DNA of 64,000 nucleotides from Methylopila sp. Yamaguchi (GTDB lineage: Bacteria; Pseudomonadota; Alphaproteobacteria; Rhizobiales; Methylopilaceae): positions 248,001 through 312,000 of the forward strand of contig NZ_BAUX01000001.1 in the NCBI RefSeq assembly GCF_002897035.1. Reading direction: 5' to 3'. The notes beneath the pieces were generated by a model. It ran no database searches. It saw only the letters and a program-made list of their open reading frames with translations, and was not told the origin of the DNA. Shown one piece after another: positions 1 through 64,000 of the stretch; position 1 is the stretch's first letter; every line of letters starts with the position of its first letter. Both the position numbers and the translations under genes were made by a program.

Positions 1-95
1 TTGGTCCACTCCTTCAGGACTTTCGGCGTGACTACGTCGACGGCCTGGTGAAATTGAAAAATCACCTCATCGAGCTCCTCGGAAGAGGTTGTCAT
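1..95 (-). CDS. partial N-terminus of a protein coupled to the sigma-like gene
   Basis: Reading leftward from an ATG at 95-93, about 31 residues are visible before the window edge, beginning MTTSSEELDEV. The ATG overlaps the TGA of the upstream gene in an ATGA arrangement, so the two are almost certainly translationally coupled. The visible part is acidic and shows no recognisable domain. The coupling suggests a partner of the sigma-like protein, but the function cannot be read from this stub. Confidence 0.6.
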   Translation of the reverse strand, partial: MTTSSEELDEVIFQFHQAVDVVTPKVLKEWT

Positions 96-754
96 TTGCT
101 TGCTCCCAACAATTCGAAAATGTCCGCTCTTATCCGATCGACCCACGTCTTGATCGTTTGAGGGCTTTTTCCGAGCAACACGGCGATGCTCTCGTCCGGA
201 TCGGACGAGGTATACTTGAAGCCGTTGAGGTGAAGTGCGAACGCCTTTCGATGGAGCGGGTCCAACCGCTCCAGGATGTCGGCGGCAATTGCCAACTGCT
301 CCGGACTGAGCCGCGTGCTGTCGGCCGGGTCGAAGGTGCGGCCGGTTTCGTCATCCTCGACGGGAAACTGCTCGACCCATTCCTTCTCGCGAAGCGACGG
401 GCGCAGACGGTCGGTGAGCCGTTCCCTTAGCTTCTTGTAGAAGCCTTTTTCAAACCCTACCCCATCCTTCGAGGTGGGATCCAGCAGGGCCTCGTTGAGC
501 TTCCCGATGACTTCCTCGATGATCTCCGAGCCGCCATCCAGGAGATCGCGTCGGACACGTTGGCGCAGGTATCTCCGAGCCCGGCCTTGGAGATGCTCAA
601 GGAGCCTTCCCCTGGTCCGTTCGGTATCGGGTCCGGCCATCTCCCGAAAGGCCGCGACGATCTCGACGGCCTTGCGGCGATCGAGGTGCCCGTCCTCGCT
701 CAGCGACCGCCATTCGTCCCACTTCCCGGCATCCTGCCCTGTTAAGTCGTTCAA
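92..754 (-). CDS. RNA polymerase sigma-70-like protein
   Basis: A 220-aa soluble protein. The C-terminal third (about residues 148-215) reads as a sigma region 4-like helix-turn-helix: LSPEQLAIAADILERLDPLHRKAF, then AVLLGKSPQTIKTWVDRIRADIF, which resembles the recognition helix of ECF-type sigma factors or a related regulator. The N-terminal part is charged and helical (RRYLRQRVRRD), a weak match to region 2. The start is a TTG at 754 preceded by a G-rich ribosome site (AGGGGGG). Its stop overlaps the ATG of the partial gene running off the left edge. I infer a DNA-binding, sigma-like regulator of mobile-island type; which promoters it serves is not visible. Confidence 0.6.
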   Translation of the reverse strand: MNDLTGQDAGKWDEWRSLSEDGHLDRRKAVEIVAAFREMAGPDTERTRGRLLEHLQGRARRYLRQRVRRDLLDGGSEIIEEVIGKLNEALLDPTSKDGVGFEKGFYKKLRERLTDRLRPSLREKEWVEQFPVEDDETGRTFDPADSTRLSPEQLAIAADILERLDPLHRKAFALHLNGFKYTSSDPDESIAVLLGKSPQTIKTWVDRIRADIFELLGASK

Positions 755-1100
755 TAGACACCCCCCTGGTCAAGCGGCGTCCTGTTGCAGTAGCGATGCA
801 ACGACAAGCCATTCGGTAGTTGTTCGCAAAATTATTGTTTGAACGGGAGATTCGCGCAATCGGAGCTCCCGGGCGCGATGCCGCCACCGTGGCGTGGGCG
901 TAAGCTTCATCGATGCCAGTCGAGCGAGGATCGCGGTAGCTGATACGGCCAGCGCTTCACGGCGCTTGTTCGCTTAATAGAGTATGACATCAGGATGTTG
1001 TGGCCGCCGGACCGACCTTTTTTATCTTAACGGCAGCTGTCGGGCTCCAAGCGCATTCGAGTGGTTTTGCCCGAAGGTCCGCTGATGGCACATTTCACCT
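755..1100. other. intergenic region upstream of the sigma-like gene
   Basis: No convincing gene in these 346 bases. The only structure I see is a short inverted repeat, GTTGCA at 784-789 and TGCAAC at 797-802 with a 7-nt spacer, about 30 bp upstream of the TTG start of the sigma-like gene. It could be an operator, perhaps for the neighbouring XRE protein, but arms this short can arise by chance. Confidence 0.3.
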
Positions 1101-1367
1101 TCAAGCGCTTGTCATGCCTGGATTTACCTTGGAAGGCCCGCCTTCCGCCGCCTGCATCAGCGCGTAGGGGTCAGCGCCGATTGCGCGGGCAAACTCGACA
1201 AACTCCGCTGCATCCAGCCGCCTCTCACCGAGCTCGACCTTTGAAATAAAGGTTTGACGCTGCCCCACGCGACGGCCCACCTCTGCCTGGGTGATACCAG
1301 CGGCCTTCCGGGCCTGGACCAGCGAGGCCACCATCCTTTGGTACAAATCGGATCGAATGGAGGTCAA
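1101..1367 (-). CDS. XRE-family helix-turn-helix regulator
   Basis: An 88-aa single-domain Cro/CI-type protein. Residues about 15-70 carry the HTH: LVQARKAAGITQAEVGRRVG, then QTFISKVELGERRLDAAEF, where the second helix-turn segment and the GERRLD signature are typical of short XRE regulators. The start is uncertain: TTG at 1367 keeps the helix preceding the HTH, while an ATG at 1334 would shorten the protein by 11 residues. It is transcribed toward the sigma-like gene, 346 bp away, and diverges from the unknown gene at 1479. Probably an autoregulator of this island segment. Confidence 0.8.
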   Translation of the reverse strand: MTSIRSDLYQRMVASLVQARKAAGITQAEVGRRVGQRQTFISKVELGERRLDAAEFVEFARAIGADPYALMQAAEGGPSKVNPGMTSA

Positions 1368-1478
1368 GGAGGTGACGCCGGTCGTTAAACCGACCCCTCA
1401 ATGACACCCGAAATTTGAGTACCCCAAAACCGGGTATTCAATCACTCTGCCTCGACGTTCCAGCGATTCGAGGCGGCC

Positions 1479-2213
1479 GTGAAGGAGCAGTATGTCGGCG
1501 ACATCAACGACTACCGAAAGTACGCCCTTCTCCGCGTCCTAGCCGCCGGTGGACGTCACCGGGTTGGCGTTTGCTGGATGATGACGCCTTCGGACGGCAG
1601 CGCGGATGGGAACGTCCTCTCCTATCTCACCAAGCCTGAGCGATTTCGCGCCTTCGATTCCGACCTCTTCGATCTCCTTCGCTCCACTGTTAACGACGTT
1701 GGCGGCCGCCGCCTCTCCGCGATCGAGGCAGGGGAAGCCATCCCCAGCGCGACCTACTACAACGCCCAACTCCCGCGCGAGCGCGAGGCTCGGTCCGCAT
1801 ATTGGCGGAATTGCCTGGCCTCGTTTCGGGACCGAGACCTCGTGTTTCTGGACCCGGACAACGGGCTTGCAGTCGCCTCGACGGCCAAAGGCCGGAAGAA
1901 CTCGGACAAGTATATTTTCCTCGACGAGGTCGCCGCGTTTTACACGGCTGGTCAGTCGCTGCTGATCTATCAGCACTATCCGAGGATTGACCGGGTCAGC
2001 TTCGCCGCGGCTTGCGCCAGCAGCCTAAGAGCGATCGCTTCTGACGCCGAGGTCTGGCGCTTCAGCACCGCTCACGTGCTCTTCCTTCTACTCCTTCGAC
2101 CTGACGCGCCCGCCAGCTTCATGATCGCAGTCAAGGAAGCGGCGTCGCGTTGGCCTGCGGCGTTCATTCATGGCGCAAAGATGACCCCGGCCCGGGGTAA
2201 GGCCGGCCCATAA
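1479..2213 (+). CDS. conserved-looking protein of unknown function
   Basis: A 244-aa soluble protein starting at a GTG. I do not assign it to a family with certainty. Visible features are an N-terminal KEQYVGDINDYRKYALLR segment, a central FLDPDNGL motif (about residue 125) that recalls the DPxxG/DPPY element of some methyltransferase-fold proteins, and a hydrophobic LIYQHY strand after it. The segment layout loosely recalls TcmP-like partner proteins, but this is weak. It is divergent from the XRE regulator, with a 111-bp intergenic region that must hold both promoters. Likely real because codon use is strongly biased to G/C in third positions. Confidence 0.7.
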   Translation: MKEQYVGDINDYRKYALLRVLAAGGRHRVGVCWMMTPSDGSADGNVLSYLTKPERFRAFDSDLFDLLRSTVNDVGGRRLSAIEAGEAIPSATYYNAQLPREREARSAYWRNCLASFRDRDLVFLDPDNGLAVASTAKGRKNSDKYIFLDEVAAFYTAGQSLLIYQHYPRIDRVSFAAACASSLRAIASDAEVWRFSTAHVLFLLLLRPDAPASFMIAVKEAASRWPAAFIHGAKMTPARGKAGP

Positions 2214-2262
2214 TTGATCTGACGTTTTTCAGATGATTTACTTTTCGTTTATTGGAGTCGGT

Positions 2263-2814
2263 ATGATGTATAAACGCTGGGTCGCACTCGCTTCCGCACT
2301 TTTGACTTCAGCTTGCAATCCTTCCAATCGAACGGCGACGCTTGAGAGCGCAGCGGCTGGAGCAATGCGCACCGCGGGTCCCGGCGATACGGTTTTGGAT
2401 TTTCGGCTCTCAAGGCCCCTTCCGAACGCCTTCGGTGGCGCGGACATTTTCGGCCGCACGACGAGCGCCGGACGTGTCGTGGTTCGTTTCCTCGGCGTGG
2501 AGGGCGGACGAGCGGCGCTCGAGCGCTCCGACCTCATGATCGAAACCAACGCTACGACGATGAACCAGACGCCACTCGTCGTGCCGCACGCATCGCGCAC
2601 GACGGTGGCGGGAATGGTCGACGGAAGGCCCGTGTCCGGCGTGGCGACCTCGACCGACTACGCGGTGGTCGGACCGCGGCCGACGGCGCAGATCGCCACC
2701 GCCCGAACGCCGATCCGTTTGATGCTTGCCGCGGGCCAGAGCGTCCCCGTCGAAGGCCGCACGCTTCGAATCCTCCAGGTTCAGGCTAACTCAGTGACCT
2801 ATCGCATCGACTGA
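2263..2814 (+). CDS. putative lipoprotein of unknown function
   Basis: The ATG at 2263 is preceded by GGAG at 2254-2257 and opens a type II signal peptide: positively charged MYKR, a hydrophobic stretch, then the lipobox LTSAC at about residues 15-19. The mature protein of about 165 residues is beta-rich, with many alternating Thr/Val segments, and has no motif I recognise. Predicted to be anchored to the membrane and periplasm-facing. An in-frame ATG 30 bases upstream lacks a ribosome site. It lies at the left boundary of the integrase block and points toward it, so it converges with the small gene at 3046-3255. Confidence 0.7.
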   Translation: MMYKRWVALASALLTSACNPSNRTATLESAAAGAMRTAGPGDTVLDFRLSRPLPNAFGGADIFGRTTSAGRVVVRFLGVEGGRAALERSDLMIETNATTMNQTPLVVPHASRTTVAGMVDGRPVSGVATSTDYAVVGPRPTAQIATARTPIRLMLAAGQSVPVEGRTLRILQVQANSVTYRID

Positions 2815-2930
2815 GATGTTGGGTAGACGACCCGGGAATATTTTGCAGGCCGGTTCGGGTCCCCCGTCATATCGCGCTGACCCTGCATGGGGGGAGGGTT
2901 GCGGCATGCCGCCGGGAGGGGGGGCCTGCG

Positions 2931-2972
2931 CAGCGCGGGAGCGCGCCACCAGGGCGCCCGCGCTGTGGCGCG
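2931..2972. repeat. overlapping GC-rich inverted repeats between convergent genes
   Basis: Two mutually exclusive stem-loops overlap here. CAGCGCGGG at 2931-2939 pairs with CCCGCGCTG at 2957-2965, and CGCGCCAC at 2942-2949 pairs with GTGGCGCG at 2965-2972. The site lies between the convergent lipoprotein gene and the small gene at 3046. Without a T-tract it is not a classical terminator. It may terminate transcription in another way or be part of an element end. Confidence 0.4.
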
Positions 2973-3045
2973 GCCCCTGACCCGCCCAGGCACCCCGGCG
3001 GCCGTCCGCGTACTACGGGAGCCCCGACGCGGGGCCCCTGGCGGC

Positions 3046-3255
3046 TTAAGTGCCGGCGTGTAGCACCGGATGCACGGTGATCATGTAGCCGTCGGTCTCG
3101 CACGCGCCGAACTCTGCGAGCGCCTCGACCAGCTCGCCCGGAGCGATGCCAGAGATCAGCGCCGCCTCTTCCATGGCAAGGACGTCGAGCGACCCGGTCG
3201 CGCAGCACCGGACCTCAAGCAGCAGGTCCGCGGATCGATCCGCCACTTCACCCAT
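3046..3255 (-). CDS. small protein translationally coupled to integrase
   Basis: A 69-aa acidic protein whose ATG lies within the last codons of the integrase gene, giving an 8-base overlap, so it is the promoter-distal partner in the same transcript. It has a helix-rich middle (MEEAALISGIAPGELVEALAEF) that could be a small HTH or protein-binding domain. I recognise no family. The overlap and the absence of frame disruption support it as real, although an ORF of this length is not proof by itself. Confidence 0.5.
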   Translation of the reverse strand: MGEVADRSADLLLEVRCCATGSLDVLAMEEAALISGIAPGELVEALAEFGACETDGYMITVHPVLHAGT

Positions 3256-4474
3256 AGACCTGCTCGAGCGCGGTGATCGCCGCCGCCCCTCCCCTCACCG
3301 CCTGGGTGTAGTGGCCGAGCGTCACGGTCGGGTTCGCGTGTCCCGCGATCTGCGCGACGAGCCCGACCTCGATGCCCTGGGCCTGCAGCGTCGAGATGAA
3401 CGAATGTCGCGCCGAGTGCGGCGTTACGTACGGCAGCTTCAGGCGTTCGAAGGTCGGCTCCCAATAGCGCTTTCGGAAGTTCTGGTAGAGCAGCGGCCCT
3501 CCACCGCCCAGCCGAGGCTTCGGCCAAGGCTGGAGACGTCCAGGGCCGGGAAACACCCGGTGCAGCTCCTTGTCCTTCCGCGGGCACCGCAGCCGCCAGG
3601 CGAGCAGCAGCTCACGCAACGTTGCGCCCATAGGGATCTCGCGCGTGCCGGCCTCGGTCTTCGCCATCTCCGTCAGCGACCCGTCACGCTCCTGGATGCG
3701 GCGGATGCGAATGACGTTCTTGTCGAAATCGACCTCCTCCCACAGGAGACCCAATTGCTCGCTCGGCCGCGTTCCGGCGAGGAACGGGAAGGCGTAGTAG
3801 ATGCCGAACTCGTCGTCGCGTGCAGCCTGGATCACGTCGCGGATCAGTTCGCTGGTGAGAATGGCCTTCTTCGGCTTGTGGCGGGCCCGAGAGAGGCCGG
3901 TCGGCATCGTCGGCGCACGGACTTTAAAGTCCTCCTCAGCGAGCGCCAGGATCGACTTCAGGTGGGCCTTGGCGCGGTTGGCGGTGTAGACGCCGCACTG
4001 GTCCACGACGCTCCGGTGCCAGATCCGGATTGCCGCGGTGGTGATCTCGTTCAGCTTCACCTCGCCGAGCATCTGAACGAAGGTCGCGCCCTTGGGCTTC
4101 ACCTTGGCCGCAGTGTACTCCGCGCGTTCTCGGGGCGTACCCACCAGCACGGGCCCACGAATGACGGCGCAGACGACCTCGTAGCCCTTGAGCGTCGTCG
4201 CCTTCACGTTCCCCTCGCGATCGGCGAGCCAGTGAGTGATCGCCTCCCCGATCGTCGGTACGGTGCGCTCGTCCACGTAAACACCCTCGGCGACTTGCAT
4301 CTGCAAAGCCCGCTGCCGAACCTCGGCGTCACGCTTGCGCTCGAAAAACTCCTGACGGCGGCGACCTCCGTTCGGGTCGAGATAGTTCAGCACGTAGCGA
4401 TCTTGGATCACGATCGCCCCGCTCTTGAGCTTCCGCTTGCGCATCCGCTTCGTGAGACTAACGGAGAAGTTCAT
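3248..4474 (-). CDS. tyrosine recombinase (phage-type integrase)
   Basis: About 408 aa from the ATG at 4474; a TTG at 4537 would add 21 residues but has no ribosome site. The N-terminal arm-binding region (KLKSGAIVIQDRYVLNYLD) is followed by a SAM-like core-binding domain and a C-terminal catalytic domain. The catalytic set is visible: Arg in GTRPSEQ, His-x-x-Arg in HSARHSF, His in AGHAN, and the nucleophile Tyr in LGHYTQ. The enzyme would integrate and excise the element. It lies downstream of the primase-VapE gene, as in many satellite-like integrative elements, but about 9 kb from the tRNA-Gly fragment, so the other boundary is probably outside the window or the island is composite. Confidence 0.93.
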   Translation of the reverse strand: MNFSVSLTKRMRKRKLKSGAIVIQDRYVLNYLDPNGGRRRQEFFERKRDAEVRQRALQMQVAEGVYVDERTVPTIGEAITHWLADREGNVKATTLKGYEVVCAVIRGPVLVGTPRERAEYTAAKVKPKGATFVQMLGEVKLNEITTAAIRIWHRSVVDQCGVYTANRAKAHLKSILALAEEDFKVRAPTMPTGLSRARHKPKKAILTSELIRDVIQAARDDEFGIYYAFPFLAGTRPSEQLGLLWEEVDFDKNVIRIRRIQERDGSLTEMAKTEAGTREIPMGATLRELLLAWRLRCPRKDKELHRVFPGPGRLQPWPKPRLGGGGPLLYQNFRKRYWEPTFERLKLPYVTPHSARHSFISTLQAQGIEVGLVAQIAGHANPTVTLGHYTQAVRGGAAAITALEQVYG

Positions 4475-4685
4475 GAGGTTGATCCTGTCGAACAAGGACT
4501 GGATTAATACGAAAACACGCCGAAGTAACCCGCGCAATTAATCGCCGACCGGCCTGCAGATAGTGCAAAATATCGCGAGATGTAACCGACAACGTAACCA
4601 CGGCCGCGCCAAACTTTCGAAGCCAAAGAGATGTTTAAACTCGGGGCTATTCGGATTCGGCGCTCACCGAGGTTGAAATCGTAAC

Positions 4686-4822
4686 CGTGGCGGGGTGGCG
4701 GGTGTGGCGTGGTACAGCCGCGTGCGCCCGGCCATACCGCGTCAGCAGCCCGGCCAACACCGCAGGACTACCAGCTGCCCGGCAGCTCCTGCGGTCCATG
4801 CCACACCCGCCACCCCGCCACG
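4686..4822. repeat. 137-bp structured region with a perfect 23-bp inverted repeat
   Basis: Positions 4686-4708 and 4800-4822 are perfect reverse complements (23 bp each). The right arm abuts the stop codon of the primase-VapE gene. Inside lies a second nested stem: CCGCAGGA at 4761-4768 against TCCTGCGG at 4787-4794, with AGCTGCC/GGCAGCT pairing further in. The region sits between the replication gene and the integrase start. There is no T-tract, so it is not a simple terminator. An element replication origin, a single-strand initiation site or a recombination accessory site would fit. Confidence 0.6.
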
Positions 4823-6994
4823 CTAGTAGGGGGGTGATTGGCGTATCGTGTCATCCTGATGGTCTTGGCGTTTTGGGCGAAGATAGCCGCGAACCGTCTG
4901 GTGGCCTTGCCGGAATTTGCCGGCCTCCCATCCGAGTTTTTTCATCACCATCGATAGGCGCTTCGTCTGGTGTTGAGCTTGGCGGTCGGGCGGAATCTCT
5001 AGAACTTCGCGCAATAAATGCACGGTGGCGACGCGCGCCGTCTCACCTTGCGCGATTCCGTTCACTGCCGAGAGCATCTCGATCCAAGGATCTTCCTCCA
5101 AGCGGCCCTCCTGTTCGGCGGCGGCCGCCGCCCAAAGCTCCCGCGGCAATTGGATTGACGCGCCGTTCGCTTCTGAGACTGCCGCTTCGGCCCAAAGTTG
5201 GTCGCGGTCTCGCTCCAGCGCGACCAGATCAATGGCGCTGGTTTGAACCGGCCAAAATCGCCGATTGCCTGTTTGGTCGCGGAGATATTTGCTCTCATTG
5301 GTCGTACCCACCAGGATCGACTGGCGAAGTCGTAGCTCGACAAACCGCCCGTAGGCTGGTCGGCTACGGTCAAGCGACCGTGAGGCGAAATTTTTAATCT
5401 TGTTAACCTCCGCTTTGCTCATACCTTCAACTTCACCCAGTTCGTAGATCCAGACGCCCTCAAGCAGCTCCATCTGAGTCTTCGAATCCTGCGTAAGAAT
5501 TTCCTGATCCGAATGGTTGTCTGGGCCAGCAAGTATTTTCAGGCTCGACGACTTTCCCGTTCCCTGGGGGCCTTCAAGCACCACGATCTGGTCGAACTTG
5601 ACGCCTGGACGCCTGACGCGGCGCACCGCTGCGATGAGCATGATCGAGCCGATCGCCGCATTCAGCGGCGTGTCATCCGCGCCCAGATAGGTGACGAGCC
5701 AACGGTTCAGCCGGGGCTCTCCATCCCACTCCAGCGACTGAAGCATCTCCAGAATGGGATGGAACCTATTCTCGAGGCAGAGCAAATGAACCGCTGCGTA
5801 AATGTTGTCGGGATGGGGATCAAAACCGAATAATTCGATGACAAGACTCCGAATAACCACACAAACATCGTCACCGATCTGACCCTCATATTCTTCAACA
5901 AGCTTGCCGTTCACAAGCTTCCTGTGGCGAAATTGATCAAAACTGAAACTCAGTCCGGTCCGTCGCAAAGCGACGACAGTGTTGCGGAACGTGGATCTCG
6001 GCACTTTTCCACGGAGATCGGGCCATCCGTCGGCGCACGCGGCCCGGGCCGCACGTGCCTGTTTAAACGCGTAGGCAGCCTGATTCCGCTTCTCCCGAAT
6101 TGATTCAGAAACGCCCAGCTGTGGGTTGAGCAGAACGCCCGCGATAAACTCATCGGAACAGCCGGCACGGACGAGTGCGCACGCGACGTGGAACACTGCC
6201 TCGCTCCGCGAGGGGAAACGCGCCCCCGGGGATCCCATTGGTAAGTCGGGGTCGTCGCCATTCTCGATGATCGTACGTGTCTCGGCGGGCACGTCGGCTG
6301 GGATCTGATCCAATGAGACCAACTCGATTGCGGAAGGAGACCCCGGCACCGCCGCGATTGCTCCTTTTGGGCCGGCCGGCCCTGGATCGTCAGCCGGAAA
6401 GTCTTTTATTTCATACAGTCGGCTCCAATCGACCTCCACAAGCTTTGCTAAAGCCGGCTCCCGGCCTGCCTTCCGTTTTGTCGCATTTGGAAGGTTGATC
6501 GTGCCCGGTAACCGCATAATGCGGTCAACGTTATGGCATTTGTCGCCGCCAAGATTCTTCGCGATGACCTGATTACACCGCTCCGCCCGATCGAAATCAG
6601 ACGACGGCGAGTTCAATAACCAGAACGCCTAGTAGCCGCCCCCTGACATCACAATCGCCGTAGGAGGAGGTTCGTAAGCCTCGATGCGCCGCCGGGCGGA
6701 GAGGTCATCGACATCGACGTGTAATGCTATGATTTCAACCACGTCGCCCTTCTTGGCTTTGGCGTTTCTCAGTCCTGAACGTAGTTCGTTGACGTGAAAG
6801 TATATGTTAGCCTCTCCTTGCTGCTCATTGATCCAATCTGCAAGCTCTTCTTCCTGGTCTTTCTTGAAACTCGCCGCATGAAGCTTACCGTCCGGCGGGA
6901 TTGCTACAACGTGCCAGGGTCCGTCCGGCTGCATTTTTTGGAGGAAGCGGAAAGCCTCGTCGGTGTCCGGTTGAAGATCGAAGTAATCATCCAT
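4823..6994 (-). pseudogene. primase-VapE-type replication protein, interrupted by in-frame TAG
   Basis: One reading frame of 724 codons from the ATG at 6994 to 4823, broken by a TAG at 6631-6629 after 121 residues. Upstream of the stop is the primase-type start (MDDYFDLQPD, then EIIALHVDVDD and VMSGGGY). Directly after it the same frame continues AFWLLNSP, then GGDKCHNVDRIMRLPGTINLPN, the expected continuation of this family. The C-terminal VapE-like domain has Walker A GPQGTGKSS, a WIYELGEVEG segment and VGTTNESKYLRDQTGNRRFWPV. Relatives usually have a Gln or His at the broken position (SGGGYQAFW), so a CAG to TAG change is a likely origin. The ATG overlaps the TGA of the AlpA-like gene and follows GAGGAG. 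A separate downstream product from the TTG at 6616 is possible but would lack the primase part. Confidence 0.8.
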
Positions 6995-7239
6995 CACACT
7001 CCTCCTCGACGGGAGGCGTTGATGAACGCCACGACTTCGGACAGCCGTACCAGCCGACGAGAGTTGAACGGCGCGTAGCTCGGCAGCGCGCCCCGTTTTA
7101 TTGCTCGCTGGATCTGCCAATATGGGAGGCCGAGCGCGGTGGCCGCTTCGGCGATTGTGATCAGTTTTTCAAGCTTCGGTCGCTCTATCTGCGAAAAAAG
7201 GGGATTGTGTGCGTTATTAGTTTCAAATTTCGCCGACAT
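6994..7239 (-). CDS. AlpA/excisionase-like small DNA-binding protein
   Basis: An 81-aa protein with a winged-helix/MerR-like HTH: LITIAEAATALGLPYWQIQRAIKRG, then an APFNSRRLVRLSEVVAFI wing segment. Such proteins act as excisionases or as activators of integrase and replication genes in prophage-like elements. Its stop overlaps the start of the primase-VapE gene, so it is the first gene of the alpA-primase-int operon. A frameshifted relative lies at 12845-13062 with the same APFNSR-LVRLSEVV core. Confidence 0.8.
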   Translation of the reverse strand: MSAKFETNNAHNPLFSQIERPKLEKLITIAEAATALGLPYWQIQRAIKRGALPSYAPFNSRRLVRLSEVVAFINASRRGGV

Positions 7240-7280
7240 AGGGAGCTCCTCTGGTTTGAGGCTCCTTGTCCGCGGAAAAC

Positions 7281-8300
7281 TTACCTGAGGCCCGCCACCC
7301 CCCGGGGGCGCCGAGTCTGCTCGAACTCAGTACGACTGAGTGGCGGCAGTACGGCGGGCGTAAGAAGAGGGTGTCGCAGCATTTTCTTTATAGCGCCCTC
7401 GCCGAGTTTTATGAAATTGTCGCCGATGTCTTCGCCCGATGCGACCCTTCCACTGCTGTCCTTCACGTCGGGAATAAGTCGCGCAAACCAGTCTTTAGGG
7501 TATGGTCCCCATGGCGCGAGACGCTCGCGGCGTATATCAACACACAAAGATCGCAAACTTTCGACCGCAATTCCACGAAACTCCGGCGTAAGCGATGGCG
7601 CGTTTGCTCTTATCCAGTGCGCGTACCAATGTTTTTGAACTTCAACACTTTTAGTCATGCCGGCTAACGCTTGTTTTATCGTTACCCCGCCTGCTTCACC
7701 TGTAAGCGATAGCATGCAGTAGCGTTCATACAGCGCGTGTAACCGAGCCCAGGCGGTAATAAACAATTGGGTCATCTTACGTTGAGCAATCGCGTCGGCT
7801 GCGATCTGCAATACGTCCATCCGGTCCATGACGTTCGCCGCGGTGTGCGCCGGTACCTTTAAGCTCTCCGGAACTAAAATACCGATTTCGTAGGCGAGTC
7901 CGGCCCACAGCTCGCGAGTCATCGAGCCCACAGGCGCATGAATGTAAAATGCTGCACCATAGTCAAACTTAGTTTGCATTGGATTATCGACGAGGCCGTA
8001 AGTGAGATAGTTCAGCCGAACCCGCTCGTATGCGCTATCATCAAGAAGTTCGAAACCTTCGAGATTTCTTTGAATTTCGCGAAATCTTTTTTCAATTTCG
8101 ATCCAGTCAATAGCATTATCTTCAGACGATCTATTGCGATCTAACTCATTCTCACTTTGCTTCGATTTATATGATCTGCAACGCAAGGTATGTTCTCCAA
8201 TTAATTGGTTATATCGGTCCTCAGAGGAGCACCATCCGCCCTCCCACGTCCATGTAGCCGCACTACCGTGAAAAGAACGGATATTAGCGACGCGGTGCAT
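7281..8300 (-). CDS. unknown 339-aa cargo protein
   Basis: A soluble, mainly helical protein with no domain I recognise. It starts at an ATG at 8300 without an evident ribosome site. It has Trp-rich stretches (WTWEGGWCSSEDRYN near the N-terminus; HWYAHWIRANAPS centrally) and a basic C-terminus (LSRTEFEQTRRPRG). No transmembrane segment or nuclease motif is apparent. It is the last gene of a minus-strand series STAND NTPase, HNH endonuclease, this protein, with 135 bp to the HNH gene and 41 bp to the AlpA-like gene. Position suggests membership of a defence module, but that is inference. Confidence 0.7.
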   Translation of the reverse strand: MHRVANIRSFHGSAATWTWEGGWCSSEDRYNQLIGEHTLRCRSYKSKQSENELDRNRSSEDNAIDWIEIEKRFREIQRNLEGFELLDDSAYERVRLNYLTYGLVDNPMQTKFDYGAAFYIHAPVGSMTRELWAGLAYEIGILVPESLKVPAHTAANVMDRMDVLQIAADAIAQRKMTQLFITAWARLHALYERYCMLSLTGEAGGVTIKQALAGMTKSVEVQKHWYAHWIRANAPSLTPEFRGIAVESLRSLCVDIRRERLAPWGPYPKDWFARLIPDVKDSSGRVASGEDIGDNFIKLGEGAIKKMLRHPLLTPAVLPPLSRTEFEQTRRPRGVAGLR

Positions 8301-8435
8301 AGCCAGGCATACGAGCGGAAATAGCGCGGTCTTGAATACCGAACCAGAATTTACATAGAATGGAGTGCCCTCTTAGCAAGATCATCACCGCCGCTTCACA
8401 CGTTCGCAATCGTCTCTTGCAACAGCAAGTCCGAT

Positions 8436-9647
8436 TTATGCGCGGCCATCGGCGACCCACTCCTTCAGCTCATGCAGTGTATATGGGTCAAGAGGGCTCG
8501 CACTCTTTCTGTGTGCCCGCCGATGACAAGTTGGGCACAGCACAAGGAGATGCTCCGGTAACGTCGTTCGCTTTCCTATTGCCAAAGGCGTAGGGTGGTG
8601 AACGTCAAACATCGCGCCGTCCTTGTGGGTGAAGCCGCAGGCCTCACACGTGATCGCCCCATAGCGCATTCGGTTTTGATGCTTGACTTCTCTGGCTAAC
8701 CTTCGATCTCGTTCGACGGCCAGCTGTTGCTTTAGCACCCGCGCGCCTTCTTCCGCTCCGGACGCCGGTATCGTAGGGAGCCGCGCGGTCACCAGTCTGG
8801 GCTTTCCCGAGTCATAGAAATTTCCGGGAAGCGGGAGACCCACGCGCTCAACTGGCAACCCATGTAGCGCTGCCCAGAGCTGCTTCATTGCCTGTTCGGG
8901 ATGTACAATGCCATCTTGCGAGCCACCGAGGATGGTGCGGTCTGCGAAACCGAGATCTTCGACAAGGCGAGGCGCCCCGGCGAAACGCCACACATCGTGG
9001 AGCGCTATAGCCACCGGCCATTGCGCTAATCGGCCGACCTCCTCCGGGTCTGTGATCAGGGTGCTTGTTAATCCGTATACAAGGGCTAGCCGGGCGACAT
9101 TGAGCACCCTACCCTCGTATCCTTTTTGGACGTTTTTGCCGCCACCGATGGTGATGACGTAAGGGCGTGTCGTTGCCCGTTTAGCCGCGCCGGCCGCCAC
9201 CTGAAAGTAGCTCTTATCGTTAATAGTGCCGCGCGCACCGAAACACAGTACGTGAGAGCTGAGCGGACCGAAAACAGCTTTAACGCCTATAATTTCATCA
9301 GAACCCGAAACTACATCGGCCAGCCGTTCAAGCGCCTCCGAACTCGGGGCGCCTCCGCTGGTCTCGATGATTCGGCGCAGGCGCGCCTCGTTCGCGGGCC
9401 CAACGTCGCCCGCGGGCTTGTAGCCGGAAATGCGGGGCCGCCCCAACAAGTCCATGACGTACGAGATATTCTGCATGCGATATTCGACGGAGCCACTCGA
9501 CCGTCCCGCCAGCGGACCGGCGAGAAGACGCCGACGATGCTCTGATTTTGAATAAGGGGTGCCGGCAAGCTCGAGTAGTACCATTTCCGAATAGGCTTTG
9601 ACCGCGGCGTCAAGCTCCGCATCTGTCCACTCCATCTCATCCGCCAT
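8436..9647 (-). CDS. HNH endonuclease, restriction-like
   Basis: A 403-aa protein from an ATG preceded by GGAAAG. The N-terminal 80-90 residues (ELDAAVKAYSEM..., then RSSGSVEYRMQNISYVMDLLGRPRISGYKPAG) match the N-terminal domain common to many uncharacterised HNH restriction-like nucleases. The middle has no clear family. The C-terminus is a full HNH/beta-beta-alpha-metal site: CEACGF, then FDVHHPTPLAIG, LLVLCPTCHRRAH, with the zinc-type cysteine pairs and the central HH motif intact. It would cut DNA, possibly modified or invading DNA. It sits between the STAND NTPase and the unknown 339-aa protein in the same orientation. Confidence 0.85.
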   Translation of the reverse strand: MADEMEWTDAELDAAVKAYSEMVLLELAGTPYSKSEHRRRLLAGPLAGRSSGSVEYRMQNISYVMDLLGRPRISGYKPAGDVGPANEARLRRIIETSGGAPSSEALERLADVVSGSDEIIGVKAVFGPLSSHVLCFGARGTINDKSYFQVAAGAAKRATTRPYVITIGGGKNVQKGYEGRVLNVARLALVYGLTSTLITDPEEVGRLAQWPVAIALHDVWRFAGAPRLVEDLGFADRTILGGSQDGIVHPEQAMKQLWAALHGLPVERVGLPLPGNFYDSGKPRLVTARLPTIPASGAEEGARVLKQQLAVERDRRLAREVKHQNRMRYGAITCEACGFTHKDGAMFDVHHPTPLAIGKRTTLPEHLLVLCPTCHRRAHRKSASPLDPYTLHELKEWVADGRA

Positions 9648-9688
9648 CTTTCCACCCTTCCGCTAAGGGGCGACACGCTTACTTCGCG

Positions 9689-9922
9689 CTACAAAATGCA
9701 TCGCTCGACCCAGAATGGCGATCTGAATGATGGTAGATCCGATGGTCTTTGTTGTATCTCGATGGGCTTGCTACTCACGTCGTTTGGTGAGCTCACCACC
9801 ATGACATCAAGCACGACTTCCGCGCACAATATGATAGCAGCTAATTGCGTCGGCTGAATGTTACGCGACCAGCCGGGCTCCTCGATGGGCAAGGTCAAGG
9901 CGTGCCCGCGCGAGCTCGTCAA
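9689..9922 (-). CDS. possible small gene between STAND and HNH genes
   Basis: A 77-codon frame from a TTG at 9922, overlapping the 3' end of the STAND gene by 62 bases and running toward the HNH gene. The translated tail (LAAIILCAEVVLDVMVV, then FRSPFWVERC) looks protein-like but has no known family. It could instead be noise, or the remnant of a longer C-terminus lost by frameshift. The start choice is unsupported by a ribosome site. Confidence 0.25.
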   Translation of the reverse strand: MTSSRGHALTLPIEEPGWSRNIQPTQLAAIILCAEVVLDVMVVSSPNDVSSKPIEIQQRPSDLPSFRSPFWVERCIL

Positions 9923-12542
9923 AGACCGACGACTGTGTCAGACCATAATCTCTCAGCTGTCTCTCTAACCGTACCAAGCGGCCTAATTGCCTGTTGAGGA
10001 TATGGCAGGCTGTTGTGTCGATTACCGAGCGGCCCTCGACATCACTCCACCAAGCTTGAAGTGCAACAATGCCTACGCGGACCAGATCGACTAAGGCCAC
10101 ATCGGACTCCGCTAACTTCCATATACCGTCGAAAACGTTGAGCTTGTCACCGCTCCTTGGATTTAGGCGGTCGAGAGCAACAATGTATTCGCGAGCATAG
10201 CCAAATCTATGTGAATTCAATTCATCGAATTGGCGCTTCTCCAACCGGAGACGAGAAAATTTCTTTGATATTCTTTCTACAGCGCCGATTGCCAGCTCCG
10301 CGACTCTTGCGTAATCACCTCGCTCCTTGGCAATGCTAATCAGTTCCGAACAGGCGCGAATATGGGCGTAAAGCGGGACATCATGAGCCCTATCGTTTGA
10401 GGACCAGGACGAAACCATGTCGAGGAGAACCTGCCAGTCCTTCAACTCAATTTTTGTGTTTATTGCGTCGGCCATTAGCTCCGGCCTTGTACAACCGAGG
10501 CGTCTGGCGGCATCAAACTCGCGGTCCGCGTCGGCGGTGCGTGGCGGAGACTGCCGAAGAAGAGCTTGGCCGAGAACATTGGCCACATCTCCGCTTTTTG
10601 GGAATTTCGTCCGGAGTTCTTGAGCTACACGCAGTGCTTCGTCCGCCCGGCCAACGTTCCATCCAGCCACGACCCTCCGGATTCCAGCCCCAATTGACCG
10701 GTTGTCAGTATTACTTCGCTCCTGCGCCCTGGCGCAGGCCTGCTCGACAGAAGCAGCTTGTGACCCAAGATGTGACCGGAGGAGCTCCGTAACTGCAGAT
10801 AGATCGCTTGGCGCAAAGATAACAGAATCGCCGCTTTCCTTGGTCGATGTTGATATTAAATGATAGGACTGCAGATCCGAAACACGGTCCCGCACCACTT
10901 TGGGTGTCACCTCCAGTATGCTTGCCAGATCATTGACGCTGGTCTCGCCTAACAACAAAACGGCATAAAGAAGCCGGCCCTGCGAACCTCCTAGGCGGCT
11001 TATCTCACGCTGAAATGCAAATCTCCGAACCTCCTCACCCTCTTGCCCCTTCCATGTCTCGATCGCAGTAGCGAGATTTTCGCCCAATTTCACCAATCGC
11101 ACGACCGAAGCTGCAAACAAGGGCGACCCTGACGTCGCGACATAAAGGTCTTCCATATTCTTCCCGGAAATGCCCGCGATCTCAAAAACCTCACAAATAT
11201 TACTAACAAATCTACTAAAACTTTCATACTCAAGCCCAGCGATCTTTACTACAGCAGTAGGCGGCATGCCCTGGTCTATTCGGGATGTCATCAGAATACG
11301 GCTGCACGGAATGTCGCGACCCACCGTCCTGAGAGCTAGGCCGTTCAAGGCTGCAACCATCTCCTTTTGCTCGTCTGGTGCAAGCGAATCAATGTCGTCG
11401 ATTATGAGCAGGCACGTATAATTCTGAAATGCATCGACCACGCGGTCTGCAAGTTCGTCCAGCGAGGGCTCGTCGATATCAGGCGAGATTTGGTGCGAAA
11501 GAGTCTGAAGTATCGCCTCGTAAAGTTCCTCAAGATTGCCAAAATCAACACGGCTCGCTTGGATAAGATGCCCCCGCAAAGCCGAATACGTCCTCTGCTT
11601 GGCAGTGAGCCATATAACCCATTCGATCTCACCACCGCCGCTTGCAACCACCTCCTCAGCGAGGCGGTACGCGACGGAGGTCTTACCGAGTCCTCCGATC
11701 CCGGTAACAAGACGCACGGGGCTTCTCGGGTCCGAGAGCCAGCTCCTTAACGACGCCAGTACGTCCGTACGGCCGACGAACTCAACGAGGTCGGGATCCC
11801 GCGCGGGTAGAGCCGAAACCACTGCAGGACGGTTGCGTCCACCCGGCGCTTCTGGTGGCGAACGGTCCGCATGAAGAAATTGCCAATCTTCACTCGTAGC
11901 CGAGGCGGGACGACATTCATCGCGGATGCGGACGTATGTTTCCTCATTGAAACAACGCTTTCCGTTCGGTTTTTCCGGTCCCATCTTCTTGAATCTAACT
12001 GGCGCAACCCGAGCGGGTCGACGAGGCACGAGCATAAGGGCTAACCGTGCTGTACCAACTTGTGTGGACATTTCAAAAAACCGGAATGAGCACTCGATGC
12101 TATTCCCCGTATAGCTTTCTAGACGCCTGTTAAAATCTCCGAGATCAAAATCGCCAATACAATTTTTAATGCGGCTGCTTCCCTTATCCGAAACACCAAA
12201 CAAAATGTATCCGCCGTACGAATTGTGGAATGCGACCACATCTTTTATAATGTCGCCTATCTCTGATTTGTGAAGTTTTCTGTCCTCGTCAGTTGGCTTG
12301 TTTGGGAGGCAAGGCAACTTCTCCTTGTAGTCCCAAAGCTGCGACTCGTAATCGTGTGGCTTTCCTGACGGCAACAGCTCAGCTACGATTTCATCATCGA
12401 GTTTTAAGTCGTCGACCCACAAACGTAATTTAGCTACGAGCGATACCTGCGCATTGGCTAATTTCGACGTCGCAGGCTTGCTCGACTTCTGATGCGCACG
12501 TAACGCCATTACAATTGGTTCCCGTCGACCGAAATCGCTCAC
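9861..12542 (-). CDS. AlbA_2 (Schlafen-like) domain fused to STAND NTPase
   Basis: An 893-aa protein. Residues about 60-215 form an AlbA_2/Schlafen-type DNA- or RNA-binding domain, with an acidic-aromatic DYKEKLP segment and the diagnostic DVVAFHNSYGGYILFGVSD. Residues about 250-480 are a STAND NTPase of NB-ARC type: Walker A GIGGLGKTS (281-289), Walker B LLIIDDID (377-384), sensor SRILMTSR near 414-421, and a GSPLFA motif where GLPLA is typical. The C-terminal 400 residues are helical, probably a winged helix followed by TPR-like repeats acting as sensor. STAND proteins of this form include antiviral Avs-type sensors. It heads the cargo block ahead of the HNH nuclease. GTG start; an ATG at 12509 is an alternative. 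Confidence 0.85.
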   Translation of the reverse strand: MSDFGRREPIVMALRAHQKSSKPATSKLANAQVSLVAKLRLWVDDLKLDDEIVAELLPSGKPHDYESQLWDYKEKLPCLPNKPTDEDRKLHKSEIGDIIKDVVAFHNSYGGYILFGVSDKGSSRIKNCIGDFDLGDFNRRLESYTGNSIECSFRFFEMSTQVGTARLALMLVPRRPARVAPVRFKKMGPEKPNGKRCFNEETYVRIRDECRPASATSEDWQFLHADRSPPEAPGGRNRPAVVSALPARDPDLVEFVGRTDVLASLRSWLSDPRSPVRLVTGIGGLGKTSVAYRLAEEVVASGGGEIEWVIWLTAKQRTYSALRGHLIQASRVDFGNLEELYEAILQTLSHQISPDIDEPSLDELADRVVDAFQNYTCLLIIDDIDSLAPDEQKEMVAALNGLALRTVGRDIPCSRILMTSRIDQGMPPTAVVKIAGLEYESFSRFVSNICEVFEIAGISGKNMEDLYVATSGSPLFAASVVRLVKLGENLATAIETWKGQEGEEVRRFAFQREISRLGGSQGRLLYAVLLLGETSVNDLASILEVTPKVVRDRVSDLQSYHLISTSTKESGDSVIFAPSDLSAVTELLRSHLGSQAASVEQACARAQERSNTDNRSIGAGIRRVVAGWNVGRADEALRVAQELRTKFPKSGDVANVLGQALLRQSPPRTADADREFDAARRLGCTRPELMADAINTKIELKDWQVLLDMVSSWSSNDRAHDVPLYAHIRACSELISIAKERGDYARVAELAIGAVERISKKFSRLRLEKRQFDELNSHRFGYAREYIVALDRLNPRSGDKLNVFDGIWKLAESDVALVDLVRVGIVALQAWWSDVEGRSVIDTTACHILNRQLGRLVRLERQLRDYGLTQSSVFDELARARLDLAHRGARLVA

Positions 12543-12640
12543 TGAGGACGTCCCCGCCGCATATCGGTGTTCAGTGCGCCAAGCGGGTCTCTCAATCTCG
12601 ATAGCAGCACAATCGAGCCGGCTGGTGAAGCGCTTGGTGG

Positions 12641-12811
12641 ATGCAGCCCGCGTATCGGGGGGACAAAGGCCCCGACTGCTACCGCACGCGCCGGCAAACG
12701 GGCGTGGAGGCTGCGGAGGTAATCGAGCTAATTACCATCGAAGTCTCCTGCGGCCGTCGGCGAGCCGTTAACATCAAAGTGCGTTATCGAAAGGCTGCTA
12801 GCCGAGTTTGA
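12641..12811 (+). CDS. possible 56-aa small protein
   Basis: The only reading frame of note in the 302-bp gap between the STAND start and the AlpA-like remnant. It begins with ATG at 12641 (MQPAYRGDKGPDCYR) and ends with a basic, strand-like tail (VIELITIEV, then RAVNIKVRYRK). No ribosome site and no family are recognised. It may be chance, or the end of a decayed gene. The rest of 12543-12844 shows nothing else. Confidence 0.2.
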   Translation: MQPAYRGDKGPDCYRTRRQTGVEAAEVIELITIEVSCGRRRAVNIKVRYRKAASRV

Positions 12812-12844
12812 GCATGGCCGAGCGCGGTCGCAAAAGGAGTAGGA

Positions 12845-13062
12845 TTACACCTGCGCCGCTCGGATCACGCCCACCACCTCGGACAGCCTCACGAGCTTCC
12901 GACTGTTGAAGGGCGCGAAAGCTGGCACCACGCCGGCTTTCACCGCTCGGCGGAGAGCGTAGTGCTGGATGCCCAGTTGTCGGGCCGCCTCCTGAACCGT
13001 CAAGAGGGGCTCTGGCGGCGGGCCACATCTACGGGCTCGTTACTTTGGACGCTCTTCGTCAT
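12845..13062 (-). pseudogene. frameshifted second AlpA/excisionase-like gene
   Basis: An ATG at 13062, with a GGGAGAG site upstream, opens MTKSVQSNEP and hits a stop after 20 codons. In another frame the sequence continues LTVQEAARQLGIQHYALRRAVKAG, then FAPFNSRKLVRLSEVVGVI to a TAA at 12847-12845. The second part aligns along its whole length with the intact AlpA-like protein at 6994-7239. The two frames join into one protein if a single indel in the 13000-13025 stretch is corrected, so this looks like a recently broken paralogue. A TTG-started short product in the second frame remains possible. No primase gene follows it. Confidence 0.7.
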
Positions 13063-13297
13063 ATCGACTCTCCCTCGCTAGCTTCGGAGAAATCGATCGC
13101 GCGCTGAGCACCCGCAGAGTTTACGGGAGGTTGTGGGCTAGAAGCGGCGGTTACGCTCACAGCCCTCTTCTGCTGTCCGAAGCGTGGCGCGGCCTGGCGC
13201 TCGGGTGCAAATCGAACCTGCCGCTGTTTTGAACTGTGGCGTTACGTCTCGTCCTGGCATCGGCCCTAACGCCTTCCACCCGCGAGAATATTCTCGA

Positions 13298-13342
13298 TTG
13301 CCAAGGTTGGGGTCGTGGGTTCGAATCCCATCGCCCGCTCCA
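13298..13342 (+). repeat. 3' fragment of tRNA-Gly(GCC): attachment-site remnant
   Basis: These 45 nt equal the 3' part of an alphaproteobacterial tRNA-Gly(GCC): anticodon loop TTGCCAA, 3' anticodon strand GGTTG, variable loop, T-arm with GGTTCGAATCC, acceptor strand CGCCCGC, discriminator T and CCA. The 5' half is absent; instead a palindrome CGAGAATATTCTCG (13283-13296) abuts it. This is the pattern left when an element integrates at a tRNA anticodon loop and carries the replacement 3' end at its other side. The intact tRNA should be at the far end, which is not in this window. Confidence 0.75.
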
Positions 13343-13362
13343 GTCGACGTCAAGCGCATGAA

Positions 13363-13387
13363 AAAGGCCCGCCTCGCGCGGGCCTTT
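13363..13387. terminator. bidirectional intrinsic terminator
   Basis: A perfect 10-bp stem, AAAGGCCCGC at 13363-13372 and GCGGGCCTTT at 13378-13387, with loop CTCGC. On the minus strand the stem is followed by a run of five U residues, so it can end the transcript of the transglutaminase-like gene. On the plus strand it would have ended the original tRNA-Gly transcript. Confidence 0.75.
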
Positions 13388-13417
13388 CGCGTTTCCGGGC
13401 CTCCGGCCTAGCTCTCG

Positions 13418-14278
13418 TCAGATCTGGCGGCCGTTGAGGTTCGGGTCCTGGGTGCTGATCGCGTCCGTGGTCCGCGGTTCGGGCTCCGGCTGGCCGTCGG
13501 CGCGGTCGATCCAGATGCGGATCGGCCCCGGCTGCATGTTGCCGAAGGGCGTCGCGAAGGCGATCTCGGCGGCGTCGCGGCCGACGCCGATGCGCACGAG
13601 CCCGTCGAGCGCCGCCTGGCGCGTGCCGTCGAACAGCCACCATCGGCCGTCGAGATAGGCCTCGAACACGGCGTGGAAATCGGACGGCGACAGGCCGAAG
13701 GCGTAGCAGCTGACGAGCCGCGCCGGGATGCCCAGCGCGCGGCAGAAGGCGATGCCGAGATGGGCGAAGTCGCGGCAGACGCCCGCGCGCTGCACCAGGA
13801 TCTCCGTCGCCGTGGTCTCGGAGTCGCTCGAGCCGCGGACGTAGTCGATGTTCTGGTAGATCCAGCTGCAGATCGCGCTGACGCGCATGTGACCACGCGG
13901 GAAGTCCCCGAACTCGCGGAGGGCGAAGGCGGCCAGGCGATCGGACGGCACAAACCGGCTCGGCAGCAGATAGGGGAGAATTTCGAGCGGCAGGTCGCGG
14001 ATGTCGGTCTCCTGCACCGTCGTCGGATCCGCGCGGTGGACGTCGAGGTCGACCTCGGCCTCGTAGGCGAGCGAAAACTCGCCGGGCGAGGCCAGCGCGC
14101 GGACGTAGCGGTTGCCGACGTCGGGCGCGACATAGCTGAGCTGCTCGACCTGGGGCGAGAACGACAGCCGGTCGACCAGCCCGACGTGGCGCGGGAGCTG
14201 CGCCACCTCGACGTTGAAGATGAACACCGTCTCGTCGACGATCTTGTAGGCGAGCTCGCAGCCGAGCTTGAACTTCAT
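13418..14278 (-). CDS. transglutaminase-like cysteine protease
   Basis: A 286-aa cytosolic protein; the ATG at 14278 follows GGAG. The N-terminal part (LGCELAYKIVDETVFIFNV) is the beta domain common to bacterial transglutaminase-like proteins. The catalytic core has Cys in QRAGVCRDFAHLGIAFCRALGIPARLVS, His in DFHAVFEAYLDGRWWLFD and the following Asp. The family includes peptidases of unknown substrate. It is followed by a strong terminator at 13363-13387. It is the first conserved chromosomal gene right of the tRNA-Gly remnant. Confidence 0.88.
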   Translation of the reverse strand: MKFKLGCELAYKIVDETVFIFNVEVAQLPRHVGLVDRLSFSPQVEQLSYVAPDVGNRYVRALASPGEFSLAYEAEVDLDVHRADPTTVQETDIRDLPLEILPYLLPSRFVPSDRLAAFALREFGDFPRGHMRVSAICSWIYQNIDYVRGSSDSETTATEILVQRAGVCRDFAHLGIAFCRALGIPARLVSCYAFGLSPSDFHAVFEAYLDGRWWLFDGTRQAALDGLVRIGVGRDAAEIAFATPFGNMQPGPIRIWIDRADGQPEPEPRTTDAISTQDPNLNGRQI

Positions 14279-14412
14279 GGCGGTCTCCGTGGCGCCGGGG
14301 GCGGGCAAGGCTCCCGGCGGCGGGAGGACCCCGAGGCGGCGAGAGAGCGCGCGCCTAACGCGCGAGCGGAGCGCTGGTTCCGGGGCCCCCGGAACGCGCT
14401 CCGCCGCTGGCC

Positions 14413-15906
14413 TCAGCCCTCGTCGAGGTAGCGGCGCTTGAGGTGCGCCTTGAACACGCCCGCGTCGAGCGGGCGGCCCGTCGCGCGGGTGAGGAGCTCG
14501 TCGGTCTCGTAGAGCGAGCCATGGGCGTGGACGTTGGCGCGCAGCCACGCCACGATCGGGCCGAAGTCGCCGCGCCCGATCGCAGGCAGGATGTCGGGCT
14601 CGGCCGTCCGCGCGGCGTCGAACAGCTGGGCGGCCGTCATGGCGCCCAGCGTGTAGGTCGGGAAGTAGCCCCAGCCGCCGGAGGGCCAGTGGATGTCCTG
14701 CAGGCAGCCGACCTTGTCGCTCGGCGGCGTGACCCCGAGCAGCGCCCTCATGCCGTCGTTCCAGGCGGCCGGGAGGTCGGCCAGCGGCAGGTCGTCGGCG
14801 ATCAAGGCCTTCTCCAGCCGGTAGCGCAGGATGACGTGTGCGGGATAGGTGACCTCGTCGGCGTCGACCCGGATGAAGCCGCGGCTGACGCGGGTGTAGC
14901 GCCGCCACAGCGCGTCCGCCTCCCAGGCCGGGCCGGAGCCGCCGAAGGTCTCGCGCATCAGGGGCGCGGCGAAGGCCACGAACTCCTTGCTGCGGCAGGC
15001 CTGCATCTCGATCAGCAGCGACTGGCTTTCGTGCACGCTCATGCCGCGGGCCGCGCTCACGGGCTGGCCGAGATAGGCCTGCGGCCGGCCCTGCTCGTAG
15101 AGCGCGTGCCCGGTCTCGTGCAGCACGCCCATCAGCGCGCTCGCGAAGTCCGATTCGTCGTAGCGCGTGGTGATGCGGACGTCGTTGTCGGCGCCGCCGC
15201 AGAACGGGTGGGTAGAGACGTCGAGCCGTCCGCGCTCGAAGTCGTAGCCGAGCGCGGCCATCATGCGGAGACCAAGCGCCCGCTGCTTGTCCACCGGGAA
15301 GGGTCCTTGCGGCGCCTCGTCCTTCGGTCGGCGCGCCTGCGCCGCGATCACCTCGTCGGCGAAGCCCGGCAGGAAGGCCGCGAGGTCGTCGAACAGCGCG
15401 TCGATCTTGGCCGCGCGCCCCCCCGGCTCGTAATCGTTCAGCAGCGCGTCGTAGTCGCCGAGGCCGAGCGCCTCGCCCTTGGCGCGGGCGGCCTCGCGCT
15501 GCAGCCGCAGCACCTCGGCGAGATAGGGCAACAGGCCGGCGAAATCGGATTCCTCGCGCGCCTGGCGCCAGCGCATCTCGCAGGCCGAGGTCGCCTTGCT
15601 GGAGGCCTCGACCAGATCCGCCGGCAGCGCGGTGTCTTGGGCGTAGACCCGGCCGATCTCGCGCAGGTTCGCCTTCTCCCACGGCCCGAGCCGGTCGTCG
15701 TTCGCCGCGGCCTCCAGCCACTCCTTGACGCGGGGGTCCGTCGCCATGCCGTGCCGCAGCACGTCGAGCAGCGCGACGCTGTCCGCCCGCGTCTCGGCGG
15801 CGCCCTTCGGCATCACGGCGGCGTTGTCCCAGTGCAGGATGCCGAGGGCGTTCGACAGCGCGGAGACGCGGCCGAAATGGGCGGAGAGCTCGGAATAGGC
15901 GGTCAT
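14413..15906 (-). CDS. M32 family carboxypeptidase (Taq type)
   Basis: A 497-aa metallocarboxypeptidase from the ATG at 15906 (MTAYSELSAHF); a longer upstream frame lacks homology. The zinc site HETGH is in GVLHETGHALYEQG, with the downstream Glu in SVHESQSLLIEMQ, and the M32 signature HPFC is in STHPFCGG. These enzymes release C-terminal residues from peptides in the cytoplasm. It is transcribed in the same direction as the transglutaminase-like gene 134 bp downstream. The 273 bp on its left-hand promoter side toward addA holds no gene. Confidence 0.92.
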   Translation of the reverse strand: MTAYSELSAHFGRVSALSNALGILHWDNAAVMPKGAAETRADSVALLDVLRHGMATDPRVKEWLEAAANDDRLGPWEKANLREIGRVYAQDTALPADLVEASSKATSACEMRWRQAREESDFAGLLPYLAEVLRLQREAARAKGEALGLGDYDALLNDYEPGGRAAKIDALFDDLAAFLPGFADEVIAAQARRPKDEAPQGPFPVDKQRALGLRMMAALGYDFERGRLDVSTHPFCGGADNDVRITTRYDESDFASALMGVLHETGHALYEQGRPQAYLGQPVSAARGMSVHESQSLLIEMQACRSKEFVAFAAPLMRETFGGSGPAWEADALWRRYTRVSRGFIRVDADEVTYPAHVILRYRLEKALIADDLPLADLPAAWNDGMRALLGVTPPSDKVGCLQDIHWPSGGWGYFPTYTLGAMTAAQLFDAARTAEPDILPAIGRGDFGPIVAWLRANVHAHGSLYETDELLTRATGRPLDAGVFKAHLKRRYLDEG

Positions 15907-16179
15907 CGGCGGGAGAACGTCCAGTTTCGCGGCGGGAGGCTCATCCAGAGCAAGCCTCGCCGCCGGGTCAAGGGGATAGGGCGCGCCGGACGCGAGACGG
16001 GCTGGGCTACCAGTAATCCCGGCGTCTTCGAGAACGAGTAGCCCATGCACCGGCCTTGAGGCTGGCTCAGACGCATCCCGTTTCGGGAGGGATGGCCGAC
16101 CTCCGTGCTCACTCTTGGCGCGCCGCGTTTCTGGGTCCCGGCTCAAAGCCGGGCGCGGCGAGGGCGGGACTCCGACAGG

Positions 16180-19100
16180 TCACCCGCCGAGCACGTCCAG
16201 CCGGGGCGCGGCGGTCCACAGGATCGCGGCTTTCACCGGTCGGTCCGGCCAGATCTCGGCGAGCAGTTCGGCGTAGGCGGCGAGCTGGGCGGCGTATCCG
16301 GGTGGGATCGCGCCCGGCGGCGGCGGACGGCGGTCGGTCTTGTAGTCGACGACCAGGATCTCGGCGTCGGTGACGGAGAGACGATCAATGCGGCCGGAGA
16401 CGGCGCGGCCGTCCCGGAGCCGGCCGACGATCGGGACCTCGCCACGGCCGGCGCCGGAGAACACCGCCGCGAAGGCGGCATCGCCGACGACGGCGAGGGC
16501 CGCCGAAACGCACTCAGCCTTGAGCGCGTCGTCGAGCCCCGGCGCGCGCTGGCTGAGCCGCGCCGCAGCCTCGGACCTGCGCTCCGGCGCGACCTCGGGG
16601 AGCGTCTTCAGCAGGCGGTGGAGCAGCACGCCGCGGGCGCGGGCGGCCTCCGCGCCGGGGCCGGCGGGCGCGGGGCCCGCGTCGTCCTCGGCGACCAGGG
16701 CCGACGGCGAGAGCGGCGGACCAGGCGCCTCCTCGTAGCCGGCGGGCGCGAACAGCCAGTCCGGCGGCCGGTCGTCCGCGGACGCCTTCTTCTCATCGGT
16801 CCCAGCGGCGGCGGCAAGCGGGCCGCCGCTCGCGAGCCGGTAGAGCGTCCCGCCCTCCGGAAGCTCGACCGTCTCCACGCCCTCGGCCGCGGCGAGGCCT
16901 TCGCGGACGAGGTCGTACCAGGCGCCCTCGGGTCGCGTACGTCCCGAGTCGTGTCCGCAGACGATCAGCCGGTCCTTCGCCCGCGTCATGGCGACGTAGA
17001 GCAGCCGGCGGTGCTCGGCCTCGGCTTCGGCGCGGACCTGCGCGCGGGCGGAGGCGAGCGCGGGCGGGTCGTCCTCCTTGCGCCCGGCCCAGACCGGGAT
17101 CTTCGGGGCGCCGTGGCCGGCGCCCGCGCGCGCAACGTCGATCAGCGCGGAGCCACGGCCCGAGGCCGCGCCGCCGCAGGTGTCGGCCAGCACCACGAGC
17201 CCGGCCTCGAGGCCCTTGGCGCCGTGCACCGTCATCACCCGCACCTCGCCCGAGGACACGTCGAGATCGCGCTTGATCTCGGCCGGCGCCGCCCGCATCC
17301 AGCCCAGGAAGCCGGCGAGCGTCGGGGCGTGGGTGGACGAGTGGTCCTGCGCGAGGTCGAGGAAGGCGTCGAGCGGGTCGTCGACCTCGTGGCCGAGCCG
17401 GGCACGGTAGGCTTTGCGGGCGCCGCCGCGGGCGATCAGGTCGGCGTAGAAGGCGAAGGGCGTGCGGCCGGCGGCCTCGTGGGCGAGCACGGCCAGGCGC
17501 TCATGCGCCGCCCGCGCCCGCGGAGGCCCGTCCGCCAGCGCATCACGCAACCGCGCCCCGCCCCGGCCGGGCGCGATCGCCAGCAGGTCGTCGTCGGTGA
17601 GGCCGAACAGCGGGCTCTTCAGTGCGCAGGCGAGCGCGAGATCGTCGTCCGGCGTCGTCAGAGCGTCGCCGAGCGCCAGAAGGTCCATGACCGCGATGTG
17701 CTCACCGACGATCAGCCGGTCAGCGCCCGCCACCGGGACGCCTCTGCTTTTCAACGCCCGCAGCACCGCCTCGAACAGCGCCTTGCGCTGGCGGACGAGC
17801 ACGAGGATCTCGCCCGCGGGCGTCTCGCCCGACGCGATCGCGCGCGAGATCTCCTCGGCGATCCTGTCGGCGAGGCGCACCACGGCGCTCGCCGGCCTGA
17901 CGGCGTCGAACGGCGCGTCCCAAGCCTCGTCCGCATGCGCCGCCGGCGCGGCGGCGACCAGCGGCCAGAGCTCGACGGAGCCCGGCGCGCCCGTGCGCGT
18001 CGTCGAATGCGCGGTGCCCGCCGCGTCCGACGACAGGCCCTTGCGCGCGCTCTCCAACGCGAACACGGCGTCGACGCCGGCGAGGACGGCGGGCGTGGAG
18101 CGAAAGCTCTCCTGCAGCCGCACGTCGTCGAAGCGGAGGTCGACGGCCTCATGTCCACGAGTGTAGGCGCTGCGGACCTCGCCGAAGATCGCAGGCTCCG
18201 CGCCCTGGAAAGAGAAGATCGACTGCTTCTCGTCGCCGACCGCGAACACCGTGCGCGTCGCGCCGCCGCGCGCCCCGGCGCCGGCGAGGAATTCCTCGGT
18301 CAGCCGCCGGACGATCTCCCACTGCGCCGGGGCGGTGTCCTGCGCCTCGTCGACCAGCACATGGTCGAGCCCGCCGTCGAGCTTGAACAGCACCCAGGCC
18401 GACTCCGTGCGGGCCAGCAGGTTGCGGGTCTTCGCGATCAGGTCGTCGTAGTCGAGCAGCGCCTCGGCCGACTTGGCGCGGGCGTATTCGGCTGCGGTGG
18501 CCTCGGCGAGCGTGAGCAACGCGCGGGTGCGGGCGACGATCCGCGCCGCCGCGCGGCGCGGCAGCAGGGCGGCAAGCCGCTCGCGCTCGCCGTCGAGCAA
18601 GATCGCAAGGTCGGGAAAGGCGGCGCGAGTGGCCTTGGTGACGAACCGGTTCGGCGCCCGCGGCTGGCCCGTCGCCGTAAGAAACACGGAGAGATAGGCC
18701 TCCCGCCGCTCGCCCTCGTCGCCGGCGGCGACCGCCTTGAGGAAGCAGGTCGCGAGATTGGCGTCGGTGGTCGAGCCGTCCGCCAGCGCGCGGGCGATGG
18801 CCGGCCATTCCTCGGCCGGCAGGCCGGCGCCGAGGATCGCGGCCTCCAGCGCCTCCGCGTCCTCGTCGCCGGAGAGTTCGAAGGTTCCGGCCAGCGCGCG
18901 GGCCGCGCCCTCCGGGTCCCCGACCGCGGGGTCGTCGAACAGGCGGCGCAGGTCGTCTCGGCCCGCGACCGCCTCAGCCACGGCGTCGTCGATGGTCTGC
19001 GCGGCGACGCGCGGCACCAGATGGGCCAGCGCCGCGCCGACCGGGCCTTGCGGATCGCGCGCCGCGCGGGCCAGCACCCGGGCGCGGGCGCGGGCCATCA

Positions 19101-19566
19101 TCTCGGCCTGGTCGCGCTCGTCGATCTCGGCGAAGCCGGCGGGCACGTTGGCCTCGAACGGGAACTGGCGTAGCAGGCGGCCGCAGAAGGCGTGGATGGT
19201 GTAGATCTTTAGCCCGCCCGGCGTCTCCAGCGCCTGGGCGAACAGCCGGCGGGCGCGGGCGAGATGGGCCCGCGACGGCCGAGCGCCTTCGAGGCCCGCC
19301 ACCTCCGTCGCCAGCGCCTCGTCCGGCATGGTGGCCCAGCCGCGCAGGCGCTCCACCACCCGGTTCTGCATGTTGGCGGCCGCCGCCTTGGTGAAGGTGA
19401 GGCAGAGAATGCGCGCAGGGTCCGCCCCGGCCAGCAGCAGACGGACCACGCGCTGCACCAGCACGTAGGTCTTCCCCGAGCCGGCGTTGGCCGAGACCCA
19501 GGCCGAGGCGCGCGGGTTCGACGCCAGCGCCTGCCGCTCAAGCGTCGCGGCGCTCGGACCGCTCAT
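16180..19566 (-). CDS. addA: AddA helicase-nuclease subunit
   Basis: 1128 aa from the ATG at 19566, which overlaps the addB stop as ATGA. UvrD-like helicase with Walker A ANAGSGKTYVL near the N-terminus, ILCLTFTKAAAANM (motif Ia), VLVDEAQDTAPAQW (Walker B), VGDEKQSIFSFQGAEP, and VMTVHGAKGLEAGLVVLAD. The C-terminal PD-(D/E)XK nuclease is marked by EILVVDYKTDRRPP. With AddB it forms the double-strand-break end-processing complex, the alphaproteobacterial counterpart of RecBCD. Very high GC, with long antisense open frames. Confidence 0.96.
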   Translation of the reverse strand: MSGPSAATLERQALASNPRASAWVSANAGSGKTYVLVQRVVRLLLAGADPARILCLTFTKAAAANMQNRVVERLRGWATMPDEALATEVAGLEGARPSRAHLARARRLFAQALETPGGLKIYTIHAFCGRLLRQFPFEANVPAGFAEIDERDQAEMMARARARVLARAARDPQGPVGAALAHLVPRVAAQTIDDAVAEAVAGRDDLRRLFDDPAVGDPEGAARALAGTFELSGDEDAEALEAAILGAGLPAEEWPAIARALADGSTTDANLATCFLKAVAAGDEGERREAYLSVFLTATGQPRAPNRFVTKATRAAFPDLAILLDGERERLAALLPRRAAARIVARTRALLTLAEATAAEYARAKSAEALLDYDDLIAKTRNLLARTESAWVLFKLDGGLDHVLVDEAQDTAPAQWEIVRRLTEEFLAGAGARGGATRTVFAVGDEKQSIFSFQGAEPAIFGEVRSAYTRGHEAVDLRFDDVRLQESFRSTPAVLAGVDAVFALESARKGLSSDAAGTAHSTTRTGAPGSVELWPLVAAAPAAHADEAWDAPFDAVRPASAVVRLADRIAEEISRAIASGETPAGEILVLVRQRKALFEAVLRALKSRGVPVAGADRLIVGEHIAVMDLLALGDALTTPDDDLALACALKSPLFGLTDDDLLAIAPGRGGARLRDALADGPPRARAAHERLAVLAHEAAGRTPFAFYADLIARGGARKAYRARLGHEVDDPLDAFLDLAQDHSSTHAPTLAGFLGWMRAAPAEIKRDLDVSSGEVRVMTVHGAKGLEAGLVVLADTCGGAASGRGSALIDVARAGAGHGAPKIPVWAGRKEDDPPALASARAQVRAEAEAEHRRLLYVAMTRAKDRLIVCGHDSGRTRPEGAWYDLVREGLAAAEGVETVELPEGGTLYRLASGGPLAAAAGTDEKKASADDRPPDWLFAPAGYEEAPGPPLSPSALVAEDDAGPAPAGPGAEAARARGVLLHRLLKTLPEVAPERRSEAAARLSQRAPGLDDALKAECVSAALAVVGDAAFAAVFSGAGRGEVPIVGRLRDGRAVSGRIDRLSVTDAEILVVDYKTDRRPPPPGAIPPGYAAQLAAYAELLAEIWPDRPVKAAILWTAAPRLDVLGG

Positions 19567-22500
19567 TCCCCATCTCCTTCCCCATCCGAGGCGCCGCCGG
19601 TGGCGGACCACTCCTTCACCCGCGCGAGGTGGGCGTAGGGGCCTTCCGGGCGCGACAGGAAGGTGGGATGGGACAGCGAGCGGTAAGGCTCGGCCTCGTC
19701 CTCGAAGCGATCCACGACCTGCCGGAATCGCGTGAGCGCCTTGGCCGCGACGTCGGCGAGCGGCTCGTCCTTGGCCCGTACGTCGACGACCTCGCCGGCG
19801 GGATCGCGGCCAGTGAGACGGACCAGCGCGAGTCCGCTCGGCGTCCCGCCGTTGGGCGCGGCGTCGGCGAAGCCGCCGACGGCGAGCAGCGCGGCCTCCA
19901 GCGGCAGCTGCGGCGCGAAGCCCGCGAGCACCTGCTTCACCGAGGCGGCGCGGCCGGTCTTGTAGTCGAGGATCGCGAAGCTCCCGTCGTTCAGCGCGTC
20001 GATCCGGTCGGCGCGTGCGGTCAGCGCGAACTCGCGGCCCATGCGCGTCGTGAAGCGGTGGGCGGCGGTCTGCTCCACCAGCGTGCGCGCCACGAAGGGC
20101 GCGCGCGCCCGCTCGAAGCCCAGGAACCAGTCGACGATGCGGGCGTAGCGCGGCCACCACAGCAGACGCGCGTCGTCGCGCTCCAGCAGGGCGCCGAAGG
20201 CGGCCTCCCCGAAGCGCAGCAACGCGGGCCGGGCTTCCGGATCCGCCGCCGTAAGGCCGCTGCGGGCGAAGGCCTCCAACGCGGCATGAATGACGTCGCC
20301 CAGTTCGCGCGCGCCGGGTTCGGGCCCCACGGGGCCGAGCTCGTCCAGCCGGAGCACGGAGCGGGCGTAGAGCGAATAGGGATCGCGCAGCCAGGTCTCG
20401 ACGGCGGTGACGCTGATCTGGAGCGGGCGCAGCTCGAGCTTCGGGCGCGGCTCCGGCGGCCGAGGCGCGGCCTCGCGCGGGGCCTCGTCGAGCATCTCCG
20501 CCAGCCGCGTCAGCCGCGCGCCCCGGGCCTTGGCGGCGGCGTGGGCCGCGGGCGCGGCCACAGCGGCGAGCCGCTGCAGCCAGCGCGACGGGATGGTCGG
20601 CGCGCCGCCGGCTTTCGCCGCCCGCGTCAGCGTCACCTCAGGCGCGCCAAGGCCCTGGACGAAGTCGTGCGCGGAGAGGCCGATGCGACGCTCCGGCGGC
20701 GCGAGACCGAGCTGCGCCCTGAGCGGCCGGTTGATCCAGGCGTCGCTCTGCGGCGTCGGCGGCCAGACGCCTTCGTTGAGGCCGCCGAGCACCATGTGGT
20801 CGACCTGCAGCAGCCGGGCTTCCAAGGGGCCGAGGATCCGGAGCCGCGGATGCCTGTCGCGCGGCGGCCGCACGACCCGTCCCGCCATCAGCGCGACCAG
20901 CACCCCGGGGAAAGCCCTCGGCGCGATCGGCTCCGCCTCGAGCGCGGCTTCGCCCAGCTCCTCGAGGAACTGCGCGACAGCCTCGGCGTCCTCGCCCTCC
21001 GCGTCGCCGGCGATCTCCGCGTAGGCGCCCGTGAGCGCGGCTGCGAGGCTTTCGAGCGGCGCGGTCGGCGCCTCGAGGGCGCTTGCGAGCGGACTGAGGG
21101 CCGCCTCGAGGCTGTCGACCAAAGCGCGGGCCGCGGCGCGGTCAAGACCGCCGAACCTCTTCGCCGGACCGTGACGGCGCTCGCCCTCCTGCGGCTCCCG
21201 CAGCGCCCGGCGCAGGGCGTCGAAGCCCTGACCCGGCAGCGCGTCGCGGAACGCAAGAATGTCGAGCGCGTCGGTCGCGCGGGGGCCAAGGCCGGAGGCG
21301 TCCCCGAGGCGGCAGCGGGGGTGGCGCAGCAGCGCGAGCAGCGGCGCCGGGCGGGGATCGAAGGCGGCCTCGGAGACCAGCCGCAGCAGGCCGCCGGAAG
21401 GCGTCGCCTTGAGCGCCGCCCCCGCGCTGTCGTCGATCGCGACGCCCCAGCGGGCGAGTTCGGTGGCGACCCGCGCCGCAAGGCCGCGGTCAGGCGTCAC
21501 AAGGGCGGCGGTTTTGCCGGGCGTCGCGAGCGTCTCCCGCAGGGCGACCGCGATGGCCGCGGCCTCGCCGCGCGGATGGGGCGCATCCACCAGCGCGACG
21601 CCGTCGAGCGAACCGACGGCTTCGAACAGGTCGCCCGAGGCCGCGCTCCAGAGGTCGGTGGTCTCGGCGGGCCGCAACGCGTCGGCGGCGAGACGCGCGC
21701 GGGCCGCAAGCGCGGGGGGCGCGGGCGCGAGTTCGCGCACCTCGGCGCGGCTGACGCCGAGCGCCTGCGTGAGGCGCGACAAGCCCCGCTGCGGATGGCC
21801 GTAGAGGCCGGGCGCGTCGCCGTCGCGCAGGGCGGTCCAGGCGGCCTCATCGAGGCCGTCGCGATCAAAGCCCGGCAGCACCACGGCGCCCCATGGCGCA
21901 TGGGCGATCGCCGCGATCAGGCGGCGGGTGGCCGGCGCCGAGCCGGTCGAGCCGGCGGCGATCACCGGACCGGTTCCGGCGGCGACCTGCGCGGCCGCAG
22001 CGTCGAGCTGAAGCCTGCGGCGCCGGCTGGGATCGAGTCGGCCGATCTGTTCGAGGTGCTCGGGCCAGGCTTTCAGCGCCACCTGCAGGAAGGATTGGGT
22101 GATCGCCCAATAGCGGTCGTGTTCGCCCGGCGCGAGGGCGCCGAGCGCCGCGACGTCGACCTCCTCGGTCTCGATCTGGTCGATCAGGGCCTCGAGTTCG
22201 GCCGCGAGATGGATCGCCTCGGCCGCCGTCGCCGGGATCAGCGGGCCGTCGTCGTCGCTGAGGCGCAGCATGGAGCGGTCGAGCGCGCCGGCGAAGCCGA
22301 ACACCAGCCGGGCGAGCGCCAGCCGCCGCTCCAGCGGGGCCGCGGCGGGCGGCAGTTCGCCGTCGGCCTCCGCGACGTCCTCCGCGGCGCCGGCGTCCTC
22401 ATCGACGTCGCCGAGCGGCGCGATGCGCGGCAACAGCGTAGCCCGACCGTCGAGCTCGGCCAGGAACGCGTCTCTGAGCGCGCGGGCGGCGCGGCGCGTG

Positions 22501-22655
22501 GGCAGGAAGATGGTGGCCTCGGCCAGCGCCAAGGGGTCGCCGCGCGGCGCGAAGCCCGGCACGACCGTCCCGTCGAGGATCCCGCGCGCCAGCGTCGCCA
22601 GGAACGGCGCGCCGGCGGGGATCGTCAAAACGTTGGGGGCGCGGCCCGTGCTCAT
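19563..22655 (-). CDS. addB: AddB helicase-nuclease subunit
   Basis: 1030 aa. The N-terminal region is helicase-like but without a functional Walker A, as in the alphaproteobacterial AddB type (IFLPTRRAARALRDAFL). The C-terminus carries the second PD-(D/E)XK nuclease: GREFALTARADRIDALNDGSFAILDYKTGRAASVKQVLAGFAPQLPLEAALL. It is coupled by ATGA to addA and gives the complex its second nuclease. The upstream neighbour is the degenerate ABC ATPase, 47 bp away on the same strand. Confidence 0.95.
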   Translation of the reverse strand: MSTGRAPNVLTIPAGAPFLATLARGILDGTVVPGFAPRGDPLALAEATIFLPTRRAARALRDAFLAELDGRATLLPRIAPLGDVDEDAGAAEDVAEADGELPPAAAPLERRLALARLVFGFAGALDRSMLRLSDDDGPLIPATAAEAIHLAAELEALIDQIETEEVDVAALGALAPGEHDRYWAITQSFLQVALKAWPEHLEQIGRLDPSRRRRLQLDAAAAQVAAGTGPVIAAGSTGSAPATRRLIAAIAHAPWGAVVLPGFDRDGLDEAAWTALRDGDAPGLYGHPQRGLSRLTQALGVSRAEVRELAPAPPALAARARLAADALRPAETTDLWSAASGDLFEAVGSLDGVALVDAPHPRGEAAAIAVALRETLATPGKTAALVTPDRGLAARVATELARWGVAIDDSAGAALKATPSGGLLRLVSEAAFDPRPAPLLALLRHPRCRLGDASGLGPRATDALDILAFRDALPGQGFDALRRALREPQEGERRHGPAKRFGGLDRAAARALVDSLEAALSPLASALEAPTAPLESLAAALTGAYAEIAGDAEGEDAEAVAQFLEELGEAALEAEPIAPRAFPGVLVALMAGRVVRPPRDRHPRLRILGPLEARLLQVDHMVLGGLNEGVWPPTPQSDAWINRPLRAQLGLAPPERRIGLSAHDFVQGLGAPEVTLTRAAKAGGAPTIPSRWLQRLAAVAAPAAHAAAKARGARLTRLAEMLDEAPREAAPRPPEPRPKLELRPLQISVTAVETWLRDPYSLYARSVLRLDELGPVGPEPGARELGDVIHAALEAFARSGLTAADPEARPALLRFGEAAFGALLERDDARLLWWPRYARIVDWFLGFERARAPFVARTLVEQTAAHRFTTRMGREFALTARADRIDALNDGSFAILDYKTGRAASVKQVLAGFAPQLPLEAALLAVGGFADAAPNGGTPSGLALVRLTGRDPAGEVVDVRAKDEPLADVAAKALTRFRQVVDRFEDEAEPYRSLSHPTFLSRPEGPYAHLARVKEWSATGGASDGEGDGE

Positions 22656-22702
22656 GGGTCGGGCGAGCCTAGACCGCCGGTCCGATTCGCCTCAAGCGCC
22701 GC

Positions 22703-23779
22703 TCAGACGCGGTCTTCCGTGACCGCGTCGAACATGTGGAGGTCGCGCCGCTCCGCGCCGAGTATCAGACGCGCTCCCGGGGCGAGATCGTCCGGGGCGG
22801 CCGCGCCGAAGCGCGCGGCGACGGGGACGCCGCCCACGAGACCTTCGATCCAGGTTTCCCCGCCGAGCCGCGACACGGCGGTCACGTCGACCGGCAGACG
22901 CGCGCCGTTTTCGGGCGGCAGGCCCTCGCCGATCGGAAACAGCCGCTCCGGCCGGACGCCCAGCAGGCCGTGGGTCTTGGCCGTCATCACGCTCGCCGCC
23001 CCGAGCCAGGTCCCATCCTCAAGCGAGAGCCCCGTCTGGTTGGCGCGCACGGGCAGCACGTTCATCCCCGCAGGTCCGGTGAGCCGCGCCACACGGACGT
23101 TCGCCGGGCGACGGTACAGCTCGTCCGGCGCCCCGACCTGCAGAACCTCGCCCGTATCGAGCGCGACCTGCAGGTCCGCTGTGCGCAGAAGGTCATCGCC
23201 AGGCCGGGCGGCGACCACCGCGACGGCGCCGGTCTCCGCCAGATGGGAGCGGAGAGTTCTGACCGCGCGAGCGCGGTCCTCAAAGCCGAGCGCCGCGAAG
23301 ACGCCGTCGACCACGATCGCGCCCGGCCGGCGCGCGAGCGCCTGCGCCAGCGCCGCGAGGGCGCGGGCCGACGTCGAGACGTCGCGGGCGCGGCGGGCGA
23401 GCAGTGGGCCAAGACCGAGCGCATCCGCGAGCGCCAGCGCGCGCGTCTCCGTGGCGCGGCCCTCGGCGCCGAACCGCGGCAGCCCGCGGACGACGTTTGC
23501 GTAGAGGTTCGCGCGCGGCCTCAGCCGGTCGGGCGCGACCATGGCCGCGAGGCCGGGCGCGGCGGTTCCGAACGAACGCAGCGGCGTCTCGCCGATTGCG
23601 ATCTCGCCGCTCGTCGGCCGTTCGACACCCGCGATCAAGCGCAGCAGCGTCGAGGCCCCGGCGCCGGCCGGGCCGGTGACCGCGCACAGCGCGCCGGCCG
23701 GAACGGCGAAGGACGCGCCCTTCAGCACCGCGTCCCCGGCATAGATTTTGACGACGTCGGCGAGCGTGAGCGCGGGCAT
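22703..23779 (-). CDS. ABC-transporter ATPase-like protein with degenerate active site
   Basis: A 358-aa protein laid out like MalK/UgpC: an ATPase domain of about 230 residues, then a TOBE-type C-terminus (LGVRPERLFPIGEG, then VTAVSRLGGETWIEG). The catalytic motifs have drifted. Walker A reads GPAGAGAST with Ala where the essential Lys should be. The signature region reads DVSTSARALAALAQAL rather than LSGGQ. Walker B reads AIVVDGVFAAL, without the usual Glu. So it probably does not hydrolyse ATP as a normal importer ATPase. No permease or binding protein is nearby. It is 4 bp downstream of uppP. It may be regulatory, or it may be decaying. Confidence 0.8.
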   Translation of the reverse strand: MPALTLADVVKIYAGDAVLKGASFAVPAGALCAVTGPAGAGASTLLRLIAGVERPTSGEIAIGETPLRSFGTAAPGLAAMVAPDRLRPRANLYANVVRGLPRFGAEGRATETRALALADALGLGPLLARRARDVSTSARALAALAQALARRPGAIVVDGVFAALGFEDRARAVRTLRSHLAETGAVAVVAARPGDDLLRTADLQVALDTGEVLQVGAPDELYRRPANVRVARLTGPAGMNVLPVRANQTGLSLEDGTWLGAASVMTAKTHGLLGVRPERLFPIGEGLPPENGARLPVDVTAVSRLGGETWIEGLVGGVPVAARFGAAAPDDLAPGARLILGAERRDLHMFDAVTEDRV

Positions 23780-23783
23780 CGCC

Positions 23784-24656
23784 TCAGCCGTAGACCAGGA
23801 CGCCGGCGAGGCCGGCCGAGCCCACGATCAGCCGCCACCAGGCGAAGGGCGCGTAGCCGCGCTTCGAGATGAAGTCCAGCACGTAGCGAACCACCACCAG
23901 CGCCACGAGGAAGGCGCAAACGAAGCCGACCGCGACCAGCCCGATGTCGTCGAGCGAGAGCACGTTGCGGTTCTTGTAGAGGTCGTAGGCGAAGGCTCCC
24001 GCCATGGTGGGCATGGAGAGGAAGAAGGAGAACTCCGCCGCCGCCCGTTTGCTCGCGCCCATCAGCAGCGCGCCGACGATCGTGGAGCCCGAGCGCGACA
24101 CGCCGGGGATCAGCGCCAGGCACTGGCACAGGCCGACCGCGAGGCAGAGCCAGAGCGGGAAGCGCATCGCGTCGTCGAAGCGGGCGCCGTCCCGCGGACC
24201 GTCCACCCACGCGTGAGCCGGCCCATCGACGCCTCGCACCTCGTAGTGCTGGGTCGGCGTGCGGGCGTCGACCCAGAGCAGCACGAGGCCGCCGACGATC
24301 AGCGCGACGCAGACCAGCGCCGGGGTCTCGAACAGCACGTTCTTGATGAAGCCGTGCAGCGCCGCGCCGATGACCGCCGCCGGCAGGAAGGCGATCAGCA
24401 CGCCGAGGACGAAGCGCCGCGCGGAGGGGTCGGTCGGGATGCGCCGGGCGACGTCGATCAGCCGCTGCGCGTAGACCAGCAGGATCGCGAGGATGGCGCC
24501 GAGCTGGATCAGCACCTCGAAGGTCTTCCCCGTCGACTCGAAGCCCAGGAAGTGACCGAGCAGCAGGAGGTGCCCGGTGGAAGACACGGGCAGGAACTCC
24601 GTCAGTCCCTCGACGACGCCGAGAAGCGCCGCTTCAAGCAGGCTTGCGATGTCCAT
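23784..24656 (-). CDS. uppP: undecaprenyl-diphosphatase UppP (BacA)
   Basis: 290 aa from the ATG at 24656 ([34 protein letters not shown]). The family motifs are present: [14 protein letters not shown] and the second [14 protein letters not shown]. About seven or eight membrane segments are seen. It dephosphorylates undecaprenyl diphosphate to recycle the lipid carrier for peptidoglycan and other envelope polymers, and confers bacitracin tolerance. A longer frame starting at 24815 overlaps the divergent GST gene and is not supported. The start is 157 bp from the GST start, leaving a shared divergent promoter region. Confidence 0.96.
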
Positions 24657-24813
24657 GACGTTGGAAACCCCTCGGCTCAGCGGCGATTCGCTGTTGTCCC
24701 ACGACGACGCCGGTTCTATACGGGGTCCCCGCGCCGCGCCATCGAACGACCGGCGTTCCGGCAGGGCCGCGGCAGGCCGGCCACAGTTCAAAGCGCAAGC
24801 GTCCTCCCGGTCC

Positions 24814-25506
24814 ATGGCGATCCTCTACCACCATCCCCTCTGCCCCCATTCGCGTTTCGTGCGTCTCGTCATGGGCGAGTACGGCCTCGACGCCGACCTC
24901 GTGGAGGAGAAGGTGTGGGAGCGGCGGGAGCCCTTCCTGCACTTGAATCCGGCGGGCACGACCCCGGTGCTGGTGGAGGCCTCGATCCCCTCCGTGCCCG
25001 GCGCCGACGTGATCGCGGAGTACCTCGACGAAACCCGCGGCCTCGCCCTTGGCGACCGCCGCCTGCTGCCGGAGGCCCCGCGCGACCGCGTCGAGAGCCG
25101 GCGGCTCACCTCCTGGTTCAACCAGAAGTTCTTCGACGAGGTGTCGTCCCATCTCGTGATGGAGAAGGTCTACAAGCGCTTCATGCCGACCAACCTCGGG
25201 GGCGGCGCGCCGGAAATGGCCGCGATCCGCGCGGCGCGCTCGAACATCCGCTATCATCTGAAATATGTCGGCTATCTCATCCGGCAGCGGAACTGGCTCG
25301 CGGGCGACCGGCTGAGCTACGCCGACCTTGCGGCGGCCGCGCATCTGTCGGTGGTGGATTTTCTGGGCGACGTGCCGTGGGACGAGGACGAGACCGCGAA
25401 GAGCTGGTACGCGCGGGTGAAGTCGCGCCCCTCCTTCCGCCCGCTGCTCGCGGACGGAATGCCCGGCATGCAGCCCTCGCTGACCTACGCCAACCTGGAT
25501 TTCTGA
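24814..25506 (+). CDS. glutathione S-transferase family protein
   Basis: 230 aa. Thioredoxin-fold N-terminus [25 protein letters not shown] with a CPHS motif, then [12 protein letters not shown] (cis-Pro glutathione site) and a helical C-terminal domain with [21 protein letters not shown]. Likely a glutathione-dependent detoxification or redox enzyme. It precedes queG and the epimerase gene, the same order seen in several alphaproteobacteria, although 169 bp with a dispersed repeat lie between it and queG. Confidence 0.9.
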
Positions 25507-25545
25507 CCTCGCGTCTGCGCCTCCCTGCTTATGGGGAGAAGACGC

Positions 25546-25648
25546 GGCATGCCCCAGCTTGTCCGGGGCATCCAGGTCTCAACTGCCTTGCCATCGCCGA
25601 TCAGGCCAAGATCCCGCGGTCAAGCCGAGGGATGACGGCACCCGTGAC
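25546..25648. repeat. dispersed intergenic inverted-repeat element
   Basis: Between the GST gene and queG lies a pair of GC-rich half-sites: CCCCAGCTTGTCCGGGGCATCCA-like sequence near 25553-25575, and GATCCCGCGGTCAAG then GGGATGACGG near 25610-25640. This form (a partial palindrome around TGTCCGGGG and CAAGCCGAGGG) resembles the imperfect intergenic repeat found many times in Hyphomicrobiales genomes. Only one copy is in this window, so the assignment rests on recall. Confidence 0.4.
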
Positions 25649-25675
25649 CCTCGGACCGCGTCAGGACCTGCGCGG

Positions 25676-26809
25676 ATGACCCCCGCCGCCCTCAAGGACG
25701 AGCTCCGCGCGCGCGCCGCCTCCTACGGCTTCGAGGCCTTCGGCGTGACGACGCCGGACGCCGTGCTCGCCGCCGGCGCGCGGCTGCTCGAGGCGCTGGC
25801 GCTCGGCCGGCACGGGAGCATGGCGTGGCTGGAAGATCGGGCGCAGTGGCGGGCGGACCCGCGCGCGCTCTGGCCGGAGGCGCGCTCCGTCGTGCTGCTT
25901 GGGCTGAACTACGGGCCGGACGCGGACCCCCGCCGCGCCCTCGAACATCCCGACCGCGCCGCGATCTCGGTCTACGCCCAGGGCGACGACTATCACGACC
26001 TGATCAAGGGCCGGCTGAAGCAGGTCGCCGGGGCTCTGGCCTCCGCCGGCCACGCGGCCAAGGTGTTCGTGGACACCGCCCCCGTCATGGAGAAGCCGCT
26101 CGCGGCTGCGGCGGGCCTCGGCTGGCAGGGCAAGCACACCAATCTCGTCTCGCGCGGCTACGGCTCCTGGCTGTTCCTCGGCGCGATCTTCACCACCGCC
26201 GAGCTGCCGCCGGACGACGCCGAGACCGACCGCTGCGGCTCCTGCCGGGCCTGCCTCGACGCCTGCCCGACCGAGGCCTTCCCCGCGCCCTACCAACTCG
26301 ACGCGCGGCGCTGCGTCTCCTACCTCACGATCGAGCACGCCGGCCCCATCCCCCACGAGCTTCGGCCGAAGCTCGGCAACCGCATCTACGGCTGCGACGA
26401 CTGCCTGGCCGCCTGTCCCTGGAACAAGTTCGCCGAGGCCGGTCGCGAGATGCGGCTCGCCGCCCGCGACGCCCTGCGCGCGCCGGAGCTCAGCCGGCTC
26501 GCAGCCCTCGACGACGCCGGCTTCCGGGCGCTGTTCGCGAAGTCCGCCGTGAAGCGCATCGGCCGCGACCGCTTCGTCCGCAACGTCGCGATCGCGATCG
26601 GCAATTCCGGCGACGCTAGCCTCGCCGAGGCGCTCGGTCCGTTGCTCGATGACCCCTCCGCGATCGTGCGGGGCGCGGGCGCCTGGGCGATCGCGCGGCT
26701 CGTCCCGCCTGCGACGCTCGCGCCCCTTGCCGCGCGGCGGCTTGCGACCGAAACCGACGAGGAGGTGCGCGCCGAGTGGCGCGCAGCGCTTGACCAGGAG
26801 GCGGCTTGA
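25676..26809 (+). CDS. queG: epoxyqueuosine reductase QueG
   Basis: 377 aa from the ATG at 25676 ([14 protein letters not shown]). Typical cobalamin-dependent iron-sulfur enzyme: [10 protein letters not shown] near the N-terminus, [30 protein letters not shown], and two 4Fe-4S ferredoxin motifs [16 protein letters not shown] and [17 protein letters not shown]-like repeats follow at the C-terminus. It makes queuosine from epoxyqueuosine in tRNA. The stop overlaps the TTG start of the next gene, so the two are coupled. Confidence 0.96.
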
Positions 26810-27666
26810 GACGGCTCGTCGTATTCGGCTGCGGCTACACCGCCCGCCGCTTCGTCGCCCTGCACGGGTCCGCGTTCGACCGCGTGGACGTGACCTCGCG
26901 CTCGGATGAAACCGCGGCGCGGCTGGCCGCCGACGGGCTCGCCGCCCATGTGTTCGACGGCTCGGAACTGACGCCTGCCCTCGCCGAGGCGGCGCGAGCC
27001 GCGACCCACGTGCTGGTCTCGGCGCCGCCGGACGCGCACGGCGACCCCACCTTGCGCGGCGCCGGCGCGGCCTTGTCCGCGGCGGCTGGGCTGGCATGGG
27101 TCGGTTACCTCTCCACCATCGGCGTCTACGCCGACGCCGGCGGCGGCTGGGTCGACGAGACCACCGAGCCCGAGGCCGACAGCGAGCGCGGCGCCCGGCG
27201 CATCGTGGCGGAGCGCGAGTGGCTGGCCTTCGGGCGGGAGCGCGGCATCCCCGTGCAGATCTTCCGGCTCGCGGGCATCTACGGCCCCGGCCGCAGCCAG
27301 ATCGACAACCTGCGCGCCGGGACGGCCAAACGCTTGGTGAAGCCCGGCCAAGTGTTCAACCGCATCCACGTAGACGACATCGCAGCGGCCCTCGCCGCCG
27401 GCGTCGCGCACCCCGGCGCCGGGCCGATCGTCAACGTCACCGACGATGAGCCGGCCGCCCCGCAGGACGTGGTGACCTACGCGGCGCGCCTGATCGGCGT
27501 GGAGCCGCCGCCGGAGACGCCGTTTGAGACCGCCGCGATCTCCGAGATGGCGCGGAGCTTCTACTCCTCCAACAAGCGCGTCGCGAACCGCGTGCTCAAG
27601 GAGGAGTTCGGCGTGCGGCTGGCCTATCCCACCTATCGCGAGGGGATCGCGTCGCTGGCGGAATGA
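26806..27666 (+). CDS. NAD(P)-binding epimerase/SDR-type protein
   Basis: 286 aa from a TTG at 26806 with AGGAGG nine bases upstream, overlapping the queG stop (TTGA). It opens [16 protein letters not shown], a Rossmann GxGxxA-type nucleotide site. [13 protein letters not shown] and [20 protein letters not shown] are conserved in atypical NAD-dependent epimerase family members. The substrate is unknown. Coupling to queG suggests co-expression rather than a proven role in queuosine synthesis. Confidence 0.88.
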
Positions 27667-27794
27667 GCGCAAGAGCGCGACGTTCCGCCGGCAGCGGGGA
27701 ACGTTGCGCCTGAGGCGTCGGTTGGGAGGACACGGGACCGAGGACCGCTGGTCCGCGTCCGCCGCTACGAACCGCAGAGCCCGGAGACGCTCTT

Positions 27795-28196
27795 ATGACC
27801 CCGCTGGCGTTCCCCGCCCTCACCGCCTTCTACGGCGCCCTGCTCGCGCTCCTGTTCGTCGGCCTGTCCGCCTGGGTGGTCGCGGGCCGGGTGGGCGACG
27901 ACGCGCTGCACGGCGACGGAGGCCATGAAGGCCTCGCCAAACGCATTCGCGCCCATGGCAACTTCGCGGAGTACGTGCCTTTCGCGCTGCTGCTAATCGG
28001 GCTCTACGAAGCGGGCGGCGGCTCCACGGGACTCGTGCGCGGGCTGCTGATCGCGCTGCTGGTCGCGCGGCTGCTCCATCCAATCGGGATGTTCGCGCCG
28101 AAGAACGCGCCGACCCAGTTCGTCTGCCGCGGCGGCGGCATCCTCGCCACCTTCGGCGTGCTCGCCGTCGCCGCCGTCGCCCTGCTTCTGCGCTGA
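27795..28196 (+). CDS. MAPEG family membrane protein
   Basis: 133 aa with four predicted membrane helices: FPALTAFYGALLALLFVGLSAWVV near the N-terminus, NFAEYVPFALLLIGLYEAGG, LVRGLLIALLVARLLHPIGMF, and a C-terminal ILATFGVLAVAAVALLLR. The RAHGNFAEYVP motif and HPIG are characteristic of the MAPEG (glutathione- and eicosanoid-related) family. Inner-membrane location. It is a single-gene unit after the epimerase, 128 bp away. Confidence 0.85.
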   Translation: MTPLAFPALTAFYGALLALLFVGLSAWVVAGRVGDDALHGDGGHEGLAKRIRAHGNFAEYVPFALLLIGLYEAGGGSTGLVRGLLIALLVARLLHPIGMFAPKNAPTQFVCRGGGILATFGVLAVAAVALLLR

Positions 28197-28273
28197 CCCC
28201 GACTGGCGCCGCGCTTGCGTGCCGTTCTCGCGCCGGGCCCTCGCCCGGCCTGAAAGACGGGAGAACGCATGCC

Positions 28274-29722
28274 ATGTGCCGCGGCGACGACGCGACCTGC
28301 CCACAATTCGAGCTGCATTACCGCGCCTTCCGCGAGGATCTTGATCATGAGCGCCGCGGCTTCCTGAAGAGCGGCTTCGTGGCCGCCGGCGGCCTCGCCA
28401 CGTTGGGCGCCGCGGGCGCCTCTCTGGTGACGCCGGCTTTGGCGCAGGCGACCGCGGCCCGCGCTCCCGGCGAGCGCAAGCACCATTACCTGCCGGCGAA
28501 CGCCGACACCGTGCATTGGGGCTACTTCTCGAAATCGCTGAAGCCGCGGGTCGAGGTCGAGAGCGGCGACATCGTCACCATCGAGACGCTGACGCACCAC
28601 GCCTGCGACGACCGCGAGCGGATGGTCGAGGGCGACGAGGGCGCCGAGAGCGTGTTCCTCTGGACCAAGGAGAAGAAGGGCGTCGACCGGCGCGGCGCCG
28701 GGACCACCGATCCCAAGCTCTACAAGAAGGGCTCCGGCGAGGGCCAGGGCGTGCACGTCATGACCGGGCCGGTCTACGTCCGCGGGGCGGAGCCGGGCGA
28801 CGTGCTCGAAGTGCGCATCCTCGACTGCGCGCCGCGCCCCTGCGCCAACCCGAAGTTCAAGGGCAAGGCCTTCGGCTCCAACGCCGCCGCCTGGTGGGGC
28901 TACCACTACAACGACATGCTCGACGGCGCGAAGCGTGAGGTGGTGACGATCTACGAAGTGGACGCGGGCGGCGCAAAGAGCTGGGCGCAGGCCGTCTACA
29001 ACTTCAAGTGGGTTCCGCAGACCGATCCGTTCGGCGTCGAGCACATGACGATCGACTATCCCGGCGTGCCGGTGGATCACTCTAAGACCCAGCGCAACTT
29101 CGACGTTCTGAAAGGGGTGCGGGTGCCGATCCGTTCGCACTTCGGCACGCTCGGCCTGGCCCCGGCGGAGGCGGACTTCGTCGACACGATCCCGCCGAAC
29201 TACGTCGGCGGAAATATCGACAACTGGCGCATCGGCAAGGGCGCGACGATGTACTACCCCGTCGCGGTCGAGGGCGGTCTGCTCTCGGTCGGCGATCCGC
29301 ATGCGAGCCAGGGCGACAGCGAGCTCTGCGGCACCGCCATCGAGTGCTCGCTCACCGGCGTGTTCCAGCTGATCCTGCACAAGAAGGCCGACCTCGGCGG
29401 CACGCCGCTGGAGAAGCTGAACTACCCCATGCTGGAGACGAAGGATGAGTGGCTCGTCCACGGCTTCTCATTCGCAAACTACCTGAAGGAGCTGGGGCCG
29501 GAGGCGCAGTCCGCGATTTACGGCAAGTCCTCGGTCGACCTCGCGATGCGCGACGCCTTCCGCAAGATGCGCCACTTCCTGATGACCACGCAGAAGCTGA
29601 CCGAGGACGAGGCGGTCTCGCTGATGTCGATCGGCGTGGACTTCGGCGTCACCCAGGTGGTGGACGGCAACTGGGGGGTCCACGCGGTGGTCAAGAAGGA
29701 CATCTTCGCCGGCCGCGCGTGA
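28274..29722 (+). CDS. Tat-exported acetamidase/formamidase family protein
   Basis: 482 aa. A twin-arginine signal lies at about residues 25-58: ERRGFLKSG, a hydrophobic run, then ALAQA before the mature protein. The mature part has the acetamidase/formamidase fold: VHWGYFSKSLKP, PVYVRGAEPGDVLEVRILDC, FGTLGLAPAEADFVDTIPPNYVGGNIDNW, GGLLSVGDPHASQGDSELCGTAIE. It would hydrolyse short amides in the periplasm, which is less common than the cytoplasmic form. About 30 residues precede the RR pair, unusually long. A second ATG lies 6 bp upstream out of frame. Confidence 0.88.
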   Translation: MCRGDDATCPQFELHYRAFREDLDHERRGFLKSGFVAAGGLATLGAAGASLVTPALAQATAARAPGERKHHYLPANADTVHWGYFSKSLKPRVEVESGDIVTIETLTHHACDDRERMVEGDEGAESVFLWTKEKKGVDRRGAGTTDPKLYKKGSGEGQGVHVMTGPVYVRGAEPGDVLEVRILDCAPRPCANPKFKGKAFGSNAAAWWGYHYNDMLDGAKREVVTIYEVDAGGAKSWAQAVYNFKWVPQTDPFGVEHMTIDYPGVPVDHSKTQRNFDVLKGVRVPIRSHFGTLGLAPAEADFVDTIPPNYVGGNIDNWRIGKGATMYYPVAVEGGLLSVGDPHASQGDSELCGTAIECSLTGVFQLILHKKADLGGTPLEKLNYPMLETKDEWLVHGFSFANYLKELGPEAQSAIYGKSSVDLAMRDAFRKMRHFLMTTQKLTEDEAVSLMSIGVDFGVTQVVDGNWGVHAVVKKDIFAGRA

Positions 29723-29765
29723 CGCCGACCGCGGGCGCGGCGTCCGACGCCGCGCCCTTAGTTGC

Positions 29766-30515
29766 TCAGCGCTGGCCGCCGGAGGCCGCGAGCGTCTCGC
29801 CCGTCACCCAGCCCGAGGCGTCGGAGGCCAGGAAAACCGCGACCTTGGCGATGTCGTCCGGCTGGCCGAGACGGCCAAGCGGGGTCGAGGCGATCATCTG
29901 CTGCTCGAACTCGCTGCCGATGACGCCGGCCGCATGGGTGCCTTCGGTCTCGACGCCGCCCGGATTGACGGCGTTGACGCGGATCTTCTTCGGGCCGAGT
30001 TCCGCGGCCAGGATCCGGGTGAAATGATCCACCGCTGCCTTGGTCGCGCTGTAGACCGAGACCGTCGGATACACGCCGCGGCTCGCGACCGAAGAGACGT
30101 TGACGATCGCGCCGCCCTCCGGACCGAAGCGCTTGGCCGCCTCACGGATCCCGAGCAACGAGCCGAGCACGTTGATGTCGAACTGGCGGCGGTAATGCTC
30201 GACCGTAAGGTCCTCGATCGCGCCGAACTGGTAGACGCCGGCGTTGTTCACCAGCACGTTCGGCCGTCCGAACGCCGCCTCCGTCTCGTCGAACAGACGC
30301 AGCACGTCCGCCTCTTTCGAGACGTCGCCCTGCACCGCGACCGCCCGGCCGCCGGCCGCCTGAATGTCCGCCACGACACGGTCGGCGCCCGCTTTGTCGG
30401 AGGCGTAGTTCACGACCACGGCGGCGCCCGCGGCGCCGTACGCCCGCGCTATGCCCGCGCCGATGCCCTTCGAGGCGCCGGTCACGATCGCGGTCTTGCC
30501 CTTGAGTTCGCTCAT
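29766..30515 (-). CDS. SDR family oxidoreductase
   Basis: 249 aa. Classical short-chain dehydrogenase: the [16 protein letters not shown] nucleotide site, NNAGVYQFG, catalytic Ser in [11 protein letters not shown], and [13 protein letters not shown] with the Tyr-Lys pair. The C-terminus is [13 protein letters not shown]. Resembles the FabG/glucose-1-dehydrogenase group; the substrate cannot be assigned. The ArsR-type regulator lies 92 bp upstream on the same strand, with an inverted repeat between them, so it is probably repressed by it. Confidence 0.93.
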
Positions 30516-30541
30516 TGGATTTCCCCTGCAGCGAGTTGTTT

Positions 30542-30569
30542 CGATAGTTAGATGAATGTCGAACTATCG
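30542..30569. promoter_or_regulatory. probable ArsR-type operator ahead of the SDR gene
   Basis: CGATAGTT at 30542-30549 and AACTATCG at 30562-30569 are exact reverse complements with a 12-nt spacer, centred about 40 bp upstream of the SDR start. The upstream gene encodes an ArsR-family regulator, which normally binds such palindromes. A matching copy upstream of the regulator itself was not found. Confidence 0.55.
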
Positions 30570-30607
30570 GCCCGCAAGGGGCCCAACCGGGGATTTTTTA
30601 TGGGCCC

Positions 30608-30898
30608 TCAGATTGCGGCCAGACGCGAGAGATAGGCGGCGAGCACCTCGCGATTCAGGGTCAGGCTGGCGCACCGGCCTTCCCGATGGATCTCGACGAG
30701 ACCGGCGGTCTCGAGCTCCTTCATGTGATGCGACAGGGTCGCCGCGCTGATGCCCTGCGCTTCGTGCAGGGCCGCGCAAGGGGTGGGCTCGGCGTTGCCG
30801 CCGATCTCCTTCAGGATCTGCACCCGCCGCGGCTCCGCCAGCGCGCGCGCGATGCGCTCGAACTGGCGGTCCGGCAGAGTGTCGTCGCTCTTTGTCAT
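30608..30898 (-). CDS. ArsR-family HTH regulator
   Basis: 96 aa with a winged [59 protein letters not shown] and a wing. No metal-binding Cys pair of the ELCVCDL type is visible, so it probably senses something other than arsenite or zinc, or acts through dimer contacts. It lies directly upstream of the SDR gene. Confidence 0.88.
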
Positions 30899-30973
30899 GA
30901 CGGTTAGGTAGTGCGTCCCGAACGAAAGTGTCGAGACGCCGCGGCATGGCGGCCGCGCCCTTGGCGAAAACGC

Positions 30974-31363
30974 TCAGTCGGCCACGAGCGAGTCGACGCA
31001 GACCTTCCACTCGCCGGCGATCTTCTTCCAGACCACGAGGTACTTCCCGGAGTTGTCGGTCTCGCCGCCCTCGCCGCCGGTCTTGAAGGAGTAGGTTCCG
31101 ACCTCGAAGGCCATGGCCTCCGCCGGGTCCACGTCGATCGTCGTCGGGCCGAAGATCACGGTGTCGTTGGTGGCGGCGAGCAGGCCGCCCCAAAACTCGG
31201 CGATCGCCGCCCGGCCCGAGATCACCGGCGCGCCCGCCACCAGGATGCGGCCGTCCTCCGCATGGACCTCCGCGATCTTCGCGGCGTCGTTCGCCCGGAC
31301 GGCGCCGAGCCAGACCTCGATGGCGGAACGGATTTCCAACTCGGAGTTCGACATGGGGGACAT
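30974..31363 (-). CDS. SnoaL/NTF2-like (DUF4440-type) protein
   Basis: 129 aa from an ATG at 31363 with GAGAG upstream; a longer frame lacks a ribosome site. The fold is a cone-like alpha-beta NTF2 domain: IRSAIEVWLGAVRANDAAKIAEVHAEDGRILVAGAPVISGRAAIAEFWGG and the C-terminal WKVCVDSLVAD. Members are often of the SgcJ/EcaC type with unknown small-molecule roles. It stands 75 bp upstream of the ArsR-type regulator on the same strand and could be co-transcribed with it. Confidence 0.8.
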   Translation of the reverse strand: MSPMSNSELEIRSAIEVWLGAVRANDAAKIAEVHAEDGRILVAGAPVISGRAAIAEFWGGLLAATNDTVIFGPTTIDVDPAEAMAFEVGTYSFKTGGEGGETDNSGKYLVVWKKIAGEWKVCVDSLVAD

Positions 31364-31620
31364 GATTCTCTCGTCTGCGAGGAGATGCGCGGCGCGCGTG
31401 GAAGGAGAGGGACCGATGCGGCGCATCAAGACCGCCGGCACGCTACGACAGGACGCCCGGAGCACACAGCCTAAGATTGCGTCATGCCTGCGTGCGAAGC
31501 GGCGGCGTCGGCCGCTCCGGCGAACCTCGGCCCGCGGGACGTCCCCTGCTGGCCTCGGCGAACCCCCGGCAGCCCCCTCATTCCCTTGCCGTGGGGCGCC
31601 GCGCCTGCTATCCGCCGCGC

Positions 31621-33426
<1,806 letters not shown>

Positions 33427-33441
33427 GCGTCTGTTCCGGTC

Positions 33442-34701
33442 TCAGGCGAACTCCACCTCGACGTGACGATCGGTGAGGCGGACCACCCGGCAGGCGTGGG
33501 TCACCTCGTCGGCGCCGATGGCGAGATCGAAGCGATCCGGCAGGCCGGCGACGCTCGATACGTCGACGCCGGCGCCCCGGTCCGAAAGAGTGCGCACGGT
33601 GCAGTCGATGGTCGACGCGCCTCGGTTGAACAGGATGCGCCCGCCCTTGAACACGCGGCGGCGCGCCTCCGCCGGCGGCTCGACCGGCCGCGCCGCGACG
33701 CATCGGTCGCGCCCCTGCCTCTTCGCCATATAGAGCGCCGCGTCGGCCTCGCTCAGCAGCGCGTCGACGTCGAGGGTGCCCGACAGGCGGGAGGCGACGC
33801 CGAAGCTGGCGGTCATCCGCACGGCGGCGGCGCCGAAGGCGTAGGTCTCGGAGCCGATCGCCTCGCGCAGCCGCTCCGCCACCTCGAGCGCCGCGCGCGG
33901 ACCGGCGTACGGCAGCGCCACCGCGAACTCCTCGCCGCCGAGGCGGCCGATAAAGTCCGAGGTGCGGAGCTGGCCGAGGCAGGCCGCGACCGAGCGCTGC
34001 AGCACCAAGTCACCGCTGGCGTGGCCAAAGCGGTCGTTGATCGTCTTGAAGTGATCGAGATCGATCGCGACGAGGGAGAGATCGTGGCTGTGCCGCGCCG
34101 CGAGGTGCAGCGCGCGTTCCGCCTCGTCGCGAAAGGCGCGCCGTGACAAGGCGCCGGTCAGGGCGTCGGCGTTTGCGAGAAGCCTGAGCTCCATCTCGTC
34201 GATGACGACCTTCGCGAGATCGTCAAGGATCCTGATCTGTTCCTCATCAAACGCTTGGGGCTTTGTGTCCCATATGCAAAGCGCGCCCAAGACATGTCCG
34301 TCGTGGGTGCGCAGCGGCGCTCCGGCGTAGAAGCGCAGGTGAGGCTCGCCGGTGACCAAGGGGTTATCCGCGAACCTCGGATCGTTCGCCGCATCGTGCA
34401 CCACCAGCGGCTGTCCTTGCAGCACTGTGGCGTGGCAAAGCGCCGGCCCGCGCGGCGTCTCCTGCGCGTCGAACCCGATCCGCGACTTGAACCACTGCCT
34501 ATGGCCGTCGACCAAAGTGATGGAGGCCGCGCAGGTGCGGAATATCCCCTTCGCCAGACGCGTGAGGCGATCGAACGCTTCCTCGCGCGGCGTATCGAGG
34601 ATGTCGTAGCGGGCAAGCGTCGCAAGCCGCGCCGCCTCGTCCCCGGCGAGGGGCGGCGGCGGGGCCTGCGGCGCGCCGTTCGACTGAATCAAAGAAGCCA
34701 T
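33442..34701 (-). CDS. GAF-GGDEF diguanylate cyclase with C-terminal PilZ-like domain
   Basis: 419 aa from the ATG at 34701. GAF domain at about residues 20-170 (LDTPREEAFDRLTRLAKGIF, FALCIWDTKPQAF type segment). GGDEF domain at about 180-345 with the active RLGGEEF site and an RxxD inhibitory site five residues before it (RTSDFIGRLGGEEF). The last 75 residues (RRRVFKGGRILFNRG, then LSDRGAGVDV, PDRFDLAI) read as a PilZ-like domain, although the usual D/N in the (D/N)xSxxG motif is Thr. So the protein could make c-di-GMP and also bind it. Ends 15 bp from lepA, convergent. Confidence 0.88.
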   Translation of the reverse strand: MASLIQSNGAPQAPPPPLAGDEAARLATLARYDILDTPREEAFDRLTRLAKGIFRTCAASITLVDGHRQWFKSRIGFDAQETPRGPALCHATVLQGQPLVVHDAANDPRFADNPLVTGEPHLRFYAGAPLRTHDGHVLGALCIWDTKPQAFDEEQIRILDDLAKVVIDEMELRLLANADALTGALSRRAFRDEAERALHLAARHSHDLSLVAIDLDHFKTINDRFGHASGDLVLQRSVAACLGQLRTSDFIGRLGGEEFAVALPYAGPRAALEVAERLREAIGSETYAFGAAAVRMTASFGVASRLSGTLDVDALLSEADAALYMAKRQGRDRCVAARPVEPPAEARRRVFKGGRILFNRGASTIDCTVRTLSDRGAGVDVSSVAGLPDRFDLAIGADEVTHACRVVRLTDRHVEVEFA

Positions 34702-34782
34702 AGGACCTCGCAAGCGAACGCACACACGAACGCGCTCTGCACCCTAGCGCCGCAATTCCTTATCGAGCGTTTCGGGGAACGT

Positions 34783-35232
34783 TCAACACGTCGACGAACC
34801 GCAGCCCGCCCCTTGGTCCAGAAAGTCCCGCAAGGCGCGATCGATCGCGCCGGCGTCCCTAAGTTCGCATTCCCACAGAACGAGGAATCCCCAACCTTGG
34901 GCGGCGAGATCGTCCAGCGCGCGGACGTCACGGGCGCGGTTGCGGTCGATCTTCGCGCGCCAATACTCCGCGTTGGTCTTCGGCATGCGGCTTCCGCGCG
35001 CGCAATCGTGGCCGTGCCAGAAGCAGCCGTGCACGAAGATGACCTTCCGGCGCGCGGGAAAGACGAGATCCGGGCTGCCCGGGAGGTCCTTGCGGTGCAG
35101 GCGAAAGCGATAGCCCAGAGCGTGGGCGGCGCGGCGCACCAGCATTTCGGGCTTGGTGTTCCGGCCTTTCACCGCCCGCATGACGGCGGAGCGGGCTTCG
35201 GGGGTCTGCGGAGGCGCGGGGTTCCGGTTCAC
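34783..35232 (-). CDS. vsr: very short patch repair endonuclease Vsr
   Basis: 149 aa from a GTG at 35232 whose overlap with the dcm stop is GTGA, so it is coupled to dcm. Family pattern: RSAVMRAVKGRNTKPEMLVRRAAHALGYRFRLHRKDLPGSPDLVFPARRKVIFVHGCFWHGHDCARG, with the catalytic Asp in PGSPDLVFP and the zinc/active HGCFWHGHDC motif. It nicks at T:G mismatches caused by deamination of 5-methylcytosine, reducing the mutagenic cost of its partner methylase. Confidence 0.95.
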   Translation of the reverse strand: MNRNPAPPQTPEARSAVMRAVKGRNTKPEMLVRRAAHALGYRFRLHRKDLPGSPDLVFPARRKVIFVHGCFWHGHDCARGSRMPKTNAEYWRAKIDRNRARDVRALDDLAAQGWGFLVLWECELRDAGAIDRALRDFLDQGAGCGSSTC

Positions 35233-36383
35233 GCGGTGCGCCGCGCGGCCACCCCGCGGCCGAGCAGCGGCTCCAGCAGTTCGTGGGCGAGGAACCGCAC
35301 CACCGGCACGGCGACGCCGTCGCCCGCAAGCCGGTAGGCGTCGTTGTAGTTCGAGGGCAGCGCGTAGGCGTCGTCGAGCCCCATGAGGCGGGCGGCCTCG
35401 CGCGCCGACATCAGCCGCGAGCGCACGACGCCGTTCTCGACCACCAGCAGCGTCTGCCGGCTGGAGCCCCCGGCGGGCGTGCGCAGACAGCCGGCGACGC
35501 CGTCGAACCGCGCCTCCGCGCGCTGCACCTTCGCCCCCGACGCGTCGAGCCGCATGCGGCGGTAAACCGCGCCGACCCGGCGGAGCCCGGAGGCCTTGAG
35601 GCTTTCGATGCGGGCGCGGTGGAGCGGCGCCATCAGCGCGAGCAGGGCCTCGGTTTCGTGCGGCTCGCGCCATCGCACTCCGGCGGGCTCGTCCTCGACG
35701 ATGTCCTCGAGCGCGCGCGCATTGACGCGCGGCGCCTGCAGGCGCCACCAGATCCAGGCCTTCTGCGCTTCGGGACCAAGCGCGGCGTGGGCGGTGTGCA
35801 GCGCCTTCGGGCGGAAAGCGGACGGCGCGCCGGGGACCGGATCGACGGCCGAGGCCGGCAGATCGACGTCTTCGGCGATCGCCACGATGAAGAGGCGCGG
35901 GCGCGACTGCGGGAGGAACAGAGCGGCGTCCACCACCAGCGCGCCGAACTGGTAGCCGGCGTCGCTCAGCGCGGCGCCGATAGACGCGAAGTCGCGCCCG
36001 CCACGCGAGGTCAGCGCCCCGCAGACGTTCTCGAGCACCAGGGTCTTCGGCGCGCGGCCTTCCGCCTTGAGCCCGAGGATCGCGCTCCAGAAACCCCAGA
36101 ACGCGCCGGAGCGCGCGCCGGCGAGGCCGGCCTTGGCGCCGGCGAGCGACAGGTCCTGGCAGGGAAAGGAGCCCCAGGCGAGATCCGCCCGCCCGGGGAG
36201 CATTGCGGGCGTCACGGCGTGGACGTCGCCCACGTGCAGGTGGTCCCCGCCGAAGTTCGCGCGGTAGGCGGCGGCCTTCTTGGGGCTGAGATCGTTCGCG
36301 AACAGGCAGCGCCAGCCGGACCCGAGGCCGACCCGGGCCATGCCGCCGCCTGCGAAGAACTCATAAAAGGTGAGTTCGCTCAC
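35229..36383 (-). CDS. DNA cytosine-C5 methyltransferase (Dcm-like)
   Basis: 384 aa. Motif I FYEFFAGGGMARVGLG, motif IV GSFPCQDLSLAG with the catalytic Cys, motif VI ENVCG, motif VIII QSRPRLFIVA, and motif X LPSNYNDAYRLAGDGVAVPVVRFL. The target-recognition segment lies between about 215 and 315. It pairs with Vsr, like E. coli Dcm-Vsr, and has no restriction enzyme beside it. It lies in otherwise core chromosome, between the GGDEF gene and DUF1508. The sequence it recognises cannot be read. Confidence 0.95.
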   Translation of the reverse strand: MSELTFYEFFAGGGMARVGLGSGWRCLFANDLSPKKAAAYRANFGGDHLHVGDVHAVTPAMLPGRADLAWGSFPCQDLSLAGAKAGLAGARSGAFWGFWSAILGLKAEGRAPKTLVLENVCGALTSRGGRDFASIGAALSDAGYQFGALVVDAALFLPQSRPRLFIVAIAEDVDLPASAVDPVPGAPSAFRPKALHTAHAALGPEAQKAWIWWRLQAPRVNARALEDIVEDEPAGVRWREPHETEALLALMAPLHRARIESLKASGLRRVGAVYRRMRLDASGAKVQRAEARFDGVAGCLRTPAGGSSRQTLLVVENGVVRSRLMSAREAARLMGLDDAYALPSNYNDAYRLAGDGVAVPVVRFLAHELLEPLLGRGVAARRTA

Positions 36384-36435
36384 GCGGCGGCCCCCTGTCG
36401 CCCGGCCCGTGCGACGCCGTCGCGTTCAGCCGGGG

Positions 36436-36627
36436 TCAGGCGACCTCCGTGGTGGTGTCCACCACGTCGGCCTGCGGCGCGTTCTTCTTGATGGATTCGA
36501 TCGCGCTCTTGGCCGAGGCCTTGGTGGTGTAGCCCTCGGAGCCGAACATCGGCTCGCCGTTCGACGCGACGAAGCGGAACCGGAATTCACCCTTCTTGTC
36601 TTTGTAGATCTCGAACTTTGCGGCCAT
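36436..36627 (-). CDS. DUF1508/YegP-like protein
   Basis: 63 aa: AAKFEIYKDKKGEFRFRFVASNGEPMFGSEGYTTKASAKSAIESIKKNAPQADV. This is one copy of the YegP domain, an alpha-beta small protein with the F-x-F-R-F core and the GY-T-KASA motif. Its function is unknown in general. It is 52 bp from dcm and 85 bp from dnaE2, same strand. Confidence 0.9.
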   Translation of the reverse strand: MAAKFEIYKDKKGEFRFRFVASNGEPMFGSEGYTTKASAKSAIESIKKNAPQADVVDTTTEVA

Positions 36628-36712
36628 TTGCGCCTCCCGGGATTGGTCTCAACGCCCCGACTCGCAGGCTATGACCAAGCTTGCGCGGCCGCCAAGCGGG
36701 AAGCCGCGCGCA

Positions 36713-39700
36713 TCAGTGGAAATCGCGCGATTTCGGCAGAATGCGCACGTCGCGCGGGTGCGCGCGCGGCTGCTGCGGGCGGTCGGGCTGCGGACGGCGC
36801 ACCTCGTCGGCCCGCGCCAGCGGCGGCTCAAGCCGCCGACTCGACAGGCGGGAAAGCTCGTGGGTGCGGTCGACGAGACGCTCCGCCACCAGATGGACGA
36901 TCCCTTCGGGGCTGCGCTGGACGCGTCCCTCGATCTGGATCAGCCGGGCGGCCATCACCTCGCGGCGAAAGCGGAGGAGTACGGCCGGCCAGACCACGGC
37001 GTTCGCAACCCCCGTCTCGTCGGCGATGGTCATGAACACGACGCCCTTGGCGCTCCCTGGCTTCTGACGGACGAGCACGACGCCGGCCGTCGTCAGCCGC
37101 CGCCCGTCCCGGGCGTTCCTGACGTCCGTGCAGGAGACCGCGCCCTCCCGCGCGAACAGGTCGCGCAGGAACTGCATGGGATGGCCTTTGAGGGAGAGCC
37201 GGGTCGTCTGGTAGTCCGCGACCACATGCTCCGACAGCCCCATTTCGGGAAGCGCCTCGCTCCCTTCCTCGGCGCCGAGGTCCGCCGCGTCCGCCGCCTC
37301 GAACAGGGGCAGCGCGACGTCGTCCGGCAACCGCCGCACCTCCCAGAGGGCCGCGCGCCGGTCGAGCCTCATCGAGCGAAAGGCGTCGGCGTCGGCGAGC
37401 TTGACCAAAGCGGCCTTCGGCAACCGCGCCCGCCGCTTCAGATCGTCGATCGAGGCGAAGCCGCCCCCGCGCGCCGCGACCAGCGCCTCCGCCCAGTCCT
37501 TCCGAAACCCGTCGATCTGCCGAAAGCCGATGCGCAGGCGCAGCGCGTCGTCCGGCCGCTTCTCCAGCGTGTTGTCCCATTGGCTGACCGCGACGTCCGC
37601 CCCACGGGTCTCGACGCCGTGCTCGCGGGCGTCCCGCACGATCTCGGCCGGGGCGTAGAACCCCATGGGCTGGGAGTTGAGCAGCGCGCAGGCGAAAGCC
37701 GCGGGATGCCGGCATTTCAGATAGGAGGAGATGTAGACCAGCTTGGCGAAGCTCGCGGCGTGGCTCTCGGGAAAGCCGTAGGAGCCGAAGCCCTCGATCT
37801 GCTTGAAGCAGTTCGCCGCGAACTCCGGATCGTAGCCGCGCGCGATCATGTTCCCGACCATCTTGTCCCGGAACACGCCGATATCGCCGAGGTTGCGGAA
37901 GGTCGCCATGGCCCGGCGCAGGCCGTTGGCCTCCTCGCCGGAAAACTTGGCCGCCACCATGGCGATGCGCATGGCCTGCTCCTGGAACAGCGGCACCCCG
38001 AGCGTCTTCCCCAGCACGTTCCTCAGTTCGTCCGGGTCGTGCGGCGGTCCGGGCTCGGGGTACACGACCAGCTCCGGATTCCGGCGGCGCTTGAGATAGG
38101 GATGGACCATGTCGCCCTGGATCGGCCCCGGCCGCACGATCGCGACCTGGATGACGAGGTCGTAGAACTCCTTCGGCTTCAACCGCGGCAGCATGTTCAT
38201 CTGCGCGCGGCTCTCGACCTGGAACACGCCGAGCGAGTCCCCGCGCGACAGCATGGCGTAAACGTCCTTCTGGTCCGGCTCGATGGTCGCGAGCTCGAGC
38301 TCTTGACGTTCGTGGACGCGGATGAGGTCGAAGGCCTTGCGGATGCAGGTCAGCATCCCGAGCGCGAGCACGTCGACCTTCATCATCCGGACGGCGTCGA
38401 TGTCGTCCTTGTCCCATTCGATGAAGCTGCGGTCCGGCATCGCGGCCGGCCCCACGGGCACGCATTCGTCGAGCCGATCGTCGGTCAGCACGAAGCCGCC
38501 CACGTGCTGAGACAGATGGCGCGGAAATCCGACAAGCTCGCTCGCGAGCTTCAGCGCCGGCAAAAGATAGGGGTTCGACGGGTCGAGGCCCGCTTGGCGG
38601 ACCTGCGCCTCCGTCAGCCCCTCGCCCCAGCTCCCCCAGACCGTGTTGGCGAGCGCGGCGGTCAGGTCCTCGCCCATCCCGAAGACCTTGCCGACCTCGC
38701 GCACGGCGCTGCGCGGCTTGTAGTGGATGACCGTGGCGACCAGCGACGCGCGCTCACGGCCGTAGCGCGCGTAGATGTGCTGAATGACCTCCTCGCGCCG
38801 CTCATGCTCGAAGTCGACGTCGATGTCCGGCGGCTCCGAGCGCTCCTTGGATAAAAACCGTTCGAACAGGACGTTGGACTCGGCCGGATCGACCGCGGTG
38901 ATCCCGAGCACGTAGCAGACCGCGGAGTTCGCCGCCGACCCGCGCCCCTGGCAGAGAATGCCCTGCGCCCGCGCGTAGGCCACGACGTCATGCACGGTCA
39001 GGAAGTAATGCGCGTAGTTCTCGCGCTTGATGAACGCCAGCTCCTTGGCGACCAGCTTCGCCACCTCCGGAGGCGTCCCCCGGGGATAGAACCGCTCGAG
39101 GCCCTCGCGCACGAGGTCGCGCAAATGGCCGTGCGGCGTCTTGCCGGCGGGCACCGGCTCGTGCGGGTAATTGTACTTCAGGTCCGCGAGACTGAAGACG
39201 ACCTGCTCCGTGAACCGCAGCGTCTCCGTCACCGCTTCCGGCGCGTCCCGGAACAGCCGGGCCATTTCGACTCCCGGCTTCAGGTGCCGCTCGGCGTTCG
39301 CCTCCAGCCTGCGGCCCGCGCCGTCGAGCGTCACGCCCTCGCGGATGCAGGTGACGACGTCGAGGAGCGGGCGCCGGTCGGGCGTGTGGCAGAGCGGCTC
39401 GTTGGTGGCGAGAAGCGGGACGCCGACGCGGGACGCCAGGCGCTTCAGCCGGGCAAGCCTGCGGGCGTCGTCGCCGCGCCGCGGCATGGCGGCGCCGAGC
39501 CAGGTCGCGTCGCGGCCCGTCTCCTTCAGCGCCGCGAGCGCGCGCTCCGTCTCGCGGCCGGGCGCCCGCGACGGCATGACGATGGCGAGCAATCCCTCGC
39601 GCCACGCCAGCAGGTCCTCGAAGAACAGGCGGCACTCGCCCTTCGGGGCGCGCCCCTTGCCGAGGCTGAGCAGACGGCAGAGCCGCCCCCAGGCGGCGCG

Positions 39701-39964
39701 GTCGCGCGGATGGACGACGACGTCGGGCGCATCGTCCTCGAATACCAGACGCGCGCCCACCACCAGCTTCGGCGTTGGTTGCGGCAAGTCCTTGTTGCCG
39801 AGCGTCGCATAGGCGCGGACGACGCCCGCGACGGAGTTCACGTCCGCGATCCCGATGGCCTCGAGCCCATAGAACGCCGCGGCCGCGACGTACTCCTCCG
39901 GCCGCGAGCCGGCGCGGAGGAAGGAGAAAGCCGTCATGGCGGCGAGTTCGGCGAAGGCGGTCAT
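36713..39964 (-). CDS. dnaE2: error-prone DNA polymerase DnaE2 (ImuC)
   Basis: 1083 aa, shorter than DnaE1 because it lacks the C-terminal tau-binding extension. The N-terminal PHP domain (FAELAAMTAFSFLRAGSRPEEYVAAAAFYGLEAIGIAD) is followed by the C-family polymerase palm with GRGSAANSAVCYVLGITAVDP and PPDIDVDFEHERREEVIQHIY (catalytic Asp residues), then an HhH and OB-fold region. The ATG at 39964 overlaps the imuB stop (ATGA). It performs translesion synthesis with ImuA and ImuB under SOS induction. Confidence 0.96.
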   Translation of the reverse strand: MTAFAELAAMTAFSFLRAGSRPEEYVAAAAFYGLEAIGIADVNSVAGVVRAYATLGNKDLPQPTPKLVVGARLVFEDDAPDVVVHPRDRAAWGRLCRLLSLGKGRAPKGECRLFFEDLLAWREGLLAIVMPSRAPGRETERALAALKETGRDATWLGAAMPRRGDDARRLARLKRLASRVGVPLLATNEPLCHTPDRRPLLDVVTCIREGVTLDGAGRRLEANAERHLKPGVEMARLFRDAPEAVTETLRFTEQVVFSLADLKYNYPHEPVPAGKTPHGHLRDLVREGLERFYPRGTPPEVAKLVAKELAFIKRENYAHYFLTVHDVVAYARAQGILCQGRGSAANSAVCYVLGITAVDPAESNVLFERFLSKERSEPPDIDVDFEHERREEVIQHIYARYGRERASLVATVIHYKPRSAVREVGKVFGMGEDLTAALANTVWGSWGEGLTEAQVRQAGLDPSNPYLLPALKLASELVGFPRHLSQHVGGFVLTDDRLDECVPVGPAAMPDRSFIEWDKDDIDAVRMMKVDVLALGMLTCIRKAFDLIRVHERQELELATIEPDQKDVYAMLSRGDSLGVFQVESRAQMNMLPRLKPKEFYDLVIQVAIVRPGPIQGDMVHPYLKRRRNPELVVYPEPGPPHDPDELRNVLGKTLGVPLFQEQAMRIAMVAAKFSGEEANGLRRAMATFRNLGDIGVFRDKMVGNMIARGYDPEFAANCFKQIEGFGSYGFPESHAASFAKLVYISSYLKCRHPAAFACALLNSQPMGFYAPAEIVRDAREHGVETRGADVAVSQWDNTLEKRPDDALRLRIGFRQIDGFRKDWAEALVAARGGGFASIDDLKRRARLPKAALVKLADADAFRSMRLDRRAALWEVRRLPDDVALPLFEAADAADLGAEEGSEALPEMGLSEHVVADYQTTRLSLKGHPMQFLRDLFAREGAVSCTDVRNARDGRRLTTAGVVLVRQKPGSAKGVVFMTIADETGVANAVVWPAVLLRFRREVMAARLIQIEGRVQRSPEGIVHLVAERLVDRTHELSRLSSRRLEPPLARADEVRRPQPDRPQQPRAHPRDVRILPKSRDFH

Positions 39965-41514
39965 CCGAACAGGCCGTGCAGGAACCAGCGCGGATGCTCC
40001 GCCTCACGGACGTAAAGCCCGTCGCGGTAGAGCCAGAACCGGGCGCCTTCCGCGTCCTCCACCCGAAAGTAGTCGCGCGTCAGCGCGCCCGGGTCCCGCC
40101 GCCACCATTCGAGCGCGATCCGCTCCGGCCCCTCCGCGCGGGCGACCGCATGCGCCACCCGCCGCCACAGGAAACGGATCGGCGGCCCGTCCGGCACCTC
40201 GGCCAGAACCTCGATCGGCTCTGGATCGGCGAACAGCCGCAAGGGGCGGCGCGGCGGCTCCGCGAGGGACGGAGCGGGCCAGTTCGCCGCACGCGCAGCC
40301 GATCGCCCGCCCCCGGCCGACATGGCCTGGGCCGGGCGCGCCCGCACTTCGCCCTCCGGACGATGAACGTCGCCGGCCAGGAAGCGCAGCACGCGGCGGC
40401 GGCCATGGCGCGCGGCGAGCCGGTCGACCAGCTCCGCGACCGCTCCTTCCTCCGCCGCGCCCGGATCGAGGCTGACGGCCTCGGGGGCGAGCGGCTCGAC
40501 AGCGAGCGCCGACAGCCGGACGAGATCGAAGCCGAAGCCGGGATCGATCGGATCCGCCAGCGCGTCGAGCCGCTCCCTGAGGAGCCGCAGCAGCATCTCC
40601 GGATCCCGCGTCGGCCGGCCGGTCGCGACCGAGATCCGCGAGACCTTGCCGTCGGCGCGGAAGAAGGCGGCCTCGACGCGGGTCACGCCCTCGCCCGCGG
40701 CCTCGAGCCTGCCGGCGAGCGCGCCCGCAAGCGCCCGGCACGCCGCGACGACCGCATCCTGGGTGAGAACGGGGTCGGGAAACCGGCGCTCGATCATCCG
40801 CGCCGGCGCGGGGCGCCGTGGCGAAATCGGCGGATCGACCCTGCCGAGCGCCTGGTCGAGGGCCGCCACGAGACCGGAGCCGAACCGCGCGGCGAGTTCG
40901 CCCCGGCCGCGGGCCGCGAGTTGGCCGAGCGTCGTCAGGCCGGCGCGGGCGAGGCCGACGCGGACCGCCTCGGCGGGCCCCAGGGCCGCGACCGGCAGCG
41001 CCGAAAGGCGCGCGCGTTCCTCCTCCGGCGTCGCCACGCCCCCGGCCGTGAACCAGGCCAGCGCCCGGGCGACGCCGGCCCCGCCCGCGACCGTGACGCG
41101 GGCGGTGAGGCCCTGGCGCGCGAGCGCCTCAGCCACATCCTGCGCCATCGCCGCCTCGCCGCCGAAGAAATGCGCGCAGCCCGCGACGTCGAGCAGCAGG
41201 CCATAGGGCGGATCGAGCGCGACGAGCGGGGTGTAGCGGTCGCACCAGTCGGCCACCGCCGTGAGCAGGGCGTGATCGGCCGCGGCGTCGGCCGGGACCA
41301 CGCGCAGGTCCGGACGGATCGCGCGCGCCTCCGTCAGCGGCAGTCCGGGCCTCGCGCCCGCGGCCTCCGCCGCGGCGTCGACGGCCACGATGCGGAGCGT
41401 CGCGCCCTGGCGCTCGACGATGACGAGCGGGCGGTCATCCGGCGCGTCGGAGCCCGCCGCCCGCTCCCGCCGCCGCACCCGTTCGACGGGCAGGTTCGGC
41501 AAGGCGACCGCCAT
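39961..41514 (-). CDS. imuB: ImuB, inactive Y-family polymerase-like protein
   Basis: About 517 aa from the ATG at 41514, which has GGAGG seven bases upstream. The frame opens further upstream, to an ATG at 41577 and a TTG at 41592, but without a good site. Y-family fold (MAVALPNLPVERVRRR, PLVALDPPYGLLLDVAGCAHFFGGE, then LGQLAARGRGELAARFG) but with the catalytic acidic residues not conserved. The C-terminus PRWFLHGLFG is typical of ImuB. It is the hub that ties ImuA and DnaE2 to the beta clamp. It overlaps the 3' end of imuA by 80 bases. Confidence 0.94.
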   Translation of the reverse strand: MAVALPNLPVERVRRRERAAGSDAPDDRPLVIVERQGATLRIVAVDAAAEAAGARPGLPLTEARAIRPDLRVVPADAAADHALLTAVADWCDRYTPLVALDPPYGLLLDVAGCAHFFGGEAAMAQDVAEALARQGLTARVTVAGGAGVARALAWFTAGGVATPEEERARLSALPVAALGPAEAVRVGLARAGLTTLGQLAARGRGELAARFGSGLVAALDQALGRVDPPISPRRPAPARMIERRFPDPVLTQDAVVAACRALAGALAGRLEAAGEGVTRVEAAFFRADGKVSRISVATGRPTRDPEMLLRLLRERLDALADPIDPGFGFDLVRLSALAVEPLAPEAVSLDPGAAEEGAVAELVDRLAARHGRRRVLRFLAGDVHRPEGEVRARPAQAMSAGGGRSAARAANWPAPSLAEPPRRPLRLFADPEPIEVLAEVPDGPPIRFLWRRVAHAVARAEGPERIALEWWRRDPGALTRDYFRVEDAEGARFWLYRDGLYVREAEHPRWFLHGLFG

Positions 41515-42286
41515 GATCCTCCGCGCCGGGATTGAGGCTTCCGGCGTTCCGTGCGGCAACGGCGAAGCTACGCTCATGGCCGTCCCACCCAAGCGTCCAC
41601 CGCCCGAGGCCGCCGCGACGGTTGCGCACCAGTTCGACGTGAAAGCGCGGTCGTCCCCAGTCCTCCTCTCCAGGAGGCGAGGCTGCGGGGGCGACCCGCC
41701 AGCGCGTCTCCGCCGCCGAGAATCCCACGGGCGCGGCGAGCGAGGGGGCTCCCGCCCGCACCACGATCGCCGGCACGCCGGAGCGGCCGGCGGCGAGCGC
41801 CAGCCGCCGCACCGCGACGCGGTCGAACGCCGCCAGACGACCGAAGGGCTCGATCAGCGTGACCGCGAGAGCCGGGCAGGCGAGCGCGGCTTCCGCCGCG
41901 CGCAGCGTCGCCGCCTCGTCCGGCGCGCGCACCACCACCAGCCGGTCGGGATCGAAGCCGAGCTCCGCCAGCCCCATCGGCCAGGGCTCCCCGGTCTCGC
42001 GCCCGGACATGTCCTGTCGGATCCATACCGCCGTCCTCCCCCGCCGTCCCGCCTTGACGGCGAGCGCGACCGCAAAACCCGTAGCCGCCACGGCCCCCGC
42101 CGCGGACGCGCCCGACACTGCGTGCAGGGCTCCGCGCCGGAGCCCGCCGCCGAGCGCCGCGTCCATCTCGGGCACGCCGAGGACGATCCGCTCCTCCGCG
42201 CCGAGAGCCCCCGACGCGTCGGCCTCGATGCGGGCCACAACCGTCCTGAGCGCGTCGAGCGTCTCCGCCGCAGCGCGCGTGGTCAT
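41435..42286 (-). CDS. imuA: ImuA, SOS mutagenesis accessory protein
   Basis: 283 aa from the ATG at 42286 (MTTRAAAETLDALRTVV). RecA-like remnant fold: VLGVPEMDAALGGGLRRGALHAVSG, AVWIRQDM, RLVVVRAPDEAATLRAAE. It lacks a full Walker A, as usual for ImuA. The LexA-type box at 42305-42319 lies 19 bp upstream, so this is the first gene of an SOS operon imuA-imuB-dnaE2. An upstream TTG at 42301 would nearly overlap the box and is unlikely. Confidence 0.93.
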   Translation of the reverse strand: MTTRAAAETLDALRTVVARIEADASGALGAEERIVLGVPEMDAALGGGLRRGALHAVSGASAAGAVAATGFAVALAVKAGRRGRTAVWIRQDMSGRETGEPWPMGLAELGFDPDRLVVVRAPDEAATLRAAEAALACPALAVTLIEPFGRLAAFDRVAVRRLALAAGRSGVPAIVVRAGAPSLAAPVGFSAAETRWRVAPAASPPGEEDWGRPRFHVELVRNRRGGLGRWTLGWDGHERSFAVAARNAGSLNPGAEDHGGRLAEPARRTGAAAGAGGGLRRAG

Positions 42287-42304
42287 CGTTGAAATCCGCA
42301 AAAG

Positions 42305-42319
42305 TTCTTGTTCTGTTCT
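42305..42319. promoter_or_regulatory. LexA (SOS) box ahead of imuA
   Basis: GTTC at 42305-42308 and GTTC at 42316-42319 separated by 7 nt on the plus strand, i.e. GAAC-N7-GAAC on the strand of imuA. This direct repeat is the established LexA site of many alphaproteobacteria. Its position 19 bp before the imuA start fits repression of imuA-imuB-dnaE2. Confidence 0.8.
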
Positions 42320-42422
42320 CTTATAGAGAGCGCCTCAAAACTGAGTCAAGACGCCGCACACGAGACCGCGGGAGCCTCCTGTCCCCCACTGTCGGGAGAC
42401 TCACCGGAGCACCTCTTGATCG

Positions 42423-42437
42423 GAACAAATATCGAAC
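42423..42437. promoter_or_regulatory. second LexA (SOS) box ahead of the radical SAM gene
   Basis: GAAC at 42423-42426 and GAAC at 42434-42437 separated by 7 nt, on the same strand as the radical SAM gene whose GTG is 40 bp downstream. Same repeat as the imuA box, 103 bp away between box edges. It suggests separate LexA control of the divergent radical SAM/UdgX operon. Confidence 0.75.
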
Positions 42438-42476
42438 ATATGGTCGGCATCAAGCTGGGAACAGAGAAAGAACTCC

Positions 42477-43721
42477 GTGGACATCACCGCCAAGCTCGCC
42501 ATCCTCGCCGACGCCGCGAAATACGACGCGTCCTGCGCCTCGAGCGGCACGGACAAGCGCACTTCGGCGGGGTCGAAGGGCGGCCCGGCGCGCGGACTCG
42601 GCTCCACCGAGGGGGCCGGCATATGCCACTCCTACGCCCCCGACGGCCGCTGCATCTCGCTGCTCAAGATCCTGCTGACCAACGCCTGCGCGTTCGATTG
42701 CCTCTATTGCGTCAACCGCGCCACCAGCAACACGCCGCGCGCCCGGTTCACGGTCGAGGAGGCGGTGACGCTCACGCTCGACTTCTACCGGCGCAATTAC
42801 ATCGAAGGGCTGTTCCTCTCCTCCGGCGTCATCCGCAACGCGGACTACACGATGGAGCAGGTGATGCGGGTGGCGAAAAGCCTTCGCCTCGACCACGGCT
42901 TCAAGGGCTACATCCACCTCAAGACCATTCCGGACGCCGCGCCCGAGCTGATCGCGGAAGCCGGCCTCTACGCCGACCGGCTGTCGATCAACGTCGAGCT
43001 GCCCAATGAGACCAGCCTGAAGCGCCTCGCGCCCGAGAAGGATTTGCGCGCCGTCCGCCGCACCATGGCCGATCTGCGCGGTCGGATCGAGGAGGCGAAG
43101 GAGCCGACCGCCGCCGGCCGCGCCCGCCCCCCGCGCTTCGCGCCCGCCGGCCAGAGCACCCAGATGATTGTCGGCGCCGACGCCTCCGACGACCGGGCCA
43201 TTCTGACGACCTCCGCGAACCTCTATGGCTCCTACCGGCTGAAGCGGGTCTATTTCTCCGCCTTCAGCCCGATCCCGGACGCAAGCGCCGCCCTGCCGCT
43301 GGCCGCGCCGCCGCTGGTGCGCGAGCACCGGCTCTATCAGGCCGACTGGCTGATGCGGTTTTACGGTTTCAACGTCGCCGAGATCACCGAAGGCGGCGGC
43401 ATGCTGGACCTCTCGATCGATCCGAAGCTCGCCTGGGCCCTGCGTCACCGCGAGCAGTTCCCGCTCGACGTCGCCCGCGCCTCCCGCGAACAGCTGCTGC
43501 GCACGCCCGGCCTCGGCAAGACGGTGGTCGACCGGATACTGTCGGCCCGCCGCTTCCGGATGCTGAGGGTCGAGGATCTCCGCCGCATGCGCGCGCCGCT
43601 CGCCAAGGCCCTGCCCTTCCTCAAGCTTGCGGACCACACCCCCTCGATCACGACGCTCGAAAGCGAGCGCCTGATCGAACGCTTCGTTCCCCAGCCGCGG
43701 CAGATGGCGCTCGCGCTGTGA
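42477..43721 (+). CDS. putative DNA modification/repair radical SAM protein
   Basis: 414 aa from the GTG at 42477, with GAGAAAG 10 bases upstream. The radical SAM cluster CAFDCLYC (Cx3Cx2C) is at about residues 70-77, then a TIM-barrel like core (FLSSGVIRNADYTMEQVMRV, IHLKTIPDAAPELIAEAG). Near the C-terminus a helix-hairpin-helix, LLRTPGLGKTVVDRILSAR, gives DNA binding. This family is known to be genetically linked to a UDG-fold partner, and that partner follows with a GTGA overlap. The reaction is not known. Confidence 0.92.
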   Translation: MDITAKLAILADAAKYDASCASSGTDKRTSAGSKGGPARGLGSTEGAGICHSYAPDGRCISLLKILLTNACAFDCLYCVNRATSNTPRARFTVEEAVTLTLDFYRRNYIEGLFLSSGVIRNADYTMEQVMRVAKSLRLDHGFKGYIHLKTIPDAAPELIAEAGLYADRLSINVELPNETSLKRLAPEKDLRAVRRTMADLRGRIEEAKEPTAAGRARPPRFAPAGQSTQMIVGADASDDRAILTTSANLYGSYRLKRVYFSAFSPIPDASAALPLAAPPLVREHRLYQADWLMRFYGFNVAEITEGGGMLDLSIDPKLAWALRHREQFPLDVARASREQLLRTPGLGKTVVDRILSARRFRMLRVEDLRRMRAPLAKALPFLKLADHTPSITTLESERLIERFVPQPRQMALAL

Positions 43722-45160
43722 GCCCGCGGCGGATCGCGCTCGCGGGGCCCTCGGACGTCGCAGGCTGGCGCGCGGCCGCCCGCGCGCTGGCCTCCGAAGG
43801 CGTGCACCCGCACGACGTCGTCTGGACCGTGAACGGCGATGGCGGCGACCTGTTCGCGGCGCCTGTCGCGACGGAGGCGCCGCCGCTCGCCCCCTCCGCG
43901 CTCTCGGTGCCGCGCGCCTTCCTCGATCTGGCCGAGGTCGCGCTGCTGCACAGCGATCCCGGCCGCTTCGACCTCTGCTACCGGCTGCTGCTGCGGCTCG
44001 CCGCCGACCGCACCCTCCTGGGGGACGCCGCCGATCCCGACGTCGTGCGCGCGCACGGCCTCGCCAAGGCCGTGCGGCGCGACAAGCACAAGATGACCGC
44101 CTTCGTTCGCTTCCGGGAAGTCGCGCGCGATGACGGCGCATGGTTCGTCGCCTGGTTCGAGCCGGAGCACCACATCGTCGAGGCGACCGCGCCGTTCTTC
44201 ATGCGCCGGTTCGCGGCCATGCGCTGGTCGATCCTGACGCCGGAGCGATCCGCGCATTGGGACGGCGCCACGCTCGCGTTCGGCGAAGGCGGCCGTCGCG
44301 CCGACGCGCCGGACAGCGACGTTTTGGAGGACGCCTGGCGGACCTACTACGCCAGCATCTTCAATCCCACCCGGCTGAAGGTCCACGCCATGCGAGCGGA
44401 GATGCCGCGGAAGTACTGGCGCAACCTTCCGGAGGCTTCGCTCATTCGTCCCCTGATCGCTTCGGCGGCGAAGGCGACGGCCGACATGGTCGCCGCCCCC
44501 GCGCCGGAGCCGAAGAAAGGCCAGCGCATGACGCCAATCGAAGCCTCCCCCGACCGCGGCGAACCGTCCTCGCTGCAGGCGCTGCATGACGAGGTCGACG
44601 CGTGCCGCGCCTGCCCGCTGTGGGAGCCCGCGACCCAGGCGGTGTTCGGCGAAGGGCCGCCCACCGCGACGGTCGTCGTCGTGGGCGAGCAGCCCGGCGA
44701 CAAGGAGGACATCGCCGGCCGTCCGTTCGTCGGCCCCGCGGGCGCGCTGTTCGACAAGGCCGCACGGGAAGCCGGCCTCGAACGCGACAAGGTCTACGTC
44801 ACCAATGCCGTGAAGCACTTCAAGTTCGAACCGCGCGGCAAATTCCGGCTGCACAAGACGCCAGGTCCGACCGAGATCAACGCCTGCCGTCCCTGGCTGG
44901 AGCGCGAACTCACCCTCCTGAAGCCTCAGCTCGTGGTGGCGATGGGCGCCACCGCAGCCCGAGCGGCGTTCGGAAAGCCGGTGAAGGTGGGCGAGCACCG
45001 TGGGCGCATCGCCCGCCGCGACGGCGCGCCGGACGTGCTGGTGACGGTGCATCCGTCCTATCTGCTGCGCCTGCCGGACGAAGCGCGTAGGGAAGAGGAG
45101 TACCGACGCTTCGTCGACGATCTCGCTCTCGCGGCGAACTATCTCGCGGAAGCGGCCTGA
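43718..45160 (+). CDS. UdgX-type uracil-DNA glycosylase fused to radical-SAM-linked domain
   Basis: 480 aa, GTG start overlapping the radical SAM stop. The first 270 residues (PRRIALAGPSDVAGWRAAARALASEGVHPHDVVWTVN, then FRRFAAMRWSILTPE type segment) form the conserved domain linked to the radical SAM partner. The last 190 are a family-4-like UDG of UdgX type: CRACPLWEPATQAVFGEGP, GEQPGDKEDIAGRPFVGPAG, VTNAVKHFKFEPRGKFRLHKTP, VTVHPSYLLRL. The His in FRLHKTP matches the residue by which UdgX forms a covalent bond to uracil-DNA. So it may mark or trap uracil in DNA. The Cys ligands for the iron-sulfur cluster (CRAC and the later Cys) are present. Confidence 0.93.
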   Translation: MSPRRIALAGPSDVAGWRAAARALASEGVHPHDVVWTVNGDGGDLFAAPVATEAPPLAPSALSVPRAFLDLAEVALLHSDPGRFDLCYRLLLRLAADRTLLGDAADPDVVRAHGLAKAVRRDKHKMTAFVRFREVARDDGAWFVAWFEPEHHIVEATAPFFMRRFAAMRWSILTPERSAHWDGATLAFGEGGRRADAPDSDVLEDAWRTYYASIFNPTRLKVHAMRAEMPRKYWRNLPEASLIRPLIASAAKATADMVAAPAPEPKKGQRMTPIEASPDRGEPSSLQALHDEVDACRACPLWEPATQAVFGEGPPTATVVVVGEQPGDKEDIAGRPFVGPAGALFDKAAREAGLERDKVYVTNAVKHFKFEPRGKFRLHKTPGPTEINACRPWLERELTLLKPQLVVAMGATAARAAFGKPVKVGEHRGRIARRDGAPDVLVTVHPSYLLRLPDEARREEEYRRFVDDLALAANYLAEAA

Positions 45161-46377
45161 CGGGAGTCCCGTTTCTCATACCAGAACGACGTCCCGGCGA
45201 GGGCCAGCCCGCCGAGCGCGAGCCCGGCGCCGACCCAGCCCGGCGCCGTCCAGCCGAGACCGGCCGCGATCGCGACGCCGCCGAGCCAGGCGCCGATCGC
45301 GTTGGCGAGGTTGAAGGCCGAATGGTTGAGCGCCGCGGCGAGCGTCTGCGCGTCCGCCGCCACGTCCATCAACCGCGTCTGGAGCGCCGGCCCGATCGCA
45401 ATGCAGGCCCCGATCAGGAACAGGTTGATCGTGGCGGTCCACAGCGTGGCGGAGCCGTAGACGAAGCCGCCGATCACCACCGCACTCCAGACCAGCGTGC
45501 CGAGAATCGTGGCCTTGAGCGCGCGGTCGGCGAGCATGCCGCCGACGATGTTGCCGGCGATCATGCCGAGGCCAAGGACGGCGAGCATGACCGGCACTAG
45601 GCGCGCGGGGAGACCGGTCACCTCCGTCAGCGTGGGCGAGATGTAACTGTAGACCGCGAACATGCCGCCGAAGCCGACGGCCGCCACGCCGAGCGTGAAC
45701 CAGACCTGGGGCTTCGCGAAGGCGCCGAGCTCGCGGCGGGCGCTCGCGCCCTCCGCAGCGGCGATCGCGGGCAGGAAGGCGCGCACGAGCGCCGCCGTTA
45801 GGAGGCCGAGCGCCGCGACCGCCATGAAGGTCGCGCGCCAGCCGAGGGCCTGCCCGAGCCAGGTGGCGGCCGGCACGCCCACCACATTGGCGGCGCTCAG
45901 ACCCAGCATGACGTTGCTGACCGCCTGCGCGCGCTTGTTGGGCGCGACGAGCGACGCCGCCACGAGCGCAGCGACGCCGAAGTAGGCGCCGTGCGGCAGA
46001 CCGGCGACGAACCGTCCAGCATTGAGCGAGAGATAGCCCGGGGCAAACGCGCTCGCGAGATTGCCAAGCGCAAAGAACAGCATCAGCCAGACCAGCAGCG
46101 CGCGCCGCGGGGCCTTGGCGAACAGCACGGCGAGCAGCGGCGCGCCCACCACGACTCCCAAGGCGTAGGCGCTGATCATATGGCCGGCGGCGGGGATCGA
46201 GACTCCGATGTCCGTCGCGACGTCGGGCAGCACGCCCATGGCGGCGAACTCGCCGGTGCCGAGCGCCAGACCCCCGACGGAAAGAGCCGTGAGGGCGAAA
46301 CGGGCGCCATAGGGCGCGCTCGGAGCGCGGTCGGCGGCGTAGGGTTCGGCCGTGATCGCCGCGTCGGAAACGGACAT
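45139..46377 (-). CDS. MFS efflux transporter
   Basis: 412 aa from the ATG at 46377 with GGAGG upstream. Twelve membrane helices are predicted, with the DHA1/AraJ-like pattern: FALTALSVGGLALGTGEFAAMGVLPDVA at the N-terminus, GVVVGAPLLAVLFAKAPRRALLVWLM (motif A-like between helices 2 and 3), and AGLPHGAYFGVAALVAASLV. Probably a drug or sugar exporter of the inner membrane; the substrate is unknown. Its 3' end overlaps that of the UdgX gene by 22 bases in convergent arrangement. The leader has an intrinsic terminator just before the ribosome site. Confidence 0.9.
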   Translation of the reverse strand: MSVSDAAITAEPYAADRAPSAPYGARFALTALSVGGLALGTGEFAAMGVLPDVATDIGVSIPAAGHMISAYALGVVVGAPLLAVLFAKAPRRALLVWLMLFFALGNLASAFAPGYLSLNAGRFVAGLPHGAYFGVAALVAASLVAPNKRAQAVSNVMLGLSAANVVGVPAATWLGQALGWRATFMAVAALGLLTAALVRAFLPAIAAAEGASARRELGAFAKPQVWFTLGVAAVGFGGMFAVYSYISPTLTEVTGLPARLVPVMLAVLGLGMIAGNIVGGMLADRALKATILGTLVWSAVVIGGFVYGSATLWTATINLFLIGACIAIGPALQTRLMDVAADAQTLAAALNHSAFNLANAIGAWLGGVAIAAGLGWTAPGWVGAGLALGGLALAGTSFWYEKRDSRQAASAR

Positions 46378-46389
46378 GAAGCCCTCCGG

Positions 46390-46416
46390 AAAAAAAAGGG
46401 CCGGCGAAGCCGGCCC
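46390..46416 (-). terminator. intrinsic terminator in the leader of the MFS gene
   Basis: GGGCCGGC at 46398-46405 and GCCGGCCC at 46409-46416 form a perfect 8-bp stem with a 3-nt loop. On the minus strand it is followed by eight U residues (46397-46390), then immediately by the ribosome site CCGGAGG and the ATG at 46377. A second weaker hairpin with a UUCG loop (near 46450-46470) lies upstream. This arrangement is consistent with attenuation, or simply with the end of transcripts from the right. The rest of 46378-46678 shows no gene. Confidence 0.7.
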
Positions 46417-46678
46417 AAGTCTAGGGAGGAAACGCCCAAGGAGGGCTGGGCCAGCGCGAACGCCGGCCGCGACGATCGGTATACCGGGGTACTCGCCATG
46501 CTGCAACGCAGCGGATTGCAGGGCAGTCATGCGCTAGCGCACAGGGCGGAGGTGCAGCCACCTGACTGTCAAACAACGGTCATTCAAGGCAGGCCACACT
46601 GCTGCAGCGCAACGACTGCGGGCATCGTCCAATAGATCACATCTATTAATATCGCGCTTGCCGGGCATGTGCGGGCCG

Positions 46679-47431
46679 TCAGGCGCGAGCGAACCCGAAC
46701 CGTCCAAGGCCTGGCAGGTTGATCGCGGGGCTTCGGAACTCGAGACCGAACACCGCGCCGAGGATGTTGATCTCCAAGCCTTCCATCCAGCCGAGCGTCA
46801 CCCCGCCATAGCCGCCCGCCGTGAACCGCAGGCCCGTCTTTGAGGGCGTCAGGGCGACCCAACGTCCGTCATAGGGAAAATCCTTCCCCAGCGCGGTCGT
46901 CGGCAGTTTAGCGTCGAGCTCCGGCACCGCCGCCATCACGGCGGCCACGAAGGTGTTCGAGTTCGGCCCCGGCCAGGCGCGGTAGTCGCCGATCGCCGCG
47001 AACCCATAACCCGCGATCGCCTCGCGGATCTTAGGGATGGCCCGTTCCGCCAGAGCGCCGTCCGCGGCGAAGACGAGTTCCGGCGCGCGGCCGAACCAAC
47101 GGCCGTCGGCCACGAAGCCGTTGACGCGGATCGGCTGGCCCCAGGCTGTGTAGTCGTAGCGCGTGTAGGCGTCCGCGCCCTTCGGCTTCACCACGATCCA
47201 GCAGTGGGACGCAAAGATCCCCCGCCAGCGCACGGTGCGCGCGGCGAACACACGCACCACCGCCTCGGGCTGCTGGGCCGCCGGCGGAAGGAGCCCCGCG
47301 CTGGAGCGGTCCGCGGTCTGCCAGTCCCGCGGCCCGCTCCCCATCGCGTACAGCAGCGCGGACAGACCAAGCGGCAGCAGGAACAGGACAACGAAGCTGC
47401 CGGCGAGCACGCCGAACATTCGGAGAATCAT
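46679..47431 (-). CDS. DUF3750 family membrane-anchored protein
   Basis: 250 aa from the ATG at 47431 (MILRMFGVLAGSFVVLFLLPLGLSALLYAMG), one N-terminal membrane helix, then a periplasm-facing domain. The family pattern is WRGIFASHCWIVVKPKGADAYTRYDYTAWGQPIRVN, then YRAWPGPNSNTFVAAVMAAVPEL, with the Cys and Asn of the papain/NlpC-like fold. Function unknown. It is divergent from the MliC-like lipoprotein, 159 bp away. Confidence 0.85.
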   Translation of the reverse strand: MILRMFGVLAGSFVVLFLLPLGLSALLYAMGSGPRDWQTADRSSAGLLPPAAQQPEAVVRVFAARTVRWRGIFASHCWIVVKPKGADAYTRYDYTAWGQPIRVNGFVADGRWFGRAPELVFAADGALAERAIPKIREAIAGYGFAAIGDYRAWPGPNSNTFVAAVMAAVPELDAKLPTTALGKDFPYDGRWVALTPSKTGLRFTAGGYGGVTLGWMEGLEINILGAVFGLEFRSPAINLPGLGRFGFARA

Positions 47432-47590
47432 GCGACCCAAGGCGTGAAGAGGTGAGGCTGCGTCCGATCCGGCGCGACGCGAACATAGGCGACCCACACG
47501 CGCAGCGGGAGCTACGCGCTCGATTTCGTGATGAGGCGTATAACACCGCCGAATCGGGCTGCGGCCCGCGTACGCGGCAGGGAGTTTGCG

Positions 47591-47917
47591 ATGCGTCGCT
47601 TCGCTAAGGCTTTGGTCGCCCTCGCGGCCGTGGCCGGTTCGGGATGCTCGACGGAGGCGCCCCGGCTCCGGGCGCCCCTCGCCGAACCGGTCGATCCCGT
47701 GCGCTACGCCTGCAACGACGGCTCGTTCCTCTCGGTGCGATTCAAGGCCGACGCGGCGGACGTCACCATGGTCGACGGCGAGAAGGCTCTGCTGTCGCGC
47801 CTCGGCGCGGCGTCCGGCGCGCGTTACGCGGCCGATGGATTCGAACTCTGGAGCCGGGGCGACACGGCCACATGGACGGCGAAAGGAAGCCCGGCGACCG
47901 CATGTCTCGCCACATGA
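47591..47917 (+). CDS. MliC-like lipoprotein (C-type lysozyme inhibitor)
   Basis: 108 aa. The ATG at 47591 follows GGAG and opens a lipoprotein signal: MRRFAKALVALAAVAGSGCS with the lipobox GSGC. The mature part is a beta-barrel with paired Cys: VRYACNDGSFLSVRF, ALLSRLGAASGARYAADGFELWSRGDTATW, then ATAC. It is the arrangement of MliC/PliC, which inhibits C-type lysozyme in the periplasm. Frame upstream to 47528 lacks a signal. Confidence 0.85.
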   Translation: MRRFAKALVALAAVAGSGCSTEAPRLRAPLAEPVDPVRYACNDGSFLSVRFKADAADVTMVDGEKALLSRLGAASGARYAADGFELWSRGDTATWTAKGSPATACLAT

Positions 47918-47935
47918 CGGCGTGGGGCGCGCGGA

Positions 47936-49087
47936 TCAGACGCAGTCGAGCCCCCGGTCGGTCGCGATCACGCAGCGCGATTTGCCCGCGAGCTTGGCCT
48001 GATACAGCGCGGCGTCGGCGACCTGCAGCAATTCCGGCAGCTCTTCGCCATGATGGGGCGTCAGCGCGACTCCGACGCTCACGCCGATGGTGACCGCCAT
48101 TCCGTCCCCGAGATCGTAGGGCGCGCCGACCTCGCGGATCAGCCGCTCGCCGAAGGCCGGCGCCTGCGCCCGCTCGACGTCGCGGGCGATGATGACGAAC
48201 TCGTCGCCTCCGATCCGGGCGGCGACGTCGCCGGCGCGGAGCAGGCCCTTGAGCCGCGCCGCGGCCGCCTTCAGCAGCCGATCTCCAGTGGCGTGGCCGT
48301 AGGTGTCGTTCACGGCCTTGAAACCGTCGAGGTCGAGATAAAGCAGCGCCAACTGATGGCGCTCGCCTCGGCTGACCGCGTCGACCGCCTGCGTCAGGCC
48401 ATCCCGGTTCGAAAGGCCCGTCAGCGCGTCGTGCCGTGCGCGGCGATCGTTCTCACGCTCGGCCTCCATGGTGTTGACCAGAAGGCCGTTCAGCCGATAG
48501 GCGGCGAGCCGCATGCTGATGAGGTAAAACGGGATCTGCACCAGCGCCGCCAACATCGCCGGCTCGCCGGAGAAGGGCGCCGCCAGGCAGATCGGCCCAA
48601 GGCTAAGCGCGATCATCAGCGCGACGAGGCGCGGGGCCGCGAAATTCCGGAAGCAGATGCCGCCGACCATCGCCGCCGCGGACATGCAGGCGATCGTCGC
48701 GGAAACCCAATCCCCGCTCAGCACGCAGACCGCCGCCCCGTAGCCGACGCTCGCCGCCCAGACCACCGACAGCAGGAGATAGACGTCGGTGGGCGTCCCC
48801 TGCCCGGCTCCGGCGCGCCGGAACGAGATCACAAGCACGGCGAGGCGCGCGACGCCGATCACGATCTCCGCCACGAACCACGCGATCAACAGAGGCTGTC
48901 CCAGCCGCGCCGCTACGATCCCGGCGATCAGGATGCTGTTGAACACCCCGCCCGCGAAGATCGGCAGCGTGCCGTGCAGGCTGGCGATCAACGCCCGACG
49001 GATCTCGGGCGGCACGTCCTGCCCGGCTTCGGTTAGCCAGCGCATGACCCGCCATCGCGGGAGACTGAAGAGGCCTTTGGGTCCCAT
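47936..49087 (-). CDS. membrane-bound diguanylate cyclase (GGDEF)
   Basis: 383 aa. The first 200 residues hold five to six membrane helices (FNSILIAGIVAARLGQPLLIAWFVAEIVIGVARLAVLVI and following). The GGDEF domain at about residues 215-375 has the active site AARIGGDEF and an RxxD inhibition site RAGD five residues before. It makes c-di-GMP at the inner membrane. It is convergent with the MliC-like gene (18 bp apart) and is separated from the MarR gene by a 285-bp divergent region. The effector sensed is unknown. Confidence 0.93.
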   Translation of the reverse strand: MGPKGLFSLPRWRVMRWLTEAGQDVPPEIRRALIASLHGTLPIFAGGVFNSILIAGIVAARLGQPLLIAWFVAEIVIGVARLAVLVISFRRAGAGQGTPTDVYLLLSVVWAASVGYGAAVCVLSGDWVSATIACMSAAAMVGGICFRNFAAPRLVALMIALSLGPICLAAPFSGEPAMLAALVQIPFYLISMRLAAYRLNGLLVNTMEAERENDRRARHDALTGLSNRDGLTQAVDAVSRGERHQLALLYLDLDGFKAVNDTYGHATGDRLLKAAAARLKGLLRAGDVAARIGGDEFVIIARDVERAQAPAFGERLIREVGAPYDLGDGMAVTIGVSVGVALTPHHGEELPELLQVADAALYQAKLAGKSRCVIATDRGLDCV

Positions 49088-49372
49088 GCCGCCAAAACCG
49101 GTCGCCGGGATTTGCCGGCCATTAACTATGGAAAGCTTCCATGACCATGATTCCGGCCGCGCTCAAGCCTAAGCTGTAGGCGTTCGCCTGAGATTGCGGC
49201 TCCGAGCTGCAGCCGCGCCATGGCGCCGTTCCGGACGTTCCTCTTCTCGCAGGCTGATATAAAGATCTGACGCGCTTGGCCTATCCGCGCAGGGCGCACG
49301 CGCGAAACCGTTCGACGCCGCGGCCGGCTTCGCCCTAGATGTTCGCTTTCGGGCAACGCCAGAAAGACTTTG

Positions 49373-49891
49373 ATGACCGACGCCGCCGTGCAGACCACCG
49401 ATTCCGACGACATGACGGCTGCGGAAACGGCCAATCTCTTCGAGTCCGTCGTCGACATCGCGCTCGCGATCAAGGCCATCGCCACGCATCTCTCGGAGAT
49501 GGAGGCGCTGAAAGCGCACGGCCTGACCTTCGAGGACTACTGCGTGTTGAATGCGATCGCGGCCTCCCCGGGGCGGAAGGCGGCGGCGATCGCACGGGAG
49601 GTCGGCCAGTCTCGCCAGCGCTTCCAACAAATCTCCGACGACTTCCGCGCGCGGGGGCTGATCCAGAAAGCGAGTTCGGAAGAAACGCCGAGGGCGAGGC
49701 TTCTGACGCTGACCGAAACCGGCCGCGCGGCGCTTGAGGCGGTCGCCGCGCAAGGCGAGGCGCTCGACGTGCATCTCGACCCCCGCGAGCTTCGCCACGT
49801 GGCGATCGCCCGGCGCGCGCTGGTGCGGCTCGACCGCAGCTTCGCCGAAGGATTGGGGCTGAGAGCGAAGAGGGACAAGAAGGCCAACTGA
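49373..49891 (+). CDS. MarR-family regulator
   Basis: 172 aa from the ATG at 49373. Winged HTH of MarR type: LTFEDYCVLNAIAASPGRKAAAIAREVGQSRQRFQQISDDFRARGLIQKASSEETPRARLLTLTETGRAAL. It has a longer N-terminal arm than most members. It stands 45 bp before the methyltransferase-like gene in the same direction and may control it or respond to a cell-surface signal. Confidence 0.85.
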   Translation: MTDAAVQTTDSDDMTAAETANLFESVVDIALAIKAIATHLSEMEALKAHGLTFEDYCVLNAIAASPGRKAAAIAREVGQSRQRFQQISDDFRARGLIQKASSEETPRARLLTLTETGRAALEAVAAQGEALDVHLDPRELRHVAIARRALVRLDRSFAEGLGLRAKRDKKAN

Positions 49892-49936
49892 CTCGGCAGG
49901 CGAAACGCTGCGCGCCATAAGGAGACGGAGGCCGCG

Positions 49937-51013
49937 ATGGGCCAGCCAATCGATCCCCGAACGATCGACGATGCGCTCAGCGCGCTGATGCCTCCCGAGG
50001 GCGCCCTCCTCGTGGTGACGGGCGATATCGACATCGCGCTCGGCGGACGGCTGGCCGCCGGCCGGGCCGCCATCCGCCGGACGCCGAGCTCATTTTCCGC
50101 TGAGGAAGCGCTCGCAGCGCAACCGGACCTCGGCGTCTGCGTCCTCCGCGAGCCCATTGCGGGTTTCGATCAAGCCGGCGAAACGCTGCAAACGCTCGCG
50201 GCGGCCGGGCTGCCGACCATCGTCACCTTTACGACCCCAAGCCCCGTCGAGCAGGATGACCCCGGGATCGCCTCAGGCGCTGCGGCGCTCGGCTTTCGCG
50301 CGACGGCGGCCGCCATCCCCGCAGAGGGCCTTACCAGTTTCCTGTTGCTGCCGAGCGGCGAAATCACCAATGCGGCGTGGTGGCGCAGCCAGGACGGTCA
50401 GAGGTTCGTCAAACGCCGCCGCAAGCGTGGCGAGCGCATGCTCGCGGACGACACCATGCGCGACGGCGCCGTCGTGTGGCGCTCGTCGCCCAAATGGGAG
50501 GACCGCTCGGTCGTCGTCGCGTCGCTTATTCCGGACGATCTGGCGGTGCTCGATCTCGGCTGCGGGAAGATGTTCATCGAGCGTCACCTGCGAATGCGGG
50601 CATATGCGCCGCTCGACCGCATGGCGCACGACGAACGGACCCTCGTGGTGGACATGAACCATGACGACCTGCCGACCGACGCGCTGGCGGCCGCCGATCT
50701 GGTGATCGCCCTCGGCGTGTTCGAGTACGTCGTGGATCCCGAGCGCCAGTTCCGGACGGTCTCCGCGGCGGGGAAGCCGTTTCTGCTGAGCTACAACGTT
50801 GGCGAACTCCGCCGTCGCGACGCCGGCGACGCCCAGTTGACGGACTGGCGGAACGACTGGACCACCGTCGAGCTGATCCAGAGGCTGATCGCGAGCGGCT
50901 TCGCGCTTGAGCGGCTGATCGACTATGGGCCCCGGCAGCGCATTCTCGTCGCTATCCCGCGGGCCGGCGACCGCCGGGACTGGTGGAGCCGACTGGGAGC
51001 GCCGAAGACATGA
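49937..51013 (+). CDS. class I SAM-methyltransferase-like protein with N-terminal domain
   Basis: 358 aa. Residues about 185-340 show a Rossmann methyltransferase layout: LAVLDLGCGKMFIERHLRMR (motif I), DDLPTDALAAADLVIALGVFEYV (motifs II-III), then a C-terminal sheet region. Residues 1-170 have a distinct domain of unknown type (MPPEGALLVVTGDIDIALGGRLAAG). The C-terminal part is similar to the N-terminal domain of the fused protein at 52582-54138. It is followed by a pyruvyltransferase-like gene in the same direction. Confidence 0.75.
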   Translation: MGQPIDPRTIDDALSALMPPEGALLVVTGDIDIALGGRLAAGRAAIRRTPSSFSAEEALAAQPDLGVCVLREPIAGFDQAGETLQTLAAAGLPTIVTFTTPSPVEQDDPGIASGAAALGFRATAAAIPAEGLTSFLLLPSGEITNAAWWRSQDGQRFVKRRRKRGERMLADDTMRDGAVVWRSSPKWEDRSVVVASLIPDDLAVLDLGCGKMFIERHLRMRAYAPLDRMAHDERTLVVDMNHDDLPTDALAAADLVIALGVFEYVVDPERQFRTVSAAGKPFLLSYNVGELRRRDAGDAQLTDWRNDWTTVELIQRLIASGFALERLIDYGPRQRILVAIPRAGDRRDWWSRLGAPKT

Positions 51014-51260
51014 TGCGTCCCCGGCCGCACGTCATGCGTGCAGGGGATGATCGGGCGTGCTGCCCGGCGCTTCCATTTGGGACCGGCAAACCGCTCTTCG
51101 AAAGCTTCGGCGCACCCGCTATGCCCGGTGTGGCGGCGGGGAGGAGCCTGCTGTAGTCTCCCGGCCCGAGCGCGGCGGCGGGACCTGCCGGAGTGACCGC
51201 AGGGCGGGACGCGCCTCGGCGGACCGTCGGGAGCCAGGCCGCGGAACCAAGGAGATGTCG

Positions 51261-52529
51261 ATGTCGAGTAAGCCTTCCGTCGTGCTGCTAGGATTTTTCG
51301 CCCGCGGCAACGCCGGCGACGAGGCCTTCCTCCATGTGCAGCACGATCTGCTGAAGGACGACTTCCACGTCATCGTGCCGATCGAACATAAGAACGCGTG
51401 CGAAGGCTTCCAGAGCTGGGAGCCGTACAACCAGTGCGAGATCATCAATTACGACGACGTGCCGCGCGTCTATGGCTCGGACGTCGCCGCGCTGCACATC
51501 GGCGGCGGCTCTCTGCCGTTCGGTTTTTCCGGGCAGTTCCTGATGTCCGCCCTCGACGCGCAGAAGCGGACGATGATCACGGGCGTCGACTCCTCGGTGA
51601 AGTCCGCGCTGGGCCGCGACCACATCCGCTTCGACATCTACAACCGGCTCGACCTGTTTTCCGTCCGGACCACCAAATCGATCTTCAACCTGCGAAAGGC
51701 CGGCGTCGGCGTGCACCACGGCGCGGACTGGGCGCTCGGCCTGAAGGCGATCGAGCCGCCGGCGCACAAGCGCGGCGGAGCGTTGGTCACCCTGCGCAAC
51801 TTCGGCACGCCGGACCAGGAGCACATCGACGCCGTCAATCGCCTGCACGCCTATCTAGAGCGCCAGGGCCACAAGGTCCGCTACCTGCCCTTCGCGCCGG
51901 ACGACCAGCGCTTCATGAAGTTCTTCCCCACGGCGAACGCGGACAACACCGAGGTCTGCTGGCATGACCCTCGCCAGGTGAAGGGCCTGATCGGCGCGGC
52001 CGACGTCGTCGTCAGCGTCGGTCGTCTGCACACGCTGATCATGTCGATGACCTCGCAGGTCCCGACGCTTGCGATCGACCCCAAGATCATGGTCGAAGGC
52101 AAGCACATCCTGAACCGGAAGAACGTGTTCTTCTGCGAGGAGGTCGGCCTGCCGTTCTACTACTCCGTCGACGACATGATCGCGGAGTATGGCGACGACT
52201 TTAACAGCCGCGTCAAGGTGATCGACTTCGCGCCGGATTACTACGAGCGCCTGAAGCAGCAGTTCGATCTGGTGCTGAAGACGGCGCGCGGGGACGCCGA
52301 CGTGGACAAGAGCTGGCGCGCCGGGGCCGCGGCGGTTCCCTCGTTCGCGGGGGCCGCGGCTCCGGCCGGCGCGCCGCTCCCGAAGCGGGCCAAGGGATCG
52401 GACTCCCCGGACCGGGCGGCCGCGCGCGAGGCAAAGCGCGAAGCCAAGCGCCGGGAGCGCATCCGGGCGAAGGAAGAGAAGCAGGCCGCCAAGGGCGGGG
52501 ACGTCGCCAAACGCTCCGACGCCGCCTGA
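51261..52529 (+). CDS. polysaccharide pyruvyltransferase family protein
   Basis: 422 aa from the ATG at 51261, six bases after AAGGAG. Family features: SVVLLGFFARGNAGDEAFLHVQHDLL near the N-terminus, LHIGGGSLPFGF, GVHHGADWALGL, and VVVSVGRLHTLIM. The usual substrate is a glycan to which a pyruvyl group is added. The last 80 residues are a low-complexity Ala/Lys/Arg tail (REAKREAKRRERIRAKEEKQ). The closest relative in the window is the C-terminal half of the next, divergent gene. The 247 bp on its left holds no gene. Confidence 0.85.
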   Translation: MSSKPSVVLLGFFARGNAGDEAFLHVQHDLLKDDFHVIVPIEHKNACEGFQSWEPYNQCEIINYDDVPRVYGSDVAALHIGGGSLPFGFSGQFLMSALDAQKRTMITGVDSSVKSALGRDHIRFDIYNRLDLFSVRTTKSIFNLRKAGVGVHHGADWALGLKAIEPPAHKRGGALVTLRNFGTPDQEHIDAVNRLHAYLERQGHKVRYLPFAPDDQRFMKFFPTANADNTEVCWHDPRQVKGLIGAADVVVSVGRLHTLIMSMTSQVPTLAIDPKIMVEGKHILNRKNVFFCEEVGLPFYYSVDDMIAEYGDDFNSRVKVIDFAPDYYERLKQQFDLVLKTARGDADVDKSWRAGAAAVPSFAGAAAPAGAPLPKRAKGSDSPDRAAAREAKREAKRRERIRAKEEKQAAKGGDVAKRSDAA

Positions 52530-52581
52530 TCTCGCACAGGAGCCCTCGATAGGGCGGCGCGCCTAACGCGCGCCGTGCCGT

Positions 52582-54138
52582 TTACCCGCGGTCGAAGGCG
52601 CGGCGGATCGTCGAAATCATCGTCTCAAGGCGTTTCTGACCGTCGCGCAACGCGATCTTGCCCGAAGGCCGGGCGCGGCCGCCCGAGATGACGGCCATCG
52701 CGGCGTCGATGTCCGGCACGTAGTCGATGTCCAGTTCGGCCGCCATAGCGGCGATCTTGGCGAAGGAGGCGGGATCCTGGTCTTCGACCAGCGGCGGACA
52801 GATCTGCATCACCGGCGTGCGCGTGGTGGCCGCGAAGATGGTCGGATGGAGGCGGCCGACGCTGATCATCAGGCCGCTTGAGGCGATGAACTGCTTCACC
52901 CGGCGCGAGTTCCACCAGTGCCTCTCGCTCGGCGCTAGGCGATCAAGACCGAGGTCAGCGGCGAACTTGTCGTCTTCCGCGCAAAACGGCATCAGCGTCG
53001 GCTCATAGCCGTTCGCCGCCAGCTCGCCGATCAGCCGCTCCACCTCGCGCACATACTGATACGACACGACCTGCAGCGGAAACTCGCGCAATGTCACGAG
53101 CGCGCGCCGCTCGTTCGTCGTGACGTCCGTCGCCTTGTCTGTGACGAGACGCAGAGCCCAATCGGCGCCGTAGGTCACCTGCCGTTTGGCGAGGCGGGCC
53201 TGCTCGACCGCGGCGGCCGAGCGCAGCGCGACGACGTTGAACAGCCTGATGTAGCTCTGCAGAGCCGCGTCCGCGGCGGGCCCGCGGTGAAACCGGCTCG
53301 CCGGCAGGTCGGTGCCGGCGAACGCGATGGGAATGCCGGCCGAGCGCGCGGCGATGACCTGATCCGCCACGAAACCGATCGGCAACCCACCCCCGCCGAC
53401 GATCATGGCGCGCGCGGTCCGGGCCGGATCGGCCAGGTTGCCCTGATGGATCCGCTTGCAGCGCTCGTAGGGGTACCAGTTCCAGTAGCCCTCGGCGGCG
53501 CCGTGCTCGTCGAGGCTCACGATCACGTCGTAGTCGCGCGAAAACTCCTCGTAGATCACCTGGAACAGCGCTTCGTCGCCGCAGTTGCCGCGGCCGAAGA
53601 AGCCCGCGACCAGAAGCGCCGGGCGATCGTCGGGCGACGCCAGGGTGACCACGTCGGCTGCGCTGCGATAGCCCACGTCGGAGACGGCGGCGCCGTCCAT
53701 GCCTTTCGGGACCAGCAGGTACAGCGCGCTGTCAGCCTGGAAGAAGCGCCAGAACACGTCGAAGCCGGCCGCGGTGGCGGCGTTCTCGAAGGCCGCCACC
53801 GCAGCCGAACGCCCGACGTTGTCGCCGCTGCGCGGCGCCGGCGTGGAAGCGAGCACGGGGATGCGCGCCTTGGCCAATCGCCGCAGCAGCCCCTTGTCGT
53901 CGCGGACGGAGCCGAACACCCCCAGCGCCGTGATCAGGTCCGCCGCCGGCAGTTCAAGACGCGCGAAGTTGGATCGTGGCGTCTCGGATTCGAGCGCGAC
54001 GACGTCGCGACCGTCCCAGGAACTTGGCTTCAGATGCGCCTCGATCGCCGCCCGCTCGCCGCCGAGGTCCAGCACGTTCAGCCCGCGTCGCACGAACCGG
54101 CTTGCGAACCGCGCCTGCGCCTCAAGTCCTTCCGCCAT
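52582..54138 (-). CDS. methyltransferase-like/polysaccharide pyruvyltransferase fusion
   Basis: 518 aa from the ATG at 54138, with GAGGAG upstream. Residues about 1-190 are a methyltransferase-like domain (LNVLDLGGERAAIEAHLKPS; the nucleotide motif is degenerate, GGE rather than GxG), then a pyruvyltransferase-type domain (LLVAGFFGRGNCGDEALFQVIYEEFSRDYDVIVSLDEHG, VGGGGLPIGF, YGADWALRL, ISVGRLHPTIF). It repeats, as one protein, the two-gene set on the opposite strand. Convergent with the neighbouring pyruvyltransferase-like gene (52 bp apart). Confidence 0.85.
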   Translation of the reverse strand: MAEGLEAQARFASRFVRRGLNVLDLGGERAAIEAHLKPSSWDGRDVVALESETPRSNFARLELPAADLITALGVFGSVRDDKGLLRRLAKARIPVLASTPAPRSGDNVGRSAAVAAFENAATAAGFDVFWRFFQADSALYLLVPKGMDGAAVSDVGYRSAADVVTLASPDDRPALLVAGFFGRGNCGDEALFQVIYEEFSRDYDVIVSLDEHGAAEGYWNWYPYERCKRIHQGNLADPARTARAMIVGGGGLPIGFVADQVIAARSAGIPIAFAGTDLPASRFHRGPAADAALQSYIRLFNVVALRSAAAVEQARLAKRQVTYGADWALRLVTDKATDVTTNERRALVTLREFPLQVVSYQYVREVERLIGELAANGYEPTLMPFCAEDDKFAADLGLDRLAPSERHWWNSRRVKQFIASSGLMISVGRLHPTIFAATTRTPVMQICPPLVEDQDPASFAKIAAMAAELDIDYVPDIDAAMAVISGGRARPSGKIALRDGQKRLETMISTIRRAFDRG

Positions 54139-54239
54139 CGGTACTCCTCGTCCGCACGCAGCGGGCGCACGCCGACACGCAGCGACCGGCTCACCTTGGG
54201 TGTGTAGCCGCAAACCCGCCCGCCCCGGAAGCCCTTTTG

Positions 54240-54446
54240 CTATGTCGTGGCGTCCGGCGCGCCGTCCGGGCGGCTCCGTCCGCCCGAGCCTCTCCAGAGA
54301 CGCCGCGCGGGCGCCAGCGCCTCCGCCTGCGGGGCGCGGCGCTTTATCTGCGGAGGGTCGGAGGTCGGACGGACGACGCTGACGAGCGTTCCGCGCCCGA
54401 GCGCTTCGGTGATCAGCGTGACGCTGCCGCCGGCTTGCAGAACCAC
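54240..54446 (-). CDS. possible small protein next to the tRNA-Ala island boundary
   Basis: A 68-codon frame from a GTG at 54446 with strongly GC-rich third positions, translating VVLQAGGSVTLITEALGRGTLVSVVRPTSDPPQIKRR. No family is recognised and no ribosome site is clear. It occupies part of the 360 bp between the fusion protein and the left attachment site; nothing else is seen there. Confidence 0.25.
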   Translation of the reverse strand: MVLQAGGSVTLITEALGRGTLVSVVRPTSDPPQIKRRAPQAEALAPARRLWRGSGGRSRPDGAPDATT

Positions 54447-54498
54447 AGGGCTCGTCAGGCGAAAACGCGCTCAGCATTGGGGCTTACGTTCGGGAGGC

Positions 54499-54515
54499 TG
54501 GTGGAGCCGAGGGGA
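54499..54515. repeat. left attachment site of the tRNA-Ala island
   Basis: A 17-bp sequence TGGTGGAGCCGAGGGGA, identical to the 3' end of tRNA-Ala(CGC) (61100-61116) and in the same orientation. The identity stops at 54516. Together they bracket 6.6 kb holding the integrase, so this is the left end (attL) of an integrative element. Confidence 0.85.
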
Positions 54516-54591
54516 GACTCACCGCGCTGTGATAGATCACTGATTTTCCGTGCTTTTTAGGCATGGGTGAATATCACGGTGGACCTACATA

Positions 54592-54747
54592 GTGGACCTA
54601 CTTGATGTCGTGCAAGGGGGGCAAATTCAGGTCTCTTTTGACATATTGGCTCTTTTCCTGCTTTGGTATTTTATTGGGAGTCTTGTTGCCACTATGCTAC
54701 ATGGTGTTTACTATTTATGCGAACGCATCCACATGCCGAATACATAA
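54592..54747 (+). CDS. possible 51-aa membrane peptide
   Basis: A GTG-started frame in the AT-rich end of the island (VDLLDVVQGG..., then FDILALFLLWYFIGSLVATMLHGVYYL), a single predicted membrane helix with a short charged tail (CERIHMPNT). Too short to assign. The overlapping longer frame in another phase is also hydrophobic, so either could be chance. Confidence 0.2.
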   Translation: MDLLDVVQGGQIQVSFDILALFLLWYFIGSLVATMLHGVYYLCERIHMPNT

Positions 54748-54773
54748 TTTACATAAATTCGCAGGTAATGATA

Positions 54774-55658
54774 TTAATCGAGAACGAATTGGATCAAAGG
54801 TTTTAAGTCATGCTGCCAAAATAACGCTACATTTTGATTATTTTGCGCGTCAGATAAGCATTTTAGATCATAGACGCCGGCGAGAAGGGCACCCGTTACA
54901 ACTTGTGAACCGTACGCGTTCCTCCAAGTTTCCGCCTTACCACCAACCTCGCGCTGCAATCGCTTCCAACTATTCTTTGGACCATTGGATACTTTGCATT
55001 CCAAGGCAAGAAGCCGACCGTCTTTTAGGCGAATAGGAATGTCGCATTTTGCCGACCCAACCTTTCGCTCCCGGGAGAAGTGCGCTCGTGCCAATCCGTC
55101 GAGCGCAGCAAGTGGTCTTCTCGAAGCGTCGATAGTCAGTTCGGCGAGGACAAGAGCCTCCGACACCGCGTCCTCTTGCTTTTTAGATGCCCCTCCCCGC
55201 CGGCTCGTACCAAGCCGCTCGTGGGCGAGCAGGGTCGCCGTCGCCATTACGGCCGCGTCTCTTTCTTCCGTGGAAGGTATCCGCCCAGCGAGAACCCAAG
55301 GAAACCGTTTCAAATCGACGAGATCCGAAATTACCTGCGCTGACTTTTCCGCATAGTTCTTAGGTACATTCTTAAATTTTTTGCCCACTAACGTCCAAAG
55401 GTCTTCTTCACTAATCCGCGGCGCGCACATGTAACGAAGGATCTGCCACAGCCCCTTTCTCGACAATAGGTCCTGCCCTTCGATCTTTGTAAGATCCTCC
55501 GTGGCAGACAGAGCCGCGCGAATCTGCGGCTCTACGATGTCCCATGTGCCATGATACGCAGCAGGGCCTTCGTTTTGACGTTCCGCTATAAAGCGTAGCT
55601 CCGCTAAATCTCTATCGGTCTTCAGCTCCTCATCCGACCATCTCAGCGGATTTGCCAT
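54774..55658 (-). CDS. type II restriction endonuclease, XamI-like
   Basis: 294 aa, ATG at 55658 lying inside the end of the methyltransferase gene (29-base overlap) with GAGAAG upstream, so the pair is coupled. The PD-(D/E)XK core is visible: CDIPIRLKDGRLLALECKVSNGPKNSW with Asp and the ExK pair. The N-terminal part (RWSDEELKTDRDLAELRFIAERQ, then LSATEDLTKIEGQDLLSRKGLWQILRYMCAPRISEEDL) recalls the XamI family, whose known members cut GTCGAC. That assignment rests on layout only; recognition is not proven. Confidence 0.7.
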   Translation of the reverse strand: MANPLRWSDEELKTDRDLAELRFIAERQNEGPAAYHGTWDIVEPQIRAALSATEDLTKIEGQDLLSRKGLWQILRYMCAPRISEEDLWTLVGKKFKNVPKNYAEKSAQVISDLVDLKRFPWVLAGRIPSTEERDAAVMATATLLAHERLGTSRRGGASKKQEDAVSEALVLAELTIDASRRPLAALDGLARAHFSRERKVGSAKCDIPIRLKDGRLLALECKVSNGPKNSWKRLQREVGGKAETWRNAYGSQVVTGALLAGVYDLKCLSDAQNNQNVALFWQHDLKPLIQFVLD

Positions 55659-56808
55659 TCAGCTTCTCGCGTGCGGCCCTGCGATGGGCACCGTTCGTGA
55701 TTTCCTCCATTTCGGTGTAACGAACTCGCTTGCTGAAACAAGAGGGCCAACCAACCGATTTTCCGTTGCCACGGCCAACCGAGTGGGCTGCGGCGAATAG
55801 CTCCCGCCCGATCGCTCTGCCGATATCGCCCTGAACAGCGTTGCCAATTTGCCGGAACCGCGAAGCTAAGGACCGTCCGTCAAAAACCCAATCTGTTGGA
55901 AATCCCTGCAGGCCCGCGCACTCCCTCCATGTCAGCCGTCGTAGATCTGCTTGACTAGTTCGCAGCCAATCCGGTGTCGAAGCCGCTCGTATTGTCCGAC
56001 TGGGAACCGTCAAATCGGCAACAAAACAATCCTGTCGGTAGCCCCAATGGCCGCTGGGTCGATTGGCCTCAACGAGCCCGACCGACCGAAGGCCCGTGCC
56101 TGGTTTCAGAGCCATAAGCTCTGCTACGCGGCGACCTTTCGGCCGAACGACGTCGGCAGCGTCGGGAGCTCGCTGGGCCGCTAGAAATTGACCAAGCGTT
56201 CGCCATGGCGAAAGGCTTTGGCTACCGTCGCGACAATGACTTGGGAGCGGGAAGTGAGGGGGCGTCTCTTTGTACGCCGCGATCATGTACAGTCGGACAC
56301 GTCGCTGAGCGGCTCCGAAATCGGCCGCGTTAAGCAAGTCAAACCGGCACGCATAACCTAAATTTTCAAACTCCGACTGTATTTCCCGTAGAATACCGCC
56401 GACATCCCCGTGCGCGCCCTTAGCTGTTACAAGACCAGCGACATTCTCAAACAAAATAAATCTTGGCCGGGTTTCTGCGGCGATCCGAACGAACTCTTTA
56501 AAAAGCTGCCCACGCGGATCGTCCAGCCCTTTCATTCGCCCGGCGGAACTAAATGGCTGACATGGCGGCCCCCCCGCTAATAGGTCCAGACGCGTCCCTT
56601 CGGGTAGCAGGTCGCCCCCTCTGACGTCGCGGATATCAGCGTGAACGACGTTGCAACCTCTCAGGCGGCCAGCTGCGCGATTGCTTCGTAGCGTTTGAAC
56701 CGCATCACGATCAATCTCGACGGCCGCTAATGTTCGCCAACCGGCCTCTTCCAAGCTCGCCGAGAGGCCGCCAGCACCAGCAAACAGGTCAATTGATGTG
56801 TACGCCAC
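55630..56808 (-). CDS. DNA cytosine-C5 methyltransferase of the R-M pair
   Basis: 392 aa. Motif I SIDLFAGAGGLSASLEEAGW, motif IV GGPPCQPFSSAGRMKG with the catalytic Cys, motif VI FENVAG, motif VIII AAQRRVRLYMIA, and motif X SRFRQIGNAVQGDIGRAIGREL. It protects host DNA against the coupled endonuclease. The protein continues about 40 residues past motif X, over the start of the endonuclease gene. GC is lower than in the core genes, as expected for an acquired island. Confidence 0.95.
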   Translation of the reverse strand: MAYTSIDLFAGAGGLSASLEEAGWRTLAAVEIDRDAVQTLRSNRAAGRLRGCNVVHADIRDVRGGDLLPEGTRLDLLAGGPPCQPFSSAGRMKGLDDPRGQLFKEFVRIAAETRPRFILFENVAGLVTAKGAHGDVGGILREIQSEFENLGYACRFDLLNAADFGAAQRRVRLYMIAAYKETPPHFPLPSHCRDGSQSLSPWRTLGQFLAAQRAPDAADVVRPKGRRVAELMALKPGTGLRSVGLVEANRPSGHWGYRQDCFVADLTVPSRTIRAASTPDWLRTSQADLRRLTWRECAGLQGFPTDWVFDGRSLASRFRQIGNAVQGDIGRAIGRELFAAAHSVGRGNGKSVGWPSCFSKRVRYTEMEEITNGAHRRAAREKLNGKSAEMVG

Positions 56809-57195
56809 AGCCTGCGCTCCCGAACAGAACGCGAACTTTCTAATGCGATTTGGCTACGGATTGATAGGGGGCAGGCGGCCACTCCCGTCCAAAATTTCTT
56901 GCAAGCCCCTGCACGCGCCGGCTCGCTTTTGAGAACTCGCCGCGGTGCATAGTTCACATGGCCTTTTTAGGGTACCCGACCCGATGACTCTCGCAAAAAT
57001 AGGCTGAAATTTTGGTCACATCGGAGAGAGGGAGGGGGCAGCCGCCTAGCTCCGTTTTCAATAACAAGTACCAAAATGAGCACACGCGTCGGCCTTAGTC
57101 GCATACATCAATGGCAAATAATCTATGTCTCTCGTATTACTCTGGTATTACAGCTTTATAGGGAGCGTTATCGCGTCGAGGCGCACTCCGGTCTC
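56809..57195. other. intergenic region of the R-M island
   Basis: The 387 bases between the methyltransferase start and the serine recombinase stop contain no convincing gene. The part near 56990-57180 is AT-richer and is likely to carry the promoter of the minus-strand methyltransferase-endonuclease pair. I see no clear C-box type repeats. Confidence 0.3.
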
Positions 57196-57900
57196 CTACC
57201 ACTGTTTATTTTGCAATAAATAATTCGTATCTAACTTCGCTATGCGGACCATGAGCCGTTGGGCTTGTGTCGGAGACCATTTTAGCCCTCGCCGAGTGGT
57301 TACGCCCATCTCATTAAGCTTGCATGCCACCGCACTTGAGCTTGCGCTGAAGCCCATCGCATTAATGGTCGGTGCCAGATCTGCGGCAAAGAGGTCCGCA
57401 TTGCGCGAGCGGGTGCTACGTCCCTTCTCACGGTCGCTGTCCGTGGCTATTCGCCCCCGAAATCCGCCCAAGACAGCTCCCCGCGTTTTTGCGGCTGCTA
57501 GCGCTGCTTGAGTGCGCTCCGAGATCATTTTGGCTTCGTGCTCAGCGACTGCTGCGAGAATATGAATTGTGAGACGATTAGCTTGAGGAAAATCGCAAGC
57601 TTGAAACTCAACGCCACTCTCCATGAGGTTGGATACGAACGCGACGCTTCGCGCCAACCGGTCAAGCTTCGCGATGACTAGTCTTGCGCGATGAAGGCGA
57701 CAGGCGGCTAGCGCAAGACGAAGCTGCGGTCGATCCGCTCGGGTTCCACTTTCAACCTCGACGTAACTACCAGCTAGTAGGTTTTGGGGATCCCTAAGAT
57801 AACGGCACACAGCCTCTCGCTGCGCTTCTAAGCCCAAACCTGACCGTCCTTGCCGAACGGTACTAACTCTGTAGTACGCAATAAAGCGATCTATCGGCAT
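57196..57900 (-). CDS. serine recombinase (resolvase/invertase type)
   Basis: 234 aa from the ATG at 57900 (MPIDRFIAYYRVS). Catalytic Ser in YYRVSTVRQGRSGLGLEAQ, then LVIAKLDRLARS and the long E-helix start FVSNLMESGVEFQACDFPQANRLTIHILAAVAEHEAKMISERT. A C-terminal helix-turn-helix type tail is present. It could serve inversion, resolution or accessory recombination for the island, which also has a tyrosine integrase. Longer frames upstream lack homology. Confidence 0.9.
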   Translation of the reverse strand: MPIDRFIAYYRVSTVRQGRSGLGLEAQREAVCRYLRDPQNLLAGSYVEVESGTRADRPQLRLALAACRLHRARLVIAKLDRLARSVAFVSNLMESGVEFQACDFPQANRLTIHILAAVAEHEAKMISERTQAALAAAKTRGAVLGGFRGRIATDSDREKGRSTRSRNADLFAADLAPTINAMGFSASSSAVACKLNEMGVTTRRGLKWSPTQAQRLMVRIAKLDTNYLLQNKQW

Positions 57901-58005
57901 TTTAACCTTCACATTGCTAGCAACGAACGTTGCTAAGAATGTAAAACGTATGCGAGGTCCAAACAATTCTAGATCGAGCGCCCGAGCCATCGCTGACAAA
58001 TAACT

Positions 58006-58242
58006 TTACCGATTGAGATAACGCCCCATTTCTTCGTTACCTCGACGTTGTTCCCCGCATAGCTGTCTATCATAGGTGGCCGACCGGCAGGCGTAAGGCA
58101 AATTCTTATCGGCTGTCTGCGCTGGTCCGCCTTCCCGGCTGACGTGTGGTGCCGACGTCGACTGAGGCGTGCTCGATCTCTTGCCACACGACGAGGCCAT
58201 CATCAAAAGCCCCAACGCGATCACGAGCCAGACGATCTGCAT
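58006..58242 (-). CDS. small lipoprotein
   Basis: 78 aa from the ATG at 58242, six bases after GGAGG. Signal MQIVWLVIALGLLMMASSC with a lipobox ASSC, then a short mature part with two Cys (ACRSATYDRQLCGEQRRGNEE). The size and pattern recall entry-exclusion lipoproteins such as TrbK, but no conjugation gene is near, so this is only a possible parallel. It diverges from the first XRE gene with a 91-bp spacer. Confidence 0.6.
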   Translation of the reverse strand: MQIVWLVIALGLLMMASSCGKRSSTPQSTSAPHVSREGGPAQTADKNLPYACRSATYDRQLCGEQRRGNEEMGRYLNR

Positions 58243-58333
58243 AACGACACCTCCAGGAGCCCAACGGGACATGTCCGATATACCAGGTCTATAGTCATTG
58301 GTTTTCGTCCTCGCAAGCTGGTCGCTTGCGCCG

Positions 58334-58603
58334 ATGGATGGAGCGGCTCTTGTTGCCTGGAATTTGCGGCGGCTGCGGGTGTCTCTTGGCATCTCGCAGG
58401 AAGCCTTGGGAATCGACGCGAAAATCGATGTTTCGTACGTAGGCCGCCTGGAGCGGGGCACGGAAAATCCAACGATTGGCCTGTTGGATCGGCTCAGCCA
58501 TGTCCTCGGGGTCCACGTCTCAGAGCTTCTTCAAGAGCCAGACCCGCTAGCTGATCCCGCCCCACGTTTGAAGCCGGGAAGAAAACCGCGAGGCCAGCGG
58601 TAG
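58334..58603 (+). CDS. XRE-family regulator 1 of the R-M island
   Basis: 89 aa from the ATG at 58334 (MDGAALVAWNLRRLRVSLGISQEALG). HTH: SLGISQEALGIDAKIDVSYVGRLERGTENPTIGLLDRL, typical of short P22 C2-like regulators and of the C proteins of R-M systems. The 18-residue C-terminal tail is Pro/Arg rich. Probably a regulator of the island genes. Confidence 0.85.
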   Translation: MDGAALVAWNLRRLRVSLGISQEALGIDAKIDVSYVGRLERGTENPTIGLLDRLSHVLGVHVSELLQEPDPLADPAPRLKPGRKPRGQR

Positions 58604-58677
58604 CTCGTGCAAACGTTTGCAAGCCGCGCAAAGGCCGCGAGGGGTGATACCTTATCCCGTATGGAACCTGCGTTCTC

Positions 58678-58947
58678 GTGAGTTTACGGTCCCAACTATC
58701 GTATAATCTCGCGAGAATCCTGCGAGAAAAGAACATTTCGCAAGCCGCACTTTCGCGAGTTGCGGATGTCGACCGTGGGTTGATTGGAAAAATCCTCACG
58801 GGCAGCGCAAATCCGGGACTTGAGACGGTAGAGAAGCTTGCTCAAGCACTAGGAGTGTCAGCTAACAAGCTTCTGTCACTCCCCCCGATTCGGAGACCGG
58901 GCGCGGCTAGGATTTCTCGTCCTAAGCAATTCACGAGGCAGAAGTAG
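58678..58947 (+). CDS. XRE-family regulator 2 of the R-M island
   Basis: 89 aa from a GTG at 58678. HTH: LARILREKNISQAALSRVADVDRGLIGKILTGSANPGLETVEKLAQALGVSANKLL. It follows the first XRE gene by 74 bp in the same direction; the two have diverged but match in size. They may be a controller pair for the restriction-modification or recombinase genes. Confidence 0.85.
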   Translation: MSLRSQLSYNLARILREKNISQAALSRVADVDRGLIGKILTGSANPGLETVEKLAQALGVSANKLLSLPPIRRPGAARISRPKQFTRQK

Positions 58948-59058
58948 ATTATAATCGACAGTATATTGAAATTATACATTATACCGCGCGCCCGCGAGGG
59001 GAGGTATTACATAATATGCGGTATCTAAGGCGTGAAAGAATGAATACAGCTATCGCGG

Positions 59059-59130
59059 TATTACGAAACACGGTGTGTTCGCGAAGCGAATACACTGTTT
59101 CGTAATACGTGCCGAGGCGGGAACGCCTCG
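59059..59130. repeat. hairpin cluster between XRE genes and integrase
   Basis: An imperfect 49-bp inverted repeat at 59059-59107 (TATTACGAAACA against TGTTTCGTAATA, then GTGTGTTCGC against GCGAATACAC, loop GAA) is followed by CGAGGCG at 59113-59119 against CGCCTCG at 59124-59130. A further TTCCGCGGAA palindrome lies at 59167-59176. The 375 bp 58948-59322 hold no gene. The hairpins may be a recombination or regulatory site, or a terminator group without T-tracts. Confidence 0.55.
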
Positions 59131-59322
59131 TCGCGACAATCGCACTTGCAGTGGTTTGGTGCCGCGTTTCCGCGGAAGCGGAGGGAGGGCGCAATTTCGG
59201 CATTCGCGGGTTACAGGTATGAGATCCTCACTTTTTCCAAGTTGGGCTCTGGCGGTGCCTCTAACCCCCCGCCTGACGGCCTTTACGGCACGCCCCCACC
59301 CTACCTAGCAACGCCTACGACG

Positions 59323-60996
59323 TCAGACGTGAAGACCGGATAGGTCCAAACCGTCAAACCTCACTTTTGTAATCTCTTCGGCGAGCGTGCGTGGCTTGTG
59401 GCCCTGGCCGTAGTTGTCCTCGGTCTTTCCGCTTGACCATCCGCCGAGAGCGCGCACCCGCTCGGGCGATATGTCTGCCTCACGCAGTGCATCCCGGAAA
59501 TTATGTCGAAAGCTGTGGAAGGATGTTTTTGGGGTTTTTGCCCCCACCGATTGGAGAAAATTGCCGAACCACTTGCTAAAATTATCGCTGTAATATCCAG
59601 TTTTAGCCTCAGTGATCTCGGGAAATAGTCTACCTTCGTCGCCGCAAACGTTTGCAACGTATTTGATAAGACCAATCCTCACCAACTCCGGGTGTATAGG
59701 AACGTATCTTATACCAGCCTCTGTTTTTACCCGCCGATTTCCCTCCGCTGATACCTTTATTACGAGAGCCCCACTAAGCTCAGCGATGTCAGCCACGTTC
59801 AGCTGGCAAATTTCTTGGAGCCGAAGGCCTGAGAACAAAGCGATGAGCGGGATCCAGAAACGACCGCGACGAGGCCGGCTTTTTCCAACCTTATTGTATC
59901 CACCCCCATCGTCGATGCAGCCGGTATAGATTGGAGCATTAAATATGCGCACTAACTGTTCGATCGTAAATGCGTGCCTCGCATCATCTGCAGCAAACGA
60001 CGCATCCTTGATACGTATGTTCGTGGCGGGATTTGATCCGATCAGTCTTTCCTCGACCGCAAATTCAAGAAGATGTGACAATGCGGATAAGTAGATATTT
60101 GCACTCACGGCACTCATCGGCATCATGCTTTGAGTCCGCGCCAACGCGGCAGCTTCCTTCAACGACATCGCGGGAAACCTCTTTCGAGCGTTTGGCGGAA
60201 GGGTGCTGAGCGTATTACGAAATTGACGAACATTATCGCGGGATATGTTCGCCACTAAAGTGTCCGGTCCAATCAATTCCTCAATTAATTCAATTTGCGA
60301 TCGCCTCTTTAGGATTGTCTTTGGCGCGACATTATCAGTACGGTGTTCATTATATTTTTTGATTAGATTTCTGACATTAACTGGAATCATCTGCGTTAGA
60401 TCATAATCACCTTTTGTAGATACATAGAACTCATCTGATCCGTTCGAGCTGTAATCGGCCTTGAGTCGTTTTAACTGACGCAAGGCATTTTCTCTCAGAC
60501 CTCTTCCGATTAGGTCGGACAGCCGTCTAAAAGCGGGACTGTCCATCTTCACGGTCAAGCCATTTGCTCTGGCTAATTCTCCGATGACGGATTGGACCGT
60601 CTGTGTCGTGACGTCATCCGTGGCGTCCCCAAAACGGTAGATGTCCTGCTGCAGTTGCAGCTCGAATTCTCCCGGAGTGATATTCACATAGCCCGCTCGG
60701 TCCTCGATGGACCGTTTTTCGACGCTATGGAACCACTCTAGGGCGAGGTAGTCGGCGTGCGCGACGGTAAGCGGAGAGAATGGCTTGTTTTCGAACTGGC
60801 GGCGCGCCTTCGCGATCTCGCCATCGATTCGCTGACTGTAGGAGGCCGCGAGCCGTTTAGCTTCAGCGTAGTCGGAGGTTCTCAGACTGAAGCGATATTC
60901 AACCCGGTTGAGGAGCGGGCGAAGAGCCTCAGGAACCTTGGCTCGAAAGTACCAATTTCCGTATCGTTTGAAGAGCCTGGGGTAGCGTGAGGCCAT
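59323..60996 (-). CDS. tyrosine integrase of the tRNA-Ala island
   Basis: 557 aa from the ATG at 60996 (MASRYPRLFKRYGNWYFRAKVPE). The frame extends to 61179 only by reading through the tRNA and should not be used. N-terminal DUF6538-like region, a core-binding region (DNVAPKTILKRRSQIELIEELIG), then the catalytic domain: Arg in FSGLRLQEICQL, His-x-x-Arg in SFHSFRHNF, Trp in the usual second-His position (LGGWSSG), and the nucleophile Tyr in DNYGQG. It is oriented away from the adjacent tRNA, as usual for tRNA-inserted elements. Confidence 0.92.
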   Translation of the reverse strand: MASRYPRLFKRYGNWYFRAKVPEALRPLLNRVEYRFSLRTSDYAEAKRLAASYSQRIDGEIAKARRQFENKPFSPLTVAHADYLALEWFHSVEKRSIEDRAGYVNITPGEFELQLQQDIYRFGDATDDVTTQTVQSVIGELARANGLTVKMDSPAFRRLSDLIGRGLRENALRQLKRLKADYSSNGSDEFYVSTKGDYDLTQMIPVNVRNLIKKYNEHRTDNVAPKTILKRRSQIELIEELIGPDTLVANISRDNVRQFRNTLSTLPPNARKRFPAMSLKEAAALARTQSMMPMSAVSANIYLSALSHLLEFAVEERLIGSNPATNIRIKDASFAADDARHAFTIEQLVRIFNAPIYTGCIDDGGGYNKVGKSRPRRGRFWIPLIALFSGLRLQEICQLNVADIAELSGALVIKVSAEGNRRVKTEAGIRYVPIHPELVRIGLIKYVANVCGDEGRLFPEITEAKTGYYSDNFSKWFGNFLQSVGAKTPKTSFHSFRHNFRDALREADISPERVRALGGWSSGKTEDNYGQGHKPRTLAEEITKVRFDGLDLSGLHV

Positions 60997-61099
60997 GGAT
61001 GATTCTGCGCTCGGTGGACCCGTGGAGTGGACCCAATCTAGCAGAAACGGCATTCTTAAGCGATAAAACCGTTCAGAATTGAGCGATTTTCGGGAGCGG

Positions 61100-61116
61100 T
61101 GGTGGAGCCGAGGGGA
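61100..61116. repeat. right attachment site, in the tRNA-Ala 3' end
   Basis: The 17 bp at the tRNA 3' end are repeated at 54499-54515. The integrative element replaced the 3' end of the tRNA with an identical copy, so the tRNA remains functional. Confidence 0.85.
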
Positions 61117-61175
61117 ATCGAACCCCTGACCTCTGCAGTGCGATTGCAGCGCTCTCCCATCTGAGCTACGGCCCC
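61100..61175 (-). tRNA. tRNA-Ala(CGC)
   Basis: A complete 76-nt cloverleaf on the minus strand, 5' end at 61175. Acceptor GGGGCCG/CGGCTCC, D-arm GTAGCTCAGATGGGAGAGC, anticodon stem CTGCA/TGCAG with loop ATCGCAC (anticodon CGC), variable AGGTC, T-arm AGGGGTTCGATTCCCCT, discriminator A and encoded CCA. It is the target and right boundary of the restriction-modification island. Confidence 0.95.
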
Positions 61176-61354
61176 GCATCCCGAAGGCGCGCCATATACG
61201 AGGCCGTCCCGGACTCTGTCAAGCGACCGGCCCGCCGTCGGCGGCGGGCCTTGGCAGAAGCGGCCCGCGGCTCCGCAGGGCGCGCGCCTTGTCGGGCCGG
61301 TCCGTCGCCGCTATCACTCGATCGTCTTCCCCGGACCTTAGGATCGACCGCCGG

Positions 61355-61645
61355 ATGCGCGCTGTTCTCGACGTCGTTCTGCTCGCCCTGCAGCTCTACA
61401 CGTGGCTGCTGATCGCCATGGCGATCCTGTCCTGGCTCGTGGCGTTCAACGTCGTGAACACCCGGAATTCGGTGATCGCCGCGATCTGGGACTTCCTGAT
61501 CCGGATCACGGAGCCTGTTCTCAGGCCGATCCGAAACATGCTGCCCAGCATGGGCGGAATCGACATCTCGCCCATCATCCTGCTGCTGATCATCTTCTTC
61601 ATCCAGCGGGTGATCGTCCTCTACCTCTACCCGAGCGTCTACTGA
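61355..61645 (+). CDS. YggT family membrane protein
   Basis: 96 aa from the ATG at 61355. Two membrane helices: [24 protein letters not shown] and [22 protein letters not shown], with the family motif [23 protein letters not shown] between them. Inner membrane; a role in cell-division or ring-associated functions is reported for some members. Overlapping or abutting the DUF167 gene, as is usual. Confidence 0.92.
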
Positions 61646-61683
61646 GCGCGACGCCGTTCCGCGCCGGCGAGGCCAAGCTCCAT

Positions 61684-61962
61684 GTGCGCGCGCGGCTGAC
61701 GCCGCGCGGCGGCCGCGACGCGATCGACGGAGTGGAGCTTCTGTCCGATGGGACGGCGGCGCTCGCCGCTCGGGTGCGGGCCGCCCCTCAGGACGGCGAG
61801 GCCAACGCGGCGTTGCGCGCGCTGCTGGCGAAGGCCGCGGGCGTGGCCCGCTCGTCCGTCACGCAGACCGCAGGCGCGACGAGCCGGATCAAGACCTTCG
61901 AGATAGACGGCGACCCGGCCGCGCTCGAGGCGCGGCTCCGGGCCGCGGCGGGCGCGGCCTGA
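61684..61962 (+). CDS. DUF167 (YggU) family protein
   Basis: About 92 aa from the GTG at 61684. The same frame extends up to the YggT stop (CTG at 61642) and the domain may begin there, because residues before the GTG (AKLH) fit the first strand. Core: LTPRGGRDAIDGVE, AAPQDGEANAALRALLAKAAGVARSSVTQTAGATSRIKTFEI, the family's conserved P-x-D/G-G-x-A-N and SR-K motifs. Function unknown. It directly follows yggT. Confidence 0.85.
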   Translation: MRARLTPRGGRDAIDGVELLSDGTAALAARVRAAPQDGEANAALRALLAKAAGVARSSVTQTAGATSRIKTFEIDGDPAALEARLRAAAGAA

Positions 61963-61991
61963 CGGGCGGGGCCGCCGGAGAAGTCGGGCCG

Positions 61992-62525
61992 TTACTTCGC
62001 GGCCTTGGCGCGCTCGATGGCGTCGAGGATCATCTGGCGCGCTTCTTCCGCGCCGCCCCAGCCCAGCGCCTTCACCCACTTGTCGCCTTCGAGATCCTTG
62101 TAGTGCTCGAAGAAGTGGCTGATCTGGTCGAGCGTGATGCCCGGCAGGTCGGAGTAGTTCTCGACCTTCTCATAGCGCCGGGTGAGCTTCGGCGTCGGGA
62201 CGGCGATGATCTTCTCGTCGAGGCCCTTCTCGTCCTCCATCTTGAAGACGCCGACCGGGCGGCAGCTGATCACGGCGCCCGGCACGATGGCGCGGGTGTT
62301 CGCCACCAGCACGTCGATCGGATCGCCGTCGTCCGACAGAGTGTGCGGGATGAAGCCGTAGTTTCCGGGATAGCGCATCGAGGTGTAGAGGAAGCGGTCG
62401 ACGACCAGCGTGCCCGACTCCTTGTCGAGCTCGTACTTGATCGGCTCGCCGCCGATCGGCACCTCGATGATCACGTTGACGTCGAAGGGCGGGTTGTTCC
62501 CGATCGAGATGGCGTCGATGCGCAT
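61992..62525 (-). CDS. ppa: inorganic pyrophosphatase
   Basis: 177 aa from the ATG at 62525 ([38 protein letters not shown]). Family I signature DGDPIDVLV (the metal-binding Asp residues) and [15 protein letters not shown]. It hydrolyses pyrophosphate to drive biosynthesis. Length is normal. It is convergent with the DUF167 gene. Confidence 0.97.
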
Positions 62526-62641
62526 GGCGTCGTGTCGTCCTTGGGTGTCGCGGGCGAGGGTCGCGCTTGAATAGCGGAGCGGCCCGCCGCGGCGCAAGCG
62601 CGCCGGCCGACGCCGCTTGGGAAAGCCGGAACGGTCGGGAC

Positions 62642-63172
62642 CTAGCGCCAGACGAAGGCGAACTTCTCGAGCGTGACGTCGCCGAAGGTCTCGACCCCGC
62701 GGGCGGAGAGCTTGCCGCCGAGGCGCGCGTAGAAGGCGCAGGCGGGGTCGTTGGCTGCGAGCGACCAGGTCGCGGCGCCGGAGAGCCCCCGGGCGGCAAG
62801 ATCGCCACGCGCCGCCGCGAACAGCCGTCTGCCCAGGCCGACGCCTTGGTACTCCGGCTTCATGTAGAGCTCGTAGATCTCGCCGCCGACCGCGAGCATG
62901 GAGGCGCGGTTGCGGCCCGAGCTGGCGTAGCCCACCGCCTCGCCGCCGAACATGAGGAGGCTGACTCGCGTGCCGCGCTTGAGGGCCGAGGTCCACCAGG
63001 CGGGTCCGCGCCGCTCGATCATCCGCTCGAGCTCCCGGCCGGGAATGAGGCCGCGGTAGGCGTTGCGCCACGCTTGGTCGTGCACGTTCGCGATGGCCGG
63101 GGCGTCGGCCGCACGCGCAGGTCGGATCTCGATCGCGACGGTGCTCACCCCTTGAGAGTAAGCCCCGTTCAT
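62642..63172 (-). CDS. GNAT family N-acetyltransferase
   Basis: 176 aa from the ATG at 63172; a GTG at 63148 with AAGGGG close by is an alternative start. [20 protein letters not shown] opens the GNAT fold, with the acetyl-CoA loop in [26 protein letters not shown] (QGVGLGR) and a C-terminal FYARLGG. Substrate unknown. It diverges from trmD. Confidence 0.9.
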
Positions 63173-63301
63173 CGCGCCGGACAAGGGGTGAATGGCGTCT
63201 TCGCGCTGCGCGGCGCCCAGCGCGGTGGACGCCGGGGGCCGGGCGGGCGATAGGAGGCGTTCAACCCCTTCCCGGATCGCCATGGAGCGTCCGTCCAGCC
63301 G

Positions 63302-64000
63302 ATGTGGCGCGCGACCGTCCTCACCCTCTACCCCGCCATGTTCCCGGGTCATCTCGGCCATGCGCTCGCCGGCCGCGCGCTGGGCGGGGCCTGGTCGCTG
63401 GACGCGCGCGACATCCGCGACCACGCGCACGACCGCCACCGCTCGGTCGACGCGACGCCGGCCGGGGGCGGCCCAGGGATGGTTCTGCGGGCCGACGTCG
63501 TCGGCGAGGCGCTCGACGCGCTTCCCGGGGACGATCGCCCGCGCATCCTGCTCACGCCCCGCGGGGCGCCGCTCACTCAGGCCCGCGTCCGCCGACTCGC
63601 GGCGGGACCGGGGGCGGTGCTGCTCTGCGGGCGCTTCGAAGGCGTCGACCAGCGCGTGATCGAAAGCCGGGCGCTGGAGGAGATCGCGGTGGGCGACGTG
63701 GTGCTGTCGGGCGGCGAGGCGGCCGCGCTGCTGCTGCTGGACGCCTGCGTCCGCCTGCTCCCAGGCGTGATGGGCGACGCGGCTTCGGGCGACGACGAGA
63801 GTTTTGAGGGCGATCTGCTGGAGCACCCGCACTACACCCGGCCCCGCGCGTTCGAAGGCCGCATGATTCCCGACGCATTATTGTCAGGCGATCATAAAGC
63901 GGTGGAACGCTGGCGGAAGCTCCGCGCGCGCGCGGACACGCGCAAGCGACGACCCGACCTCTGGGCGAAATATGTCGCACGCACGACAGGGGGCGTCGAC
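63302..64000 (+). CDS. trmD: tRNA (guanine37-N1)-methyltransferase TrmD, partial
   Basis: ATG at 63302, no stop before the window edge (233 codons visible). SPOUT fold: [101 protein letters not shown], then [26 protein letters not shown]. It methylates G37 in tRNAs and prevents frameshifts. Runs off the right edge. Confidence 0.97.

Follow-up and report, generated by a model that had tools for sequence, protein, structure and literature searches.

The gene pair closest to the locus described here, COG1573-COG4277, is reported in passages of PMC8565304 to be under SOS control in Bacteroidetes; the same passages cite such control for Verrucomicrobia and Alphaproteobacteria, give Erill 2016 and Paes da Rocha 2008 as prior work, and term the pair a uracil-DNA glycosylase base excision system. 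SOS control of a radical SAM/UDG gene pair is thus already in print. SplB is also described there as SOS-controlled, and the label 'SplB-like radical SAM photolyase' occurs in PMC3765255. Among the papers searched, only three name the COG, TIGR or DUF identifiers, and a word search of the main text of two UdgX biochemistry papers, PMC10359453 among them, gave no match for SOS, operon or radical. Joining the UdgX and radical SAM literatures would place two orphans, a cross-linking enzyme and a radical enzyme, in a single SOS pathway open to test.

We analysed a window of 64,000 nucleotides from Methylopila sp. Yamaguchi in which a radical SAM operon lies divergently from a putative imuA-imuB-dnaE2 cassette. 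By COG description this operon encodes the pair of PMC8565304, and it would share its LexA control. However, relative to the account given there, the UDG half is UdgX-type by sequence, fused to DUF4130 and optional; transcription would run away from imuABC, and one more box overlaps the operon's leader. The Caulobacter cassette consists of the three imu genes to which those of the window are assigned, with imuA described as LexA-controlled there and boxed at its promoter here; the window differs in its divergently placed radical SAM operon.

Predicted divergent control region

The cassette is on the minus strand. The error-prone DNA polymerase gene dnaE2 (imuC; 36713–39964) matches NF004225 at 1440 bits (cut-off 939). 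For the imuB-like gene (39961–41592), Pfam IMS and IMS_C both score over cut-off, and no NCBIfam cut-off was reached. The imuA-like gene (41435–42286, ATG at 42286) is assigned from a weak NF033429 match, its position and aligned relatives. Because that match is only 36.5 bits against a cut-off of 150, with no Pfam match, the name ImuA leans partly on gene position.

Three exact GAAC-N7-GAAC matches lie between imuA and the radical SAM gene. Box 1 (GAACAGAACAAGAAC, 42304–42318, minus strand) is separated by 17 bp from the imuA ATG and is 1 bp 3' of the -10 element of a putative imuA promoter picked by eye (TTGACT-N18-TATAAG, 42320–42349, minus strand). Box 2 (GAACAAATATCGAAC, 42423–42437, plus strand) is the predicted operator of the radical SAM operon; it is 39 bp from the GTG start codon at 42477 and lies within the spacer of a second putative promoter, also found by eye (TTGATC-N17-TATGGT, 42416–42444, plus strand). 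Box 3 (GAACAGAGAAAGAAC, 42459–42473, plus strand) overlaps the leader just 5' of this GTG, with 3 bp between. A first-pass annotation had already described a divergent SOS-box region here, an observation that we confirm with corrections. Its second box is exactly where it was placed, whereas the imuA box had been put one base off, at 42305–42319; the distances of 19 bp and 40 bp to imuA and the radical SAM gene become 17 and 39 bp, and the third box had been missed.

A search of both strands of the window gave one more exact match, isolated at 56822–56836. The four matches compare with 2.23 expected, and at least four occurred in 17 of 100 shuffles, which is not significant alone; three of them fall in the 190-bp stretch that separates the imuA ATG from the GTG of the radical SAM gene, where about 0.007 would be expected at the window rate. 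One-mismatch matches show no excess in the window (36 seen, 48 expected). As box counts in the window alone are weak evidence and one-mismatch matches are at chance level, the case was rested on relatives. In the loci L049, L053 and L061 the sequence of box 1 recurs at nearly equal distance from imuA (L049 and L061 are identical in that stretch), and box 3 is kept while the spacer separating it from box 2 departs from that of the window. Of the 26 loci listed, the window's own genome among them, 16 have a TTG no more than 8 bp 5' of the box.

Predicted LexA control of the operon in relatives

Among near relatives, 27 of 28 loci have an exact box no more than 300 bp ahead of the radical SAM gene, a count that includes the window's own genome (L051) and keeps two loci (L057 and L058) in which two frames share the radical SAM match. 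A named set, searched in 210-base windows, has the exact alphaproteobacterial box in 62 of 67 alphaproteobacteria, compared with 14 of 2680 random flank windows; one record labelled 'Proteobacteria bacterium' (L113), which has the exact alphaproteobacterial box, was left out of both groups.

The widest comparison is a draw across the phylum, in which TIGR03916, the family of the radical SAM protein, scored over cut-off in 84 of 398 sampled genomes (about one fifth). A control genome, that of Caulobacter vibrioides, also has a TIGR03916 match. Five of the 84 (G000, G005, G040, G051 and G092) were already in the earlier sample and are omitted. The box search covered the 200 bases ahead of the gene and its first 10, with start codons picked by script. 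Since the loci are related to one another, the following counts are not independent events. All 50 alphaproteobacterial loci have an exact GAAC-N7-GAAC. In the 29 loci from other groups, 24 have the E. coli-type box CTGT-N8-ACAG (19 exact, five with one mismatch), three have another palindrome and two have no box; one of these two box-less genomes has no LexA over cut-off and the other has a LexA only below it. The other group's box was never found in exact form (0/50 and 0/29). With one mismatch, the E. coli type occurs in three of the 50 alphaproteobacterial loci and the alphaproteobacterial type in three of the 29 others. One-mismatch matches are weak evidence: in the named set they occur in about 11% of random alphaproteobacterial windows for the alphaproteobacterial box and in 3% of random windows of the other group for the E. 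coli type.

The box type follows the LexA type of the host, which shared promoter ancestry would not predict, and a box type that changes with its host is unusually strong comparative evidence for a function in the damage response. LexA control of the radical SAM operon, as proposed in the first-pass annotation, is therefore strongly supported as a prediction from comparison. That annotation had named absence of the box from relatives that keep the gene order as a refutation; the box was found in nearly all relatives checked, including those with another gene order.

Linkage to the imu genes recurs, which supports the tie to ImuABC drawn in the annotation, but is not essential. It was found in 11 of the 50 alphaproteobacterial loci of the phylum draw; the fetched flanks of the remaining 39, and those of all 29 other loci, showed no imu gene, six flanks being short. 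The neighbourhood therefore does not explain the radical SAM box. L062, which has a weak ImuA match (E 2e-5) at its edge, was not scored as linked. On the gene tree, linkage requires at least three label changes in the phylum draw and six when hand-added linked loci are included. In four phylum-draw loci, all from one non-Rhizobiales family, the radical SAM operon lies between imuB and dnaE2.

The radical SAM protein and its fused partner

The radical SAM protein (42477–43721, plus strand, 414 aa) matches TIGR03916, which we take to be equivalent to COG4277, at 549.3 bits (cut-off 343.5). Pfam Radical_SAM is also over cut-off, and a C-terminal helix-hairpin-helix (HhH) match to HHH_5 is below it (22.1 bits, cut-off 27). 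Cys 71, 75 and 78 form the radical SAM cluster. These residues, together with Cys 20, 50 and 59 and His 51, are all present in 68 of 68 aligned rows; of six distant homologues, five keep Cys 20, Cys 50, His 51 and Cys 59 and the sixth has lost all four together. This pattern suggests that Cys 20, 50 and 59, with His 51, may form a second metal site. In the structure model, pLDDT is mostly below 50 where these extra cysteines lie, so it is their conservation that points to such a site. Phage records were also matched, ten in number. In that of 'Acinetobacter phage MD-2021a' the neighbours are glyS and glyQ, which are bacterial; the second of the two records inspected has no annotation, and no copy was established as a phage gene.

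The next gene (43718–45160, plus strand) encodes a single 480-aa protein made of DUF4130 (TIGR03915, residues about 12–240; 216.9 bits, cut-off 112.25) and UdgX (TIGR03914, residues 242–471; 317 bits, cut-off 190). The UdgX half closely resembles Mycobacterium smegmatis UdgX (PDB 6ail, 6iod and others; TMt 0.84–0.95, 49–51% identity), with which it shares the fold, the motif A sequence GEQPG and the R-loop histidine, here His 379, which is kept in all 53 aligned rows that have the position. The R-loop reads KFRLH in the window and KRRIH in M. smegmatis, as given in PMC10359453, and the window domain differs in that it follows DUF4130 within one protein, whose gene comes next after that of a radical SAM enzyme. 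Of the 50 fold matches listed for the whole protein, all but one polymerase and one unnamed protein are of UDG type. For the DUF4130 domain, comparison with solved structures gave no relative, the only match touching that part having E 0.32.

DUF4130 adjoins the radical SAM gene in 77 of the 79 phylum-draw loci, and the UdgX domain is present in 56 operons. In 20 of the 79, the reading frame of DUF4130 ends with no UdgX domain, and a LexA box of the host's type is kept in 18 of them. The 20 derive from 23 loci without a UDG match, after setting aside one cut by a contig end (L238) and two that also lack DUF4130 (L218 and L219); one of those counted (L193) has only 2.1 kb of downstream sequence. 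UDG was scored by regular expression, and when the UDG and DUF4130 counts were repeated by tblastn two rows differed. On the gene tree the presence of UdgX changes at least eight times. By these sequence comparisons, radical SAM and DUF4130 make up the conserved core, and UdgX is an optional extension. As 18 of the 20 UdgX-less operons keep the host-type box, the SOS-controlled function appears to belong first to the core, with UdgX as an add-on.

Proposed role and alternatives

We propose that LexA on box 1 would block the imuABC promoter and LexA on box 2, within the -35/-10 spacer, the radical SAM-DUF4130-UdgX operon, probably with LexA also on box 3 over its leader. DNA damage would then free both divergent promoters. 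The radical SAM enzyme, with its HhH-like DNA-binding end, and DUF4130 may act directly on damaged DNA, perhaps using a second iron-sulfur or metal site from Cys 20, Cys 50 and Cys 59. Where present, UdgX would remove uracil and trap the abasic site covalently via His 379, so that trapped sites could be shielded while ImuABC copies past lesions. The genes, the boxes and the conservation of control are well supported; direct action on DNA, the second metal site and cooperation with ImuABC are what we infer from them. Taken whole, a divergent SOS region with a radical SAM-DUF4130 repair core and optional UdgX, placed beside ImuABC, is an explanation that we consider probable, though with real reserve. 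The gene pair, with its little-studied radical enzyme, is a strong candidate for a repair pathway that awaits description. More tentatively, it may constitute a separate branch of the damage response, in which a LexA-controlled HhH radical SAM enzyme bearing a second metal site, together with its nearly constant DUF4130 partner, would carry out an undescribed repair reaction, with UdgX as an optional suicide trap beside the ImuABC mutasome.

The radical SAM enzyme could instead be a direct-reversal lyase like SplB, acting on thymine photoproducts or other base adducts. Its radical SAM core, HhH-like end and SOS control would fit this, and passages of PMC3765255 tie DUF4130 to SplB-like radical SAM proteins and UDGs. 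However, spore photoproduct lyase is not among the 50 fold matches listed (of 82 at E <= 0.001), which are HydE, viperin, MiaB, LipA and other radical SAM enzymes, all partial; the profile of the protein likewise has weak partial matches to solved structures (HhH proteins, HydE and others; best E 0.016). SplB/PA0069-type proteins have the radical SAM domain in common with the window protein, and SplB is reported as SOS-controlled, but the window protein belongs to TIGR03916 and has extra N-terminal cysteines and a DUF4130 partner. Moreover, the genome encodes another radical SAM protein, of the PA0069 family, with an SOS box of its own. We regard an SplB-like lyase as unlikely.

A similarly low probability attaches to the idea of a cross-link pathway, in which radical SAM and DUF4130 would process the covalent adduct of UdgX with DNA, or release it, or would do the same for other DNA-protein and interstrand cross-links. 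Covalent UdgX adducts are proposed, in passages of PMC10359453, to be resolved by RecA-dependent pathways or proteases, and in xanthomonad-like genomes (a name based on records L074, L087 and L098) the rare palindrome of the operon recurs at a TIGR03817-like helicase (14 of 46 sites), uvrA (one) and recA (one). Operons without UdgX exist, however, so UdgX adducts cannot be the general substrate.

A module mainly for uracil-in-DNA repair, with UdgX acting on uracil that stays in or enters the DNA during SOS and the radical SAM protein only assisting, is close to the description in PMC8565304 but a rather poor prospect. The frequency of the UDG domain and its invariant cross-linking histidine speak for it, and against it are the UdgX-less operons that keep the host-type box and the repeated switches of UdgX on the gene tree. 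The first-pass annotation had suggested a role on modified or uracil-containing DNA; its damage control by LexA holds up, while uracil as the main substrate is less well supported and, because UdgX-less operons keep their box, becomes secondary to the repair core preferred here.

Finally, that the radical SAM box is a chance match or a by-product of the imuA control region with no role of its own is hardly credible: GAAC-N7-GAAC is common in the genome (110 matches; 51 for the pattern read backwards) and Bradyrhizobium-type loci have a single exact box between the divergent genes, at the imuA promoter, but the rarity of the box in random flank windows, the hosts outside Alphaproteobacteria, most of which (24 of 29) carry their own LexA type within one mismatch, and the exact box in 44 of 44 alphaproteobacterial phylum-draw loci left after removing six with divergent imuA already contradict it. 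That single box does mean that separate radical SAM control is not supported in Bradyrhizobium-type loci; among the G loci this type was assigned by likeness to L063, L065 and L076, and the sphingomonad type by likeness to L131 and L133.

As controls, exact boxes elsewhere in the genome of the window include three in the 201 bp before the open reading frame of lexA, which itself scores over cut-off. Another box lies between ssb and a divergent open reading frame, and one is about 113 bp upstream of the recA match.

The proposed imuABC/radical SAM control region

We identified a profile-supported TIGR03916 radical SAM gene in the window that runs divergently from imuA-like and imuB-like genes and dnaE2, which occupy the minus strand. 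The next gene encodes a TIGR03915-TIGR03914 (DUF4130-UdgX) fusion and overlaps the radical SAM gene by four bases. The window is Methylopila-like, and the nearest named relative found is M. capsulata, whose radical SAM protein is 98% identical. A gene for a C5-cytosine DNA methyltransferase (35229-36383, minus strand; TIGR00675 over cut-off) adjoins dnaE2.

Three exact GAAC-N7-GAAC boxes lie between imuA and the radical SAM gene, and were placed relative to promoter elements by eye. Box 1 (42304-42318, minus strand) starts one base past the putative imuA -10 element TATAAG, and box 2 (42423-42437, plus strand) falls inside the spacer of the putative promoter TTGATC-N17-TATGGT. Box 3 (42459-42473, plus strand), absent from the first-pass annotation, overlaps the radical SAM leader and ends 3 bp 5' of the GTG. 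It is retained in three other Methylopila-like loci (L049, L053 and L061), where the sequence separating boxes 2 and 3 is not that of the window; L049 and L061 are identical to each other in this stretch. A minus-strand ORF of 392 aa (55630-56808) has an isolated exact match just upstream of it (56822-56836, plus strand), which may be a chance occurrence.

The LexA motif in the same genome

The genome encodes a LexA scoring 183 bits against a cut-off of 111, and three exact boxes precede lexA, starting 201, 96 and 63 bp before the ORF. Exact boxes are also found before ssb and, at a distance of about 113 bp, before the recA match. Twelve more box neighbourhoods were taken and the ORFs of six scanned; not all were SOS-like. 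Genome-wide, GAAC-N7-GAAC has 110 matches and its reversed counterpart 51, which implies that many individual matches are noise. The ORF of a PA0069-family radical SAM protein (L142:396-1538, on contig C3) is preceded at a distance of 25 bp by an exact LexA-type box, making this a second SOS-type radical SAM gene of the genome. The box-like sequence GAACAAATAAAGAAC precedes a peptide deformylase gene (L147:892-1464, on contig C9).

Conservation of the boxes

Counting the window's own genome, 28 of 101 near genomes score over the TIGR03916 cut-off. In 27 of these loci an exact box lies no more than 300 bp from the radical SAM start, and in the remaining one the box has one mismatch. The radical SAM match of two near relatives (L057 and L058) is split across two frames, through frameshift or sequencing error. 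Among the 80 named loci, the exact box is present in 62 of 67 alphaproteobacteria, as against 14 of 2680 random flank windows of alphaproteobacterial loci. All 67 have it within one mismatch, which is weak evidence because about 11% of random windows reach that level. The 12 non-alphaproteobacterial named loci carry other boxes: CTGT-N8-ACAG, which we take to be the E. coli type, exactly in four and with one mismatch in four; TGTTC-N4-GAACA, presumably the Verrucomicrobia type, in a Chthoniobacteraceae record; and GTCTCA-N5-TGAGAC in three xanthomonads.

The best test of box conservation is the draw across the phylum, in which 84 of 398 genomes have the radical SAM gene over cut-off; the 79 new to the analysis were fetched. 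Every alphaproteobacterial locus has the exact GAAC-N7-GAAC box (33/33 and 17/17), and none of these 50 has an exact E. coli-type box, with three within one mismatch. In Bradyrhizobium-type loci the only exact box is at the imuA promoter; excluding them leaves 44 of 44. The 29 non-alphaproteobacterial loci include 19 with an exact E. coli-type box, five with one mismatch, three that match the palindrome of the xanthomonads to within one mismatch and two with none. No exact GAAC-N7-GAAC box occurs among the 29; three are within one mismatch, all with an exact E. coli-type box as well. Against the LexA cut-off of 111, one boxless genome has nothing scoring above 62.8 bits; the other has a single match of 99.6. 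Across the draw, the radical SAM gene's box thus tracks the LexA type of its host.

The radical SAM gene also occurs in three further records. A large Caballeronia plasmid (L167, NC_021289.1) has, by eye, an exact CTGT-N8-ACAG just 5' of the radical SAM gene. In a gut record labelled Bacteriophage sp. (L166, MT835514.1), two one-mismatch GAAC-N4-GTTC sites, also seen by eye, flank a TATAAT before the gene, an arrangement resembling a Firmicute-type SOS box. The pair in a record labelled Acinetobacter phage MD-2021a (L165, CAKLQH020000003.1) adjoins glyS and glyQ, and this stretch therefore looks bacterial.

Linkage to imuABC

Phylum-draw flanks reached about 7 kb upstream and 3.5 kb downstream, less in six loci, and imu genes are present in 11 of 50 alphaproteobacterial flanks. 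Six are divergent (Bradyrhizobium-type) and five on the same strand; four of the latter have imuA and imuB upstream of the pair and dnaE2 downstream, and the fifth, with a short upstream flank, shows only dnaE2. Random placement would give about 0.4%, as estimated from flank length and genome size. Queries with the window's proteins found no imu genes in the 29 non-alphaproteobacterial flanks. Of the 28 near loci, four have imuA inside the 1.5 kb flank, and imu genes are divergent in 5 of 80 named loci and near in two more, several of those contigs being short. On the gene tree, the linkage label changes at least three times among draw rows, and at least six with hand-picked linked loci added.

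Composition of the operon and conserved residues

DUF4130 follows the radical SAM gene in 77 of 79 phylum-draw loci, and a UDG domain is present in 56. The 23 loci without UDG comprise 20 with a closed DUF4130 frame, two also lacking DUF4130 and one cut by a contig end. A host-type box is found in 18 of the 20 (16/18 non-alphaproteobacterial, 2/2 alphaproteobacterial), and all of the remaining three have it too. The two loci lacking DUF4130 (L218 and L219) have an exact LexA box at the radical SAM gene and no DUF4130 match within 3.6 kb downstream.

His379 of UdgX is present in all 53 aligned rows covering the position, GEQPG is nearly invariant, and a fold search matched the domain to structures of M. 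smegmatis UdgX. The radical SAM protein keeps six cysteines and His51 in 68 of 68 rows. Cys20, Cys50, His51 and Cys59 are kept in five of six distant homologues and all missing from the sixth, Gemmatirosa (38% identity); such joint retention and loss is what would be expected of a shared metal site. The structural model is unreliable at this candidate site (pLDDT below 50 across most of residues 18-59). Fold matches listed were generic radical SAM enzymes, among them HydE, viperin, MiaB and LipA; their alignments span 200-362 columns, and TM normalised to the query is 0.34-0.42.

Proposed role of the module

UdgX is described as excising uracil and remaining bound via its His, and a protective role at abasic sites has been proposed (PMC10359453). 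SOS control of the pair is already published in PMC8565304, which cites Verrucomicrobia and Caulobacter work, and DUF4130 is tied to radical SAM and UDG proteins in PMC3765255. No paper joining UdgX, radical SAM and SOS was found in the literature searched. Relative to that literature, the present work adds the switch of box with host LexA type over one phylum draw, the finding that UdgX is optional under SOS control, the pattern of six cysteines and the recurrent position beside or inside imuABC. The genes, the boxes, their conservation and that of the residues are established at the sequence level. The radical SAM/DUF4130 core may act on a DNA lesion, UdgX would add trapping of uracil or abasic sites, and the module would operate alongside ImuABC.

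A palindrome in xanthomonad-like genomes

In one non-alphaproteobacterial family, called xanthomonad-like from named records, 26 of 40 genomes contain GTCTCA-N5-TGAGAC, at 46 sites in all, and the reversed pattern is absent. We inspected all 46 sites (loci L156-L161 and L247-L292), which may constitute a small damage regulon under a dedicated regulator. Seven are at the radical SAM gene, one is at uvrA, and 14 are at a helicase sharing 72-99% identity with a TIGR03817-like protein, for which two part-length proteins were scanned, both under the TIGR03817 cut-off. Scanning one ORF at each of 20 of the other 24 sites gave recA, rmuC and an Lhr-type helicase once each, the rest being dnaB, CRISPR genes, and unrelated or unnamed genes.
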